This document shows, piece after piece, positions 1-64,000 of a stretch of 64,000 nt of DNA; position 1 is the first letter of the stretch; each line of letters opens with the position of its first letter. The DNA is taken from the NCBI GenBank assembly GCA_015057405.1, contig SVEK01000003.1:50791-114790 (forward strand), written 5' to 3'. The DNA is from Lachnospiraceae bacterium. GTDB taxonomy: Bacteria; Bacillota; Clostridia; Lachnospirales; Lachnospiraceae. Under the pieces are notes generated by a model. That model ran no database searches. It had not been told where the DNA came from and was given only the letters and a program-made list of their open reading frames with translations. The translations under genes and the position numbers were made by a program.

Positions 1-249
1 CACCAACACCAAAATAATAGGCACACAAAATACAAGGCCGTCATATAACACCGCATTACCTGCACCTCCAAGGGGACCCATTAAAGTATTGATAATTTCA
101 TTAAACTCAATATCGAATGCACGCTTAGACCAAAAACAAACTACCGACAGAAAAATAGATAATATATATACAAAAGATACTACTATATACCTTATCAGGC
201 TTCCTTTAATCCTACTTATACTCTTCTCTTTTGTTTTATTAAAGAACAT
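1..249 (-). CDS. N-terminal part of an LTA synthase/phosphoglycerol transferase-like membrane protein (runs off the window)
   Basis: Minus-strand translation from 249 is open to the window edge: MFFNKTKEKSISRIKGSLIRYIVVSFVYILSIFLSVVCFWSKRAFDIEFNEIINTLMGPLGGAGNAVLYDGLVFCVPIILVLV; TM helices and LtaS-like N-terminal pattern. Not in the ORF track (partial). Confidence 0.5.
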   Translation of the reverse strand, partial: MFFNKTKEKSISRIKGSLIRYIVVSFVYILSIFLSVVCFWSKRAFDIEFNEIINTLMGPLGGAGNAVLYDGLVFCVPIILVLV

Positions 250-454
250 TACATACCCCACTTATTTGCCACTACATTTAACAAACTCCTATAACAAAAT
301 ACTCTTATTTTTATTTTACATAATTAACTTTGTCGTGTCAAATTTTGTAAAACCATTAAAGTTAACTATTTCTATTGAAATATCTTGCCCAAATAAGCTA
401 TTATAATATTGTAGTAAACACGCAGATAACTATAACTCATTATGGGAGATTGGT

Positions 455-1372
455 ATGGCAAACAACACCCCTTATCTGGCAGAACAAATAACTCACAAAA
501 CCCTATCAAGACCATTCTTAATTCATCATACTACAGTCTCATATGGTATGGAATTGGCCTTGTACCTTCATTATCACAATGAAATGGAATTCTTCTATTT
601 AGAAGAGGGGAAAGTTGATTTTATAATTGAAGACGAACCCTTTAGAGTAAAAGCAGGCGAAGCCATGTTTATTCCTTCAGGGCTTATTCATTATGCCAAT
701 AATGCCTCTGCTGATAATGCAGATTGTTCATTCCATGCCCTGGTATTCGACGCCACCCTACTTACTGAGGTACTCCCTCATTATTGCAGACATTATATTT
801 ATCCTGCACTTTACAATGCAAGAAAATCAATTATGCATATTAACAAAGACACAGATTGCCATAACGACTGCAACAATAAAATTCTCGAATTACTAATTCC
901 TATATTCAACATGGATAAATCAGATATCGATATGTACGAGTTAGAGCTGCGCGGAAGACTTCTTATGATATGGCAGTTAATGTACAACTCCCACTTTGTG
1001 ACTGTTCACAACAACAGTGTATATGACCACATTTATCCCCAGCTTAAAAACTGTATCGATTACATAGACAACAATTATCAGGAAAACATCGAGCTTACTC
1101 TCCTTGCCCAGACTGCCGGCATGAGTCAAGGTCACTTTTGCAGAGTTTTCAAGGAATTCACAGGATTCACTCCATTTACATACCTTAACAGGAAGCGCAT
1201 CTTAGAGAGTTGCCGTTTTCTAACAGATTCCTCTGAAAGCATCGCTGAGATAGCAACAAAATGCGGCTATAATAACATAAGCTATTACAACCGCACATTT
1301 TTAAAGATAATGCAGGAAACGCCATCAGACTTTAGAAAACGCGAAACCTCCGGCACCCCTACAACAAGTTAG
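455..1372 (+). CDS. AraC-family transcriptional regulator (cupin + HTH)
   Basis: N-terminal cupin-like AraC sensor, C-terminal HTH_18 (IAEIATKCGYNNISYYNRTFLKIMQETPSDFRK); close paralog of 34048-34932. Confidence 0.9.
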   Translation: MANNTPYLAEQITHKTLSRPFLIHHTTVSYGMELALYLHYHNEMEFFYLEEGKVDFIIEDEPFRVKAGEAMFIPSGLIHYANNASADNADCSFHALVFDATLLTEVLPHYCRHYIYPALYNARKSIMHINKDTDCHNDCNNKILELLIPIFNMDKSDIDMYELELRGRLLMIWQLMYNSHFVTVHNNSVYDHIYPQLKNCIDYIDNNYQENIELTLLAQTAGMSQGHFCRVFKEFTGFTPFTYLNRKRILESCRFLTDSSESIAEIATKCGYNNISYYNRTFLKIMQETPSDFRKRETSGTPTTS

Positions 1373-1377
1373 TTTCT

Positions 1378-2385
1378 TTAACTTATATTACCGAGGCACT
1401 CCATATACTGTTTTACCCTTACATCTTCAGGTGCATAGGTGTTTAGTTTATCAAGAATATTAAGCCACAATATATCATCAGCTTCCAAAAGCTTGTTAAA
1501 CATTATAAGATTACTCTCCACATCAAAGAGTCTTTCCCTATCTTCTTCATAGCCCCTTCTCTGGGGATTAAAGAAATCAGGTTGGGAATAATATCTTTCC
1601 TTGCTTTCTCCTCTTACAATTCTCATAATCTGATCATAAGTTTCTCTATAAAATTCCTTTTCAAAATGAGCTCCATTAAGATTATCCCAGTAATTGGCAT
1701 CACCACAAAAATACTTAGACAAATCAATAACGTAAGGATTATATTTTTCAATAATATGCTCTTCAAGGCTCCACAACGGTTCATTGTAAGCATCATTTGA
1801 ATGATATGGTTTCTTATACATATCAGGAACATGCAAAATATACCCTTCTTTTGAAAGATAATATGTATTGGAACGAAATCTGTTCAATATTATATGGTCG
1901 CTATCGTATACCTCCAAAAGCTTGTCAAAAAACACATCTGACATATGAAATACCCTATCCTTAGGCATAAGCATAAAATTAGCAACAGCTATATCGTTAG
2001 CATATTTTCTAAATAACTCCGTCTGAAAAAACTCATGGGCACAGGTAGAAAATATTTTCCCATTAAAAATGCCAAAATCATTCTGCATATCATACAAATC
2101 AATTACAATATAATCCGCCTTTGGTGAAAATAACATACTCACAGTCTCTTTGCTAAGACACTGTTTAAGGGTTTTAATTCTTGCCGGGTCATATATTTCC
2201 TCGGCGCGCACCGAATCAATCTCTTCCCTGCTAAATGGCGACGACGTCATTGCACATATTATATTCTGTTTATCAAGGAAGTAGCCAAGCTCTACGCCCT
2301 CACCCACTATTCCATGAGCTGTTCTGTCTCCATCCAACAAAGCCACACGAGACACACAGCTTCCTAATACATTGATTTTAATCAT
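1378..2385 (-). CDS. DUF6270-like protein (MIKINVLGSCVSR N-terminus)
   Basis: N-terminal GSCVSR motif typical of DUF6270 proteins near surface polysaccharide genes. Confidence 0.55.
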   Translation of the reverse strand: MIKINVLGSCVSRVALLDGDRTAHGIVGEGVELGYFLDKQNIICAMTSSPFSREEIDSVRAEEIYDPARIKTLKQCLSKETVSMLFSPKADYIVIDLYDMQNDFGIFNGKIFSTCAHEFFQTELFRKYANDIAVANFMLMPKDRVFHMSDVFFDKLLEVYDSDHIILNRFRSNTYYLSKEGYILHVPDMYKKPYHSNDAYNEPLWSLEEHIIEKYNPYVIDLSKYFCGDANYWDNLNGAHFEKEFYRETYDQIMRIVRGESKERYYSQPDFFNPQRRGYEEDRERLFDVESNLIMFNKLLEADDILWLNILDKLNTYAPEDVRVKQYMECLGNIS

Positions 2386-2465
2386 ACTAACCTCTCGTTG
2401 TTTGAATTATAATTTGAATTATAGTTTTACTTATAGTTTATATTATATTTTGAACCATAGTTTTA

Positions 2466-3356
2466 TTAGGATATATCTCTTCTTTCATATAAAAATACCG
2501 TGACACCTAAACACAATACGGAAATTAAAACACCTATAAGACATGTCATTCCCCAACTCATAACCTGGAATTTATTAAAGGGATTAATCCATGTAAGCGG
2601 CGAAAAATACTTTAGCATTTCAAACCCCGAAAGTCTTTCAAGTATCTCCACCTGCGACATATTATAAGCTTTCATAATCCACTTTAACAAATCCACAACT
2701 CTATACAGATTAGCAAGCAACACTATCCCCCAAGTAATCATCCTAACAAGGAAGTAACTGCCACTATCGTCTTTTCTGTTTCTATATACCGCATATACAT
2801 ATACTATTGAAATGTACATTACCCCTATACAAATTCCCGCAACCATCAACTTAAGATTGCTACCAAAATACTCTCCGGCCTGCAAGCCTTTAATGTCAGT
2901 AAAATAACCTGTCAATATAATCACTGCATAAAACCAAACGTACTCGACAGAATACCTTATAACAGACCACAAATACTTTCCTATAATATATTCTCTTCTT
3001 GAATAAAGCTGATTACACATAAAGAAAATCGTGCCATTGATTTCATCTCTATCCACAATTTCATAAACCCTGTCACAAGCCTTTATTATTATAAAGATGT
3101 TTGCAATCGTAACTGTAATTCCATTTAAAAAGGCAAGATTATAAGAATGAATTGCGTTATTAAAACCCAAAATCCTGTATGCCGGTTCAGGAAGCTTAAA
3201 TATACGGCTACCTAAAGTTACCACTTCTTCCTTCAGCAAAAAATATAGCAACATAACAGCAACAGAAATCAACGATAATACAATGCCAGAGTTTATACAG
3301 TCCCTTATATCACGTTTGTACTCTCTTTTAATAAGAAATCTCATAACTCCTCCCAC
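2466..3356 (-). CDS. ABC transporter permease
   Basis: Multiple TM helices; overlaps the upstream ATPase gene. Confidence 0.65.
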   Translation of the reverse strand: MGGVMRFLIKREYKRDIRDCINSGIVLSLISVAVMLLYFLLKEEVVTLGSRIFKLPEPAYRILGFNNAIHSYNLAFLNGITVTIANIFIIIKACDRVYEIVDRDEINGTIFFMCNQLYSRREYIIGKYLWSVIRYSVEYVWFYAVIILTGYFTDIKGLQAGEYFGSNLKLMVAGICIGVMYISIVYVYAVYRNRKDDSGSYFLVRMITWGIVLLANLYRVVDLLKWIMKAYNMSQVEILERLSGFEMLKYFSPLTWINPFNKFQVMSWGMTCLIGVLISVLCLGVTVFLYERRDIS

Positions 3357-4189
3357 CTCGAATAATCATTAGTTAATTCCTCTGCCAAAGTCATCTCTTC
3401 TATGAGATAATCCTTGCTTCCAATCTTATATAATATAACCGGAACTTTATCCAATGGCTGATTGCACACGTAGCTTGATCTGTTATTTCTTGTGGCAATA
3501 TATTCCCCAAATATAGACTCCAAGGTTTCCGACCTTCCTCCTGGAAGAGTAATAATTCTCTTTCTCACATCATTACCATCAACTACCCGGTCAGCAACAA
3601 CCTTGCCCTCATCCAACATAATAAAACGATTACAAACAGACTTAACCGTCTCGTAATCGGTGCAGGAATATATTATTGTCGTCCCCAACTCATTGGTTTT
3701 CTTAAGATATTTAAACAACATTTTCATAGTCTTGGCTGTAATATAACTATGAAGTTCATCAACAATAATCACATCCGGCTCACTGCAAACCATAGCAATA
3801 AATTGTACAAGCTTATTATCTTCAAATGTCATTTCAAGCAGCTCTTCATTTTTATCAATTCCAAGCTTCTCACACAACTGCTCCTGCTTATTAATATTAT
3901 AGTTCTCAAACCTTGAGCTAACCATTCTGAAATAATCGGCAGCAGTCATGCTTTCTTCATATAAAATATCATCCGGCAAATATCTTACACACCCTGCTTC
4001 TTCCCCAAAACATACCTCACCGGAATAATACCTTTTATATCCCATGATGCAATGTATAAGTTCTTTCCTGGCATCTGCATCATCTCCAAAAAGAACAACA
4101 AAATCTTCCTTATTAATATGAAAGGATATATCCTCAACCAGACATTGTCCCTCTACATCCTCAATCGTTAAATTTTTAACCTCTAACAT
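3341..4189 (-). CDS. ABC transporter ATP-binding protein (divergent Walker A)
   Basis: ABC-ATPase fold pattern (VIIVDELHSYITAKTM, TTIIYSCTDYETVKSVCNRFIMLDEGKVV) but FGDDADARKELIH replaces a canonical GxxGxGKST. Confidence 0.65.
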   Translation of the reverse strand: MLEVKNLTIEDVEGQCLVEDISFHINKEDFVVLFGDDADARKELIHCIMGYKRYYSGEVCFGEEAGCVRYLPDDILYEESMTAADYFRMVSSRFENYNINKQEQLCEKLGIDKNEELLEMTFEDNKLVQFIAMVCSEPDVIIVDELHSYITAKTMKMLFKYLKKTNELGTTIIYSCTDYETVKSVCNRFIMLDEGKVVADRVVDGNDVRKRIITLPGGRSETLESIFGEYIATRNNRSSYVCNQPLDKVPVILYKIGSKDYLIEEMTLAEELTNDYSRWEEL

Positions 4190-4244
4190 TTATTTCATCA
4201 TCCATTTCCTTATATAGTATAACTTAAATATTATACGATTTGTA

Positions 4245-4313
4245 TTATATAATATGCCTTACAAGCATAGAACCAATATAACCGGTTGCCCCGGTTGCCA
4301 AATATGAAGCCAT
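4245..4313 (-). pseudogene. 5' relic of an NAD-dependent epimerase/dehydratase
   Basis: Minus-strand translation MASYLATGATGYIGSMLVRHII*: Rossmann GATGYIG motif directly after the start codon, then truncation. Confidence 0.6.
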
Positions 4314-4651
4314 CAAACTCACACCCCTATATTTTTATATCATAACAACCTTGTTTTCATTATATTTTACATTCATTATATATTACAGTTAAGTTTAACA
4401 TATACAAAGATGGCATGTCACTATTAAATGTAACTTTTATTTACAATCTATTCTTCAATATATTAATTGTTAACAAATTATTAATCTTTTGCGAAAAATA
4501 TATTGCACTTTATTGATAATTAGTATATAATCTATACATCAAATATATTTGTTCACGTTTTTTTGAACATTTATTGCTTCAGGCTATAAAGAATTTTCAA
4601 AAAAAAGACGAAATAGTATTTGTAAAAAATGAATGGATGGATGGTTGTAAT

Positions 4652-5203
4652 ATGGCAAAGAAGAGTGTTCAGCAGCGTATCAATGCTACTAATCGTACTA
4701 GAAAAAGTTCATCAAAGAAAAAGCCTGTTATGGTGATTGTACCTATTGTAGTTGTCTCAATACTTATATTAGCAACAGTAATTGTCTTAGGTAAGCCTGA
4801 TGATACTGTTACACCTAATGATATAGTTATTACTGAAGATAACGTAGGTAACTTTGCTGAACAGCAAGAGGAGAAGAATAACAACGTAGCAACAGGTTCA
4901 TATGACGTTAGTATGAACTACGACTGGACAATCGATGCTTCCACAGGTATATCAAAGGATGCTTATGTTGGCAACAGCAAGAACAACACAAGTACCGTAT
5001 ATACAACCGTAACACTCGATTCCACCGGAGAAACTATTTACAAGTCTCCTTACATTGCAGTCGGCAGTCACATCGAGAACATCACCCTCGATAAGACCCC
5101 TGATAAAGGAGTCCACGCAGCTACTATGACGTATCATCTTGTAGATGGAAACTTTGATGAGATGTCCAGTGTATCCGTGGCAATTACTTTAACTGTTCAG
5201 TAA
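4652..5203 (+). CDS. Membrane-anchored surface-assembly partner protein (unknown)
   Basis: Start chosen at MAKKSVQQR (4652); basic N-terminus, one TM (VMVIVPIVVVSILILATVIVLG), extracellular beta-rich domain. Confidence 0.6.
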   Translation: MAKKSVQQRINATNRTRKSSSKKKPVMVIVPIVVVSILILATVIVLGKPDDTVTPNDIVITEDNVGNFAEQQEEKNNNVATGSYDVSMNYDWTIDASTGISKDAYVGNSKNNTSTVYTTVTLDSTGETIYKSPYIAVGSHIENITLDKTPDKGVHAATMTYHLVDGNFDEMSSVSVAITLTVQ

Positions 5204-5249
5204 CCCATTCATTGACAACAAAATTCATTTAATTCAAGGAGGAATGACT

Positions 5250-7094
5250 ATGAAAAAGATTACAAAAAGTTTAATGGCTGTTGCATTATCAGCAGCAATG
5301 GTACTCTCTTCAACATCTGCTATGGCAGCAGAGCAGACGTCCACAGGTAACGGTGCATTCGAGAATGACGACTCAGCAGTTCCTGTATATGATGAAGTAA
5401 CATTACCAACTGTAGCAGCAGGTACTTACAATTTTACAATTGACCCACAGAAGTTACTTAATAAGTATGACTCAGAAACTTATTCTGATGCTTCTGCAAC
5501 TCTTCTCTTTAACACAGTGAATCAGCAAGCCAAAATCGAAGCTCTTGCAACTGCTCAGATTGATGGTGCACTGATTGACGGAAAGTTATACACCCACACT
5601 AAAGTAGAAGCAGATATTGATGATGATCTTAAAGCAGCTATTACAGTTGCAACAAGTACGATAACCGCTGTTGAACCAGGTTTTTATCTTTGGGTACCGG
5701 ACGAGACAACTCCGATTGATTACGATGGCAAATACTTAGAGATAGACACGACTGTTCTTGGTACATATTTTGATATTACTCTTACAGAATCTGCAGTAGA
5801 TAGCATCGCACTTAAAGCTAACCACAATGCCGGTAGTGTTGTATGTGCTGATGAGATTTACATGGATGAATATGTAGAAGCTACAGGTTCTGCAACAGAT
5901 TATGTTACACTTAAGGCTGACGGAAGTGCTATTGATACAGAGACTGCAACAGCTAATCAGGATATTAACCTTTATGTAACTACAGACGAAGCAGCATTTA
6001 CTCAGATTACAAAAACTAATCTTGCTACATACGTTAAGTTCACTCCTGCTACTAACACATATAAGGGTCAGTCCAATAAGGTCAAGATTATTAACAAGTC
6101 TACAAAGACCAAGACTGTTACAGCTAAAGTTACAGTAAAGAATGCAGATGGTCTTACATTTAAGCCGGAAGCTACTTATAGCAGCGACACATCAGCATCT
6201 GTATACTTAGCTATTACAGATGGTTCAACTCCTGTAGCAGTAGCTGCTGCTGACTCAGTTGTTTCAGCTACAAAGACATTTGAATTAGCACCAGCAGACG
6301 AATCTGAAGCTATTACATACCAGACTACATCTACAGATGATAAAACAGGTGGTCATGTATACAAGCGTTATATCCAGCCGGATGATGGTAGCAAATATTC
6401 ATTCTGCGAATTCTATATAACAGGTTCTGCTAATAGCGAGGAAGGCGCTAAGGAAGCATGGGATGCTTACAACAAGGCTCTTGAAGCTAATCAGACACCT
6501 AAGATTCCTGGTATTGATGTAGTATATAGCATTAACGATAAAGTTGATAAGTACACACTTACAGCTGCAGGTGATAACGCTCCTACATTCAAGGTAGCTG
6601 AAGCTACTGTTACATCAGCTGCTGAAGGTGATGAAGTTACTATCGTTCCTGCTGTTGTAGACGGAAAAGTTGTTGATACTGTAAAATATACACCAAGTGG
6701 TGAGGAAGCTGTAACTGTAACACCTGTTAGCGGAGCTTACAAGTTCACAATGCCTGCTAAGGCAGTTAGCGTAGCTGTAACTTATAAGAGTGCAGATAAA
6801 GCTCCTAATATTGCAACAAGAACAGGAACCTATTCAAAAGCAAATGGTGCTACATTCGCTGTTGATTTGGGAGCAGGCTCTTTAGCAGCTGAAAACATTG
6901 CAAACCTTGAAATAAGTATTGATGGCAGCTCATTCATGGCTTACACTGGTGGATACTCACTCTCTGAAGGTACTCTTACCTTAAACAGCGGATATATGGG
7001 TGGTGCAACAGCTGGTTCTACAAGATATGTTAAAGTTACATTCGACGATGATGAACCTACTAGCGTAACATTAACACTTACAGTTGCTGATTAA
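5250..7094 (+). CDS. Large secreted surface protein
   Basis: RBS aaggagg; signal peptide MKKITKSLMAVALSAAMVLSSTSAMAAE; Thr/Ala/Val-rich beta-repeat body. Confidence 0.8.
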   Translation: MKKITKSLMAVALSAAMVLSSTSAMAAEQTSTGNGAFENDDSAVPVYDEVTLPTVAAGTYNFTIDPQKLLNKYDSETYSDASATLLFNTVNQQAKIEALATAQIDGALIDGKLYTHTKVEADIDDDLKAAITVATSTITAVEPGFYLWVPDETTPIDYDGKYLEIDTTVLGTYFDITLTESAVDSIALKANHNAGSVVCADEIYMDEYVEATGSATDYVTLKADGSAIDTETATANQDINLYVTTDEAAFTQITKTNLATYVKFTPATNTYKGQSNKVKIINKSTKTKTVTAKVTVKNADGLTFKPEATYSSDTSASVYLAITDGSTPVAVAAADSVVSATKTFELAPADESEAITYQTTSTDDKTGGHVYKRYIQPDDGSKYSFCEFYITGSANSEEGAKEAWDAYNKALEANQTPKIPGIDVVYSINDKVDKYTLTAAGDNAPTFKVAEATVTSAAEGDEVTIVPAVVDGKVVDTVKYTPSGEEAVTVTPVSGAYKFTMPAKAVSVAVTYKSADKAPNIATRTGTYSKANGATFAVDLGAGSLAAENIANLEISIDGSSFMAYTGGYSLSEGTLTLNSGYMGGATAGSTRYVKVTFDDDEPTSVTLTLTVAD

Positions 7095-7171
7095 TTAAAA
7101 ATGATTTTGATAAACTAATAATTTCTTAGTTCTTTATTAAAATTCAATCGGGTTATACAAACCCATTAACA

Positions 7172-7205
7172 AAAAGAAGGTGTGGATTTCTCCACACCTT
7201 CTTTT
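7172..7205. terminator. Bidirectional intrinsic terminator
   Basis: 15-bp perfect stem AAAAGAAGGTGTGGA-TTTC-TCCACACCTTCTTTT between convergent genes. Confidence 0.9.
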
Positions 7206-7260
7206 ATATTGCCCTTCTGATAAAGCTCCATAAAACCATGTTATTAATAGGCTATCACCA

Positions 7261-8013
7261 TTATATCATTATATTTGTTAAAACAGATATCATTTCTTTT
7301 TTTGTTTCAATATCTTTGTTTATATTATATCTATTCTCTATATCACATTTTATATTACCACTGTCACTGCCAATAACAATAATTCTATCTGCCAATGTTA
7401 TTGCCTCCTCAATACTATGAGTAACAAAGATAATAGTCATATTATATTTACTGCATATATTCTTCGTTAGCTCTTGCATCTCTCGTCGATTTTTTTCATC
7501 TAAACTGGCAAAAGGTTCATCCATAAGCAATATAGAAGGTTTTAATGCCAATGCACGTGCCACTGCCGCACGTTGTTTCATTCCTCCTGACAACTGATGG
7601 GGATAGCAATCCTTAAAATCACTCAAGCCAACTTCATCTAATATATCGCTTGCACACTCCACTGCTTCTTTTTTTGATTTCACTTTACCAACTGCAAAAA
7701 TCGGATATGCGACATTTTTTATAACTGTTTTCCAGGGCAATAACTGTTCAAAGCTCTGAAATAACATGATAACATCTTTTCCCGGTTTATCATGCACTTT
7801 ATTATCAATAATAACAGCACCTTCATTAACTTCTTCAAATCCTGCAATTATTCTTAAAAGCGTTGATTTTCCACACCCTGAATGACCAAGAATACACACA
7901 AATTGATTTTTATGTATATCTATATTGAACCCATCAAACACTTCACATACATCATCAGTCAAATCAAATATTTTAGTTACATTTTTAATTCGTATTAAAG
8001 GCTCAGCGCTCAA
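7261..8013 (-). CDS. NitT/TauT-type ABC transporter ATP-binding protein
   Basis: Walker [18 protein letters not shown] signature, LLMDEP. Confidence 0.92.
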   Translation of the reverse strand: MSAEPLIRIKNVTKIFDLTDDVCEVFDGFNIDIHKNQFVCILGHSGCGKSTLLRIIAGFEEVNEGAVIIDNKVHDKPGKDVIMLFQSFEQLLPWKTVIKNVAYPIFAVGKVKSKKEAVECASDILDEVGLSDFKDCYPHQLSGGMKQRAAVARALALKPSILLMDEPFASLDEKNRREMQELTKNICSKYNMTIIFVTHSIEEAITLADRIIVIGSDSGNIKCDIENRYNINKDIETKKEMISVLTNIMI

Positions 8014-8791
8014 TGCTCATACCCCATTTCATAACTGTTAATTTTTCAATTGTATAGAAAACAACTCTGTCCACAATCAAACCAATAATAATTATAACCA
8101 CAATACCAACTATTACATTAGTCATATTAGCATATGCTCTATTAGTGTATATATAATAACCTATTCCACCTAATGAACCTATCATTCCAAATACCATTTC
8201 TGCACTAATCAGGGCACGCCATGCTCTTCCCCAACCAATTCTTAATCCTGATATAAAACTAGGCATAACAGAAAATAAATAAACCTCTTTTACCTTGATA
8301 ATAGGTGATAATTCTATATTATCTGCCCATTCATCATATATCTGAGGTACGTTTTTTATGCCCCCAAGCAAATTGGTTACAAGGGGCCACATTACCCCAT
8401 GTACAATTAACGCAATCATCGCCCCATTACCTATGCCGAACCACATCATTATCAATGGCAATAAGGCCATTCCCGGCAATGGATTAAATATTGTACATAA
8501 GGTCACAAATAAACTTTTGCATACTTTTGACAATACACATAACGCTGTAATAATAATGGATATGGCTACACTCACAAAAAAGCCCAAAATTATCACAGTT
8601 AATGAATTTAATATCTGGTGTCCTAACTCACCAAAACAAATCTGATTAACCATAGCTCCTATCACATCTGAAAATTTAGGCAAAATATAATTGTTAACCA
8701 TTCCTGTTTGGGATGATACTTCCCAAATAACAACAATTAATATAATCCACATAAGCGACTGGAGCGTCTGATTTTTCAATATTTTTTTCAT
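8003..8791 (-). CDS. NitT/TauT-type ABC transporter permease
   Basis: SsuC/TauC-like TM protein adjacent to ATPase and SBP. Confidence 0.88.
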   Translation of the reverse strand: MKKILKNQTLQSLMWIILIVVIWEVSSQTGMVNNYILPKFSDVIGAMVNQICFGELGHQILNSLTVIILGFFVSVAISIIITALCVLSKVCKSLFVTLCTIFNPLPGMALLPLIMMWFGIGNGAMIALIVHGVMWPLVTNLLGGIKNVPQIYDEWADNIELSPIIKVKEVYLFSVMPSFISGLRIGWGRAWRALISAEMVFGMIGSLGGIGYYIYTNRAYANMTNVIVGIVVIIIIGLIVDRVVFYTIEKLTVMKWGMSIER

Positions 8792-8797
8792 TGCACA

Positions 8798-9760
8798 TTA
8801 CTCCATAGGAATTTCATCATAGTTTTCTAACTCTATAAACTTCGTTGGTTCACTTGTTAATATTCCATTATCATACAATAATTTAGCCTGTAAATCGTAA
8901 TTATTAACAAATTTACTTGGTGGCATTGTTTCAATAACTTCCTTCACCAACTCTGCACTTACACCAAATCTTTCTGCCAAAAAAACAGAAACTTCATCAG
9001 TATTTTCTTCGATATAATTTAAAACATCGTCTTGAGCTTTTTTATATGCTTCGATAATATCCTTATTGTTATCATAAAATTCAGAACTCGATACAGAAGC
9101 TGCTCCAACACTATATTTTTCAATTACATCGCTCATATCTTCAAGAAGCTTAACATTATCTAATTCTTCAGCTTTAGAGCAGTTAGGGAAGGAAAAAATA
9201 GCAGCTTTGTAGTCGTCCGAATTCGATATGGATGCCAGGGCATCAGCTGCCGGAACCGCCGATAAATTGTTATCATATATCATAGCATCGCCTAACTTGT
9301 CCTCACACAAACCCAAAAACGCCGCGTGTAATGTTGTTGTCTTATTGGTTATAGCTATTTTATCATTCGTTCCTATATCACTTACAGAATTAATGCTTTC
9401 AGAATTACTATACACCTTTATAGGAGTTGCACCCATATACGACACTAACTTTAAAGGCAATTTATTTTCATATCCCATAATAAATGTCATTAATGACAAA
9501 TCCGCTATATCAAGATTACCGGAAACCATTGCATCTCTTATATCCGGACCGGTTGCAAGTTCTACCCATTCAACTTTAACATTTTCAGGCAAATATTTTT
9601 CTAATATCTTGTACTCTTTCATAACCAACAATGTGGTTGCCGCATATACATCATGACAATTAATTCTAACAGTTCTTTCTTCCTTATTCCCTTTGCCTGA
9701 ACCACATGCAGCCATAATAACTATGCTTATTATCAATATACAACTCATTAATTTTTTCAT
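8798..9760 (-). CDS. ABC transporter substrate-binding lipoprotein (NMT1/SsuA-like)
   Basis: Lipobox IMAACGSG; NMT1/THI5-like SBP pattern. Confidence 0.85.
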   Translation of the reverse strand: MKKLMSCILIISIVIMAACGSGKGNKEERTVRINCHDVYAATTLLVMKEYKILEKYLPENVKVEWVELATGPDIRDAMVSGNLDIADLSLMTFIMGYENKLPLKLVSYMGATPIKVYSNSESINSVSDIGTNDKIAITNKTTTLHAAFLGLCEDKLGDAMIYDNNLSAVPAADALASISNSDDYKAAIFSFPNCSKAEELDNVKLLEDMSDVIEKYSVGAASVSSSEFYDNNKDIIEAYKKAQDDVLNYIEENTDEVSVFLAERFGVSAELVKEVIETMPPSKFVNNYDLQAKLLYDNGILTSEPTKFIELENYDEIPME

Positions 9761-9836
9761 ATCAATTTTCTCCTATAATATTTTTACATTTAACATTTTT
9801 AATCACTTTGATTTTTCATAATATATCACATTTAAA

Positions 9837-11075
9837 TCAATATATCTCATTTATATCTAATTGATTCATCAACATATCATTCCCATTATAATCAACAACC
9901 TCAACCATGTTTAATATTTCTTTAATAACACTCTTTAATTCCAATTTATCAGAACACACAATATGTATTCTTGCTAACGTCTGGTCTAGAGTACCCCTTC
10001 GAACAACTTCATCATCTTCATAATGACACTGGGTTATGTTAATAACATTTTTTAGCTGTTCAACTTCTTTTAGTCCATTTATAAACTTTATTTTACCAGT
10101 TTTAACCAGAATAACCAAGTTAGCAGCATATCTTCCCGAAAAATTACATTGCATATTCGGTTTACCTTGTCCAACAATCATACTACCATTTATAGCATAA
10201 TTTATCAACATTTCTATTTGATCGATATCATATATATATTTATACAAAATATGATCTTCCGCACCATTTTTTCTGAATGCCGGATCATAAAAATATATAT
10301 TATTATCCTTAACAAATGCCTGAATACTCATAAATCCATTCCGTACATCCAACTCCTTAAATAATTTACACACTTTATTGTGAGTCGTCGATAAGTATAA
10401 TTCAGCATACCTAGATGGATATACAAGTGCCGTTGGTATGGTTCCCGTATCACCATTTTCATTATTAATATATCTATCTGAAATTGATGTTACATATACT
10501 TCTCCATCTATAAACGCGTAATCAACTACAATGTCATCGCATATCATATATTCTTCTATAAGAATATTTCTCGACTTCGAATTATTCATGGCCTCATCAA
10601 TAGCTTTACACAAAGTACTTTCATCGTAACAAACAGAGATTCCTTTAGCGCTATTGTTATCTACCGGTTTTATTATCGCAGGATACTCAACATTATTAAT
10701 ATCAAAATGTTTAATAATAGGTAATTTATTAGCCTGCAAAGCCATTTTAAAGCCTTTTTTATTATTAAAAACTTCCAAATGTTTTTTGTTTAAATAACAA
10801 TATTTCCCCGTAAGCTTACATAACTCATAATAAACCGGCAGTAAAATATCTGCACAACCAACAATAATCCCATCAATACGTTCTTTATCAATTATCTCTT
10901 TCAATTCATCAACATTAAAACAGTCTATATCCAACGGAACATCACAAAACTTCTTAGCTGGCGAATTGGGTATATTATCTGCAACATATACTTTTAACCC
11001 CATCTCTTTAGCTCTTCTGACAAACGCAATACTTTGCACAACTCCACCTAATATCAAAACACTTTTTTCTTTCAC
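9837..11075 (-). CDS. ATP-grasp domain protein
   Basis: N-terminal Rossmann-like preATP-grasp (VLILGGVVQSIAFVRRAKEMGLKVYVAD); YPAIIKPVDNNSAKGISV; ILIEEYM. Confidence 0.85.
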   Translation of the reverse strand: MKEKSVLILGGVVQSIAFVRRAKEMGLKVYVADNIPNSPAKKFCDVPLDIDCFNVDELKEIIDKERIDGIIVGCADILLPVYYELCKLTGKYCYLNKKHLEVFNNKKGFKMALQANKLPIIKHFDINNVEYPAIIKPVDNNSAKGISVCYDESTLCKAIDEAMNNSKSRNILIEEYMICDDIVVDYAFIDGEVYVTSISDRYINNENGDTGTIPTALVYPSRYAELYLSTTHNKVCKLFKELDVRNGFMSIQAFVKDNNIYFYDPAFRKNGAEDHILYKYIYDIDQIEMLINYAINGSMIVGQGKPNMQCNFSGRYAANLVILVKTGKIKFINGLKEVEQLKNVINITQCHYEDDEVVRRGTLDQTLARIHIVCSDKLELKSVIKEILNMVEVVDYNGNDMLMNQLDINEIY

Positions 11076-11322
11076 CCTTTTTCTCCTTATCCAACATATA
11101 TTTCCCTAATAATTTTATTCACAATTTATTATAGTCATATTAAAACAATAGTCCCTCTAATTCATTTATAACATTTAAATTATACCGAGAATCTTTTAAC
11201 TGATTTATACACACAATTCATGTTGTATTTCGACAAAATAGTTGTTAATAATTAGCATTCCTATTAGGTTTTATAATCAAACCATATATCTTTATTACAT
11301 AACACTTTTTCCTCTGCAATAG

Positions 11323-11359
11323 ATCCTGATAGCAACAGATAATTTGTTGCTATCAGGAT
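11323..11359. terminator. Perfect 15-bp hairpin downstream of the aminotransferase gene
   Basis: ATCCTGATAGCAACA-GATAATT-TGTTGCTATCAGGAT; no strong U-tract on either side. Confidence 0.5.
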
Positions 11360-11422
11360 TTATTGCATGTTTTAAATATCTTTCAAATATTTATTATATC
11401 CATAGAAACATAACCTCTACAC

Positions 11423-12550
11423 TTATAACTCTGAAGTCTTTGCACTTTTTATCAAATCACATATTTCACATATTAAATCTTCTTGCAATTCAGCATATAG
11501 CGGCAAAACCAAAACTCTATTTGAAAGATATCTACTGTTATTTAAACTATCATCAGAATATACTCCCTTATAGCATTCCTGTTCTACGGTAAGTGGATAA
11601 AAGTATTTTCTTGCATACACGTTGTTTTTCCTTAAATAAACACTTAATTCATCTCTACTAATACCGTACTCCTCTTCAACAACAATTGGCAAATATGCAT
11701 AATTAAAACGTTCATTTGGCAATATAGTATTTAATACTCGTATTCCCTTTATCTTTTTTAGATGTTTAATATATAACCTATATCGCTCTTTTCTCTTATT
11801 AATAACCTCATCTATGTAATCCAGATTACATAATCCCATTATTGCCGAAAACTCATTCATCTTGGCATTAGCCCCCACTTCTTCTACTAATTCTTCTCCT
11901 CGGATGCCAAAATTTTTCAAATTATATAATCTGTCGTACATTGAACGTTCAGCACAAACAACAGCTCCACCTTCTATTGTGTTGAATACTTTTGTTGCAT
12001 GGAAGCTAAAAACTGATACATCACCATAATTTCCCACACCAATGTCACCTTTTTCAATGCCAAAGGCATGCGCTGCATCATATATCACTTTCAAATCATG
12101 TTTTTTCGCAACATTTTCTATAACTTCCACGTTACAGAGATTGCCATATACATGCACAGGAACAATTGCTACAGTTTTATCTGTTATTAATTCTTCTATC
12201 TTATTTTCATCAATTGTTCCATCTTCTAACTTTACATCACAAAAAACAGGTGTTAATCCATTCCTTACAATTGCATGGGTTGTTGATATAAATGTAAAGG
12301 GGGTAGTAATTATCTCAGACCCTTCCTTAAATCCATAAGCTTGTATTGCAAGTTCCAACGCCATATGACCATTTACCATTAACGACAATTCTTTTACCTT
12401 TAAATAGCTTTTAAGCCTTGTCTCTAGCTCATTATGATAAATTCCCATATTGGTAATCCAGTGGGTATCCCACAATGGTTTAATAGCCTCTATATACTTT
12501 TCATAGGGTGGCATAAATGACTTGGTTACAAATATTCTGTTTTCAATCAT
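11423..12550 (-). CDS. DegT/DnrJ/EryC1/StrS-family PLP aminotransferase
   Basis: VSVFSFHATKVFNTIEGGAVV (PLP Lys), AYLPIVV. Confidence 0.9.
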   Translation of the reverse strand: MIENRIFVTKSFMPPYEKYIEAIKPLWDTHWITNMGIYHNELETRLKSYLKVKELSLMVNGHMALELAIQAYGFKEGSEIITTPFTFISTTHAIVRNGLTPVFCDVKLEDGTIDENKIEELITDKTVAIVPVHVYGNLCNVEVIENVAKKHDLKVIYDAAHAFGIEKGDIGVGNYGDVSVFSFHATKVFNTIEGGAVVCAERSMYDRLYNLKNFGIRGEELVEEVGANAKMNEFSAIMGLCNLDYIDEVINKRKERYRLYIKHLKKIKGIRVLNTILPNERFNYAYLPIVVEEEYGISRDELSVYLRKNNVYARKYFYPLTVEQECYKGVYSDDSLNNSRYLSNRVLVLPLYAELQEDLICEICDLIKSAKTSEL

Positions 12551-12618
12551 TATTTTATCACCTACCAGATTAGCCTCAAAAGTCTCGTCGCCTTATAATT
12601 CAACAAATGACTTTTTAA

Positions 12619-14016
12619 TTATCCTAAAAAATCCTCTAATTCTACAATCGAACCCCGGTAACCCACCATTTTCAAATTACGCTTAACATCCTCTTTGTAA
12701 AAAGAGATTGTATTAATTATTATATCAACATTATATAGAATATCCTTTTTATTTTCACAATCAAACAGATTATAAACCTCAACTTTATTAACACTTCCAG
12801 ATTTATTACTATCAAATACACACACCGGAGTATAGCCATATTTTCGCAACCTTGAAATTAATGGTGTACAAATATCACTGCCTCCGTACAAAGCAAAATT
12901 TTTCCCTTGAAGCTTATCACAAATAAGTTTTTGTAATTCGTTGTTATCATCTAAATTAACAAGTTTTATTACATTTTTATAGTAATCCTCGTAACGCTTT
13001 AACGGATACTCTTTAGCTTCACGGCCATTCTCGTAATCAGCTTCCCAAGTCCACACTCTTGGGTCCTGAATAATCGGGTCATGCAATATATCTATTGCTT
13101 CTTCATATGATGGATGAAGCGGATTATACACATCCTTAAACCAATATTCTTCATCCTTCATAGCATATTGCATAATAGCCCTAAGCCTTACTTTATCTGC
13201 ACCAAACTCATCAAGACATCTTCTAACATATGACGGCATTTCTCTAAAATTAGCTTCCTGCACTATCATACTAATGGTAAACTTGTTAATTGCACCTTTT
13301 TCTCTTAACTCTTTCATAAAATAAAGATTATCTATCACCTTGTCAACATGATTGGCATATCCGTTCAAATACCTATATGTACTATCGACAAAACTGTTAA
13401 CAGTCGCGCAAACTTCTATATTATATTTACTCAATCTTTCAATTCTTGACCAATGATTTTCATCAAACAATGCGCCATTAGTTTCAAATAATAAATGTAA
13501 ATCTTCATTTTCCGGTTCTAAATTTTCTAACAAGTACATCATTTCTTTACTGGCAAACAAATCTCCTCGACCATCCAATGATAAATATTTTGCTTTATTG
13601 TAATAAGGCATCATCTTATCAGTAATAAATCTAACCTTATCATAATATTCCTGACACCCTTTAAAATAATCTGAACGACATGAAGGACATGCATGGTTAC
13701 AGGTTTCTTCATACGCAACATTATACTCACATATGGAAGAATTATTTATAAAGTCATTTATTTCCTCTTCTGTCATATCCGGAAGTTCATCATGAGATAA
13801 CAATCTACACATTTTATCATCACAATACCTATATGACCCATCTATAATCGACTCTCGAAATCTTTTAGCAAATTCAGAATTATATATTTCCTCTACAGAC
13901 TCCTCCAAAATATTGCCCCAAGAGTCTCCACCATTTAACCAACAACATGGAAGTACACTTCCTTTTTCCGCATCATATAACCACAAATATTCCCATGGTT
14001 TCTTACAAAATTTCAT
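12619..14016 (-). CDS. Radical SAM/SPASM-like protein with C-terminal Rossmann-like domain
   Basis: CNHACPSC (CX3CX2C) motif; N-terminal PCCWLNGG; C-terminal FALYGGSDICTPLISRLRKYGYTPVCVFD. Confidence 0.85.
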   Translation of the reverse strand: MKFCKKPWEYLWLYDAEKGSVLPCCWLNGGDSWGNILEESVEEIYNSEFAKRFRESIIDGSYRYCDDKMCRLLSHDELPDMTEEEINDFINNSSICEYNVAYEETCNHACPSCRSDYFKGCQEYYDKVRFITDKMMPYYNKAKYLSLDGRGDLFASKEMMYLLENLEPENEDLHLLFETNGALFDENHWSRIERLSKYNIEVCATVNSFVDSTYRYLNGYANHVDKVIDNLYFMKELREKGAINKFTISMIVQEANFREMPSYVRRCLDEFGADKVRLRAIMQYAMKDEEYWFKDVYNPLHPSYEEAIDILHDPIIQDPRVWTWEADYENGREAKEYPLKRYEDYYKNVIKLVNLDDNNELQKLICDKLQGKNFALYGGSDICTPLISRLRKYGYTPVCVFDSNKSGSVNKVEVYNLFDCENKKDILYNVDIIINTISFYKEDVKRNLKMVGYRGSIVELEDFLG

Positions 14017-14017
14017 A

Positions 14018-15136
14018 TTAATCCTCCTTACTTATCCAATTGATTAAATACTCTGCATTATAAATTACCGACTCATACACTATCTGCTTTGAAAAATCAG
14101 TCACACCAATATCTTCTAACGTATACCCCTTTTCTTTCACCTGAACAACCAACTCTTCAAGTGACATCTCCGGCACAATTTTAATTAATTTTTCTTCCTC
14201 TTTTTCAAAATAATATATACTTGCTTCCCATTTGTTAGTCATATAAAATGTATTTGAACGAATCGGGTGATAAGTAGCCTGTTCACAATAACCCACTTTA
14301 TATCTCTTAACACTCTTATCATCTATCGACACTTTTAGCAGTTCACTGTAGCCATTGGCAACTGTATACAAACTATCATCTATAATTGATATAAAGCTAC
14401 AAATCCCCCTTGATATTTTTTCATTATACAATTTAATATTAAAGTTTTTAGTTTTTCCTTCCACTAAAATCGAAGGTTCTCTATAAGGCAAATTCCATAT
14501 TTCATCTCTATCATTATCATAATACACAAATCCATAATCTTGCGAATTATATTTATACGGTATAACAGTTACTAAAAAATCCGGTATGGATATACACAAA
14601 ACATCTTCTCCCTCTCTGGGATATACATACAGCTTGTTATCTTTATAAAATGCTCCCAAAAATTTATTCTGATACCTTTTTTCTAAAGAAATCCTGTTTA
14701 CCTTTTCATTAATAATATCAATAATCTGAACCGAGTCAGCACCGGCAGGTATCATATATACATACTCATTATTAATAACTCCGAACGTAATAAAATTACA
14801 CCACACACTCTTATCATAATTGGCATTTAACTCTATATATCGAATTTCCACTTTATGAGGATTAAATATTGCAATTTTTTTAGCATGTTCCGGCATGAAC
14901 CATATTTCATCATTTATTAACAGCGTGTCTCTGTATAAACCTGTTGATTCTGTTTCTTGTTTAAAACAATCAATAAACTCCAACTTATCATCTTCCATAT
15001 CATACCTAAATAAACCATTTAAATATGTTGCTGATAAATATAAACTTCCCCCATACTCTATTCCTGTCATAAACGAAATATTTAAACTGTTATCACTCAC
15101 ATTCATACTCCTCACTAATCTTATCAACAATATCAA
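14018..15136 (-). CDS. Predicted beta-propeller-like protein, unknown function
   Basis: Repeating beta-rich segments; start probably 15106 (MNVSDNS). Confidence 0.5.
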   Translation of the reverse strand: MILLIRLVRSMNVSDNSLNISFMTGIEYGGSLYLSATYLNGLFRYDMEDDKLEFIDCFKQETESTGLYRDTLLINDEIWFMPEHAKKIAIFNPHKVEIRYIELNANYDKSVWCNFITFGVINNEYVYMIPAGADSVQIIDIINEKVNRISLEKRYQNKFLGAFYKDNKLYVYPREGEDVLCISIPDFLVTVIPYKYNSQDYGFVYYDNDRDEIWNLPYREPSILVEGKTKNFNIKLYNEKISRGICSFISIIDDSLYTVANGYSELLKVSIDDKSVKRYKVGYCEQATYHPIRSNTFYMTNKWEASIYYFEKEEEKLIKIVPEMSLEELVVQVKEKGYTLEDIGVTDFSKQIVYESVIYNAEYLINWISKED

Positions 15137-17009
15137 ATAAAGAAACTATTTCTATATTACTAATATTATTTCCATATTCTATACCTATTTGGATATCAGA
15201 CACAACCGTTGTATTAATCAAAATACTGCTTTTCATAATCCTTGTTCCCAAAGGACTTATATTATGCTTCTTAAACTTTCCGCATCTAAATTTATCAATA
15301 ATACATTCTATTTCTATGCCCGATTTTATTAAATCCTCATACAACGCTTCACCTGCATCCCCACACCCATAAATTGACACCGTAAAAATACCTTTTTTTA
15401 AAAGATAATCTCCTATAGTAACATTATTTACACTTAATTTTAACCATCTGGTATAACACTTTAACTTATATCCATTCTCGCAATACATCTTCATGAAATA
15501 TTCCATATTCATTTTTTCAAATAGAATATTATCATCTAAATTCATGCAATTACTAATAAAATTAATCAGAATACTATTAGGAATGTTAACGGTCCTAACT
15601 ATATTTTTTATAGTATTAATACCACTATCCTGCATCAACTGATAATTTATACACTCTTCTTTATCTATCTTCCTAACATCCCCGAACATCTCGCTGCCAT
15701 GAATATTATAACTTAAATATATTTTATCTAATTCTTCTACCCATTCTTCCTTAGACAATTTATAAAAATATTCCTTTGTCTGTTTTAGCACTTCTTCTTT
15801 TTTAAGTATTTTTTCTGTTGTATCCTTTAGCTCACTTAAAGAATTTACATATCCCCTTGCAAAATATCCTTCAAGTCTACCACATATATCATAAATCAGA
15901 TACGGAATGCCATATTGTTCTGCAATATCCACGCCGGAAGCTATCATTGGAAAAGAAGCTATAAAAAGATCACCATGAGATATAATGCTATAGGCCTCTT
16001 CTCTTGGTAAATACCCTAACGCCTTAGCTTTCCCTGATGTTATTTCATATAATTGTTTCCATTTTATTTCTTCAAAATTCGGTCCTATAATAACAAACTG
16101 AACATCCTCCTTATCTTTTAACAGGTCTGCTACAAATTCTGTAAAGCTTACTCCTACAATGTCACTATATTTGTAATCCTGTCCCATACTAACAATTAGT
16201 TTTTTATTTTTATCAATATTGTATTTATCAAGGATATCCTCACCAACAAGCATAAAGTCAACATCGTTATCCCCATTATCCTCATTTAGAATACTCCCCT
16301 TATTAGGAAATTGTAACAACATACTTCTTTCTCTGCTTACTCCTCTAAAATTTACCGTTTTCTCAACATCATACGGTAATAAATTAAGTATTGCATCCGC
16401 CACACTGTATCCGAAAGAAAATTTAAAATTCGCATGATTATATAACAATACAGGAACTTTCCAGCTGTTTGCTGAAAATGCAAGATTGGGAATAATATCA
16501 TTCATATGTTGTAATAAAATAATTTTAGAAAACCGTGAAGCAACCTTCTGTAACTGAACTGCTTTTTCTATATTTTTACCGGATAACCTGAACACATTCC
16601 CTCCTGAAGCAGACACCGCCCTATTAATAAAATCCGGTACTTTTTCATACATCATGTCTGTAAAAGCAATTGAATAAATTCTTTTTTCATCCCATTTTAT
16701 CCAATTATTGGCTATTACAGAATGACCTCCCTTAGATGATGCTTTGGTCATTACAATCAGAATATGATTACTATTCACATCATATTCTCCGGTATATTCT
16801 ATACTTTCACCAATTCGATTTAACTCACTTTCCAAATTAATATTTGAGTACACACCAGTCACTAATTCGCTATATAATAAACCAACAAATGATATATAAT
16901 TCAATCTGCTCTCAATATCTTCTATATCGCCAATCAAACGCTCAAAGTTCTTTACGTTTTCGTAATTTTTATCTATTTTTTCAAATACATCCCCAGAAGT
17001 CAAATTCAT
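15093..17009 (-). CDS. Glycosyltransferase-like protein with C-terminal Rossmann-like domain
   Basis: GT-B-like middle (KLIVSMGQDYKYSDIVGV, GYLPREEAYSIISHGDLFIASFPMIASGVDIAEQYGIPYLIYD); C-terminal VSIYGCGDAGEALYEDL. Confidence 0.65.
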   Translation of the reverse strand: MNLTSGDVFEKIDKNYENVKNFERLIGDIEDIESRLNYISFVGLLYSELVTGVYSNINLESELNRIGESIEYTGEYDVNSNHILIVMTKASSKGGHSVIANNWIKWDEKRIYSIAFTDMMYEKVPDFINRAVSASGGNVFRLSGKNIEKAVQLQKVASRFSKIILLQHMNDIIPNLAFSANSWKVPVLLYNHANFKFSFGYSVADAILNLLPYDVEKTVNFRGVSRERSMLLQFPNKGSILNEDNGDNDVDFMLVGEDILDKYNIDKNKKLIVSMGQDYKYSDIVGVSFTEFVADLLKDKEDVQFVIIGPNFEEIKWKQLYEITSGKAKALGYLPREEAYSIISHGDLFIASFPMIASGVDIAEQYGIPYLIYDICGRLEGYFARGYVNSLSELKDTTEKILKKEEVLKQTKEYFYKLSKEEWVEELDKIYLSYNIHGSEMFGDVRKIDKEECINYQLMQDSGINTIKNIVRTVNIPNSILINFISNCMNLDDNILFEKMNMEYFMKMYCENGYKLKCYTRWLKLSVNNVTIGDYLLKKGIFTVSIYGCGDAGEALYEDLIKSGIEIECIIDKFRCGKFKKHNISPLGTRIMKSSILINTTVVSDIQIGIEYGNNISNIEIVSLFDIVDKISEEYECE

Positions 17010-17147
17010 AACTCCCTCCTCAACAACTTATTATATAATACGTTATATATTCCTGATGCATTATCAATATAATCATCATTACAGAAATAATCACCATTTT
17101 TCCCTATAGTATAAATTTTATATATTTTCCACTACATTTTCCCTCTT

Positions 17148-18320
17148 TTACTCTATTATTCCCTGAACTCTTGCATATTTCCAATAAAATTCCGGTTGTT
17201 CAAACCACAATAGTTTATCTTCTGAAATACTCTTTTCCTTTAACTTATTTATTACTTCTGTTGCTTTATCTTTGTTTTTTATCGCAATTAATATATAATC
17301 ATAGGTTTCCGTTTCAATTTCAGGTATCTCATCAATTGCAAATCCCACCTGCTTTACAATAGTTAAATCTCCTCTGCTATGCACTTGAGTTACATACTGC
17401 TCTTCTAAATCTCCACCCCCATATATTACTAATCTGGAATTCTCATTAACCTGTTCCAGCCAATAAGGGTCCACTCTAAGCAGATATTTATTACTAAATC
17501 CCATTCGATTATTTATTCCCAAAGTAAGCAATTCCACAATGTATAATTCAGCCTGACTACGCATCTTTTTAGTAAAGTTTTTATGTTCATAAATCCCCAC
17601 CAAATATTTATATACATTGTCAATTTTACCAAGATAAGAATAATCATCACTGCGGCTCATGGAATTGTAATTCATTTCCCAGTGATATAACGGCTTTTTT
17701 AAAACATACACCCTTTCACCTTCAAGAATTGCACGAAGTACACATAGTTTATCTTCTGCTATGGTTATATTATCCGGCACACTATTTTGAGCTAATTCAA
17801 TTATTTCCCTTTTAAATAATTTACTCCACAAGGATCCTCGCAATCCTGTTTCTTTTTTTGAATAATTATATATTGTATTATCTCGCAAATACCCAATTGT
17901 TTCTCCTGCGTATAAACCTTCTTCCACATTGTCAAGATGCTTTGTTGTATAGTTTCCCTCAAGAAAATATCCACAGGTAACAATGTCAGCGTTTTCCTTT
18001 TCAGCATAAACTAACATCTGCTCATACATTTCTTCTTCAACCCAATCATCGCTATCAACATATCCAATAAAATTTCCGGTTGCAAGACTTACGCCCTTTT
18101 TCCTAGCCGCCACAAGTCCCTGATTAGACTGGGAATATACTTTAATATGGTTATAATCTTTCTCGTATTTTCCAAGAATATCTAACGAAGAGTCAGTAGA
18201 ACCGTCATTTATACATATAATTTCCATATCCTTTAATGTCTGATTAACAAGACTATCTAAACACCGAATAAGATATTGTTCTGAATTATATACCGGAACA
18301 ATTACAGATACTTTTGCCAT
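17148..18320 (-). CDS. Family 2 glycosyltransferase with C-terminal Rossmann-like domain
   Basis: VSVIVPVYNSEQYLIRCLDSL, GYVDSDDWV; C-terminal LVIYGGGDLEEQ. Confidence 0.9.
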   Translation of the reverse strand: MAKVSVIVPVYNSEQYLIRCLDSLVNQTLKDMEIICINDGSTDSSLDILGKYEKDYNHIKVYSQSNQGLVAARKKGVSLATGNFIGYVDSDDWVEEEMYEQMLVYAEKENADIVTCGYFLEGNYTTKHLDNVEEGLYAGETIGYLRDNTIYNYSKKETGLRGSLWSKLFKREIIELAQNSVPDNITIAEDKLCVLRAILEGERVYVLKKPLYHWEMNYNSMSRSDDYSYLGKIDNVYKYLVGIYEHKNFTKKMRSQAELYIVELLTLGINNRMGFSNKYLLRVDPYWLEQVNENSRLVIYGGGDLEEQYVTQVHSRGDLTIVKQVGFAIDEIPEIETETYDYILIAIKNKDKATEVINKLKEKSISEDKLLWFEQPEFYWKYARVQGIIE

Positions 18321-18346
18321 TAATCTCCTCCATGCCTGCCATTATG

Positions 18347-19852
18347 TCATCTAATTCCAAGAGCATCTAACAATCTTTCACAACTGCTACCGGAATAATA
18401 CCTATGCATTAATACCTTCAGCCGATTTCTTTTTTTTGAAGTCCTATCATTATTATCAATAACATTTATTATAAATTCTTTCATCTCAGTTTCATTTTCA
18501 ATCAAGGCTCCCGGAAGCCATTCTTCAATGTCCTCAAAAATGAATCCTCTGGCCTTTTTATACCTGTCCAAATCATCCACAGCAAACCCTATAGGTCTGT
18601 CCAACAAAAGATAATCCACTGCCACAGAAGAATAATCACTTATGATTCCATCCGCATTACCTATTATCTGATTAATATGTATATCCCTATTAACCAGTAC
18701 ACTGTTATCAACTAATATAATATTACTGTACTCTCCGATGTTTATATCCTTTTTCTTTTGAAACGGATGCAACTTTACAACCATACAGGCATTATTTTTC
18801 TTAAGAATTTCATTAATACCTTCTAACTTCTCCAAAGAGTCCAAAACCGGCAATCCGATACCACCTTCAATGCAATACCCGTTATTCTGATTTAACACCA
18901 TATCAGCCTGTCTATATGTCGGAAGCCAGATAATAATCTTCTTGTATTCATTAATATCTTTGTTTATAACCTCATAAAATTCGTCATTAGAAGCTTCATA
19001 CAACCAATCTTCTTTTGGCAATCCCGTTACCAATATCTGCTCATCGTCAAGTCCAAATAATCTGCTATGAATGTCCCCATATAACTGACTTGTTACAATC
19101 ATATATTCATACCTTTTCTTACAAGGTTGAAAATTAAGTCTTGTTTTGAATCCACAACCATGCCACAACTGAATTCTAATCTGATCTTCTCTGCAATTTC
19201 TGGCAATTCCATAGGCGTCGGTAAAAAATATATATTTACTATTGCACAAATAGTAATAATAAGTATCTCTTTCCCTCTGACAATTTGATATGGACCATGA
19301 AAGATTTACGAACTCCACATTTTTATATGCTTTATATCTGTCTATATAATCGCAACTTTCTTTTACAAACCAAACCAGTTTGTACTTATTGTTATAATTA
19401 TTTTTAAGCATATACTCAAATAAAGCTCTTGCATTATCCGCAAAATCCATCCCTTCTATATAAGAATCAATATGAGGACCGCTTCTGAATATAATTATAT
19501 CTTTAAGTTCACTTTCACTATATTTATCTCTGTAATATTCTTCATACTCAGTTTCTTTATTTGGGAAATAATATATATTAATATCCCTTGACTGTCCTAG
19601 TTCTTCAACCACCTTTTCATATGCTTCTCTATAATAATCCACAGCAATAACTAATAAACCATCCTCAACCAAATAATTATTATAATCACTTGAAACGATA
19701 ATGATATTACATATGTCTTCATACCTTTCCTTAAGCTCTGCCAAATAATTGTCTGAATGTTTTAATAAATATATCTTTTTACAACTATCTGAAATCACCT
19801 TATCAGTTAACTTTAAAAGCTGCATCTTTATCCCTTTCAAGCATATTAACAA
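18347..19852 (-). CDS. CDP-glycerol glycerophosphotransferase (TagF/TagB-like)
   Basis: QLWHGCGFK, WLPTYR, VKLHPFQ, DGIISDYSSVAVDYLLLDRPIGFA. Confidence 0.88.
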   Translation of the reverse strand: MLICLKGIKMQLLKLTDKVISDSCKKIYLLKHSDNYLAELKERYEDICNIIIVSSDYNNYLVEDGLLVIAVDYYREAYEKVVEELGQSRDINIYYFPNKETEYEEYYRDKYSESELKDIIIFRSGPHIDSYIEGMDFADNARALFEYMLKNNYNNKYKLVWFVKESCDYIDRYKAYKNVEFVNLSWSISNCQRERDTYYYYLCNSKYIFFTDAYGIARNCREDQIRIQLWHGCGFKTRLNFQPCKKRYEYMIVTSQLYGDIHSRLFGLDDEQILVTGLPKEDWLYEASNDEFYEVINKDINEYKKIIIWLPTYRQADMVLNQNNGYCIEGGIGLPVLDSLEKLEGINEILKKNNACMVVKLHPFQKKKDINIGEYSNIILVDNSVLVNRDIHINQIIGNADGIISDYSSVAVDYLLLDRPIGFAVDDLDRYKKARGFIFEDIEEWLPGALIENETEMKEFIINVIDNNDRTSKKRNRLKVLMHRYYSGSSCERLLDALGIR

Positions 19853-20996
19853 GTAATTTTTTTACATCTGTTACATGAGCATCCATTTTGTTTTCCAAAA
19901 TATTATGCACCGTTTCTTCATTTTGAACCAAAGAAATTATAATACAATCTACTTCCGGCAATTCTTCTTCAATCTTATACACAGGTATACCATCTTTAAT
20001 ATAATCTGCATTCCGATCTATAACATATTCTAAAGAAATATCTTCATCCTTTTCCAATTCTTTTCTTAAAAATTTACCGATATATCCATACCCAAAAACA
20101 GCAACTTTTTTGTAATTATTATTTCTTAAAAAACTCGCTACTGTAACACCCTCATTAGCAGCTTTCATAATTCCATCATATATAAAAAACATTTTCTTGA
20201 ATTTATCCAGCTGATTAATTCTCTTTGTAAACATATGTTTTTCCAAGTTTTCCAGTGAAGTCTTATATTCCGGAGCAAAGTCCGAAGCATTTTTTAGAAC
20301 CTCTATAAGTTCTTTTTCTGATTTCAGCATATCAATTGATTTCCACGAATTATTGTCATACTCTACTGTGTGCTTAAAAACAATCTGCTGATTTAAGGCA
20401 AAACATCTGCCTTCATTCAAATAAGTTAGCCACAACAAAAAGTCGTCAGCTCCGTTATTAATCATTTTATTATTAATCCACATTATCGGAATAGCTGATT
20501 TTTTAATCATAACCTGTCCCGGAGATACAATAGGGCAACCCTTATTCAACATATAATTAATGTTCATTGCCTCATCAAAAGGATATTCCGCATTATAAAA
20601 TTCCCTGTCTTCATGGATTAGTCTGCATACAACTGCCTCGCAATCGCCTATACTGCTAATCTGACTTTTTAAGTAATCCGGAAAAATATAATCGTCCTGG
20701 TCAAGCATTACCAGATACTTTCCATGACAATTATTTATGCCGATAACTCTGGCTCCATGTATTCCCTGATTAACAGAATTATTAATAACAATTACAGTAA
20801 AATCCAATGCTGCAAACATTTCATCCCGGTCATCTATTTTATTTTCAGGATAATCATTAACTAGCACCAATTCCACATTGCAATTCCACGCTTTAATAGT
20901 CTCCCTTGCAACGCTAACCTGATTTATTATTCTCTTTAAATACTTTTCTCCTTTATATAGCGGTACAATTATACTAATCATTTCCCCAGCTAACAT
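19803..20996 (-). CDS. Family 2 glycosyltransferase with C-terminal Rossmann-like domain
   Basis: ISIIVPLYKGEKYLKRIINQV, MLDQDDYIFPDYL; C-terminal VAVFGYGYIGKFLRKEL. Confidence 0.88.
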   Translation of the reverse strand: MLAGEMISIIVPLYKGEKYLKRIINQVSVARETIKAWNCNVELVLVNDYPENKIDDRDEMFAALDFTVIVINNSVNQGIHGARVIGINNCHGKYLVMLDQDDYIFPDYLKSQISSIGDCEAVVCRLIHEDREFYNAEYPFDEAMNINYMLNKGCPIVSPGQVMIKKSAIPIMWINNKMINNGADDFLLWLTYLNEGRCFALNQQIVFKHTVEYDNNSWKSIDMLKSEKELIEVLKNASDFAPEYKTSLENLEKHMFTKRINQLDKFKKMFFIYDGIMKAANEGVTVASFLRNNNYKKVAVFGYGYIGKFLRKELEKDEDISLEYVIDRNADYIKDGIPVYKIEEELPEVDCIIISLVQNEETVHNILENKMDAHVTDVKKLLVNMLERDKDAAFKVN

Positions 20997-21018
20997 ATAA
21001 TCACCATTTTTATTTATA

Positions 21019-22575
21019 TTATCTTCTATTCTCCATTAGTGCCTCATAAACTGCTTCAAGCCACCCATAACCATATTTCATATCAGGCTCCAGATGAGAA
21101 CCTTCTGCCCATTCATTCCATGAATTCAGAAATACATAATCTTTATCCGGTTCATGTATGGTTTTACTTTCTGCTATTATGTCCTTAACCCATTTTTTAT
21201 AGCGATAAGGAGTCATTCCTGTATATATTGCTGCCCCCGAAGCAAATTTCCTTGCAGTATTATCATAAGACGCCATTGCCGAACGGTAATATTCCTTACT
21301 TCCATATTCCAAAAAATATTCCTTATTATCAACAAAACCGGCCAAATCAAAAAATTCCCCCTTGAAATCAGGGTTTACATACCCTGCCGGTCTTATGCGT
21401 CTACACATAGTACTTACAATCCACGGTGGAAATTCAACTATAGCATCTGCATTAAATTCTGTTGCATCCCGCATATAATTGCCTGCAGTAGTTAATATAA
21501 TATATAAACCACCCAGCCCCAGACTTTCGCATTTTTTCTTAAATCCGGTAAATACACGTCTTAAATCTTCTTTTTCATGAACTACATTTCTATAAAACAA
21601 CAAAACAGGTTTTCCGTCTATTTTTATATATCTTTCATCTTGAAAATAAGGCAGTATATCATCAATAAAACCTTCTACCGCTTCCTCGCTTAAGTCCTGC
21701 TCAAGCATAATTTCATCATTACCTGCATCCCATAAAGCCGTCCAGTTTTCATTAGCCCAATGCAGACAAAACGGGAAATCGAACTCCTTATGTTCTAAAA
21801 ACAATTCTATTGGTTTTTCCATTATTCTTTTTCCTGCAAACCAATAATAATGGAAACAAAATCCGTATATACCATAATTTTTTGCTAGTTCTATCTGTCT
21901 CTTAAAGGTCTCCGGCAGCATTAAATCATAAAAACCCACATCATAAGGGATGTGCGGTTGATAGTGACCACAAAAAACAGGTCTTGCCTGAGTAGCATTG
22001 GTCCACTCAGTAAAACCTTTTCCATGGAATATGTCATTTAATTCTATTTGATGATACTGGGGAAGATACCATGCTATAAGCTTAGTATCCTCCTCTCTCC
22101 TTACGTATGCTTTATCTTCATACGGAGCAAAATCTTCTTTACTCTTTAATGAACATTCTTCAATATATTCACAATACTGTATTTTTTCCTTTGCTGTATT
22201 GTGTCCATATATATCAATCACCTCTACAACTTTGTCTTGCTGACATATATACTTTTTAATTCTTTCACATATCTCATTATGATAAACCCGTGCCACAACA
22301 ACAATTACATCAACTTTATCATATATATCTTCAAGGGCACACACATTAAGACCACAAAACTTTTGCCCGAAATACTTCGACTCCCTTCTGTCTATATAAC
22401 AAAGTACACTTCTGTCCTTTAATGCATCCAGTACAACTTCTGCACCCATTCCGGTTCCATATAAAGCAATTGTCTTATCAGCCAAATCAAAATCTTCTAA
22501 TTTGTGTCTTATATTATCTGTATCCAGTTCTACAATTTTCTCAATATCTTTTGAAGTAAATTCCATTTTTTTCAC
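21019..22575 (-). CDS. WbsX/GH99-like glycan-cluster protein with N-terminal Rossmann-like domain
   Basis: IAWYLPQYHQIELNDIFHGKGFTEWTN, GFCFHYYWFAGKRIMEKP, FLNSWNEWAEGSHLEPD; N-terminal IALYGTGMGAEVVLDAL. Confidence 0.88.
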   Translation of the reverse strand: MKKMEFTSKDIEKIVELDTDNIRHKLEDFDLADKTIALYGTGMGAEVVLDALKDRSVLCYIDRRESKYFGQKFCGLNVCALEDIYDKVDVIVVVARVYHNEICERIKKYICQQDKVVEVIDIYGHNTAKEKIQYCEYIEECSLKSKEDFAPYEDKAYVRREEDTKLIAWYLPQYHQIELNDIFHGKGFTEWTNATQARPVFCGHYQPHIPYDVGFYDLMLPETFKRQIELAKNYGIYGFCFHYYWFAGKRIMEKPIELFLEHKEFDFPFCLHWANENWTALWDAGNDEIMLEQDLSEEAVEGFIDDILPYFQDERYIKIDGKPVLLFYRNVVHEKEDLRRVFTGFKKKCESLGLGGLYIILTTAGNYMRDATEFNADAIVEFPPWIVSTMCRRIRPAGYVNPDFKGEFFDLAGFVDNKEYFLEYGSKEYYRSAMASYDNTARKFASGAAIYTGMTPYRYKKWVKDIIAESKTIHEPDKDYVFLNSWNEWAEGSHLEPDMKYGYGWLEAVYEALMENRR

Positions 22576-23307
22576 CTACAATCCAAATATCTGCTGTCCT
22601 TCTATTGCCTCATATAATGCTCTGAATATATAGTAATCCGCAGGCTCTGTTATTTTAATATTATTTCGTGTACTTTGTACAAGATATGTCTGAACATTGT
22701 ACATAGCACACAAATGAGCAGAGTCAATTGATCTATGTCCATTACTATGAGCAAGCTCATACAACTCTACTATATCCTTATACTTAAATGTCTGTGGTGC
22801 TTTAGCCACATACATCTCAGACCTTGGAGGAACATCATCAATAATCTTGGCATCCACACTTCTTACAACACTTTCTCGTACTGGTTCCGAGGTAATAGCA
22901 TTACCATACTCTTTTGCCATTGCTATATTTTTACTAATAAGCTCTTCTGTTATTAATGGACGCACTCCGTCATGTATAAGTATTATATCGTCACTTTTTG
23001 TGTTTTTCTCCATAGCCTTCAAACCAAGACTTATAGAATCATGACCTGTATCTCCTCCTTCTATTACAAGCGACACCTTAGTTATACCATATCTTTTTAA
23101 AAATCCATTTAATTCATCTATCCATTCTTTTATACAAACCACTACAATTTCATCCACTTCAGAATGATATTCAAAATGTTCAATTGTATAAATTATTATT
23201 GGTTTTCCATGCATTTCTAGGAACTGCTTCGGTTTTGACCTGCTATTCATCCTTTGACCTGTTCCACCTGCAAATATAAGCGCTTTTACCATCACGTATC
23301 CCTCCAA
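22576..23307 (-). CDS. IspD/TarI-family cytidylyltransferase
   Basis: ALIFAGGTGQRMNSRSKPKQFLEMHGKPIIIYTIEHFE; IHDGVRPLI. Confidence 0.88.
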   Translation of the reverse strand: MEGYVMVKALIFAGGTGQRMNSRSKPKQFLEMHGKPIIIYTIEHFEYHSEVDEIVVVCIKEWIDELNGFLKRYGITKVSLVIEGGDTGHDSISLGLKAMEKNTKSDDIILIHDGVRPLITEELISKNIAMAKEYGNAITSEPVRESVVRSVDAKIIDDVPPRSEMYVAKAPQTFKYKDIVELYELAHSNGHRSIDSAHLCAMYNVQTYLVQSTRNNIKITEPADYYIFRALYEAIEGQQIFGL

Positions 23308-23369
23308 TACTTTATATCCCCATTATTTGCAAATTCAAAATTATTATGATTGATTATACATACATTCAC

Positions 23370-24377
23370 TTAATTTCTTTTTGTTATTTCATTGTATAGA
23401 TCTCTATACATTTGTTCCAGATTCTTAGATGGCGTCCAGCCCAACATTCTGAGTTTCTCTCCGGACAATCGCAACTGAGTGTCTGCTGCATATCCATTTT
23501 TTTCTGTATTATCAATATCATATGTAACGTTTATTCTATCATTGGCAATACAGTGTGAAACAAGCTGAGCCATTTCTTTAATACGCATTGTATTAGCTTC
23601 ATTTACTACGTTATAGGCTTCCCCCGACTTACCTTTCTGCAAAATTGTTAAAATTCCCCTTATAGCATCCATTGTTTCGCAGTAATTTCCATATGACAAA
23701 CCTTTTGTTTTTAGTACTATATCTCTATTTTCATAAGCTGCTTTCACAAATTGCATAAACACCCTATTATCCTCAGGCGATATTCCCGTCCCAAAAGTCT
23801 GGGCAAGACGTGCAATTTTAACCGGCACACCGTATTCACAATAATAATTATAGCAATACTGTTCAGCCATTCTTTTACCCATCGGATAACAACTTCTCTC
23901 ATTAAATATATCAACGTCACCTAATTCTTCTTCTGTCACAAGAGTCCCCTTATCTTCTACTCTTCCGTACACTTCCATAGAGGAAATATATACCATTCCT
24001 AAAACATTTAGCTTCCGGGCAAGTTCAAGTATATTTTTTGTTCCCAGTACAATCCCGTCAGCAACCTCTACAGGATTATCAATCATATTCTTTGACTGTG
24101 TTGTTGCTGCAAAATGCAAAATATAATCAACTGAACACAATTGCTCAGTTTCGTGTTTAGATATTATCCTATCAATAAAATCTGATTCAACAATATCTCC
24201 TGTATAACACTTGATTTTTTCTTCTGATATCATTCTTTTGATAAATTCACTACACCTATTAACATCTCTCACTAAAATTGTTACCATACAGCCTGAATTC
24301 ACAAAGCATTCAGTTATTACTCGTCCTAAAAATCCAGTAGCACCGGTTATCAAATAATGTCCTTTTATTATATCCAA
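23370..24377 (-). CDS. NAD-dependent epimerase/dehydratase
   Basis: YLITGATGFLGRVITECF; SYPMGKRMAEQYC (YxxxK). Confidence 0.9.
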   Translation of the reverse strand: MDIIKGHYLITGATGFLGRVITECFVNSGCMVTILVRDVNRCSEFIKRMISEEKIKCYTGDIVESDFIDRIISKHETEQLCSVDYILHFAATTQSKNMIDNPVEVADGIVLGTKNILELARKLNVLGMVYISSMEVYGRVEDKGTLVTEEELGDVDIFNERSCYPMGKRMAEQYCYNYYCEYGVPVKIARLAQTFGTGISPEDNRVFMQFVKAAYENRDIVLKTKGLSYGNYCETMDAIRGILTILQKGKSGEAYNVVNEANTMRIKEMAQLVSHCIANDRINVTYDIDNTEKNGYAADTQLRLSGEKLRMLGWTPSKNLEQMYRDLYNEITKRN

Positions 24378-24456
24378 TTATGCATTCTCCTATAACTACA
24401 ATTCTATTAAACATTCTCTAAAACACTTGATTCTCAGCATTATCAGTTATCACCGT

Positions 24457-25887
24457 TTAAATATTGATATTCTGTATCATAATAGGTTTCCCTGTCATTC
24501 TATACAACTCTACCACCGAACTCATATCTCCGTAATATGCATCTGATAAAGCAATTGCCCTATTCAAGTCAGAGGTATCATCGTATATTCCCCACCCCTG
24601 TGATTTATACTCTTCAACAATTTCAACATATTTTTCATACTCAACAGGATACATCGCAGCCATACTATCCTTCATCAATGGATGTGGCCGCCAAAGCAAA
24701 ATCGTATTTTTATTTGCTTTAAATATTTCCAGTGTTCTCTTTATTTTATCAAGATATTTATCATGAAAATCAAAAAAAGCCTGCAGTGTTGTATTATACA
24801 TTATTATTTTTTTTCTATTTTCACCTTCATCAATATATCTCTTCCAATCTCCAGGTATATCCACATTATCTCTTGTTATAGCTAAGACCTTATCAATTTT
24901 AGGCGAACGCATTACGCTAAACTTTTCTTCCAAATCACCTATAACAGCCTCATTTATACCCTCGTCTTTCAAATACTGTCTCATTACTCTGATATACTTT
25001 TCTCTCACCTTCGAAGACTGTACAATCACCTTATGCGCATGTATAGTTGCCGGCAACACAATAAAATGGTCAGACACTTCATCATTAAAACACACAAAGT
25101 AGGGTATATATACAAGCTCATTTGTATATTTTTTTAAATTAGATGAGTAATATTCCGGAAATACTGAAGTTACCTTATTGCAATTGTCATAAGGATTATG
25201 AATATATATTATATCCGGCTTTCTATCAGGAATACTATACTCTTTAAATGAAGTTATAGGAACATATGGAGGATAATCCTCTCCCTCATAGAACACTTCC
25301 TTTGGTGACCTGTCAGGATTCAATGAATAGTAGGGAATAGGAACTACATATACATCATAATCAGGGTTATCCCTTGCTTTTTTCCACACACTTTCTAAAC
25401 TATCCCACATTGCTGCTTTGTAAGGTAAAAACACAATTTCTTTTTTTTCTTTTATATCATTTTTCAAAGAACTTATTATTCCTTGTAACTTTCTATTAAG
25501 ATGCTTTATCACCTTTTCAATTCTAAAATCCGTTTCTGTAATATTGCAACTAAACTCATACAATAATTCGCAATATTCCTCCAGCAAACTAACCGTCTTT
25601 GTTCCTTCACCCTCACATTCCTCTATCTTAGTTCCAACCGTTATTGCAGCCTCTTGACAGGATGTAAAAACGGATATAGCTAAATCATATTCATGGGTTT
25701 TGCAATAATTAACCATTTCATAATGCGCCTCTTCTATTGTATTTAAAAGGTCTATAAGCTGTTTTTTCATATACTCTCTCATATTGCACCCACTTTCATT
25801 TCCATAGTGAAAACTGTTTGATTTCAGAACATTTTCTATATAACAATAATAACTGTATTCCCACAATATATCAAGATTATTTCCCAT
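24457..25887 (-). CDS. CDP-glycerol glycerophosphotransferase-like/surface-polymer protein
   Basis: EIVFLPYKAAMWDSLESVWK, WRPHPLMKDSM, DDTSDLNRAIALSDAYYGDMSSVVELYRMTGKPIM. Confidence 0.65.
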   Translation of the reverse strand: MGNNLDILWEYSYYCYIENVLKSNSFHYGNESGCNMREYMKKQLIDLLNTIEEAHYEMVNYCKTHEYDLAISVFTSCQEAAITVGTKIEECEGEGTKTVSLLEEYCELLYEFSCNITETDFRIEKVIKHLNRKLQGIISSLKNDIKEKKEIVFLPYKAAMWDSLESVWKKARDNPDYDVYVVPIPYYSLNPDRSPKEVFYEGEDYPPYVPITSFKEYSIPDRKPDIIYIHNPYDNCNKVTSVFPEYYSSNLKKYTNELVYIPYFVCFNDEVSDHFIVLPATIHAHKVIVQSSKVREKYIRVMRQYLKDEGINEAVIGDLEEKFSVMRSPKIDKVLAITRDNVDIPGDWKRYIDEGENRKKIIMYNTTLQAFFDFHDKYLDKIKRTLEIFKANKNTILLWRPHPLMKDSMAAMYPVEYEKYVEIVEEYKSQGWGIYDDTSDLNRAIALSDAYYGDMSSVVELYRMTGKPIMIQNINI

Positions 25888-25952
25888 TCATGTTCTCTTT
25901 TCATTAATCCGAATAAAATTTTACGCTAGCTTGGCACACGGATTCTTATTAG

Positions 25953-26753
25953 TTAATACGATTTGTTAATAAACGGAGTTCCTACTGATATTTCTGTCAT
26001 ATTCTCTGTCTCATTATATGCATACGCAATTTGAAAGTTCACACTTTCCCCTTCCGAAGACTGTGCGGCACTGTTTCCTGTCAAAGACGCGGAGTATCCA
26101 TACCTTGTGTAATAATTATCATAACCTTCACACACAGTATCAGCTCCCATTCTTGCAAATATTTTGTCCGTATAATTATTACAATCTTCTAATGACATTT
26201 TACCTGCCACGTGTCCGTCTATTCCCGAATAAATAATATATGATGTTTTTGGCACGTTTAATCCTGCACTGCCATAGTAATCCTCAATGATTTTACGACT
26301 GTCCGTATAATCTTCTATACGGGAAAAATCCGTCATCACAAGATGAAGATATATCCTGCCGTCACTTCCCGGATTTGACAAGGTTACCGACAATCTACAG
26401 ACCTGACTTTCGTATTCCACATAATAACACGGCACCGGTTCATTTCTGAAATCAACTTTTGCTGATGTTATATTACTATCTGTATATGCCAGTTCATTAA
26501 GTAGTTTTTCCAATGTGGAACCAACAAAGTACTGCCCGTCTTTGCTAAGACAGGCAGTACTTTCCACGCTGCAATTATTAATTATTACATTATCTTCGAT
26601 TGAAAATGCTTCGGTTATGTCAACTCTCTTTACAGACACCGCTTCTACGGCAAGCTGTAACAAAGCTGCCATCCATACGCAAAAACATACCGCTATTACA
26701 CATCTGATTTTAGCATTCCTATATATAGTCTGAAAGATATTCATATATACCAC
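25953..26753 (-). CDS. Single-TM extracytoplasmic protein, unknown
   Basis: N-terminal TM followed by soluble domain. Confidence 0.5.
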   Translation of the reverse strand: MVYMNIFQTIYRNAKIRCVIAVCFCVWMAALLQLAVEAVSVKRVDITEAFSIEDNVIINNCSVESTACLSKDGQYFVGSTLEKLLNELAYTDSNITSAKVDFRNEPVPCYYVEYESQVCRLSVTLSNPGSDGRIYLHLVMTDFSRIEDYTDSRKIIEDYYGSAGLNVPKTSYIIYSGIDGHVAGKMSLEDCNNYTDKIFARMGADTVCEGYDNYYTRYGYSASLTGNSAAQSSEGESVNFQIAYAYNETENMTEISVGTPFINKSY

Positions 26754-26814
26754 CTTTTAATAGTTTATATTCATATCATTCCCACTAATAGAAATATTAT
26801 ACATAGTACCTCAA

Positions 26815-29800
26815 TTACCGCACTTTAACACTTTTTATTGAACTCCATTTTCCGTAGGATTTCACTTTGCCCTTTTTATTGAAAGCACGTATTTTTACAT
26901 AATAAGTTGTTTTTCTTTTTAACTTTTTAATTGTTTTTGTTGTAACCTTTGCTCCATTAACAGTAATAAGTTTTTTACCTTTTTTCATTTTCTTGTTAGT
27001 GGCAAGCATAATCTGATAACCCTTTGCCTTGCTCACTTTCTTCCAGCTTACCTTTACTGTTTTCTTCTTTTTGGAAACAACTGATTTGATTTTTACTTTA
27101 CCCGGTTTTGCAGGCTTTTTACTTACAACATTTTTATTGCCTGAGTCCTGTGGAGCAGGATTTACTACAGGGGTATTTTTATCTACAGGCGCCGCTACTA
27201 CCGGAGTTCCTCCGACAAAAGCCGGTGTTATTACGAACTTACTAAAATTAGGCAATGAGTTTACAATCGGAATATTGCCCGGCTTATCATAATAGAAACT
27301 ACTGTAATTTCCTGTCACTTCCTGCCCCGGATCTGCTTCTCTCCAGTCAGGCAGTCCTGCTGCTCTTGCCTGACCGTCATCAAGACCTTTCATAACCTTC
27401 CAGCTGTCATCATTATATATCTTGATAGTATTCTTCCCCGCCTTCAAATCAATAAACACTGTTTTTTCTTTGAATGTGTCACGGGATATTGTATTAATAA
27501 AGAAATACCTTTTTGCATCACCGTCATTTACTTTTATGTTGGCATATTTATCAATTATTTTTGTATTGTAGCCATGAGTTCCGAATATCTCATCATTAGA
27601 ATGGAACAACTGCAATGCATATTTTCCGGTCTCACTGACATTTACTTCAAATTCAAGATATTTATCAACATCATTTTCAGCACCGGCATCTCCGGTAAGA
27701 CTTCTTCCTACAACGTAGGAAATTGATTCGCCGTCACATGTAAGTCCGGTCTCTGCTATTTTATCAACAGTTTTGACTGTCGCGTAAGGCTCCGCACCGT
27801 TAAGCAATCCCGCATAAACGGTATCAACATAATCTTCATTCCATCTTACTGACCAGACATCATACTCTACATCATTTAGCTTCGCTCCCTCCGGTATCGT
27901 ATCCGTCGCCTGAATTTCCGTGGAATAAGAAGCACCTTCTCCCCACTCTTTTACTGTCATATTATCAAGCAACATATTAACCGATGCATCTGCATCAACT
28001 ATGTTGGAACCTTTTTGTAAATATACTGTTGCTTCAGTAGTCATCCACGCGCCCTTTGTGTCATACACGCCGATATCCTTTGTATTGCCATTAAATGTTC
28101 TGGCAGCATTACCAATATAGATAGTAGCTTTTCCTACTGCATCCGAACAATATCTTAAACTTAAATTATATAATCCGCTCTTATCAACAAATACGTTAAA
28201 ACGAACTCCGCCTCCATTTTTTACAGACTTATTGTTTAAACCGGATATATATCCTTCTCCCGAAAATCCCGGTACTGCGTTAGTTACCTGAACCGGATTA
28301 GCTTTAGGATACAGTGCATTGAATGAAAAATCACCTTCTTCAGCTTCAAACACTTTGTTATATATTGTAGTATCTTCGCCAAACTCTCCAACCGCAGTAA
28401 CGTGAAGCGCATCATGAAGTATATTATTTTCACCATTAGAAGTACTTCCCAAAACTGTTACAATATGGGTTCCCGGCTCCCAGTCAACATATTTTGTATA
28501 CAATGCAGTCCATTCTCTTTCCATTGTGTTTTTCAGAATCATGTCATAATCCACATCGTCAATGTTAAGATACTGCAATTGATTCTCAGGTCTGTGGGCA
28601 GTTTCATTACCTCTGTTCATTCCAACCTGATTGCCGTATACGAATTCCAATTTATACCTTCCTCTTTGAGGAACTTCTATCTTATACTCAATTCCGCTGT
28701 TATCGGAAAATCCGCACAACGCAGAACCACCAATATTATTTTTGTCATCCGTAGCTTCAACTGCGCGCTGACCGGACAAATAATACTTAGTGCTTGTTAC
28801 AGTTCCAAGATTTCTGTTTCCAACTCTGTCAGCTTCCTCAGCCTCACAGATTACATGGAATGGCCCGTAACTTATCTTTCCCACTTCTTCATCCGCCTTG
28901 GCAGGAGTTACGGTTAATCTGTACCCGGTTGAACGAAGAACATCATTCAGACTTATATTAAGGTTCCCGTTTTCAAGGGCAAATGCACCTTCAAGAACCA
29001 TTTCAGGTTCACTCGCACTGTTAAATCCTTTAAAATATGCTGCATCTATTCTTACATGAACCTTTTTTGCGCCTTCAAACAACTCGGTTTTATCAAGACC
29101 GCTTAATACAACATTGGCATCTCCATCCTCACTTCCAAGCCCAAAAAGAGTTGTTGCTTTTTTTGCTTTATTATCTATGGTAGATACACCGTATAAACCT
29201 GAATACTTATCATCTGTAGTTACTTTTAATCTCTGTCCTTCCATATCAGCATACCATTTGTATAACCACCATGCACTGTTAGCTTCGTTAGCATCAGCTG
29301 CAAGGTCGTTAAGGTTATCTGCCTGATGCCAGAACGGAAGGCAGCCATACGCCTCCGCATCCTCAAGACGTCCCATCCAGCTCACTAATGCCCCCGGGAC
29401 ACCACATTCATCAGACTGGGCAATCTCATTAATTACAACCGGAGGTGCGTCAACCGGAATTTTATTAACATCCTGATTATTTACCCTGCCGTAATATTCA
29501 TCTTCGTTACCTTCACCCGCAAATATGCTCTTATAATGCTCATGTTCTTCAATATCTGCCTTATATCGGTTTTCGTTACGCTCAAGCTGATGCCATGTAA
29601 CTACGTCAGGTAACGCATCATTATCATACAAATAATTAAGCCATGTATGCCACCCGTCCCACTGCCACTCAGGCGGCACGTGAGTCCACGAATATTCTGC
29701 CGGATTCATACCACCAACAGTAGCAAGGGGATCAACTTCTTTTATGGCCTTATAATATGCCTCAAATATCTCTCTAAAATCTTCGCCTTCAACTTTACTT

Positions 29801-30360
29801 CTATTGGAATCACCTTCATTAATCGGAAGGTATACCAATGCTTTATCTATGTTAAGTCCAAGATCATCAAGTCCCGTTACCGGATTATGATGGTGTTTTT
29901 TCTTCCACTCATCTTTCCATTTTGTAACATAAGGAACTATAACTTCCTTAAACTGTACAACATAATCCTGATAATATTGTTTTGGCTGGAATATGGCGTA
30001 AAAGTTACTGTTGTACATCTGAACCATCTGTCCGCCGGCTTCCAAAAATGTTTCTGCAACATCAAGTGCATCCGCATATGGGTGTTCTGTTCCAAGAGCA
30101 CCTTTTGTAGCAAGTACTTTTGGTTTTAAAGGAGTAATAAGATTCATCGTCGGAACATCTTCACTGCTTATACCATAAAGAAATCCTGACGCACCATGCA
30201 TTATTTCCCCAAGTTCATCTGTCATGTCAACTGTCATTGTCGGGGAATATCCTTCTGCCGCAGCCACAGGTTGCGACTCCTTAACCCAGCCTGTAACTGC
30301 CGGTATTGCAAGAGAAAAAACAAGAGTATATGTTACAATCTTTTTTACAAAACCTTTCAT
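26815..30360 (-). CDS. Large secreted glycoside hydrolase-like protein with CBM6/35-like modules and C-terminal basic Fn3-like module
   Basis: Signal peptide; LPINEG and VVINEIAQ Glu candidates in a (b/a)8-like region; repeated YKLEFVYGN/YNLSLRYCSD/YALQLFHSND CBM-like patterns; C-terminal Fn3-like domain. Confidence 0.75.
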   Translation of the reverse strand: MKGFVKKIVTYTLVFSLAIPAVTGWVKESQPVAAAEGYSPTMTVDMTDELGEIMHGASGFLYGISSEDVPTMNLITPLKPKVLATKGALGTEHPYADALDVAETFLEAGGQMVQMYNSNFYAIFQPKQYYQDYVVQFKEVIVPYVTKWKDEWKKKHHHNPVTGLDDLGLNIDKALVYLPINEGDSNRSKVEGEDFREIFEAYYKAIKEVDPLATVGGMNPAEYSWTHVPPEWQWDGWHTWLNYLYDNDALPDVVTWHQLERNENRYKADIEEHEHYKSIFAGEGNEDEYYGRVNNQDVNKIPVDAPPVVINEIAQSDECGVPGALVSWMGRLEDAEAYGCLPFWHQADNLNDLAADANEANSAWWLYKWYADMEGQRLKVTTDDKYSGLYGVSTIDNKAKKATTLFGLGSEDGDANVVLSGLDKTELFEGAKKVHVRIDAAYFKGFNSASEPEMVLEGAFALENGNLNISLNDVLRSTGYRLTVTPAKADEEVGKISYGPFHVICEAEEADRVGNRNLGTVTSTKYYLSGQRAVEATDDKNNIGGSALCGFSDNSGIEYKIEVPQRGRYKLEFVYGNQVGMNRGNETAHRPENQLQYLNIDDVDYDMILKNTMEREWTALYTKYVDWEPGTHIVTVLGSTSNGENNILHDALHVTAVGEFGEDTTIYNKVFEAEEGDFSFNALYPKANPVQVTNAVPGFSGEGYISGLNNKSVKNGGGVRFNVFVDKSGLYNLSLRYCSDAVGKATIYIGNAARTFNGNTKDIGVYDTKGAWMTTEATVYLQKGSNIVDADASVNMLLDNMTVKEWGEGASYSTEIQATDTIPEGAKLNDVEYDVWSVRWNEDYVDTVYAGLLNGAEPYATVKTVDKIAETGLTCDGESISYVVGRSLTGDAGAENDVDKYLEFEVNVSETGKYALQLFHSNDEIFGTHGYNTKIIDKYANIKVNDGDAKRYFFINTISRDTFKEKTVFIDLKAGKNTIKIYNDDSWKVMKGLDDGQARAAGLPDWREADPGQEVTGNYSSFYYDKPGNIPIVNSLPNFSKFVITPAFVGGTPVVAAPVDKNTPVVNPAPQDSGNKNVVSKKPAKPGKVKIKSVVSKKKKTVKVSWKKVSKAKGYQIMLATNKKMKKGKKLITVNGAKVTTKTIKKLKRKTTYYVKIRAFNKKGKVKSYGKWSSIKSVKVR

Positions 30361-30378
30361 TTAAGTTTCCTCCTTTAC

Positions 30379-32360
30379 TCAAATAATGAACTCTTTAAGC
30401 ACGTCACTGCCCTTTTTAACAAATGCAATAAATTCATCAATATTGGCATGACATGTAATATCACATCCACCTTCAACTTCTTCTTTAGTATTAACATTAA
30501 CCCATGTACCTTTAGGCAGATATACACTACGTTCTGTCGCACCCTCATCCACGATCGGAGCAAATAATATATCTTCACCAAACATGTACTGGTCTTCAAG
30601 TTCATAACAACGTTCATCCTCATGATAATCCCAAAACATCGGACGCATAATAGGTGCACCGGTTTCGGTAGCAATATCCATATAGCGACAAATGTACGGT
30701 TTAAGTCTGTCACGAAGCTTTACAAGTTTTTCGAGTATCTTAAAGGTTTCCTCTCCAAAGCTCCATATCTCGTTATCTCCTCCACTCCTTTCTATAATTC
30801 CCGGGTATCTGTCCTGATGATTCTTTGGTCTGAGTCTTGAACCGTGAAGTCTCATTACAGGTGAAAAAACTCCAAACTGAGCCCAACGGATAACAAGCTC
30901 CCTAAAGTAATCACTTTCCGTATCCGCAAATAAGAATCCCCCTATATCACTGTTCCACCACGGAATACCGCACATTGCCATTGAAAGCCCTGTTTTCACA
31001 CTCATTCTAAGGGCATCAAAGGTTGAAACTATATCTCCGTTCCATACTAAAGAACCAAACTTCTGTGTTCCCGGATACGCAGCCCTTGTAAGAATAATTA
31101 TATCTTCTTCACCAACTTCCTTTAAACCTTCATATACCATTTACTGTAGTAATACGGATACAGCATAGCAGTCTGAGAACCGTTACCCGCATAAAATTTC
31201 AGGTTATTAAACTGTTGAGGATGAACTTCCGGTTCTGCTTCATCAAGCCAGAAATTACGAATACCGTAATCATAATAATGCTCTTTCAACAGATTCCACA
31301 CATAAGAACGAGTCTTAGGATTAGTCGGGTCAATAAATGTCTGTTGTCCGTAAAAATCAAATGTTCCGTATTGTCCGTTTTCGGTACGCACTAACATGTT
31401 AGCCTCACTCATCTCAAGATAATACTTACTCTTAGGATTGGTAGTCGGCCACACAGATACAACAGTCTCTATGCCCATTTCGTTAAGTTCATCTACCATT
31501 GCTTTTGGATCAGGCCAGTACTCAGGGTCAAACTGCCATTCTCCCTGTTCCGTCCAATGAAAATAATCTATAACAATAGCATCAATCGGTATATTGAGTT
31601 TCTTATACTCTCTTGCAACTCTTAATACTTCATCCTGGCTTTCATATCTTAATCTGCTCTGCCAAAAGCCTGCCGCCCACTTAGGGAATTTAGGCGCATA
31701 CCCTGTCAAATCACAATATTTTTTCATAACTTCAGCCGGAGTTTTTCCTGCATATACAAGATAATCCGCCTGATAAGCACTGTCTGCTACCCACATCGTA
31801 TGATTGTTAGTGGTTTCACATCTTCCCGGTGCCGGATTATTCCACATGAATCCATATCCAAGTGACGAATATATTACAGGAACTGCCGACTTGGTGTTGT
31901 AATGAAGAAGATTGACCGTACTTCCTTTCCTGTCAAACTGGTCTTCCTGCTCCTGACCAAGACCGTATATATGCTCTCCTTTATTGGCTTCAAATATAAC
32001 CTTAATCTGATAATGGTCTCCCTCAACATGCGCGTTACGTCCTGTATACTCTCCCTCAAACTTTGTCCTTAAAATATCCTTATCTTCTCTATAATAGGTA
32101 ATAAGTCCGCCGTACCATATCTGACCCGCTTCGATTTTGGCTGACATCATTCCATTTTTAATTGTCGCAACCTTTTCATCGCCTTCTGTAATACACTCGC
32201 CACCTTCCATTGGCGGAAGAAGTGTCCAATCCTCGTCGAGTATTTTTCCATTCTTAGTTGACCTGCATCTGAGACAGTCAGGTCCGTACGGCTCAATTAT
32301 GGTAAGCTCGTCCTTTCTCTCAAATATGAGTTTGTCTTCACATATTGTAATCTTTCCCAT
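30379..32360 (-). pseudogene. GH31 alpha-xylosidase/alpha-glucosidase-like gene split by a 1-nt frameshift
   Basis: ORF 31122-32360 has FWLDEAEPE (nucleophile region) and ends ...YPYYYSKWYMKV*; ORF 30379-31140 continues in another frame as MVYEGLKEVGEEDIIILTRAAYPGTQKFGSLVWNGDI. Adding one A at the AAA run 31140-31142 (minus strand) restores ...YYYSKMVYEGL.... Confidence 0.88.
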
Positions 32361-32394
32361 TATTTCATCCCTTTCTTAATCATTGAACAAAGAA

Positions 32395-32472
32395 TGTCGC
32401 TTGCGACAGTCTCCGCCTGTGGCGGGTTGCGTTAGCAACATTTTCCTCTCCGCCGCAGTGCGTTCCCGCGGA
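32395..32472. repeat. GC-rich cluster of four small inverted repeats
   Basis: TGTCGC-TT-GCGACA; CCGCC-TGT-GGCGG; GTTGC-GTTA-GCAAC; TCCGC-N14-GCGGA in consecutive order. Confidence 0.7.
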
Positions 32473-32813
32473 GCGCTTTTGCTTACCGGGACAATTTCAA
32501 AGAAATTTCCTAGTAAAAAAAATGTTATCATACATCAATATCATTATATTGCTTAAAAACGCACTTTTCTATAATAATATTAACATATAATAACACTATT
32601 TTGACATTTATCCGGTTCTGGTACACACCGGCATCAGATTTTCAAATTACGTTCAAATCTATGAACACAAACAGGTACTGTTTTTTTACAACATTATTTT
32701 GTATAATGAGATTATTGAAAACTTCAATCATATCAGCATTACTTATTTAAATGACGAATTATAATGAAGAAAGTCCCTGCAAAAGATTATGAAAATTTGA
32801 AAGGAAAAAACTT

Positions 32814-34025
32814 ATGAGAAGAAAGATATATAAATTAATAGCGGTAAGTTTATTAATATTGCTTTTTGCCGGTTGCAACAACAAACCATCGCAGAACACT
32901 GAAACCACACAAGGCGGAGAGATTTCACAAAGCGGCGAAACTTCGCAAAATGGCGAAACTTCACAAAACGACGAGACTTCGCAGAGCGACGAAACTTCGC
33001 AGAGCGACGAAACTTCACAAATCGAAGAAACCTCGCAAACGCCTGAACCCACACAGACGCCTGAACCCACATTTAAACCAATCACTCTCGGGTTTGCCGG
33101 CGACATCAACTTCCATGACGCCTACAGAAATATGCAATATCTGAATGCCTGTGAAAACGGACTTAAGGACTGCCTGTCAAAAAAGCTACTGACAAGGATG
33201 AACAAAGTTGATTACATGATGCTTAACAACGAATTTGCATTTAGCGAAAGAGGAACCCCCATAGAGGGCAAAGACTACACGTTCAGGTCAAACCCCAAAA
33301 ATGTGGAACTTCTGAAGCAAATGGGCGTTGACATAGTTTCCCTTGCCAACAACCATGCGCTGGATTACGGAAGAGAAGCTCTTTCAGATACATTTAAAGT
33401 ACTTGACGAAGCACAAATTGACTATGTGGGTGCCGGAGAAAACATAGACAGAGCATCCGACGTAATTGTGTATGAAAATCAGGGTAAGAAAATAGGTTAT
33501 TTTGCTTCAAGTCGAGTTATATATCAGAGCGACTGGGTTGCCACACCTTCAAGAAACGGAATGCAGAGTGCATATGATATAGATTACATGATCGATGCAA
33601 TTAAGAAAGCAAAAGAAAAATGCGATTACCTTATAGTTTATATGCACTGGGGCGTTGAATACAACAACTATCCTGAAGCATACCAGCGCGAATGGGCAAA
33701 ACTATATATTGATGCCGGTGCCAATGCTGTTATCGGGTGTCATCCCCATGTAGTACAGGGGTTTGAGCTGTATAATGGTTGCCCGATAGTATACAGCCTT
33801 GGAAACTTCTGGTTTAACAGTGCCACAAAAGATTCAATGTATATTGAACTAACGGTAAATGAAGACAATACATCTACATTGCGGGTTTTTCCTACATATA
33901 ACGACAACTGCAGAACGTATATAATAAATGATAAGAAAGAACGAAAAAGATATATTAAAGACCTTACTTCTTTTTCGTATGATGTTACAATAGACAAAAA
34001 GGGGTATGTTGGTTACAACAATTAA
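32814..34025 (+). CDS. CapA-family (PgsA-like) lipoprotein with repeat linker
   Basis: Lipobox LLFAGC; LGFAGDINFHD; SLANNHALDYG; VIGCHPHVVQGFELYNGCPIVYSLGNFWF. Confidence 0.93.
   Translation: MRRKIYKLIAVSLLILLFAGCNNKPSQNTETTQGGEISQSGETSQNGETSQNDETSQSDETSQSDETSQIEETSQTPEPTQTPEPTFKPITLGFAGDINFHDAYRNMQYLNACENGLKDCLSKKLLTRMNKVDYMMLNNEFAFSERGTPIEGKDYTFRSNPKNVELLKQMGVDIVSLANNHALDYGREALSDTFKVLDEAQIDYVGAGENIDRASDVIVYENQGKKIGYFASSRVIYQSDWVATPSRNGMQSAYDIDYMIDAIKKAKEKCDYLIVYMHWGVEYNNYPEAYQREWAKLYIDAGANAVIGCHPHVVQGFELYNGCPIVYSLGNFWFNSATKDSMYIELTVNEDNTSTLRVFPTYNDNCRTYIINDKKERKRYIKDLTSFSYDVTIDKKGYVGYNN
32914..33045 (+). repeat. 18-bp in-frame tandem repeat (ETSQ[N/S][D/G])
   Basis: Successive units ggcgaaacttcgcaaaat/ggcgaaacttcacaaaac/gacgagacttcgcagagc/gacgaaacttcgcagagc/gacgaaacttcacaaatc. 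Confidence 0.9.
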
Positions 34026-34047
34026 TACACAAGGAGTACTTAATCAT

Positions 34048-34932
34048 ATGAAAAACGATACCTCCTACCTTGCAGAACAAATAACCCACAGAACCTTATC
34101 AAGACCTTTTTTGATTCACCACACTACAGTCACCAATGACATGAAGTTAGCATTATATCTTCATTACCACAGCGAAATGGAATTTTTCTATCTGACGGAA
34201 GGTGAAGTGGATTTTGTCATCGAGGAAGAAACTTTCAGACTTAAAGAAGGAGATGCAATATTTATTCCTCCGGGGCTTATTCATTATGCTGATAATATTC
34301 CCCTTAATGATAAGACCTGTTCTTTTCACGCCCTTGTATTCGATATCTCATTATTAACAGACGTTCTTCCTTCGTATTGCAAACACTACATATACCCTGC
34401 GAGATATAACGCAAGAAAATCCGTATTACACATCAATTCTTCTACAGATTGTCATACTCAAATACTGGAATTACTGTGTCCTATATTTGATATGGACAAA
34501 TCCGATATAGATACATACGAACTGGAACTTAGAGGAAGGCTTCTTATGATATGGCAGCTAATGTACAATACCCACCTTAATTCGGTTCACAACAACAGTT
34601 TGTACGACCACATCTATCCTCAATTGAAAAAAAGTATTGATTATCTTGACAATAATTATCAGGAAAATATAGAGCTTAGCACCCTTGCGTATACTGCCGG
34701 CATGAGCGAAGGACATTTTTGCAGAATTTTCAAAGAATTTACCGGTTTTACTCCATTTACATATCTTAATAGGAAACGCATACTGGAAAGTTGCCGATAT
34801 CTTACTGATTCAACCGAAAGCATTGCCGATATTGCAACCAAATGCGGATACAATAACATCAGCTATTATAACCGTACATTTCTTAAAATGATGCACGAAA
34901 CTCCCTCGGCATATCGCAAACGCACTTCATAA
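34048..34932 (+). CDS. AraC-family transcriptional regulator, paralog of 455-1372
   Basis: RBS aaggag before ATG 34048; near-identical cupin and HTH segments to the 455 gene. Confidence 0.9.
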   Translation: MKNDTSYLAEQITHRTLSRPFLIHHTTVTNDMKLALYLHYHSEMEFFYLTEGEVDFVIEEETFRLKEGDAIFIPPGLIHYADNIPLNDKTCSFHALVFDISLLTDVLPSYCKHYIYPARYNARKSVLHINSSTDCHTQILELLCPIFDMDKSDIDTYELELRGRLLMIWQLMYNTHLNSVHNNSLYDHIYPQLKKSIDYLDNNYQENIELSTLAYTAGMSEGHFCRIFKEFTGFTPFTYLNRKRILESCRYLTDSTESIADIATKCGYNNISYYNRTFLKMMHETPSAYRKRTS

Positions 34933-34964
34933 GGGAGTTCTTTTCGAGTACTTTCTTTTGAAGC

Positions 34965-35012
34965 AAAAAAATGCAGGCAACTTCCATCTTTTATCGATTT
35001 TAGTTGCCCGCA
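34965..35012 (-). terminator. Intrinsic terminator for the GH43 gene
   Basis: Minus strand TGCGGGCAACT-N19-AGTTGCCTGCA followed by TTTTTTT. Confidence 0.85.
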
Positions 35013-35039
35013 CAAAGGGGAAAGTTTATACAAAAGGGG

Positions 35040-37289
35040 TTACTTTACTTTCACTCGTTTTATTGATGTATACTTACTGTATACCTTCTTGCCGTTTACA
35101 TTAGCATATGCTCTGGCTTTCATATAATATATCTTTTTCTTCTTCAGGGATTTGATTACACCTGTTGTCTTTGAACCCTTAAGCTTAAGTACGATCTTGT
35201 ACTTTCCTTTTTTCTTATTAGATACACATACCTGATATCCGTCAGCTTTTTTAACTTTAGAAAGAGTAACAGTTACCTTACCTTTCTTTGACTTAATATT
35301 CTTAAACTTTGGTTTGCTAAGTTTAACTGTTTCAGTCTTAGCCTCATTGTCTGTCACTGTAGCTGTTGGCTGCGGTGCAACTGTGGATACTGCCGGTACC
35401 GGAGTCGGAGTTGCAACAGGCGGAACATACTTCTCCTGGAACTGCCATGTATCAAAGTTAAATAACTTGGCATCCTCTTCACCACTGAATATAAAGTATA
35501 CGTCATGCTTTCCGGTAAGCGGTTCATTTATGTCAAAACCGAATTCCTTATATGCATTGGTGTCTCCGGTGTCACTAACATCTATTGTTCCGATGAGTTT
35601 CTTAGCATCTTCATCCTCATAATCAACCCACACTTCAAGTTTTCCACCAACAGTATCAGCATTCGGATTAAATATCTCCATTCCTTTATCATCAACTATC
35701 GGGTCTTCAAGTGGTGTACCCTGTCCGCATGCAATGCTTGCTTTAAAGGATACTGCTCCGTTGGCTCCAAAATCAACTTCTCTTACTTTAATATAATCAT
35801 CATTGTCGATATCGCATACTACTACACCATACATAGCAGCAGACTTCCAAAATGCTTCCTTACCGGTTACATCGTCAATCTCTGTACACTGTTCTTTAGC
35901 TTTTGTCTTAACACCACGTCCGGTTCCGTTGAATCCGCCTGTAGCACCGCCAAGATTAGACTGCCAGCAGATTGTCTCCGCCTGATTAAGCAGATAAGGA
36001 TTAAGTACATCTACCGGGTCGACACTAAAGAATGATGTTCCCTTTGTTGTATCCTCAATTCCCTGCTCCATATACGCATCTTTATCTTCGTCCGTTTCTC
36101 TTACAATAAGATTATCCTCATCATACTCAAATTCTTTTACACATACCGAACGGTTAGAACCGGTTCCTCCCACAAGCATCTCATTAAGGTAAAATAGGTA
36201 GTTGTGACCTTTATATTCAACAATACCCGGATGAATACATGAATAGCCGTGTTCTCTCGCCATCAAAAGTGACTGATATGTCCATGGTCCAATTGGCGTA
36301 GGACCTGTAGAATATTCTACAGTCTCTCCCGGTGTTCTTCCACCTACGAAGAAAAAGAAATAATCATCTGTTTCAGGATTACCGTCATCATGCTTAATAA
36401 CCCAAGGTCCCTCTTCAAATGCACAACGTTTCTGCTCGGAACCTTCCGGTTCTATAGGGAATTTTCCTGTTGAGTCTTTTCCCTGAGAAGGCTCACCAAA
36501 AGACGCATAACCTTCATCACCATACGTTTGGAAACTGTGAAGTCCCGGTTTTACTTCACCAAGTATTTTATTATCATTTCGACTAAATCTAGGGTCAATC
36601 TCAGCTTCCTCCCCTGTAACTTCACCATCATCATTAGTATCAGGGTCAACATCAATCATATCATTGGTAAGTTTACAATATCTGATATACGGATTACCCC
36701 AATAAAGATACACATCATAGTTCTCATAATCATCCGGATTGCCATGATCTTCGATAAAGATAGCCGGATCAATGTTTCCTGCATCCCAAGTACCATCAAT
36801 AAGGTATGCCCCCGGTGTTGCATCTTCAAACGGTCCCCACGGATTATCAGCTACAGCCACGTCAATCTTAGTTCCGTTAAACGGAGCAAAAAGATAATAC
36901 TTCTTAACCCAGTTTCCGTCTTCATCCTTAACAGGCATCTCTACAACATGCTGTGCCCAGGCTCTCCAGTTTTCCTGACCGCCGTCCTTGTCAAATGTTT
37001 GTGCATGGGCAATCTGTCCATGATCAGTAAAATTAATCATATCCTTAGTGGAATAACATCTCCACTCATTCATATAACTCCAGTCATCATACTTTTGCTC
37101 TCTAAGCTCATCTCGTGTTGTATAAAGATACAAAGTGTCTCCAACAACAAGCGGCGATGGGTCTGCTGTATATGTTGTCTGCACGATAGGATTCTCAGCA
37201 GACGCTGTTTTTGGCATGTAAGTAATCGAACTTCCGGCCACCGCAACAACAGCAACAACTGCAACTAACTTTCTTAAAATTTTTTTCAT
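35040..37289 (-). CDS. Secreted GH43-family glycosidase with CBM-like and C-terminal basic Fn3-like modules
   Basis: YTADPSPLVVGDTLYLYTTRDE; GNIDPAIFIEDHG; FEEGPWVIKHD; signal peptide. Confidence 0.9.
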   Translation of the reverse strand: MKKILRKLVAVVAVVAVAGSSITYMPKTASAENPIVQTTYTADPSPLVVGDTLYLYTTRDELREQKYDDWSYMNEWRCYSTKDMINFTDHGQIAHAQTFDKDGGQENWRAWAQHVVEMPVKDEDGNWVKKYYLFAPFNGTKIDVAVADNPWGPFEDATPGAYLIDGTWDAGNIDPAIFIEDHGNPDDYENYDVYLYWGNPYIRYCKLTNDMIDVDPDTNDDGEVTGEEAEIDPRFSRNDNKILGEVKPGLHSFQTYGDEGYASFGEPSQGKDSTGKFPIEPEGSEQKRCAFEEGPWVIKHDDGNPETDDYFFFFVGGRTPGETVEYSTGPTPIGPWTYQSLLMAREHGYSCIHPGIVEYKGHNYLFYLNEMLVGGTGSNRSVCVKEFEYDEDNLIVRETDEDKDAYMEQGIEDTTKGTSFFSVDPVDVLNPYLLNQAETICWQSNLGGATGGFNGTGRGVKTKAKEQCTEIDDVTGKEAFWKSAAMYGVVVCDIDNDDYIKVREVDFGANGAVSFKASIACGQGTPLEDPIVDDKGMEIFNPNADTVGGKLEVWVDYEDEDAKKLIGTIDVSDTGDTNAYKEFGFDINEPLTGKHDVYFIFSGEEDAKLFNFDTWQFQEKYVPPVATPTPVPAVSTVAPQPTATVTDNEAKTETVKLSKPKFKNIKSKKGKVTVTLSKVKKADGYQVCVSNKKKGKYKIVLKLKGSKTTGVIKSLKKKKIYYMKARAYANVNGKKVYSKYTSIKRVKVK

Positions 37290-37413
37290 AATGTCAAACC
37301 CCTTTCATTTTTTGAATTATTGACATATTATTATTATAAATGTATCATAATACATATTACAATGACTGATTCGCATTAATAATTTGATGGATTCTCATAT
37401 GAGGGAGGGTATA

Positions 37414-38181
37414 TTTATGTTAAAAACGCAATATGCCGGACACCTTTCTTTTCATCCTGCGGATTTTACTTACCACAGGGACAGTTCCCAGACAGACTGG
37501 GCAATTATTCACACCCTTACGCCGGCTGAATTTTTGCTAAATGATGAATGGATTTTATATCCCGAAAATTCAATCGTAATAATCGCTCCGGGGCAGAAAC
37601 AGGATTACAGGGCATATAACGGTCGGGAATTTGGTAATAACTGGGTTTCATTTTTTACAAACGAAAAATTCATTACAGAGTGCGGTCTTCCCTTCGGCAC
37701 TCCTTTTACGGTTAAATTTCCTGACATAATAGACCATATTATGCACATGATAGCCGCCGAAAATGCATTTGATAATAGCAACAAAGATCAAAGCATCTAC
37801 CATCTGTTTCATTTATTATTTTACAAATTATCAGAAAGTATTATTGACAATAACTCAACCCTTGACGAGGAGTTGTTAAAACTACGATATAACATTATTA
37901 ACAATCCGGCTTTTCAGTGGTCGGTACCACTTATGGCTAAGACACTTAACATCAGCACCGGATATCTTCAGGTTATATATAAGAAAACTTTCGGCATCCC
38001 GTGTATGGAGGACGTTTTCAGACAACGAATAGAATTGGCAAAAGATTATGTTGCACACAGCAGTTATTCCATCAGCCAGATTGCAGATATATGCGGTTAT
38101 CAGAACACAGAACATTTTTGCCGGCAATTCAAAAGAATCACCGGCATGTCAGCATCTGCATATAAGAAGTCTCTTACATAA
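37414..38181 (+). CDS. AraC-family transcriptional regulator (sugar-responsive type)
   Basis: C-terminal HTH SISQIADICGYQNTEHFCRQFKRITGMSASAYKKS; start chosen at MLKTQYAG. Confidence 0.88.
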   Translation, partial: FMLKTQYAGHLSFHPADFTYHRDSSQTDWAIIHTLTPAEFLLNDEWILYPENSIVIIAPGQKQDYRAYNGREFGNNWVSFFTNEKFITECGLPFGTPFTVKFPDIIDHIMHMIAAENAFDNSNKDQSIYHLFHLLFYKLSESIIDNNSTLDEELLKLRYNIINNPAFQWSVPLMAKTLNISTGYLQVIYKKTFGIPCMEDVFRQRIELAKDYVAHSSYSISQIADICGYQNTEHFCRQFKRITGMSASAYKKSLT

Positions 38182-38224
38182 ATATAATTATTAACACATT
38201 GCATGATATATATTGCTATTCTCT

Positions 38225-38372
38225 GTCACTTGTAAACCTTCGTCACCCGTAATACACTATTGTGCGAAGCGCCCTATCACTTGTAATGCACCATTGCGCA
38301 CAACGCCCATTACTTGCAATACATTATTGCAATGATACTTCATCACTTGTAATACCCTATCGCCTGTAATAC
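38225..38372. repeat. Degenerate ~33-bp tandem repeat trailing the Gfo/Idh gene stop codon
   Basis: Minus strand: GTATTACAAGTGATGAAGTATCATTGCAATAAT / GTATTGCAAGTAATGGGCGTTGTGCGCAATGGT / GCATTACAAGTGATAGGGCGCTTCGCACAATAGT / GTATTACGGGTGACGAAG. Confidence 0.75.
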
Positions 38373-39374
38373 TCCATCAAGAAATTCTGCATTGTTCACA
38401 CTAAACTCTTCGGTAACAAATGGTACACTCTCCCCAAGAATACACATGCTTAACTGTTCAACCTCAAGCATATAGTTGTCAGGCGTTTTAACTGACTTCA
38501 TCACCGGTTCATTCATATTCCCGCACTCATCAAAAGTGACTATTTCGTATGTCAGTTCTCCGCTAAGGTTATACTCAAACCTGCCTGAACGAATTGTTCC
38601 TTTAGAACCCTGAATCTCGAATCTGTCAAGTCGTCTGTCTGCGTTTGTTTCAAGAACCATTCCGCATGTAAATGTACCTTTTGCACCATCAGCATATTCA
38701 ATATGGCCGTTAGTCAGCAAGTCTATATTATTATCAGAAAATGATGCGGTAGCTTTAATATTATCCGGCACCTTACCCATAACTCTGAGAATAAAACTTG
38801 TATTGTAAACTCCAAGGTCATACGCCGCTCCTCCAAGAGTTTCCCTGCGCATCCTTATATTACTGTTATCATAATCAGATGTGATAAATGCTGTTTCAAT
38901 ATATCTTACATTGCCTATAACACCGTCACTGATTTCTTTTTCAACTGCTTCCATGTACGGACTGTGCTGATAAGCAAATGCTTCCATAAGATATACATTA
39001 TTAGCTTTTGCTGTTTCAAACATTTTCTTTGCAGTGGCAGCATCCGGAGCCAACGGTTTTTCGCAAAGCACGTGTTTTCCCTTGTTCAGTGCCTTCATAA
39101 CCCATTCGTAATGAAGATTATTCGGAAGAGGAATATATACCGCACTTATCTCTTCATCATCCAGCAATTCATCATAACTAAGATATCCTTTCTCGAATCC
39201 GTACTTAGCCATGAAATCATCTACTTTGTCCTTGCTTCTCCCTGCTATTGCATACAATCTGCAATGTTCTGAAAGATTCATACCTTTTGCGGTACATCCA
39301 AGAATACCTGCCGTACCTAAAACACCCCAATTAACCATTTCCATAATCAACACCCTCAACTTTCTCATTTCCAT
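38343..39374 (-). CDS. Gfo/Idh/MocA-family oxidoreductase
   Basis: VNWGVLGTAGILG; HVLCEKPLAPDA; LGGAAYDLGVY. Confidence 0.92.
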   Translation of the reverse strand: MEMRKLRVLIMEMVNWGVLGTAGILGCTAKGMNLSEHCRLYAIAGRSKDKVDDFMAKYGFEKGYLSYDELLDDEEISAVYIPLPNNLHYEWVMKALNKGKHVLCEKPLAPDAATAKKMFETAKANNVYLMEAFAYQHSPYMEAVEKEISDGVIGNVRYIETAFITSDYDNSNIRMRRETLGGAAYDLGVYNTSFILRVMGKVPDNIKATASFSDNNIDLLTNGHIEYADGAKGTFTCGMVLETNADRRLDRFEIQGSKGTIRSGRFEYNLSGELTYEIVTFDECGNMNEPVMKSVKTPDNYMLEVEQLSMCILGESVPFVTEEFSVNNAEFLDGVLQAIGYYK

Positions 39375-39452
39375 GCAATTACCAATAACCCACTAATACA
39401 TCTGACAGTATTATAACATTCCCGGTAGTTTTAATTCAACAAATGAATATAT

Positions 39453-40199
39453 TTACAGCCAAAGCATATTACCACATGCACCGCATTCGGGATTACTTTT
39501 TCCAAACTTAGCAATCCTCACATCCATCGTAAGTGCATCGATAATAAACATTTTTCCGGTGAGCAGATTGCCGGTTCCTAAAATATACTTAATTGCTTCC
39601 ATTGCCTGAACACTTCCTACAATGCCGGTGGCCGCACCAATCACACCGACTTTAGCATTATCCGGAATATCTCCTTCCTTCGGAATGTCTTCAAATATAC
39701 ATCTGTAACAAGGCCCCCTGCCCGGAACATAGGTTAATACCTGACCATTGAATCTGATAACTCCCGCGTGACAAAACGGTTTCTTCAGACGAACACACTC
39801 ATCATTAATTAAAAATTTACCTTCAAAGTTATCCACACAATCAAGAACAAAATCATATTTACTTATAATGTCGGCAGCATTCTCTTTCGTCAAATAAATC
39901 GGATAAGTTGTAACATTTATTTTATCATTTAAACGAAGCACACCTTCCCCGGCTGACAAAGCTTTGTTTTTACCGATGTTATCCACGTTATGAATCACCT
40001 GTCTGTTTAGATTCGACTCGCTGACGCAGTCCGCATCAATTATTCCGATATTACCGACTCCGGCTCCCGCCAGATACATAAGCGCAGGAGAACCAAGTCC
40101 GCCGGCTCCCACAACGAGTACTTTTGCATCATTAAGCTTACTTTGCCCCTCTTGTCCAATCTCATCAATCACTATCTGACGACTGTACCTATCTGACAT
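39453..40199 (-). CDS. thiF: ThiF/MoeB-family adenylyltransferase
   Basis: RYSRQIVIDEIGQEGQSKLNDAKVLVVGAGGLGSP; CGACG; in thi operon. Confidence 0.9.
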   Translation of the reverse strand: MSDRYSRQIVIDEIGQEGQSKLNDAKVLVVGAGGLGSPALMYLAGAGVGNIGIIDADCVSESNLNRQVIHNVDNIGKNKALSAGEGVLRLNDKINVTTYPIYLTKENAADIISKYDFVLDCVDNFEGKFLINDECVRLKKPFCHAGVIRFNGQVLTYVPGRGPCYRCIFEDIPKEGDIPDNAKVGVIGAATGIVGSVQAMEAIKYILGTGNLLTGKMFIIDALTMDVRIAKFGKSNPECGACGNMLWL

Positions 40200-40237
40200 T
40201 CAAATCCCTGCCTTTATTCTATATCAATCAGCATTAA

Positions 40238-40792
40238 CTACATTTTCATATATTCCGACATCATACACACACCTGCTGCTCCGGCTCTGATACAATCCGA
40301 CACATTTGACTGTATTATTCCTCCAAGAGCATACACCGGAATACTGACTGCTTCCGTTACTTCTGTCAGATACCGTATGCCTCTCGGCCGAAGTCCTTCT
40401 TTACATTTTGTCTCAAAAATATGGCTGGCAGTAATATATGTTGCACCAAGCCGGACTGCTTCTACTGCCTCATCTACACTATGTGTTGAAACGCCTACTT
40501 CAATAAAATCCGACATATCAAGCGACCGTGCCTGTTCCATTGTAACGTGAATATACGGGTGCCCTAATTTTAGTGCAACTCCAAAGAAACTGTGGAGCAT
40601 ACACACAACACCGTAACGGCTACACAAATCTATGACCTTAACCGCCAGTTCTTCATACTCGGTTTCCGTAAGGTCTTTTTCTCTTAAAATTACAACATCC
40701 ACACCGGTTTTTAATACTTTTTCAATCTGTTCCGTGTAATCTCCCGTCACCAGATGACGGTTAGTTATACATATTTTTTTATACATAGACAT
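40238..40792 (-). CDS. ThiE/TenI-family protein (TenI-like by position and length)
   Basis: CITNRHLVTGD, VILREKDLTETEYEELA, YALGGI; between thiH and thiF. Confidence 0.85.
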   Translation of the reverse strand: MSMYKKICITNRHLVTGDYTEQIEKVLKTGVDVVILREKDLTETEYEELAVKVIDLCSRYGVVCMLHSFFGVALKLGHPYIHVTMEQARSLDMSDFIEVGVSTHSVDEAVEAVRLGATYITASHIFETKCKEGLRPRGIRYLTEVTEAVSIPVYALGGIIQSNVSDCIRAGAAGVCMMSEYMKM

Positions 40793-42044
40793 AATCGTTT
40801 AGTACCGGTTGCAATCCTTCTCCGGCAATATCCTTATACATTTCATCAAAACTTCTGTCATCAGCAATTTCAAACTGCTCGTCACCGGTTTCCGCATCTT
40901 CGCCACCTGAATACTTTGACTCGTGGTCACCAATTCCCGTTGATACTCCGGCAGATACTTTCGTTGCTGCAATCTTAACAATTCCATCCCTGAAATGCTT
41001 CTCTTCACGTGAAGATACAGTAATTCCAACATAAGGCAGGAATATTCTGTATGCGCAAATTATCTGACATAGTTCCTTCTCATGTACGTCGAGAGGATTA
41101 ATTTTGTCATTATTAATGATAGGTCTAAGACGCGGACAAGAAAGTGAAAATTCCGCATGCGGATATTTTCTCTGCAAATAAAACACATGTAACGCTGACG
41201 CAAGGGCATCCTTTCTATAGTCTGCCAGACCTAAAAGTGCAGAAAAAGCAACACCTCTCATTCCACCCATCAGGGCTCTCTCCTGTGCTTCAAATCTGTA
41301 CGGCCATACTCTCTTATGTCCCATAAGATGCAATGTTTCGTATTTGTCTGCGTCATAAGTTTCCTGAAATACCGTAATATAATCTGCCCCGCACTCATGA
41401 AGAAACCTGTATTCATCTGAATTGACCGGGTATATCTCAAGACCTATGTTCTTAAAATATTTCCCGGCAAGTTTACATGCTTCTCCAATATACTCTATAG
41501 GGCTTGCACTTCTGCTCTCTCCTGTAAGCATTAGTATCTCTTCAATACCTGACTCGGATATAATCCTCATCTCTTTTTCGATTTCTTCAAAACTTAGCTT
41601 CTTACGGTTTATGTCATTGTAGCAATTGAATCCACAATATATACAATAATTTTCACAGTAATTTGCAATATACAAAGGAGTAAATATGTATACCGTATTA
41701 CCAAAATGTTTGCTCGTTTCCATTTTCGCCTTCCCGGCCATTTCTTCAAGAAATGGTGCCGCTGCCGGAGACAAAAGAGCCTTAAAATCTTCTATACTGC
41801 AGTTTTCCGAATGCAACGCCCTCTTAACATCTGCCTCTGTATATTCATCCGGATTATATGAATTCATTTGACCAATAACCTTATCCATTATATCCGATGA
41901 AATCCTCTCCATTCCTTCCATATACTCCATATGGTTGGTACGCGCCGAAGGGTCTGTTTCAATACGATGTTTTTTTTCAAGAGCCTCTTTACTTAATTTA
42001 TCTGAGTCCACAAAAAATTGATTCTCTGCCATAATAACCTTCAC
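40779..42044 (-). CDS. thiH: 2-iminoacetate synthase ThiH (radical SAM)
   Basis: CENYCIYCGF (CX3CX2C); ThiH pattern; adjacent thiG. Confidence 0.93.
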   Translation of the reverse strand: MKVIMAENQFFVDSDKLSKEALEKKHRIETDPSARTNHMEYMEGMERISSDIMDKVIGQMNSYNPDEYTEADVKRALHSENCSIEDFKALLSPAAAPFLEEMAGKAKMETSKHFGNTVYIFTPLYIANYCENYCIYCGFNCYNDINRKKLSFEEIEKEMRIISESGIEEILMLTGESRSASPIEYIGEACKLAGKYFKNIGLEIYPVNSDEYRFLHECGADYITVFQETYDADKYETLHLMGHKRVWPYRFEAQERALMGGMRGVAFSALLGLADYRKDALASALHVFYLQRKYPHAEFSLSCPRLRPIINNDKINPLDVHEKELCQIICAYRIFLPYVGITVSSREEKHFRDGIVKIAATKVSAGVSTGIGDHESKYSGGEDAETGDEQFEIADDRSFDEMYKDIAGEGLQPVLNDYVYV

Positions 42045-42046
42045 CC

Positions 42047-42814
42047 CTAATCACGCAAAAATCCCGTAAGAGGGTCTGATGCAGCAGCTCCCCTTTCAAG
42101 AACTCTTCCAAGTCCTGCAAGATATGCTGTTCTGCCCGCCTCAATAGCACTCTTAAATGCACCTGCCATTGCAGGAATATCGTTGGCAGTTGCAATTGCA
42201 GTATTGGCCATAATAGCTGCCGCACCCATTTCCATTGCTTCACATGCCTGGGAAGGCTTTCCGATTCCTGCATCAACTATTATAGGAAGGTCGATTTCAT
42301 CGATAAGAATCTGAATAAAATCTTTTGTTGCAAGACCTTTATTGGAACCAATAGGAGAACCTAAAGGCATAACTGCTGCCGCTCCGGCATTTTGAAGGTC
42401 CCTTGCCACATTAAGATCCGGATACATATACGGAAGTACTACAAATCCTTCATTTGCCAGCTGCTCAGTTGCCTTGATGGTTTCTGCATTATCCGGCAGA
42501 AGATATTTGCTATCTCTCATAATCTCTATTTTTACGAAATCTCCGCAGCCTAATTCTCGGGACATTCTCGCGATTCTTACTGCTTCTTTTGCATCTCTTG
42601 CCCCTGATGTATTAGGTAAAAGCGTTACATTATCAGGAATATAATCAAGTATATTCTCAGTCTCTTTTGTGTTAGTTCTTCTGACAGCCAAGGTAATAAT
42701 CTGCGCTCCCGCATTCTTAACTGCTGCCTGAATTAATTCCATTGAATATTTTCCCGAACCAAGTATGAACCTTGAATCAAACTCTTTTCCTCCAAGTACA
42801 AATGTGTCTTTCAT
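42047..42814 (-). CDS. thiG: Thiazole synthase ThiG
   Basis: [58 protein letters not shown]. Confidence 0.95.
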
Positions 42815-42874
42815 AATTAACTCTTCCTTCTATTGTTGTATTGATATATTATTATGATTATTTCCGTGAAAATA

Positions 42875-43069
42875 TCAGCCGCCCCCGACGAAACTGACAA
42901 TCTCTACCACGTCACCTGAATGAATGATAAAACTCTCGTATTGAGATTTTGGAACAATCTCCTCATTGCATTCTACGGCTATACGCCCGGTCCGGTATCC
43001 GTTTTCATTAAGATAATCAGCCAGCTTAATCTCATCGGCTTCTATCAAATTACCATTTATCTTAATCAC
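42875..43069 (-). CDS. thiS: Sulfur carrier protein ThiS
   Basis: 64 aa, MIKINGNLIE..., C-terminal GG. Confidence 0.92.
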   Translation of the reverse strand: MIKINGNLIEADEIKLADYLNENGYRTGRIAVECNEEIVPKSQYESFIIHSGDVVEIVSFVGGG

Positions 43070-43121
43070 AACTACACCTCATTTCTTTAATTTTTTGCAA
43101 TACTTTATTCTCCCTGTCTTA

Positions 43122-44429
43122 CTACAGAATATCAATATATTCTCCCGCAAGTGCCTTATTCATACTTCTGACTGCGCAAAACTTGCCGCACATACTACAT
43201 GTATCAGAATGGTCATCTTCCGGACTTCTGCTATCACGTATACTCTTTGCCGTTTTTGCATCGATGGAACACGCAAACTGGGCATCCCAGTCAAGGTTAC
43301 GTCTTGCCTTCGCCATCTTGTCATCAATATCTCTTGCGCCCGGTATTCCCTTTGCGATATCCGCTGCATGAGCTGCTATCTTTGACGCAATTATTCCCTG
43401 CTTAACATCTTCCACATTAGGAAGCGCAAGATGCTCTGCCGGGGTTACATAACAAAGGAACGCTGCCCCGTTTGCTGCTGCAATTGCCCCTCCGATTGCC
43501 GCAGTAATATGGTCGTATCCCGGCGCAATATCTGTAACAAGAGGTCCCAGCACATAAAATGGAGCTCCCATACAGATTGTTTTCTGAATCTCCATATTGG
43601 CCGCAATCTGGTTCATCGGCATATGCCCCGGTCCTTCTACCATAACCTGAACGTTGTGTTCCCAAGCCCTCTTAGTGAGTTCTCCGAGTCTTACCAATTC
43701 TTCAATCTGACATACGTCAGTTGCATCAGCAAGACATCCCGGTCTGCAGGCATCCCCAAGGGATATCGTCACATCATACTGTTCACATATATCAAGTATT
43801 TCATCGTAGTATTCATAAAACGGGTTCTCCTCCCCCGTCATACTCATCCATGCAAAAACAAGACTGCCGCCGCGACTTACAATATTCATTTCTCTCTTAT
43901 GTTTACGAATCTGCTCAATTGTTTTTCTTGTTATTCCACAGTGAAGTGTTACAAAGTCAACTCCATCCTCAGCGTGAAGACGAACCACATCAATAAAATC
44001 CTTAGCAGTCAATGTGCTCAAATCTCTCTGGTAATGAATAACACTGTCGTATACCGGAACAGTCCCTATCATCACAGGACATTCCCTTACAAGTTTTTGT
44101 CTAAACGGCTGGGTATCTCCATGACTGGAAAGATCCATAATAGCTTCAGCACCCATATCAACAGCACTCATAACCTTCTGCATCTCGATATCATAATCTT
44201 TGCAGTCTCTTGACACCCCGAGATTAACATTAATCTTTGTTCGAAGCATACTTCCGACACCTTCAGGATCGAGACACCGGTGATTCTTATTGGCACATAT
44301 TACAACCTTACCTTCTGCCAAAAGCCCTCTGAGTTTTTCCGTGTCCACATTTTCTTTTTGGGCAACACGCTCCATCAAGGGAGTAATAATTCCTTTTCTC
44401 GCCGCATCCATCTGAGTTGTATATTCCAT
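43122..44429 (-). CDS. thiC: Phosphomethylpyrimidine synthase ThiC
   Basis: [41 protein letters not shown]-terminal CSMCGKFC. Confidence 0.96.
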
Positions 44430-44561
44430 AGTTTTTCACAATGTCAAAGCAGGTATACCATTCCGGCATACCTGCTACAAAATACTCACTCATTCGATAC
44501 TCATGCATTATCCACACATGACAGTATACATTTTGCCTATATACGACAATTAAGTGCATAA

Positions 44562-44652
44562 TATTTCCCTACGTTGGCATTATCCAAATCAGGTAATAGG
44601 TAAAGACGGAATAGTCTATTCTCAGCCTGCTCCTGCAAGCTCCCTTCTTGTA
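44562..44652 (-). ncRNA. TPP riboswitch (THI element)
   Basis: Minus strand GGGAGCTTGCAGGAGCAGGCTGAGA...ACCTGATTTGGATAATGCCAACGTAGGGAA, upstream of thiC. Confidence 0.95.
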
Positions 44653-44668
44653 TTATTATTGTAACGTC

Positions 44669-44697
44669 ATGGTAGCATAGGGATAAAAAAATGTCAA
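44669..44697 (-). promoter_or_regulatory. Sigma-A-type promoter of the thi operon
   Basis: Minus strand TTGACA-N17-TACCAT just upstream of the riboswitch. Confidence 0.7.
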
Positions 44698-44766
44698 TAA
44701 CAGCCCCCCCGCAAAGATAGTTTTTATGAACCCCCACAAAGATAGTTTTAAAAGTACTCAAATTAT

Positions 44767-45648
44767 CTAAGATAATTGCTTTACAAAGCTCTCTCTCTGA
44801 GGCTGTGGAATTTCAAGCAAATCCATTGCCTGCTCTGCCGTATACGATAGTTTAGACATTATATTTCTTAGTGCTGCCACATTTCCATAATGTATGCCTT
44901 CTTGCCTGCCTTCACTATACTTCAACTCTATCTCTTCCTCAATTTCATCTTTCATTAATCTTCGTAACGCTTCACACATTTCATCCCGCCTCCTTAGTTC
45001 ATCGTACAATTCAAAATTCGCACCTACACTTGCCTGTAATATAGCATCTATATTCTCTCTATCACCAGACGATTTCATACTCTCTGTTTCTTCAAGGAAT
45101 CTTTTCACATCTTCCTCTTTTACATTATCAGACAGGATTCTAAAACAGCTATGCTTTTCTTTATCCAGTCTTTTAATAACTATCACTTGTACAGGTACCG
45201 GCACATTGCCTTCTATATAATATATCCCCGGATATTTCTCCTTTATCTTATAACCGGTTCTTCTTAACTCCTTAAACAATTTTCTTGGATAAGTACTGCT
45301 AAATATAGACATCGTAGTCTCTTCAATCTGAATATCATTAACAGATTTCCCATAACACTTATATAAACTGACATATCCGAATGTCTTATAGAAATCATCA
45401 ATTGTCAAACTATCACCGGGACCTTTGTATTCAATTATATTGTACTTCCTCATTATATGACCAATTTCATTCTCAATCTTAACTGTTCTCCATCTTTTAT
45501 TGATTATTACCAGATCAATTCGTATTGGCTGCTTGCTAAGATTATATTCAGATATCAATTCCAATTCCTGCATATCTCCAATTAACTCTACTTCTGTGGA
45601 TGCATAAAATGCAGGGTGCCACAGAATCCTATATGGCGATTTCCCCAA
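44767..45648 (-). CDS. Rpn/PD-(D/E)XK nuclease-like family protein
   Basis: RIDLVIINKRWRTVKIENEIG; C-terminal EGRQEGIHYGNVAALRNIMSKLSYTAEQAMDLLEI, typical of Rpn-like proteins. Confidence 0.5.
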   Translation of the reverse strand: MGKSPYRILWHPAFYASTEVELIGDMQELELISEYNLSKQPIRIDLVIINKRWRTVKIENEIGHIMRKYNIIEYKGPGDSLTIDDFYKTFGYVSLYKCYGKSVNDIQIEETTMSIFSSTYPRKLFKELRRTGYKIKEKYPGIYYIEGNVPVPVQVIVIKRLDKEKHSCFRILSDNVKEEDVKRFLEETESMKSSGDRENIDAILQASVGANFELYDELRRRDEMCEALRRLMKDEIEEEIELKYSEGRQEGIHYGNVAALRNIMSKLSYTAEQAMDLLEIPQPQRESFVKQLS

Positions 45649-46275
45649 TATACACCTTGCCTTCCCATTACTTCATAAGACATCAGCATTGCAGTTGTAA
45701 TACCGATAATAATGATTAACTTATAGATTACCTTTGAAAATAATAGATTCAGATTACTACGGTTGTTTCAAACCATATATTTTTCTTGCAATACATATTG
45801 TACACTATTCTTTAGAAAAAAATCTATTGTCATAATACACAAACTTTTGTACTACATTTTGTATAAATTGTATAACATTTATATGATAACCGGATTCAAA
45901 ATTACCGAAAAATTTCGTACTTTGGCATATATCAACAAAAATCTGATTCTGCCCCCTTTTAACTTCCGGAAACTCCCCTAATCAGACACGAATTTCTCTA
46001 TTTTCACTTCGCACTCATATCAGCCCCAAACTTTCGCCAAATCAAAGCCTCAAATCTTCATATAATTTCATATAGATCCTCGTACCAAAAAAAAATCACC
46101 AACACTTATTAACCATGAACAAAAAAAATGCCATCACAGAACCAATCCAATCTCACTTGAATCAGTCCATGATGACACTTGTAACTGTTACATTATTTAA
46201 TTAAGAAACGCTTATTCATCACTAATACCAGTACATACTAAAACATAATACATACTCAATCTATATCAACTACCT

Positions 46276-48335
46276 TTACTTCACCTTAAAACTCTTCTTC
46301 AAAGTCTTATAGCCTTTCTTACTCACCTTAATCTGCACCTTAGTATTCTTCTTAAGTTTTGCGGTTTTAAATGTAAACTTCTTACCTTTTACGGTTGCTT
46401 TCTTCCATGCCTTACTGCCAACCTTAATCTTAACAGTTGCCTTTGATACTGATACCTTACCTGTTATCTTGGTTGTGTTCTTCTTGATTTTAACTGATGA
46501 AAGTTTGAAAGTTTTGACTTCATCAGTCTTGGAAACATTCTCATCAGCTTTTGACACCTCAGTAGGTGCCACAGTCTGAACAGGTGCAGGTGCAATTGTC
46601 GGCGTCACTACAGATGCAGGTGCTTGTGTTACTACCGGTGCCTGAGTTGGTTCTGATGTAGGCTCTATTCCATCTGCCGGTTTCTCAGTTTCTTCCGGAT
46701 CAGTTGTAGGTGTTGGACTTTCTGTACCCTGCTCACCATAACTTGTCATAACAGACGTCACTGTACCTGCATTTTCCCATAAAGAAGATGATAAATTTAT
46801 ATTAATAACCGGACGAACACCATTATAATCATAATAATTGACAGCCATACCATCGTAACTGCCCGAACCGTAGCAATTCACATAACACACAGCATCTAAA
46901 TTTCTACCAGGCGAACGCAGCCACCAAAAGCCATTTCCAAAATAAGCAGAACTTATATTTGCATACGCTCCATTTACTTTTGCATATTCTGTATTCTTTA
47001 CTTCTCTTGTTTTACTTTCATAATCAAATGTATTTTCTAATCCATATGCAGCATTACTTGCTTCTTCTATGGATAACAAATATACCTTATCCTCTGTATT
47101 ATTACCTCCATCTGTTTCATACGAATGGTTATCATTATTGATCACCGTTGTAGTATTAATTGCTGCTTGTTCTTCTTCCGTAAACGCTTTGTTCATAAAG
47201 TTATCTGTAGAATAATCAATTCCATCACCATTAGAGCTCGCACCATATCCATTAAGCCAACTTCTAAGTGTACTCATTTCCCATGTTATCAATTCTTTAG
47301 TTTCGTTGTACTTCCTACAATCAAGATTCTTATCTGCTATAAAAAATGCATCATCTCCGTCTACTGACAATACTCTCCACTTAATCGGTTCCTTCGTCCA
47401 TCCCTTTAATGTCTGATTATAACTTCCAAAGTATATACAATCCCACGTTGTTACTCCGTTCTCTACTATAGGATTATCAATAGTATTATCCCTCGAAACG
47501 CCATCATTACCTTCCGAATCCGTCACCCCTGCTTCAGTCCATATAGATGCAGATGACAGATTAATACACAACGCAGGACGAACACCATCACTAGGATCGA
47601 CGACACTATGATCATCGTTGAAGCCCATGCCATTGGTGCCCACATAACTTACAGCGTTTAAAGCGCTACCGGGAGAGCGAAGCATCCAGAAACCTGAACC
47701 ATAATAAGTATATGCACCTTTTACCTCCGTATATTCTGTATTCGCTACTTCTCTTGTGTTGCTGTCACTTCCAAACGTACTCTCGAATCCATACTCTGTA
47801 TTACTTACTTCTTCTATGGATAACAGATATACTTTATCCTCTGTATCATTACCTCCATCTGTTCCAAACTCAGGATTGTCATTATTAATTACTGTTGTAG
47901 TATTAATTGCTGCCTGTTCTTCTTCCGTGAAAGCCTCGTCTATAAAACTATCTGTTGAATAATCAATTCCTTCAATATTAGAATCTGCTCCGTATCCGTT
48001 AAGCCAGCTTCGAAGCGTACATGTTTCCCATGTTACATCCTTTTCTGTTTCATTGTACTTCTTACAGTCAAGATTCTTATCCGCCACTATAAGTGCATTA
48101 TTATTCTCATCTACAGACAATACTCTCCACTTAATTGGCTCTTTAACCCATGTTGCTGTCTGATTATAACTTCCAAAGTAAGCACAATCCCATGTTACAT
48201 TTCCTTCGCTGTCTACTCTTGGATTACTAAGTCCATAATCAGCTGCTTTTACATTGTTAGCACTGAATCCTGTCATAGTCCCTGTTACTGCTAACGCAAG
48301 ACTCAGAATTAGTGCTATCAGTTTCTTCTTTTCAT
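46276..48335 (-). CDS. Secreted protein with two DUF6273-like domains and basic C-terminal Ig-like module; signal peptide apparently out of frame
   Basis: Two copies of W(D/N)C.YFGSYNQT...W.KEPIKWRVLSVD...NLDC(K/R)KYNET...STLRSWLNGYGA...GFW.LRSPG. Track ORF starts at an internal Met (48276); RBS GGAGG and ATG at 48335 lie 1 nt out of frame. Confidence 0.8.
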
Positions 48336-48390
48336 TTTTTTAATTCCTCCCCTAGTGTGAAATTATTTAACATATATTTTTATATAACAA

Positions 48391-48437
48391 AAGACATATA
48401 GCACCTCACTCCATATAAGTGAGACACTATATGTCTT
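48391..48437. other. Nested perfect hairpin in the intergenic/leader region
   Basis: AAGACATATAG-cac-CTCACT-ccatata-AGTGAG-aca-CTATATGTCTT. Confidence 0.75.
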
Positions 48438-48761
48438 ATATTATCCTCTATATTAACGCACTCAAAAAACAGACAATCAACTAGCTTGTCTTGTCTTGAT
48501 TTGTTAAGATTTTACTTCTGCTCATAACAATTGTAAACCTCTTTAGTGTTTTTTCTTATTAACTCATTATTAATTTTACTATATAATCATCTATTGTCAA
48601 TAATTATCTTACTACTACACCTCCCTGCAAACAATTCTCTTTCTAATTATCTTAACGTGTGTTATACTTTTCGGCAGATTAAACCGGGGTATACCATTAC
48701 GTACTTTAATGATATACTATGTGGAAATAATAATGTTTAGACTCACAGGAGACATAACAGT

Positions 48762-49136
48762 ATGAACTATAAAGATTTATGTCTGTACGCAATTACAGAC
48801 CGTACATTTCTTAAGGGGAAAGCACTTGAAGATGCAGTAAGAGAAGCTATCGAGGGAGGCGCAACCATAATTCAGCTTAGAGAAAAGCAACTTAAAGGTC
48901 TGGAGCTTAAGGAACTGGCTTTAAGTATAAAATCAGTATGTAACGAATATAATGTTCCATTCATTATCAATGATGACGTTATGCTTGCCAAAGAAATCGA
49001 TGCCGACGGAGTTCATGTAGGTATTAGCGATATGAGCGTTAAGGAAGCAAGAAACATACTTGGGCAGGACAAAATTGTGGCTGCCACCATACACACCATA
49101 CACAATACTAAACAGATTATTTTTTTCATTTCATAA
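48762..49136 (+). pseudogene. Truncated thiamine-phosphate synthase (thiE) fused to foreign 3' sequence
   Basis: MNYKDLCLYAITDRTFLKGKALEDAVREAIEGGATIIQLREKQLKGLE...IINDDVMLAKEIDADGVHVGISDMSVKEARNILGQDKIV, then AATIHTIHNTKQIIFFIS* encoded by the repeat beginning at 49076. Confidence 0.88.
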
Positions 49137-49213
49137 CTCCTCCTGTTAAATATAATATTTTTGATATTTTATATTCCAACTCAGTTTTCGCTTTGAAAGT
49201 CGAATTGGCTGAG
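49076..49213. repeat. Left copy of a 138-bp direct repeat (relic of a module lipoprotein 5' end)
   Basis: Gap-free match to 63715-63852 with about 6 mismatches by hand count; minus strand encodes MKKIICLVLCMVCMVAAT. Confidence 0.9.
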
Positions 49214-49365
49214 CGTAGTAACATTTTTCGAGTTCTCTCCCTCATTCCTAACACCAAATTTCACAAGTAACCTTTGTTAATACACTTTAGCACATAAAAT
49301 GAACGCTATTAAAGTCACAATTATTTAAAAGAACATTAGCGAATATCTTCTGCTATTGTTAATCT

Positions 49366-49995
49366 TCAGGATACTACTATCCTCCCTCCATCAATTTCAT
49401 ATATTCTGTCACATACATAGTCTATGTCCTGCTGATTGTGGGAGCAAAGGATTATGGTTTTACCTTTCTTTTTTTCTGCAACAAGAATTTCTCTCATTTT
49501 CATGACCATTTCTTTGTCAAGTCCGTTAAAGGGTTCGTCCAGTATAAGCATGGATGGGTTTTCCATAAGAGCCTGGGCAAGTCCCAGTCTCTGTCGCATA
49601 CCAAGGGAATATTTTTTGACGCTTTTTTTGTCGTCAGGGTTAAGGCCAACAAGTTCCATATATTCCCGTATTGTATCTTTACTTATGTTTTTTCTGATGT
49701 CTGCAAGAACTTTTAAATTCTCATATCCGTTCATGTATGGAATAAATCCCGGTGTTTCTATTATGAATCCTGTTTCAGGTGAGAATTCCGCATCTTTACC
49801 AATTGCTTTTCCATTCACTTTTATTTCACCGGAAAACATGGTATTAAATCCGCAGATACATTTCATAAGCATGGTTTTTCCCGAACCGTTACCTCCCACA
49901 AGCCCTATTGCTTCACCATCATTCACTTTTATGGAAATGTTATTAAGTACGTTATATTTTTTAATTGTTAAAGACACATTATTTACTTCTATCAT
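49366..49995 (-). CDS. ABC transporter ATP-binding protein
   Basis: GGNGSGKTMLMK; YSLGMRQRLGLAQALM; LILDEPFNGLD. Confidence 0.92.
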   Translation of the reverse strand: MIEVNNVSLTIKKYNVLNNISIKVNDGEAIGLVGGNGSGKTMLMKCICGFNTMFSGEIKVNGKAIGKDAEFSPETGFIIETPGFIPYMNGYENLKVLADIRKNISKDTIREYMELVGLNPDDKKSVKKYSLGMRQRLGLAQALMENPSMLILDEPFNGLDKEMVMKMREILVAEKKKGKTIILCSHNQQDIDYVCDRIYEIDGGRIVVS

Positions 49996-50831
49996 GGCAA
50001 AATGTTACCTCCAATCATATCTAAACTTACTTTTCCTGCTTTTTTGTATATAATTATCAGATAAACCACACATGCAAGAGATAACAGCATGATGGAGGCG
50101 TATGGTGAAAATACATACTCTCTGAAATAAGTCTGGTAATGCATTAAAAGCATTCCGTGACATACAGGGAAAAACCACATGGCACTACTTTCCGTAACCA
50201 TTATTCCACACCCTGCTATTATGTGAGCGCACTGTATAAAGAAAAATAACAGTTTCTTTGAATACAGACATCCGGCTAAAAATAACAGACCACAAAACAG
50301 CAAAAGCAGAAACAACAGTAAATATGACAAAAAGAATGCTTTATACGGTGTCATCTGATAGTAAAGATTAACCGGAATCAGTTGTTTTTTATCATAGTCT
50401 GTTATAACAAGACTCCATCCGTTTACCATATAAGCTCTGGTAATTCCCCTTAAAGTTGTGGCAACCGCAATAATGGCTGCGTATGTAAATCCACTAATAA
50501 ACTGAAATAATATTTCTCCCAACACCCAGTTTTTTCTTCCTGCACGGAATATGCAAAAAGGAATGTTATCATTTATCCGTGGGAATGGAGAGATTAGCAC
50601 AATATAAGATATTAATATCAGTAGCAGTCCAAGACTTGAATTAACTGTCGCTATAGGTATTTCAAATAAATTAACAGGCTGGTTCATGTAATCTGATGCA
50701 GTAATTATCGGCATAATAATCATTTTCTCTATAATCAGATAAACTACAGCCAGAATAATTATTTTGGGATTAAGTATAAAATTAATATATTCATTTTTGG
50801 CAACACGCCATATACATTTCAAATTAATCAT
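49992..50831 (-). CDS. ABC transporter permease-like membrane protein
   Basis: Multi-TM; overlaps ATPase start. Confidence 0.65.
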   Translation of the reverse strand: MINLKCIWRVAKNEYINFILNPKIIILAVVYLIIEKMIIMPIITASDYMNQPVNLFEIPIATVNSSLGLLLILISYIVLISPFPRINDNIPFCIFRAGRKNWVLGEILFQFISGFTYAAIIAVATTLRGITRAYMVNGWSLVITDYDKKQLIPVNLYYQMTPYKAFFLSYLLLFLLLLFCGLLFLAGCLYSKKLLFFFIQCAHIIAGCGIMVTESSAMWFFPVCHGMLLMHYQTYFREYVFSPYASIMLLSLACVVYLIIIYKKAGKVSLDMIGGNILP

Positions 50832-51529
50832 ATTCTTTTACTCCTGTATTTCCACATAAGCACGCTCAGAACTGATAAAACTCCTATCATTACAACCGGA
50901 AATAATATAATGTCATTTATAAACATTTCTGATGTAAAATAAGCCAGCATAAACACAAGGCTAAGGTCGAATAAAATATCTCTGTGTAAAATTGCCGTTA
51001 CTATCCCGAACAGTGACATCATTCCCCCAAATAACATCAGCTTCAGGCTTTTTGTAGCAAAAGCTGTTAACAGCTCTCCCATACCCTCCGGTGTATAAAG
51101 ACCTTCATCGGGAAGAAGAAACAGCAATGCAATCTGAAAAATCAAAAGGGATATTATCGTTATACTTATTCCGCTTACAACTGAAAATGAAATCTTTGAT
51201 AATATATATTTTTTAGTACCTTTTCTTTGTTGTATTCCCATATACATTTTAGAATTAATTTCATCCAGAAATAAAGATATTGTAGGGATACAGATTGATA
51301 CTGACATTATTATGTACATCCAGTAGGTGTCTACACGATTCATAACCTGAGGTATCGTTATCCCGTATTCTGTCATAGCCTCTTTGGAATAAAGCATTAC
51401 TGATTCGAATACAGAATATATAACATTATCCCCTGCTACACAGCCTGTAAGCATACACATAACTTCCATTACAATTACGGCAGCAATGTAATACACCATT
51501 CTTTTTCTAATCACCATATATTTTCTCAA
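50828..51529 (-). CDS. ABC transporter permease-like membrane protein
   Basis: Multi-TM; overlaps neighbouring gene. Confidence 0.65.
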   Translation of the reverse strand: MRKYMVIRKRMVYYIAAVIVMEVMCMLTGCVAGDNVIYSVFESVMLYSKEAMTEYGITIPQVMNRVDTYWMYIIMSVSICIPTISLFLDEINSKMYMGIQQRKGTKKYILSKISFSVVSGISITIISLLIFQIALLFLLPDEGLYTPEGMGELLTAFATKSLKLMLFGGMMSLFGIVTAILHRDILFDLSLVFMLAYFTSEMFINDIILFPVVMIGVLSVLSVLMWKYRSKRI

Positions 51530-51541
51530 TGCTCCTCTATC

Positions 51542-52699
51542 TTATAAACCTAAATTCGTATTAAAATCACCGGTTATCATATCTATCGTACAATACTTGT
51601 CATATAGCTCAAAGGGTGACACAGGCATACATATACTGTCCACCGACGATTCTTCTTTTTTACAAAGGAAAACATATACCGGTCTTGCTTCAAAAACCTG
51701 TCCCGGTCCATATAAGCTCTCATAGTTGTTACCTTTTAAGGTTATTTCATACATTGGTGCCACAAGTTCAAACTCCATTGTTCCAAATCCTGAAAGCTTG
51801 GTTGCAACTTTTTCCACTGCATTACTAAAACTGATAATTTTATCCTGTGATGTTGCTTTTATCACATTAAGTGTCTGATTGTTTATAATAAAACTTCCCA
51901 ATTGTTTACTGTCATTATATTGAGCACTGGTTCCGTAGGACATACTTTTAAAGGTTGTTGTCAGATTCTCATCATAGGATTTAAAATAATGATTATTAAA
52001 TTCAATTCCCTTATAACAAAATTCACCACACAAAGATGCCACAGAAGTTTTCCCTTTATCATTCTCAACTTCCACAACAAAAGCATCTCTTATTTCATAA
52101 TCCAATGTGCTGTTATCAAAATTAGCCTTATACCACTCTTTTGCTTCATCACATAATACACTAAGTTTCTTATCCCCGTCCTGAAACTTTATTACCGTGC
52201 TATCAAAGTCGTCTTTACCACGACGATACTTATCCACAAGTACACAGTCCGCTATTTCCAATGAGCTGTCAAAATAAGACACAAATCCACATTCATCAAT
52301 ATTTATCATTTTATCCCCATCTGTGTAACAATGATTAGTTCCCCCCGGCGTAGCAGAGGTTTCATAACTGTCTGTCTTAATACCAAACAACTCCCTATGC
52401 TCTTTTTCATATTTATTAATGTAATCCGACTCCACCTGTACCTCAAGGGTACAAACATCTTCAATACCTGAAAAATCCACACTCTGTGGCAAAATAATAT
52501 TGTCGTATTTTTCTGCTATCTTTTCCATGTCAGTCTGATTCAATTCCTTTACGGTACAATAATCTGAATCAGGATCTTCTATCTGTTTATTATCATTGTA
52601 CTTATTCATATTGTCATACACACCCTGTGGTGCTTCTTTACAACCCGCGAGGGTCATAATGCCCACCATGGACAACAATAATAATGCTGTTTTTTTCAT
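51542..52699 (-). CDS. Lipoprotein of the ABC module, unknown
   Basis: Lipobox GIMTLAGC. Confidence 0.7.
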   Translation of the reverse strand: MKKTALLLLSMVGIMTLAGCKEAPQGVYDNMNKYNDNKQIEDPDSDYCTVKELNQTDMEKIAEKYDNIILPQSVDFSGIEDVCTLEVQVESDYINKYEKEHRELFGIKTDSYETSATPGGTNHCYTDGDKMINIDECGFVSYFDSSLEIADCVLVDKYRRGKDDFDSTVIKFQDGDKKLSVLCDEAKEWYKANFDNSTLDYEIRDAFVVEVENDKGKTSVASLCGEFCYKGIEFNNHYFKSYDENLTTTFKSMSYGTSAQYNDSKQLGSFIINNQTLNVIKATSQDKIISFSNAVEKVATKLSGFGTMEFELVAPMYEITLKGNNYESLYGPGQVFEARPVYVFLCKKEESSVDSICMPVSPFELYDKYCTIDMITGDFNTNLGL

Positions 52700-52726
52700 G
52701 ATAATCTCCCTTACCTAATTACATTT

Positions 52727-53020
52727 TCATATATAATATTGATAACCTTTAACTAAGCCATCTTCATAAAATTGCCCCGTGGATGAAAATGTATGTTCTC
52801 TCGCACAATTATTTTCTAATCTAACTCCTACCTTTGCACCACTAGTTATATAGTCTACATAAAAACACGCTTTAGTACTATTAGCTTTGAATCTTTTTGA
52901 TTCTCTCATAGCCCATTCAGAGGGTTTACTTCTTTGCGGTGATATAATAATGCCATTGAAGCAACAACCGGTAATACCAAGAGTACAAGAACAGTTTAAA
53001 ATCATCCCGAGAAGTATCAT
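52727..53020 (-). CDS. Small Cys-containing secreted-like protein
   Basis: 97-aa ORF, hydrophobic N-terminus, in line with module genes; start and integrity uncertain. Confidence 0.4.
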   Translation of the reverse strand: MILLGMILNCSCTLGITGCCFNGIIISPQRSKPSEWAMRESKRFKANSTKACFYVDYITSGAKVGVRLENNCAREHTFSSTGQFYEDGLVKGYQYYI

Positions 53021-53072
53021 GCGACAAGCACAATTTCTGCCTTGCCTCTAATCAAGATTGTGAACTTGTTTC

Positions 53073-53624
53073 TCAATCATCCATATTTTGTAAAATAGGC
53101 GCTGGGAAATAGTATTGTTCCTCCTCTGTTATTTCCTCTATGATATCTCCGTTAACGTATTTGTACCTTGCAACCTCCTCAACTTCTTTATCTCCACTAT
53201 AAAATACAGCATAGATAATTACATTTCCATCGTAATAATCAGGATTACCAACATCATGTAAGCTTTGTGTCCATGTATTATAATAATCAAGGATTACCAG
53301 TCTCTGTTCCTCGGTCATTTTTTGTTGCTCATTCACACTCAAACTTAGTTCCGCATGAGTCATATTGCTTGTATAAACATTATCAGTATACCTTTCTTCC
53401 CATATACCTGCATCTTTCATTTTCATCGCTTCATGATTATTCAAAATCTCTTCATATTCTTTTTGCAGATTGGCAAATTCTTCATTTTTCTTGTCAATCA
53501 TCTCATCTGAAAATTCTTCGCTATTAGTACTTTCGTTACTCTTCCCGCATCCTCCTACCATACATAAGGACAATATTACAACCATAAACATAATTATTTT
53601 TTTCATTATTTCATTTTCCTCCAA
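53073..53624 (-). CDS. Small lipoprotein, paralog of 63223-63768
   Basis: Lipobox LCMVGGC; shared C-terminal I(Y/F)AVFY...EITEEE pattern. Confidence 0.75.
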   Translation of the reverse strand: MEENEIMKKIIMFMVVILSLCMVGGCGKSNESTNSEEFSDEMIDKKNEEFANLQKEYEEILNNHEAMKMKDAGIWEERYTDNVYTSNMTHAELSLSVNEQQKMTEEQRLVILDYYNTWTQSLHDVGNPDYYDGNVIIYAVFYSGDKEVEEVARYKYVNGDIIEEITEEEQYYFPAPILQNMDD

Positions 53625-54168
53625 TCACGTAACGCTTTACAAAATCAAATATACTGTTCAACAACAAAATCATTAAACAGGTTATCGTTGTAATTAAAAA
53701 TGACCATGCCACATCACTTAAACCAATAACTACAATATCATCTAACCTCGTTATCACCGTTGCCATGACAGTTGCAAAGCTGAATCCGACTATAACAACC
53801 ATTAAATATCTCTTAATTATCTCAATACTTTGAAATGTATTGCTTATGCCACATAATTTAAGAGCATATAATAACTGATGACGTTCCCCACGCCAAATAG
53901 TAGTAACCACTATGGAACTTAGTATAAAACATATTGTAATCATTATATACATTCCGTTCATTATGTTATTTGCAGATAAAAACCGTTCAAAAAAAGTAAT
54001 TTCTTCACCTTGTGTTATAATTTCACTCTCCATACTATTTTCTACTATGTTCCTAATGTCTTCCATACGCATTGTAGAAATTAATATCATTATTACTAAT
54101 GACATTGCTGCAAAACTAATAAATAACAGTGTATTTCCTTTAGGCACTCTTTTATTTATTACTTTCAT
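53611..54168 (-). CDS. Short FtsX/MacB-type permease lacking the extracytoplasmic domain
   Basis: Aligns by eye to the N-terminal TM and C-terminal TM part of 60081-61112 without the intervening ~180 aa. Confidence 0.75.
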   Translation of the reverse strand: MKVINKRVPKGNTLLFISFAAMSLVIMILISTMRMEDIRNIVENSMESEIITQGEEITFFERFLSANNIMNGMYIMITICFILSSIVVTTIWRGERHQLLYALKLCGISNTFQSIEIIKRYLMVVIVGFSFATVMATVITRLDDIVVIGLSDVAWSFLITTITCLMILLLNSIFDFVKRYVIGGK

Positions 54169-54841
54169 CCACAACACCATCCTTTATATGAATTATCCTC
54201 TTACAGTTTTCAGCAACCTTCATATCATGTGTAACAACAATTATTGTTTTCCCACTTTCATTGAGTCCTTTTAATATGGACATAACATCTTTACTTGTTT
54301 GTTCATCCAAAGCCCCTGTAGGCTCATCTGCAAGAATAATATCCGGTTTCTTCACAATAGCCCGCGCTATTGCTACTCTCTGCTGCTGTCCTCCTGACAA
54401 TTCTGCAGGATAGGCTTTTGCCTTGTCCTCTATACCAAGTTCAGCTAATGCAGACATCACTAATTCTTTAATTCTATGTCCGGAATACCGTTGATACTTT
54501 AAAGGCAGCGCAACATTTTGAAATACATTAATATCATCTACAAGCGCAAAATACTGCACAACAAATCCAATCTTATCACGCCTAAATCTAGTTAAATTGC
54601 GCTGACTTGAAAAATCAATTTTTTTTCCACAATAGTAATATTCCCCTTTTTCAAAGGACATCATTCCACCTAATATGTTTAGCAGAGTTGATTTGCCGGA
54701 ACCACTCTTTCCCATAATTGCAACCATATCCCCCTGCTCTACCGACATGCTGGCACCCCTAAGAGCCCGTACAGTTCCTTCATTTTTTCCAAATGTTTTA
54801 CATATATCTTTCACTTCAATAATATTCATAATAAACACCAA
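54152..54841 (-). CDS. MacB/LolD-type ABC ATPase
   Basis: [49 protein letters not shown]. Confidence 0.94.
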   Translation of the reverse strand: MVFIMNIIEVKDICKTFGKNEGTVRALRGASMSVEQGDMVAIMGKSGSGKSTLLNILGGMMSFEKGEYYYCGKKIDFSSQRNLTRFRRDKIGFVVQYFALVDDINVFQNVALPLKYQRYSGHRIKELVMSALAELGIEDKAKAYPAELSGGQQQRVAIARAIVKKPDIILADEPTGALDEQTSKDVMSILKGLNESGKTIIVVTHDMKVAENCKRIIHIKDGVVDESNK

Positions 54842-54842
54842 T

Positions 54843-56255
54843 TTAATCCTTCTGTCTGATAAAATGTTCTATATTTGCGCCCTTTAACAGAATCAGAATT
54901 AGTAACGTTCCAAATATAAATACTAATCCTACACATGTATTAGCAAATGATACTATTACTTCCTTTCGACACAAACCAACGTTATTTTCAAAAAACACAT
55001 ATCTGGCCACCAATACAGATGGAATCAACACACATATAACTTCCATCAAATATGACGCTATTATCATCCACATGGAACATCCATTCATTAAATATATTGA
55101 ATATGTTCTTTTGTTCTGTCGAATTTTTTCATAAAGGGTTATGCCAAGGCAATACAAAGTAAAACATACGAGAATTATTGTAAAAATAAGCATAATTTTG
55201 ACGCTTTGAGTTGATTCCTTTCTTAACAAATCAACTCCCATTGAAACACCTTCAAGATGGACAGAAGGAATTCCATGCTTTTCACCAATTTCTCTAAGAG
55301 AATCAACCTGTTTGTTAAGAAATTCCTCCTTGACAATTATCGTTCCATTCTGAAGCGACACGAAATCAAGATTAGCATATTTTCTTATTGCTTTTTGATT
55401 ACTTTCCTCCGTGTTTCCCCGAATAATATCCTCATTAATCCTTATACCCAAAGGGAAGATAATGTGGGAATCTAATATGCAGCTTGAAAAATATGACACT
55501 CCACTATATCCAAGTTTTGGTGTAGATGCTCCTTTTTCAAGAATTCCAATAACCCGGCATCTGTAAACATTATCCCAATATAAAATATCAAGTTCACTTC
55601 CTATTTCCACCAACCCTTTATAATCGTTCCCTAAAATAATCGGAACTGAATCACCAGCGTCTTTTATCGTCATGTTATTTTCATTAAATCCCTCACCAAC
55701 TTCAACCGTGAGATTGCAGAGATTATATGCGTTAAGGTCAAACTGATCTGATTGGAGACAAACAGTACTACATATTTCAGCATTATTATCTTCTCCAAAC
55801 ATAGCTGTTATCGGTTCATCTCCCCATTCATCATCACAAAATCTCTTATATACATCCTTCCCAAGCAATAAATCCGCATCATCTCGCCTAATATAGACAG
55901 GTTGTTCAATAAGACTCGACATTATTTTACAATCAGGAATTGAATGTATGTCTTGATAATAATTGATAATATTTATACATCCTTCGTCTGACGCTAATGC
56001 CTCATTCATTACATCCATATCACCTGACATATAATAATCCAGATTACACCACAGTTCACTATCTGATAACATAGAATCCATCCTGGCGTATCTGTCACCT
56101 ATATCAAGATAATATGAACTCATTATTACTGTCATTATTAAACTCAAAGAAAACATAACCGCCAACAGTATATTGCGTGTAATTCCTTTTTTGAAGCTGC
56201 GAAAAAATTCTTCAAGCACAAATATTAAACCTTTCATTATTTTCCCTACTTTCAA
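54843..56255 (-). CDS. FtsX/MacB-type ABC permease
   Basis: N-terminal TM, extracytoplasmic domain, three C-terminal TMs; paralog of 61842 ORF. Confidence 0.82.
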   Translation of the reverse strand: MKVGKIMKGLIFVLEEFFRSFKKGITRNILLAVMFSLSLIMTVIMSSYYLDIGDRYARMDSMLSDSELWCNLDYYMSGDMDVMNEALASDEGCINIINYYQDIHSIPDCKIMSSLIEQPVYIRRDDADLLLGKDVYKRFCDDEWGDEPITAMFGEDNNAEICSTVCLQSDQFDLNAYNLCNLTVEVGEGFNENNMTIKDAGDSVPIILGNDYKGLVEIGSELDILYWDNVYRCRVIGILEKGASTPKLGYSGVSYFSSCILDSHIIFPLGIRINEDIIRGNTEESNQKAIRKYANLDFVSLQNGTIIVKEEFLNKQVDSLREIGEKHGIPSVHLEGVSMGVDLLRKESTQSVKIMLIFTIILVCFTLYCLGITLYEKIRQNKRTYSIYLMNGCSMWMIIASYLMEVICVLIPSVLVARYVFFENNVGLCRKEVIVSFANTCVGLVFIFGTLLILILLKGANIEHFIRQKD

Positions 56256-56286
56256 TATTCGTAATCTGAAATATTTGTACTATATA

Positions 56287-56673
56287 CTAGTTTTGGAACC
56301 AGCGATTTGTTCCCGAAGTATCATTAGGACTTGCTACATTATAACTGTGCCATGCAACTGTATTCCTGGATGCACCTGAATTAGATATTGCTTTTCCTAA
56401 TCCGGTCTTTACAACATAGTAACCATTCTCTATCATACTTGCACCGGCATTAACTGACGCCGGAACACCATTACTAGCAATACAACCAGATACAACAGTA
56501 TGACTATAACTGTAGGTAGCATCTCTTTTTATCTTTGAACCATCAACAGATAATACGCAATTACTATACCTAACTGTCTTTGCTTCTGCTGTTGTAATAA
56601 CTGTGCATATTGCCATTGCGCTCAATGTAGTTATTGCTATAGTCTTTTTAATATTGTTAATTACTTTTCTCAT
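56287..56673 (-). CDS. Small secreted protein (bacteriocin-like candidate)
   Basis: Signal peptide MRKVINNIKKTIAITTLSAMAICTVITTAEA; ~97-aa mature Ser/Gly/Asn-rich protein with two Cys; immediately upstream of the ABC module. Confidence 0.6.
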   Translation of the reverse strand: MRKVINNIKKTIAITTLSAMAICTVITTAEAKTVRYSNCVLSVDGSKIKRDATYSYSHTVVSGCIASNGVPASVNAGASMIENGYYVVKTGLGKAISNSGASRNTVAWHSYNVASPNDTSGTNRWFQN

Positions 56674-56803
56674 AATAATAATCTACCTTCCTTTTTACTT
56701 TCTATTACTTTACTAAAAATAATTTCAAGATATTATGTACTTAAAAAATACAATATCTTATATTCATCTTAACCTAAAAGCCATATATTCAACGTGATGT
56801 TTC

Positions 56804-56844
56804 GCGTTCTTTTCAGGTGCTTCAACACCGTATGAAAAGAACGC
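56804..56844. other. Nested strong hairpin
   Basis: GCGTTCTTTTCA-GGTG-cttcaa-CACC-gta-TGAAAAGAACGC, followed on the plus strand by TTTTT. Confidence 0.85.
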
Positions 56845-57080
56845 TTTTTAAATTCTGCTCTCTGCATATTTTTCATGGTTTCTATACATTCTCTCACCAC
56901 CTTCACATTATACAGTAGCAGTTTTTATAGACCCTCTCCAAAGTCTGTATCATTTCATACATTTTCTCTATTATTATAATAGTTCCCTTTTTTCAAAATA
57001 GATTAAAATGTAATCAAATGCCCTTTAACTGTAACGAACGACATCTTTTGTTCTTTATTAAGCCACCAATACACAGTAAT

Positions 57081-57671
57081 TCAACATCGAATATGACAAC
57101 GCTTATTCTTTTCACTTTTTGCTTCAAGTATCAATGAAATGCATTCTGTCAAATGTGCCAGCATTATACACTTTGATATTGTCGTACATTTTAACACCAA
57201 TAAAATTACTCCTATACAGAATTCTATTCCCCAAACTACTTTAACCTTTTTCCTATATATTACCTTTTCTATTTGGTCTAAGTCCTTGTTTTCACATCCC
57301 ATCGGTGCCAATAATAAAATAATCAAACCCGAAATAATACTTACTATTAAACAAACAACACTACTTAGTTTAACAAATTTTATTATCGCAAGATTTAATG
57401 ATAGAATTAAAACCGTACCAATAAAACACTTTATAGGTGTAGTTGCATGATATCCACCTGCATAGATTCTAAGAATTACAAAAGATAGTGTGAGAATAAT
57501 TCCTTCAATAACTTCCCCAAAAACTAATCCAACAAATAAGATGGTTATAATGTTTACCAAATACGTTAATAACTGATTCAATCCAAATACATATATTTCC
57601 TCATCATCTTCTTTAAACATATTTTTTTCTGAATAACTGTGCATTATTTTTTTTGCAAGCACGTGGAACAT
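57081..57671 (-). CDS. agrB: AgrB-family peptide protease/exporter
   Basis: AgrB pattern: LRIYAGGYHATTPIKCFIGT (conserved His and downstream Cys), multi-TM. Confidence 0.9.
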   Translation of the reverse strand: MFHVLAKKIMHSYSEKNMFKEDDEEIYVFGLNQLLTYLVNIITILFVGLVFGEVIEGIILTLSFVILRIYAGGYHATTPIKCFIGTVLILSLNLAIIKFVKLSSVVCLIVSIISGLIILLLAPMGCENKDLDQIEKVIYRKKVKVVWGIEFCIGVILLVLKCTTISKCIMLAHLTECISLILEAKSEKNKRCHIRC

Positions 57672-57814
57672 TAGTTTTTCCTCAATTTCTTTACTTTTTC
57701 AGGCAACTGTGGCTGATAAAAAAAGAAACCACACACTGAATTAGCACTTTGTTTAGAAGTTAAATACGCAACTCTAATCACCGTTTTACTAATCTTATCT
57801 GTACCTTTTCTCAT
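57671..57814 (-). CDS. agrD: AgrD-like cyclic autoinducer pre-peptide (47 aa, not in ORF track)
   Basis: MRKGTDKISKTVIRVAYLTSKQSANSVCGFFFYQPQLPEKVKKLRKN; RBS gaggagg; stop overlaps the agrB start (TAATG); Cys core followed by YQPxxPE. Confidence 0.88.
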   Translation of the reverse strand: MRKGTDKISKTVIRVAYLTSKQSANSVCGFFFYQPQLPEKVKKLRKN

Positions 57815-57967
57815 TTTTTAAGTCCTCCTCTTTGTTTTTATTTAAATTACATATATAATCTACCACAAAATAACTTCAATAACGAAGTCTTGCCCGAATT
57901 TATATATGTTTATGCCTAAATTTACAGTTTTCGCTCCTCAATTAATACATTTTAACCCCGAAACGTA

Positions 57968-59245
57968 TTACACACATAAGATTACTTTAACCTTAAAATC
58001 ATTTTCTTCATATTCAATATTCGCAATTCCGGAATATTTTTCAATTGTTTCCTTAACGCTTGTTAACCCTATTCCGTGTAACAGTTCATCATTCTTTTTT
58101 GTTCTCAATTTACCATTTACAACATTTACATCGCCATCGAAGCTGTTTGATATATCAATGATGATGCAGCCTTTTTCATATTCAATATCTAAGTTAATGT
58201 ATCTGTTTTTGCTACATTTTTCCGCTGCCTCTATTGCATTGTCCAGCAAATTTCCCATAACAACTATAATATCATCATCCTCTATTTCTACATCCTGGGG
58301 AATAGTAATGGAAGAAGTAACTTTTATTTCATACTTATTTGCTTGTGTTAATTTGTAATTAACTATACTGTCTATTGCCACATTTCCGGTTTTGCTGTAC
58401 ATTTTCGTATCTTCCATCTTTTCCGAAAGCAATGAAATATAGTCTATTGCTTTTTTATAGTTTTCTGTTGCCAAAAGCTCATTTATTACTGTTAACCGAT
58501 TCCTGATATCGTGTCTGAATTTTCTCGTTTCCTCATAATTATGCTGCAATAATACTGACTGCTCATGATAATACTCTCTTTCTGCCATAAGTATTCCAGC
58601 CTGAGTTTTCTCCTTGAAAAAGGCAGCTAAGGAGTCGTACAAATATATCATTACTAAGTTAATTACAACTGTTAATATCAACGACACAATAGCAATATTA
58701 TCTTCTATTTCACTTTGCTGAAATACTAATATCTCCATAACTATGGTTATTACAGGAACTACCAATATTGCCACGGCAAAAGCTTTGGGAATAGGAATAC
58801 TTTTATTTAAGTTTTTAAATCTGCTTAATAACACAGTAATAAACCATAATATCAGTTCTGATAATACGACTGCAAAAGACTGTCCGCTACTTGTTTTTTG
58901 GTTAATGTTGAAATTACTTATTCCTATCACCAAAGCAACAATAGCTTCCGAAACGAAACAACACATGTATATCAATATAGTGGTAATTATTTTTTTAGAA
59001 TATTTTGACTGATATCCAAGAGTTATTATAAATATTGATAATATGTATGACATTAGATTAACCAAAGGATAAGATGCATATATAGCAACTACACCTGAAA
59101 CTGCTAATTTTATACTATATGCAACTAATAAAAAGATTTTATCATAACTATACCCTACAAAAAAAATCGTCATGAATTTAAAAATAACGTAAAGGTCAAT
59201 AATGTATGTGCTGATTATCAGAATATTTTCTAATATGCTTTCCAT
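57968..59245 (-). CDS. AgrC-like GHKL sensor histidine kinase
   Basis: Polytopic N-terminus; KFRHDIRNRL; GNLLDNAIEAAEKC; GIGLTSVKE. Confidence 0.92.
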   Translation of the reverse strand: MESILENILIISTYIIDLYVIFKFMTIFFVGYSYDKIFLLVAYSIKLAVSGVVAIYASYPLVNLMSYILSIFIITLGYQSKYSKKIITTILIYMCCFVSEAIVALVIGISNFNINQKTSSGQSFAVVLSELILWFITVLLSRFKNLNKSIPIPKAFAVAILVVPVITIVMEILVFQQSEIEDNIAIVSLILTVVINLVMIYLYDSLAAFFKEKTQAGILMAEREYYHEQSVLLQHNYEETRKFRHDIRNRLTVINELLATENYKKAIDYISLLSEKMEDTKMYSKTGNVAIDSIVNYKLTQANKYEIKVTSSITIPQDVEIEDDDIIVVMGNLLDNAIEAAEKCSKNRYINLDIEYEKGCIIIDISNSFDGDVNVVNGKLRTKKNDELLHGIGLTSVKETIEKYSGIANIEYEENDFKVKVILCV

Positions 59246-59973
59246 TAATCTTTCTCCTTTAAAACTTCCATATGCATCTCACGTATTGCCTTTCTTCTTG
59301 ACTGACTGATTGGTAATACAACATCGTTAATCATTGTAATTTCTTCGTAGGCAATCTTTTTTATATAACTATAGTTCACAATAATTGACTTATGGATAAA
59401 CCAAAATCTTTTTCCCTTAACTTTTGAATATACATTATCCATAGAGTCATAAAATTGATTACTGCCATCCTTCGTTACCATTGTAACCTTTTTATTTTTA
59501 CATTCAAAATACATAATATCCGAAAGATAGGTTTTATAATATTCATATCCCTTTTTGTATGTAAATGTTTCCTTTTCTATTTTTGCCAATACCATGTATT
59601 TGTTCATTACTTTCTTTATTTTATCTTTGCACAATGGCTTCACAAGAAAATTAATAGGTCGGGAATCAAACAACTCCATAGCATATCCTTCTTTTGCTGA
59701 GATATATGCTATCTGAATTGTTTCATTTTTTATAAGTTCTCGTATGTACTTACCAACATCCACACCATTTTTCTTAGGCAGCTCAATATCCAAAAATATC
59801 AATTCATACACAGTTCTGCTAAGTTCATTACACAACGCTTCTCCGTCATTATAAATGCCTATTTCACACTCAAATTCCATTTCCTTCGAAAGTTCCAATA
59901 ACATACTTTCAACCTGTGTACATATAACATTCTCATCATCACATATTGCTATTTTAATATCCATATTTACCAC
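59245..59973 (-). CDS. AgrA-like LytTR response regulator
   Basis: IAICDDE receiver, IFLDIELPKKNG, C-terminal LytTR pattern (FWFIHKSIIVNYSYIKKI). Confidence 0.92.
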   Translation of the reverse strand: MVNMDIKIAICDDENVICTQVESMLLELSKEMEFECEIGIYNDGEALCNELSRTVYELIFLDIELPKKNGVDVGKYIRELIKNETIQIAYISAKEGYAMELFDSRPINFLVKPLCKDKIKKVMNKYMVLAKIEKETFTYKKGYEYYKTYLSDIMYFECKNKKVTMVTKDGSNQFYDSMDNVYSKVKGKRFWFIHKSIIVNYSYIKKIAYEEITMINDVVLPISQSRRKAIREMHMEVLKEKD

Positions 59974-60080
59974 CTGTATGATTTTCTTCTATTTTATCAC
60001 ATCCTTAACAGTAATAAAACATCTTCTTATTTTCTAGAAAAAAATAGCCGTCTTTTCCACTCCAATGCCTAACTTGTTCT

Positions 60081-61112
60081 TTATACCTTCTTAGGAAATA
60101 AAACAAAGTTTACCGTATACAACGTCCCAAGTATGACTAACCCCAATCCCGCTGACATTATAAATGCCAGTAAAATGTCAGTTAAAAATATTGTTATATC
60201 ACTAATGCATGCACCTATTATCAGGGCTATGATGACACTTGTCAGATAAGCACACAAAGTTACCGGGTAGTATTTTTTGAAGATTTCCAGTGCCATTAGT
60301 CCTTTGTTATAACCACACAGGTTAAGGGCCGCAAAAAACTTACCACGAAATTCCAGCCACATTTTTGTTACCAGTACCGTACACAGTGAAAAACATACTA
60401 CAATCATTACATATAACAGGTTCATTATGGCTCCGCCGGCAATAATGTCATTAAGAAATCCCTCACTACTGTAACCTGGAACAATAACTACACTGTCTGA
60501 TTTTCCCGAAAGTTCTCTTTCCAAATCCGTTCCAACAAGTATGATGTCTTTCTTTGATTTTGCATCAAGATAATACTGTCCCGCAATCCCGTTTATACCA
60601 AGTGCAGAATTAAAGTCAATTAATATCATATTGTTAACTCTGCTCTCTCTCTCCAGTCCCATTACGCCTATTACTTCAAACTTTGTGTCTCCATATGAAA
60701 AATAGGCTTTTTCATCTTCGTACTGAATCTTGTCCTGATGATCGGCTCCAATCACCGCTGTAGGGTTAGATGTAAGAGAGGTGTCCGCGGTAAAATAATC
60801 CCCCCATATCATAGGCGGAGTCTGCACTTCTCCGTTAATGTATACGCCCCTTATTACAAATTCCTCTTCTTCCATGGGAAGAAATATTCCATAATCTTCC
60901 CAGTCGGCTGACAGGTCAGGAATAACCATGTCCCACAAATCATCATCCCCTTCAAATACCGTGAAGGAGGTTTCGTTCCCTGTATACATGCCATTACGGC
61001 TCATTTCATTGTAGCGCTGGGTCCTTACCGAAGATGCAATTATTATAAAACATAGGGAAACTGCAACAAAACTGGCAAATAACATACCGTTTCCCTTTGA
61101 TATTTTTCTCAT
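60081..61112 (-). CDS. FtsX/MacB-type ABC permease (full-length paralog)
   Basis: TM + extracytoplasmic domain + 3 TM; start chosen at MRKISKG. Confidence 0.8.
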   Translation of the reverse strand: MRKISKGNGMLFASFVAVSLCFIIIASSVRTQRYNEMSRNGMYTGNETSFTVFEGDDDLWDMVIPDLSADWEDYGIFLPMEEEEFVIRGVYINGEVQTPPMIWGDYFTADTSLTSNPTAVIGADHQDKIQYEDEKAYFSYGDTKFEVIGVMGLERESRVNNMILIDFNSALGINGIAGQYYLDAKSKKDIILVGTDLERELSGKSDSVVIVPGYSSEGFLNDIIAGGAIMNLLYVMIVVCFSLCTVLVTKMWLEFRGKFFAALNLCGYNKGLMALEIFKKYYPVTLCAYLTSVIIALIIGACISDITIFLTDILLAFIMSAGLGLVILGTLYTVNFVLFPKKV

Positions 61113-61123
61113 TATATTGTCAA

Positions 61124-61822
61124 TCACCTGGAACCTCCATCTAATACACCATCGTCTGCAACTTTTCCATCCCTTAATCTGATTACCCTGTCGCATTTTG
61201 CGGCAACATTGGCATCGTGGGTAACAATAATTATCGTTTTTCCCTGATTATTAAGTTTTCTGAATATGTCCATAACAACTTCCCCGGTTGCCTCATCAAG
61301 AGCTCCGGTAGGTTCATCCGCAAGAATCAAATCAGGTTCCTTAACTATTGCCCTTGCTATTGCAACTCTCTGCTGCTGTCCGCCAGACAATTCGGTAGGA
61401 TATGCTTTTCTTTTTTCTGATAACTCCAGTTCCTCCAATGCTTTTAGCACTTTTTCCTTTCTCTCTTTTGACGAATAACCAAGATATTTAAGGGGAATCT
61501 CCACATTTTTATGTATGGTCATGTCATCAATCAGGGCAAAATACTGAACTACAAATCCTATTTCCTTTCGTCTGAAACGAGTAAGTTCCTTCTGTTTTGT
61601 GGTTACTACTTTTTTTCCTTTGTAATAATACTCTCCCGAATCCATGGTAATTAATCCGCCAAGTGTATTAAGAAGTGTAGACTTTCCACACCCGCTTTTT
61701 CCCATTATGGCAACCATTTCTCCTTTTTTAATGGATAAGCTGACACCCTGCAGTGCACTCACTGCCGCGCCACTCTTTCCATATGTTTTTTTTACGTCAA
61801 CAAGTTCTATTATATTATCCAT
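61124..61822 (-). CDS. MacB/LolD-type ABC ATPase
   Basis: [49 protein letters not shown]. Confidence 0.94.
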
Positions 61823-61841
61823 AACCTTCTACCTCTTTTAC

Positions 61842-63203
61842 CTACTCACCATTTTTTATAAGTTTTTCCGTATCAACACCCCTCATAATACATACTAGGA
61901 ACGCCACTCCCAGTAAATATGCGGCAAGAACCACCATATAAACAGCATTAATTATGACATCAGCATTGAAATAAACAGAAGACATTTCCTGTCCGAATAT
62001 ACACTTTCCAAGAATCAGCGACGGGATTATTATTGCTGCAATCTCCATCATAAAAGGAATGGTTATCATCGATGTACTGCACCCGTTCATAAGATATATT
62101 CCATAGATTTCCTGATTATTTTTTATTTTATTATGAATAATCAGGAACAGGGAAAATAATGTAAAACACACAAGACATATGCTTATAATCAGCATAATCC
62201 TAATATTTCCCACTGCCTCCTTACGAAACAACCTCTGACCCATTGATGACCCTGTAGATGACATTGGGGGAAGATTATATTTGTCTCCTATCTGCGAAAA
62301 CAATTCAGCAATTTCCCTGAATTCAGTGTTATAATGAAACATCATCTGACAGGTCTCAAGTGAATGATAATTAACATATGCATACCTTGCCAGTACATTA
62401 TTATCCGTTGTTTCAAAATTCAGATTAATTCCGCAAGGGAAAATAATATGAGAGTCTAATGACATAAGTCCCTGCCCTGATGAACCAAAGTTGTATACTT
62501 TACTTCCCTGTTCAAGTATTCCCACAACCTTACAGTTAAACAGATAATCGGTTCCGTCTATGGCAATCCTCAGTTTAGTGCCAACGTCCATAAACTCACT
62601 GTAACTGCTCCCAAGAACTACTGGCAGCTCATCTGAGGGACTGTTTAATGTTGTATTATCACGGGTAATTCCTTCCCCTTTGACAGTTTTAAATCCAAAG
62701 TATTCATACGCATCTGTATCACAATGAATAGCCTTAAATTGTCTGTATTCCTCATCAACTCCGTCAATTTTAGCACCAAAACTTCCTCCGGGGAAATCCT
62801 GTGGCTCAAACATTCTTACTTTATCCTCCGGAATATATTTATCACATTCCTCCTCAATCAGCAGAATTTGTTGGATTGTATTAATGGACATAACCGGATG
62901 GGACGGAATACTGTAGACTTCTTTGTAATAATCCATAACTTTCTGACTGTCTTTTGCAGTTTCAAAACTTTTCTCAACCTCAATCCAGTCCTGACCCTCA
63001 AAACGAATGTTATACCATGTACCGTCTTCGTCGTAATTACTTACACTGTCTGAAGTACGTTCCCCCAAATCAAGATAATAAGAAGACATAAGCACGGTCA
63101 TTGTAATGCATATGGAAAACATTATCATTAACAGGATATTATTTATTATTCCTTTTTGAAAACTCCTGAAAAATTCATCAAATATAAAATGTATCTTTCC
63201 CAT
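61842..63203 (-). CDS. FtsX/MacB-type ABC permease
   Basis: Start chosen at MGKIHFIFDEFFRSFQKGIINN, matching FVLEEFFRSFKKGITRN in the 54843 paralog. Confidence 0.82.
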   Translation of the reverse strand: MGKIHFIFDEFFRSFQKGIINNILLMIMFSICITMTVLMSSYYLDLGERTSDSVSNYDEDGTWYNIRFEGQDWIEVEKSFETAKDSQKVMDYYKEVYSIPSHPVMSINTIQQILLIEEECDKYIPEDKVRMFEPQDFPGGSFGAKIDGVDEEYRQFKAIHCDTDAYEYFGFKTVKGEGITRDNTTLNSPSDELPVVLGSSYSEFMDVGTKLRIAIDGTDYLFNCKVVGILEQGSKVYNFGSSGQGLMSLDSHIIFPCGINLNFETTDNNVLARYAYVNYHSLETCQMMFHYNTEFREIAELFSQIGDKYNLPPMSSTGSSMGQRLFRKEAVGNIRIMLIISICLVCFTLFSLFLIIHNKIKNNQEIYGIYLMNGCSTSMITIPFMMEIAAIIIPSLILGKCIFGQEMSSVYFNADVIINAVYMVVLAAYLLGVAFLVCIMRGVDTEKLIKNGE

Positions 63204-63222
63204 AATAAACTCCTTTGAAGCC

Positions 63223-63768
63223 TTACTCTTCAAGCCCGGTATCATCATCATGAACTCTACTTGAAGATATAATAGTATTAAACCAAATCTCATCTTCCTC
63301 TGTAATATCCATCTTTCCTTCACTTCCATATTTTACAGTTTCCAACACATCATAAGTGTCTTTATCATAAAATACAGCAAAAATAGAGTTCACTTTATAG
63401 TCACAGTAGTCATCACCCTCATCAAACTTTTCTTCCCAGTAATACTCCAAAATTTCCATAATTTCTTCATCACTGAGTTTTTCATACACAGTTATGCCCA
63501 GATGTACATCACATATTTCTTCCGAACTGCTGTAATCAGCGTAATCAGGATAAGTTCTGCCACAACTCCTTTCCTGCCATTTACCATCCTTATAACTATC
63601 TAAGTCCACATCTTCTTTTTCTTCAACCCACACATCTTCACCCGATTCCTCTACACTCTCACTTACATTTTCTTTTGGTGGTTCTGTATTAACCAGACTT
63701 TTCTTTCCACACCCTGTGGCTGCCACCATACACACCATACACAATGCTATACAGATTATTTTTTTCAT
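63223..63768 (-). CDS. Small lipoprotein of ABC module B
   Basis: MKKIICIALCMVCMVAATGCGKK lipobox; paralog of 53073-53624. Confidence 0.8.
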   Translation of the reverse strand: MKKIICIALCMVCMVAATGCGKKSLVNTEPPKENVSESVEESGEDVWVEEKEDVDLDSYKDGKWQERSCGRTYPDYADYSSSEEICDVHLGITVYEKLSDEEIMEILEYYWEEKFDEGDDYCDYKVNSIFAVFYDKDTYDVLETVKYGSEGKMDITEEDEIWFNTIISSSRVHDDDTGLEE

Positions 63769-63852
63769 TTCATAATTCCTCCTGTTAAATATAATATTTT
63801 TGATATTTTATATTACAACTCAGTTTTCGCTTTGAAAGTCGAATTAACTGAG
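63715..63852. repeat. Right copy of the 138-bp direct repeat (signal peptide + upstream region of lipoprotein gene)
   Basis: Gap-free match to 49076-49213. Confidence 0.9.
63819..63852. promoter_or_regulatory. Near-perfect inverted repeat upstream of ABC module B
   Basis: Minus strand CTCAGTTaaTTCGaCTTT-c-AAAGCGAAAACTGAG. Confidence 0.6.
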
Positions 63853-64000
63853 AGTATCAACTTTTTTATTTCATAAGGTTAGGGTGTCAAAAGGTCATTG
63901 ACCATTGATATAAATTTGTACCTTGAAAATTTAACACGATATATCAAATCATCCAGATATTTGGTAAAATATAAGTATTAAATATCGAGGTGATTTATAT

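Follow-up and report, generated by a model that had tools for sequence, protein, structure and literature searches.

A complete agr-type locus with a predicted CGFFF cyclic peptide signal in a Lachnospiraceae genome

The agr2 locus of Clostridioides difficile R20291 has the gene order agrA-agrC-agrD-agrB, with a LytTR-type AgrA and an AgrD of 46 amino acids encoded directly before AgrB (PMC3754575). The locus described here lies in a 64,000-nucleotide stretch of Lachnospiraceae DNA (the window, meaning the whole stretch analysed) taken from the end of contig C42 in a 2.83-Mb draft genome (94% complete), and it has the same order, the same type of AgrA and an equally placed AgrD of 47 amino acids. 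Its core residues differ, and unlike C. difficile agr2 the cluster has FtsX/ABC cassettes on both sides, with the gene for a secreted-like protein of 128 amino acids coming next after agrB. The best named AgrB relatives were from uncultured Lachnospiraceae, and three of their loci (L046, CANRIV010000003.1; L048, CALWNA010000062.1; L045, CANQPJ010000016.1) also showed the agrACDB order, with AgrB 39-43% and AgrA 51-59% identical to those of the window, cores of CAFFF, CAFFF and CSWFF, respectively, and direct repeats 5' of agrD as observed here, but they differed from the window in the second core residue (Gly here) and in the downstream genes. The Staphylococcus aureus agrBDCA locus shares the components, the presumed logic, the ring position of the Cys and the AgrA direct repeats, while its gene order differs. 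Little was found on agr signalling in Lachnospiraceae among the papers searched, and the window adds one defined signal, with a predicted CGFFF ring, for a gut-type bacterium of this family. Taken alone the locus changes no concept, being a new signal within a known kind of agr system.

All four window genes, in the order agrA-agrC-agrD-agrB, were open and full length with their motifs kept (Table 1). Linked to agrD were an AgrC-type histidine kinase and a LytTR response regulator, which places the locus among the agr systems. We put the probability that this is a complete, normally built agr set, with 57671-57814 as its agrD, at roughly 0.93. The gene identities, their order, the ring position, the basic tail and the repeats, as described below, are all read directly from the sequence.

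Table 1. Position of the agr genes, their associated elements and the genes downstream of agrB in the window.
Feature	Position	Strand	Basis or remark
Lipoprotein, 183 aa	53073..53624	-	lipobox-like start; 26% identical to C54 lipoprotein
Short permease-like membrane protein, 189 aa	53611..54180	-	ORF and position; no family match
ABC ATPase	54152..54841	-	TIGR03608 (lactococcin-972-type ABC) as best NCBIfam match; 232.7 bits, below the cut-off of 254.85
FtsX-like permease, 470 aa	54843..56255	-	sub-threshold FtsX match; paralogous gene order
128-aa protein, signal-peptide-like N-terminus, first gene 3' of agrB, candidate output	56287..56673	-	ORF; no family match
agrB, membrane endopeptidase, 196 aa	57081..57671	-	PF04647 130 bits; His75 and Cys82 conserved
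agrD, AIP precursor, 47 aa	57671..57814	-	translation; TIGR04223 37 bits (cut-off 19); family alignment
agrD RBS GAGGAGG	57824..57830	-	read from sequence; nine bases 5' of ATG
Direct repeat AAATTTAGGCA-N11-AAATTCGGGCA, period 22, probable AgrA box	57891..57923	-	76 nt upstream of agrD ATG
agrC, sensor histidine kinase, 425 aa	57968..59245	-	HATPase_c_5 (GHKL) E 5e-26; staphylococcal AgrC model weak match
agrA, response regulator with LytTR domain, 242 aa	59245..59973	-	LytTR E 2e-16; Response_reg E 8e-12

The agrD ORF translates as MRKGTDKISKTVIRVAYLTSKQSANSVCGFFFYQPQLPEKVKKLRKN followed by a stop codon, and the position, length, ribosome-binding site and TAATG overlap with agrB given for it in an earlier note were reproduced exactly on re-translation. 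A single base is common to the agrD TAA (57673-57671) and the agrB ATG (57671-57669), an overlap also observed in a relative (L012) and in several other loci. The NCBIfam model for AgrD family cyclic lactone autoinducer peptides, TIGR04223, matched residues 9-43 (E 2.6e-9) well above its cut-off, and the architecture of the peptide recurred at the same position in many related genomes, being found across 71 loci; both a match to an AgrD model and conservation in relatives had been proposed as checks on the gene. The Pfam model PF05931 gave 12.8 bits against a gathering score of 22.7, which is expected for a model built on staphylococci. The leader, which in AgrD peptides is amphipathic, reached a hydrophobic moment of up to 0.75. 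Short ORFs are common, and one could stand beside agrB by chance and without function, but this explanation is refuted by the model match and the conservation, alongside the ribosome-binding site and the translational overlap. Given the TIGR04223 match, the intact AgrB encoded next to it and the architecture recurring in relatives, the ORF is by these features a genuine AgrD of a well-known kind and more than a chance reading frame.

In AgrB, His75 and Cys82 occupied invariant columns among the relatives and stood seven residues apart, the same spacing as in the His77/Cys84 pair of S. aureus AgrB. A sequence search found no solved AgrB structure. In 41 of 80 AgrB loci, genes for AgrC and AgrA lay upstream in the same orientation, and the order agrA-agrC-agrD-agrB was common to L045, L046, L048, L049, L050 and L052. 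These nearest relatives had AgrC proteins 34-46% and AgrA proteins 50-59% identical to those of the window, with a core of the form C-x-[FYWL]-F-F. Other genomes of the genus contained distant AgrBs only (23-26% identical), which indicates that the agr type of the window is patchily distributed there. Among the plasmids searched, too, every AgrB was distant, with identities of no more than 32%, and no relative was observed in the viral contigs searched.

Two other agr sets were observed in the same genome, on contigs C54 and C37. The existence of these paralogous AgrB/AgrD sets, one with an AgrB that is itself truncated and fused, would be in keeping with the window set being a decayed or silent copy, but the four open, full-length genes with their motifs, ribosome-binding site, overlap and upstream repeats argue against this, and we regard it as very improbable. 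The C54 AgrB (L043:4706-5200, minus strand) was cut after about 100 residues and continued in frame into a tail of ~60 residues that resembles the C-terminal part of a small secreted protein. At the equivalent place, L125 from the same genus has an AgrB that is intact and, encoded separately, a secreted protein. The third AgrD of the genome, on C37 (L002:2030-2185, minus strand), barely reached the AgrD model cut-off. Eight residues separate the start of its possible ring at the Cys from the HQP break (CGAATVFF), which would be unusually long.

To read the ring, 71 distinct AgrD/AgrB loci were aligned on the break motif [YHF]Q[PE]. The residue after the break was Y in 39 AgrDs, H in 24 and F in 5 (68 of 71), and 53 of the 71 had a Cys at precisely the fifth position ahead of the break. 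The predicted ring of the window AgrD is C28-G29-F30-F31-F32, with the break before Y33-Q34-P35 (CGFFF, then YQPQLPEKVKKLRKN). A five-residue CGFFF ring is thus well supported by the family's Cys position, in agreement with the core named in the earlier note, and the C-x4-[HY]QPxxP arrangement described there was present exactly. The CGFFF core itself was observed once among the 71 AgrDs, in the window only; the cores of the closest loci were CAFFF (twice), CSWFF, CSYFF, CTYFF, CTLFF and CCYFF, and two final Phe residues are therefore a feature of the subgroup to which the window AgrD belongs. An acidic, Pro-containing C-terminal tail had also been expected. The Pro of QPxxP was found, but the tail (QPxxPxxVKKLRK) is basic, as are those of 69 of the 71 loci. 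The S. aureus AgrD tail, in contrast, is acidic, and acidity is a trait of the staphylococcal subgroup and not of the AgrD family as a whole. With the family alignment as a guide, the ring of such peptides can be read off the sequence by a simple rule.

In the processing scheme we propose, AgrD would attach to the membrane through its amphipathic leader, and AgrB would cut before Y33-Q34-P35 and join Cys28 to Phe32 in a thiolactone. Cleavage of the leader as well, near ...SANSV, would then release a cyclic peptide with the CGFFF ring. Exotail-free pentapeptides have been reported in Clostridium thermocellum (PMC5322536) and in Listeria, where a tail-free thiolactone rearranges (PMC11297923), and Molloy 2021 is cited in the latter paper for this rearrangement in clostridia. 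The window AgrD could accordingly yield a mature cyclic pentapeptide that has no exotail and passes through an S-to-N acyl shift to homodetic cyclo-CGFFF, so that the signal would not be a tailed thiolactone. The C. thermocellum peptide resembles the window AgrD in its five-residue ring and in the conserved Tyr and Pro residues that follow the core, but it is a Ser lactone and is encoded apart from an agr cluster, while the window has a Cys and a complete agr set (PMC5322536). The leader cut site of the window AgrD is not fixed by its sequence, and we hold the tail-free product to be a tentative alternative with perhaps one chance in three.

Several AgrDs within the aligned set departed from the usual ring. 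In twelve of them (L072, L074, L078, L081, L085, L087, L089, L097, L098, L100, L101, L117) the Cys was one place nearer the break, e.g. NSTTCVAL-YQP, with mostly Thr or Ser at the usual ring position, and four others (L077, L082, L084, L091) had no usable Cys near the break, e.g. STTSGTM-FQP. The sequences of these shifted-Cys and Cys-less AgrDs suggest four-residue thiolactones or five-residue lactones. The agrD frame of L014 (1354-1500, the same sequence as L051) was broken in a T run of the core, which may be a frameshift, phase variation or a sequencing error.

S. aureus AgrA binds a pair of direct repeats upstream of P2 and P3, centred near -60 (PMC4227749), and the repeats upstream of agrD in the 71-locus set resemble this pair. 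We determined the best 11-mer direct repeat in the 100 nt 5' of agrD for each of the 71 loci. At a period of 21-22 the mean match was 8.42 of 11, compared to 6.5-7.1 at nine other period settings, and at least 10 of 11 positions matched in 16 of the 71 loci, compared to 0-2 at the other settings. This strong enrichment upstream of agrD is a new observation. The window repeat was marginal when taken alone (shuffle p = 0.06) and convincing together with the 71-locus group. A tightened repeat motif was found in 0 of 2000 shuffles but was derived from the same sequences, and we therefore relied on the period comparison. The half-sites ended in GGCA in both halves of the window repeat and in TACA in L045, L046 and L049. 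None of the loci tried had a match to the standard LytTR consensus [TA][AC][CA]GTTN[AG][TG] ahead of agrD, Rfam gave no match, and no terminators or promoters were distinguishable from chance.

The direct repeats 5' of the window agrD are probably an AgrA box. In the proposed scheme, AgrC would sense the cyclic peptide and AgrA would bind the repeats and raise agrDB expression. With up to 3 mismatches allowed, the window repeat had no second copy in the genome, and direct AgrA control may thus be limited to agrDB and the genes transcribed with them. Repeats with a 21-22 nt period offer a handle on agr targets in Lachnospiraceae-type genomes.

Read-through from agrDB might possibly raise expression of the neighbouring genes for the secreted protein and the ABC cassette, across a gap of about 400 nt between agrB and the gene for the 128-aa protein. 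This gap contained a perfect 12-nt inverted repeat (56804-56844; GCGTTCTTTTCA / TGAAAAGAACGC, 17 nt between the arms), with no match in Rfam. The 128-aa protein had no family match in Pfam or NCBIfam, and AlphaFold2, run without an alignment, gave a mean pLDDT of 29.7. Lactococcin 972 was considered as an identity for this protein and rejected, as neither database gave a match and PF09683 found nothing above its cut-off in the genome. For the ABC ATPase, the lactococcin-972 transporter model TIGR03608 was the best match, with a score under the cut-off. The sub-cut-off family matches of the relatives' downstream secreted proteins were weak and were taken as noise.

Of 50 loci, 11 had a related ABC ATPase no more than 5 kb downstream of agrB, a few of them near-identical, and none had one at 5-8 kb. 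The first gene after agrB was secreted-like in 9 of 38 loci, about twice the background of 12% (p = 0.036 by a crude test). On C54 and in L125, a different agrDB pair had as neighbours a secreted protein, or what appears to be left of one, and a cassette of the same type. An agr-controlled secreted product is weakly indicated by these data, which do not show a bacteriocin, and the 128-aa protein with its FtsX/ABC cassette is a plausible candidate for the agr output. A more speculative reading would make agr the density switch for an antagonism system linked to it, in which a fast-evolving small secreted protein is paired with an FtsX/ABC cassette of its own for immunity or export and the arrangement is repeated at several different agr loci of Lachnospiraceae; we consider this rather unlikely.

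Two related cassettes, each with a lipoprotein, an FtsX-like permease, an ABC ATPase and a second permease, flanked the window agr genes on the minus strand (53073-56255 and 60081-63768), and the lipoprotein at 63223-63768 (minus strand) was 46% identical to a lipoprotein encoded next to the agr set of C54. The gene directly after agrB in L056 encodes a peptide of 78 aa whose leader is of the GG type (MNINGG), and both L056 and L058 have an ABC gene some 3.4 kb downstream of agrB. This arrangement resembles that of a class II bacteriocin encoded next to agr.

What the first reader, a model, noticed from the sequence alone, without database searches (positions are those of the whole stretch)
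57081..59973. Complete agr-type quorum-sensing locus (response regulator, kinase, AgrD, AgrB)
Seen: four collinear minus-strand genes, LytTR regulator, GHKL kinase, AgrD, AgrB. The order is regulator/kinase first, then DB, unlike staphylococcal BDCA. A ~150-bp gap before agrD suggests DB has its own promoter.
Basis: partly seen in the sequence, partly recalled or inferred. Interest (0 to 1): 0.7.

Follow-up and report, generated by a model that had tools for sequence, protein, structure and literature searches.

The report
agr quorum-sensing locus beside secreted-protein cassettes
A Lachnospiraceae bacterium carries a complete, intact cell-density sensing (agr) locus of a known gene order, wedged between two ABC-transporter cassettes and next to an unannotated secreted beta-sheet protein that it probably switches on, in a layout that resembles a bacteriocin with its immunity transporter.

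Summary
The four genes are real and intact: LytTR regulator, GHKL kinase, AgrD, AgrB, with AgrB His/Cys catalytic residues and a clear cyclic-peptide precursor. The order A-C-D-B is not new: Clostridioides difficile has it (PMC3754575), as do relatives here. The 153-bp agrC-agrD gap holds three in-phase 12-bp repeats spaced 21 and 22 bp, the LytTR pattern; the same periods are the most enriched upstream of 19 related agrD genes. agrB is followed by Sec128, a secreted all-beta protein in no Pfam or NCBIfam family. It is followed by an ABC permease cassette, and a second cassette precedes agrA. The secreted-protein/permease pair recurs across Lachnospiraceae loci, and agr loci of at least four separate AgrB lineages sit beside such cassettes (P ~ 2e-5 in the genus). 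A hairpin leader upstream of Sec128 is almost confined to these loci. Most likely this is an agr system controlling a bacteriocin-like secreted protein with its immunity/efflux transporter. Control and antibacterial activity are inferred, not shown.

The parts
59245..59973 (-). agrA: response regulator with LytTR DNA-binding domain
   Evidence: Pfam Response_reg 7.5e-12, LytTR 2.3e-16; FLDI and HKSIIVN motifs
57968..59245 (-). agrC: membrane GHKL histidine kinase, start overlaps agrA stop
   Evidence: PF14501 5.2e-26; RHDI, NLLDNA, GIGL motifs
57891..57945 (-). three in-phase direct repeats (TTAATTGAGGAG, TAAATTTAGGCA, TAAATTCGGGCA; steps 21 and 22 bp), putative AgrA/LytTR sites of the agrDB promoter
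   Evidence: best-scoring pairs in the whole window; period 21/22 enriched upstream of 19 agrD genes
57671..57814 (-). agrD: autoinducing peptide precursor ...SANSV-CGFFF-YQPQLPEKVKKLRKN; predicted 5-residue thiolactone ring CGFFF
   Evidence: TIGR04223 37 bits, cut-off 19; ring boundaries inferred by comparison with other AgrD
57081..57671 (-). agrB: AgrD-processing membrane peptidase, start overlaps agrD stop
   Evidence: Pfam AgrB 7.8e-38; GGYH-x6-C
56795..56910 (-). leader element of Sec128: SD plus short ORF (MYRNHEKYAESRI*) and long hairpin AAAAAGCGTTCTTTTCATACGGTGTTGAAGCACCTGAAAAGAACGC
   Evidence: fold z -3.8; found at Sec cassettes only, apart from one other secreted-protein operon
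56287..56673 (-). Sec128: signal peptide plus ~97-aa mature all-beta protein, unannotated family, candidate bacteriocin-like effector
   Evidence: family alignments A2/A4; AlphaFold pLDDT 85.6; no Pfam/NCBIfam/PDB match
54843..56255 (-). PermL_dn: MacB/FtsX-like permease subunit 1 of downstream cassette
   Evidence: weak FtsX; family A1
54152..54841 (-). ATP_dn: ABC ATPase of downstream cassette
   Evidence: best NCBIfam model TIGR03608 L_ocin_972_ABC 232.7 bits, below its cut-off 254.85
53611..54180 (-). PermS_dn: permease subunit 2, shorter than its relatives (189 against ~345 aa), extracellular part missing
   Evidence: comparison with PermS_up and L005/L046 PermS
53073..53624 (-). LP_dn: small lipoprotein of the cassette
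   Evidence: HMM family LP
60081..61196 (-). PermS_up: permease subunit 2 of upstream cassette
   Evidence: FtsX 1.7e-4; 61% to the paralogue at G000:C54
61124..61822 (-). ATP_up: ABC ATPase of upstream cassette
   Evidence: TIGR03608 248.7 bits, cut-off 254.85; 81% to C54 paralogue
61842..63329 (-). PermL_up: permease subunit 1 of upstream cassette
   Evidence: 65% to C54 paralogue
63223..63768 (-). LP_up: small lipoprotein of upstream cassette; contig ends 232 bp further on
   Evidence: 46% to C54 paralogue

Best explanation
A complete agr-type quorum-sensing locus that probably controls the adjacent secreted-protein operon. AgrB cuts and cyclises AgrD into an exported thiolactone peptide; AgrC senses it and phosphorylates AgrA; AgrA binds the in-phase repeats in the agrC-agrD gap and turns on agrDB. 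No terminator was found between agrB and the next genes, so this transcript, or a second promoter in the 407-bp gap, would also express Sec128 and the PermL-ATP-PermS-LP cassette. Sec128 is most likely a Sec-exported bacteriocin-like protein and the ABC cassettes its immunity/efflux system. Shown: gene identity, integrity, repeat spacing, family membership of Sec128, recurrent co-location. Inferred: AgrA binding, co-transcription, peptide structure, antibacterial role.
For: Domains and motifs. Repeats of period 21/22 upstream of agrD: highest mean z of 28 periods over 19 loci, and the best period in all four nearest loci L001, L007, L009, L010; three in-phase half-sites in the window. Sec genes lie 27-172 bp from PermL in every complete genus locus with both, and the pair recurs in other Lachnospiraceae. 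agr-cassette neighbours: 3 of 9 agrB in the genus against 0.06 expected, P ~ 2e-5; at least 4 changes of the label on the AgrB tree, forced by well-supported branches. Own-genome C54 shows AgrB fused in frame to a Sec tail, so the two were probably once neighbours there too. ATPase best matches the lactococcin 972 ABC model. No terminator-like site between agrB and Sec128. Precedents: Fsr controls Sec-exported enterocin O16 (PMC5454873); streptococcin B scbABC is pheromone-controlled (PMC11796350).
Against: Sec128 shows no sequence or fold match to any known bacteriocin. No convincing LytTR site lies in the agrB-sec gap: best pair 9/12, reached by 64% of shuffles. Most cassettes in the genus have no agr beside them, so agr is not required for the module. 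PermS_dn is short and the downstream cassette may be decayed.
Confidence: 0.6

Rival explanations
1. An ordinary agr locus that merely lies in a variable, gene-exchange-prone island; agr controls only itself and distant genes, and the cassettes have their own regulation.
For: Most PermL/Sec cassettes in the genus lack agr; no clear AgrA site directly upstream of Sec128; Sec128 has its own leader element.
Against: Repeated association with at least four agr lineages and enrichment in the genus; no terminator between agrB and Sec128.
Confidence: 0.25
2. The secreted protein is not an antibacterial but a surface- or host-directed protein (adhesin-like or inhibitor), and the MacB/Lol-like ABC cassette is its export or cell-envelope maturation machinery.
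For: Generic beta-sandwich model with no bacteriocin match; lipoprotein in the cassette; MacB/LolD-type ATPase scores close behind.
Against: Layout secreted protein, permease, ATPase equals that of lactococcin 972 on pBL1; divergence, several paralogues and orphan cassettes without a Sec gene suit toxin/immunity better.
Confidence: 0.12
3. Sec128 is a true distant lactococcin 972 family member and the cassette a split version of its immunity permease and ATPase.
For: Same gene layout on pBL1; ATPases match TIGR03608 best, 37% identity to the pBL1 ATPase; all-beta model.
Against: Profile comparison with lactococcin 972 gives probability 0.4% (single sequence on that side), permease comparison 1.6%; no lactococcin 972 family hit in Pfam or NCBIfam.
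Confidence: 0.1

Closest known systems
Clostridioides difficile R20291 agr (agr2) locus, agrACDB (PMC3754575)
   Same: Same four genes in the same order; LytTR regulator, GHKL kinase, AgrD, AgrB
   Different: Suggested there to be a single transcript, controlling virulence and colonization genes; no adjacent Sec/ABC cassettes seen in the passages read. Here a 153-bp gap with repeats separates agrAC from agrDB
Enterococcus faecalis Fsr system and enterocin O16/EntV (PMC5454873)
   Same: agr-type cyclic-peptide quorum sensing controlling a Sec-exported antimicrobial; the regulator gene fsrA is expressed independently of the system
   Different: Enterocin O16 is encoded elsewhere (ef1097) and needs gelatinase processing; no relation to Sec128 was found by family searches
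Lactococcin 972 / streptococcin B (scbABC) loci (PMC11796350; pBL1 NC_004955)
   Same: Sec-exported small protein followed by integral membrane protein and ABC ATPase; scb is under pheromone control
   Different: No sequence relation of the secreted protein or permease; two permease subunits and a lipoprotein here; agr instead of ComE/ComR
Staphylococcus aureus agrBDCA
   Same: Same components and the same kind of direct-repeat sites upstream of the peptide operon
   Different: Gene order; no RNAIII match (Rfam search of 49000-64000 gave nothing)

Membership tests
agr-type quorum-sensing locus | AgrB-family peptidase with the His/Cys catalytic pair | tested here: met
   Pfam AgrB 7.8e-38, GGYH-x6-C
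agr-type quorum-sensing locus | AgrD precursor adjacent to agrB | tested here: met
   TIGR04223 37 bits, cut-off 19; overlaps agrB
agr-type quorum-sensing locus | GHKL polytopic kinase plus LytTR response regulator | tested here: met
agr-type quorum-sensing locus | AgrA-type tandem repeat sites upstream of the peptide operon | tested here: met
   period 21/22 repeats; binding itself not testable
agr-type quorum-sensing locus | Secreted thiolactone peptide and density-dependent autoinduction | not testable with these tools
   needs mass spectrometry and reporter assays
Lactococcin 972 family bacteriocin locus | Secreted protein matches the lactococcin 972 family models | tested here: not met
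   no such hit among 15 members at permissive E; hhalign probability 0.4%
Lactococcin 972 family bacteriocin locus | ATPase over the TIGR03608 cut-off | tested here: not met
   best or second-best model but 215.7-248.7 bits against 254.85 for the ATPases listed
Lactococcin 972 family bacteriocin locus | Large bacteriocin-associated integral membrane protein | tested here: not met
   hhalign probability 1.6%
Lactococcin 972 family bacteriocin locus | Gene layout: Sec-exported protein, membrane protein, ABC ATPase | tested here: met
   additional lipoprotein and second permease here
Sec128 family (defined here) | Signal peptide, conserved S-x-T motif, Ser, His and C-terminal Trp; gene directly before a PermL cassette | tested here: met

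The most novel reading that the evidence does not exclude
A previously undescribed class of Sec-exported beta-sandwich bacteriocins of Lachnospiraceae, each with a dedicated four-part ABC immunity cassette and often a shared leader-hairpin RNA, onto which agr quorum-sensing loci of different lineages have been recruited independently.
Probability: 0.4. Interest if true: 0.7.

Novelty: new variant of a known kind. Interest (0 to 1): 0.5.

Why it matters
agr systems are common in gut Clostridia but their targets are mostly unknown. Here the likely target lies next door, is encoded by a compact recurrent module, and can be tested by expressing one secreted protein and deleting one cassette. If right, it adds a bacteriocin-like class in Lachnospiraceae that current family libraries miss, and a reason why these genomes carry several agr types.

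Tried and rejected
Gene order as a novelty: rejected, known in C. difficile and relatives. Lactococcin 972 membership: sequence, profile and PDB-fold searches did not support it. First structure run with signal peptide gave pLDDT 72 and meaningless matches. Leader hairpin as a terminator: rejected, no U-run; as a general mobile repeat: unlikely, only 4 copies in 397 genomes; as a known RNA: no Rfam match. A LytTR site directly upstream of Sec128: not significant. Plasmid origin of Sec128: no match. A first alignment attempt had wrong coordinates, and alignment A5 shifted the hairpin by one base, so no pair counting was done on it.

Full report
The locus. agrA (59973-59245) has receiver and LytTR domains, agrC (59245-57968) a GHKL kinase domain, agrD (57814-57671) matches the NCBIfam AgrD model at 37 bits (cut-off 19), and agrB (57671-57081) matches Pfam AgrB at 7.8e-38. 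Catalytic and phospho-acceptor motifs are present. The peptide precursor ends ...SANSVCGFFFYQPQLPEKVKKLRKN; by analogy with other AgrD the ring is Cys plus four residues, CGFFF, and AgrB would cut before YQP (inference).

Order and promoters. agrA/agrC and agrD/agrB each overlap by a base, with 153 bp between the pairs. A-C-D-B is not new: C. difficile R20291 has it (PMC3754575) and so do the nearest relatives of this agr in other genera (L037, L038, L040, and L039 as C-D-B at a contig end). In the gap the best-matching repeat pairs of the entire window occur: three half-sites at 57945, 57924 and 57902 with steps of 21 and 22 bp. That is the arrangement expected for LytTR dimers (own knowledge; S. 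aureus AgrA binds two direct repeats upstream of P2 and P3, PMC4227749). Across 19 distinct agrD upstream regions, periods 22 and 21 have the highest mean z among 28 periods tested, and the four loci of the window's own type all have 21 or 22 as their single best period. This supports an AgrA-dependent promoter for agrDB. The scoring pattern was taken from the window's own repeats, so that scan shows uniqueness in the window, while one search is the independent test.

What lies beside it. agrB is followed by Sec128 (56673-56287), with a signal peptide and no Pfam or NCBIfam family. It is followed by PermL_dn, ATP_dn, PermS_dn and LP_dn. A homologous cassette, LP_up, PermL_up, ATP_up, PermS_up, lies before agrA. 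The ATPases match the lactococcin 972 ABC model best or nearly best, but below its cut-off.

Recurrence. A profile of PermL found 20 loci in Lachnospiraceae and related MAGs, and 15 complete or nearly complete copies in 7 of 10 genomes of the genus. A small secreted protein precedes many of them. Fourteen of these align with Sec128 with invariant residues although identity to it is only 19-32%, and 18 with further members. In the genus, Sec lies 27-172 bp from PermL in the complete loci; the exceptions are a copy at a contig end and the C54 remnant. The C54 locus of the same genome has agrD, then an AgrB fused in frame to a Sec tail, then the cassette, which looks like a deletion that joined agrB to the neighbouring sec gene (an assembly error is not excluded).

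Link between agr and the cassette. In the genus 3 of 9 agrB matches are within 5 kb of a PermL, against 0.06 expected (P ~ 2e-5; two of the nine are neighbours on one contig). On a tree of 35 AgrB proteins the cassette-linked ones need four changes, and well-supported branches force at least four: the window type, the C54/L046 type, the L066 type and the L076-L081 type. Caveats: L066 carries a more distant permease pair and a secreted protein that my profile does not recognise, no AgrD was found beside AgrB in L076-L081, and changes on a tree may be gains or losses. Most cassettes in the genus have no agr, so the link is recurrent but optional.

Leader element. The Sec128 leader holds a short ORF and a long hairpin (z = -3.8). 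The element is found in the own genome at C42 (this locus), C32 (just upstream of another Sec gene) and C54, and upstream of Sec in L078, L079, L081 and L083. The pattern has four hits in 397 family genomes: these three, and one in G001 upstream of a different secreted protein followed by a lipoprotein that is 30% identical to the window's LP385. It is absent from the leaders of several other Sec genes. The inner stem has G-C in some copies and A-U in others, one compensatory change read by eye. Its function is unknown; it lacks the U-run of a terminator. I suggest translational or processing control of secreted-protein operons.

Structure and family. The mature Sec128 model is all-beta (pLDDT 85.6, pTM 0.78) and looks like a generic immunoglobulin-type sandwich without a significant PDB match. 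Direct comparison with lactococcin 972 from pBL1 shows no sequence relation, nor does its permease. It therefore works, at most, like that system; it is not filed as a member.

Mechanism and rating. I consider it most likely (0.6) that this agr controls the adjacent Sec128 operon and that the operon is bacteriocin-like. Direct precedent for agr-type control of a Sec-exported antimicrobial is Fsr and enterocin O16 (PMC5454873), and for pheromone control of a lactococcin-972-like locus, streptococcin B (PMC11796350). The agr locus itself is an ordinary member of its kind; the linked unannotated module lifts the interest to moderate.

Noticed in passing
window 56795-56910 (minus); L133 10849; L005 ~4120; L078, L079, L081, L083; L141 1502: A conserved leader hairpin with a short upstream ORF, almost confined to secreted-protein/ABC operons of this genus and a few Lachnospiraceae MAGs; no Rfam family. 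It may be a new regulatory RNA.
   Followed up: partly
window 49366-53020 (minus): A second, different cassette: a 97-aa protein with a hydrophobic start, a 385-aa lipoprotein, two ABC-2-like membrane proteins and an ATPase. Its ATPase (59%) and one membrane protein (25%) have relatives just downstream of an agrACDB locus in L038, and its lipoprotein (30%) in L144.
   Followed up: partly
L005 4706-5200 (G000:C54): AgrB cut short and fused in frame to the C-terminal part of a Sec128-like protein, as if a deletion joined agrB to the neighbouring sec gene; could also be an assembly error.
   Followed up: partly
window 53611-54180: PermS_dn lacks about 155 aa of the extracellular part present in its relatives; in-frame deletion or decay.
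   Followed up: no
L005 and L046: A second agr type in which agrAC plus a predicted HTH regulator are divergent from agrDB, with the same AIP core NSTCFFYS in two species.
   Followed up: no
window 64000: The window ends at the contig end, 232 bp upstream of LP_up, so a possible Sec or agr gene of the upstream cassette cannot be seen.
   Followed up: no
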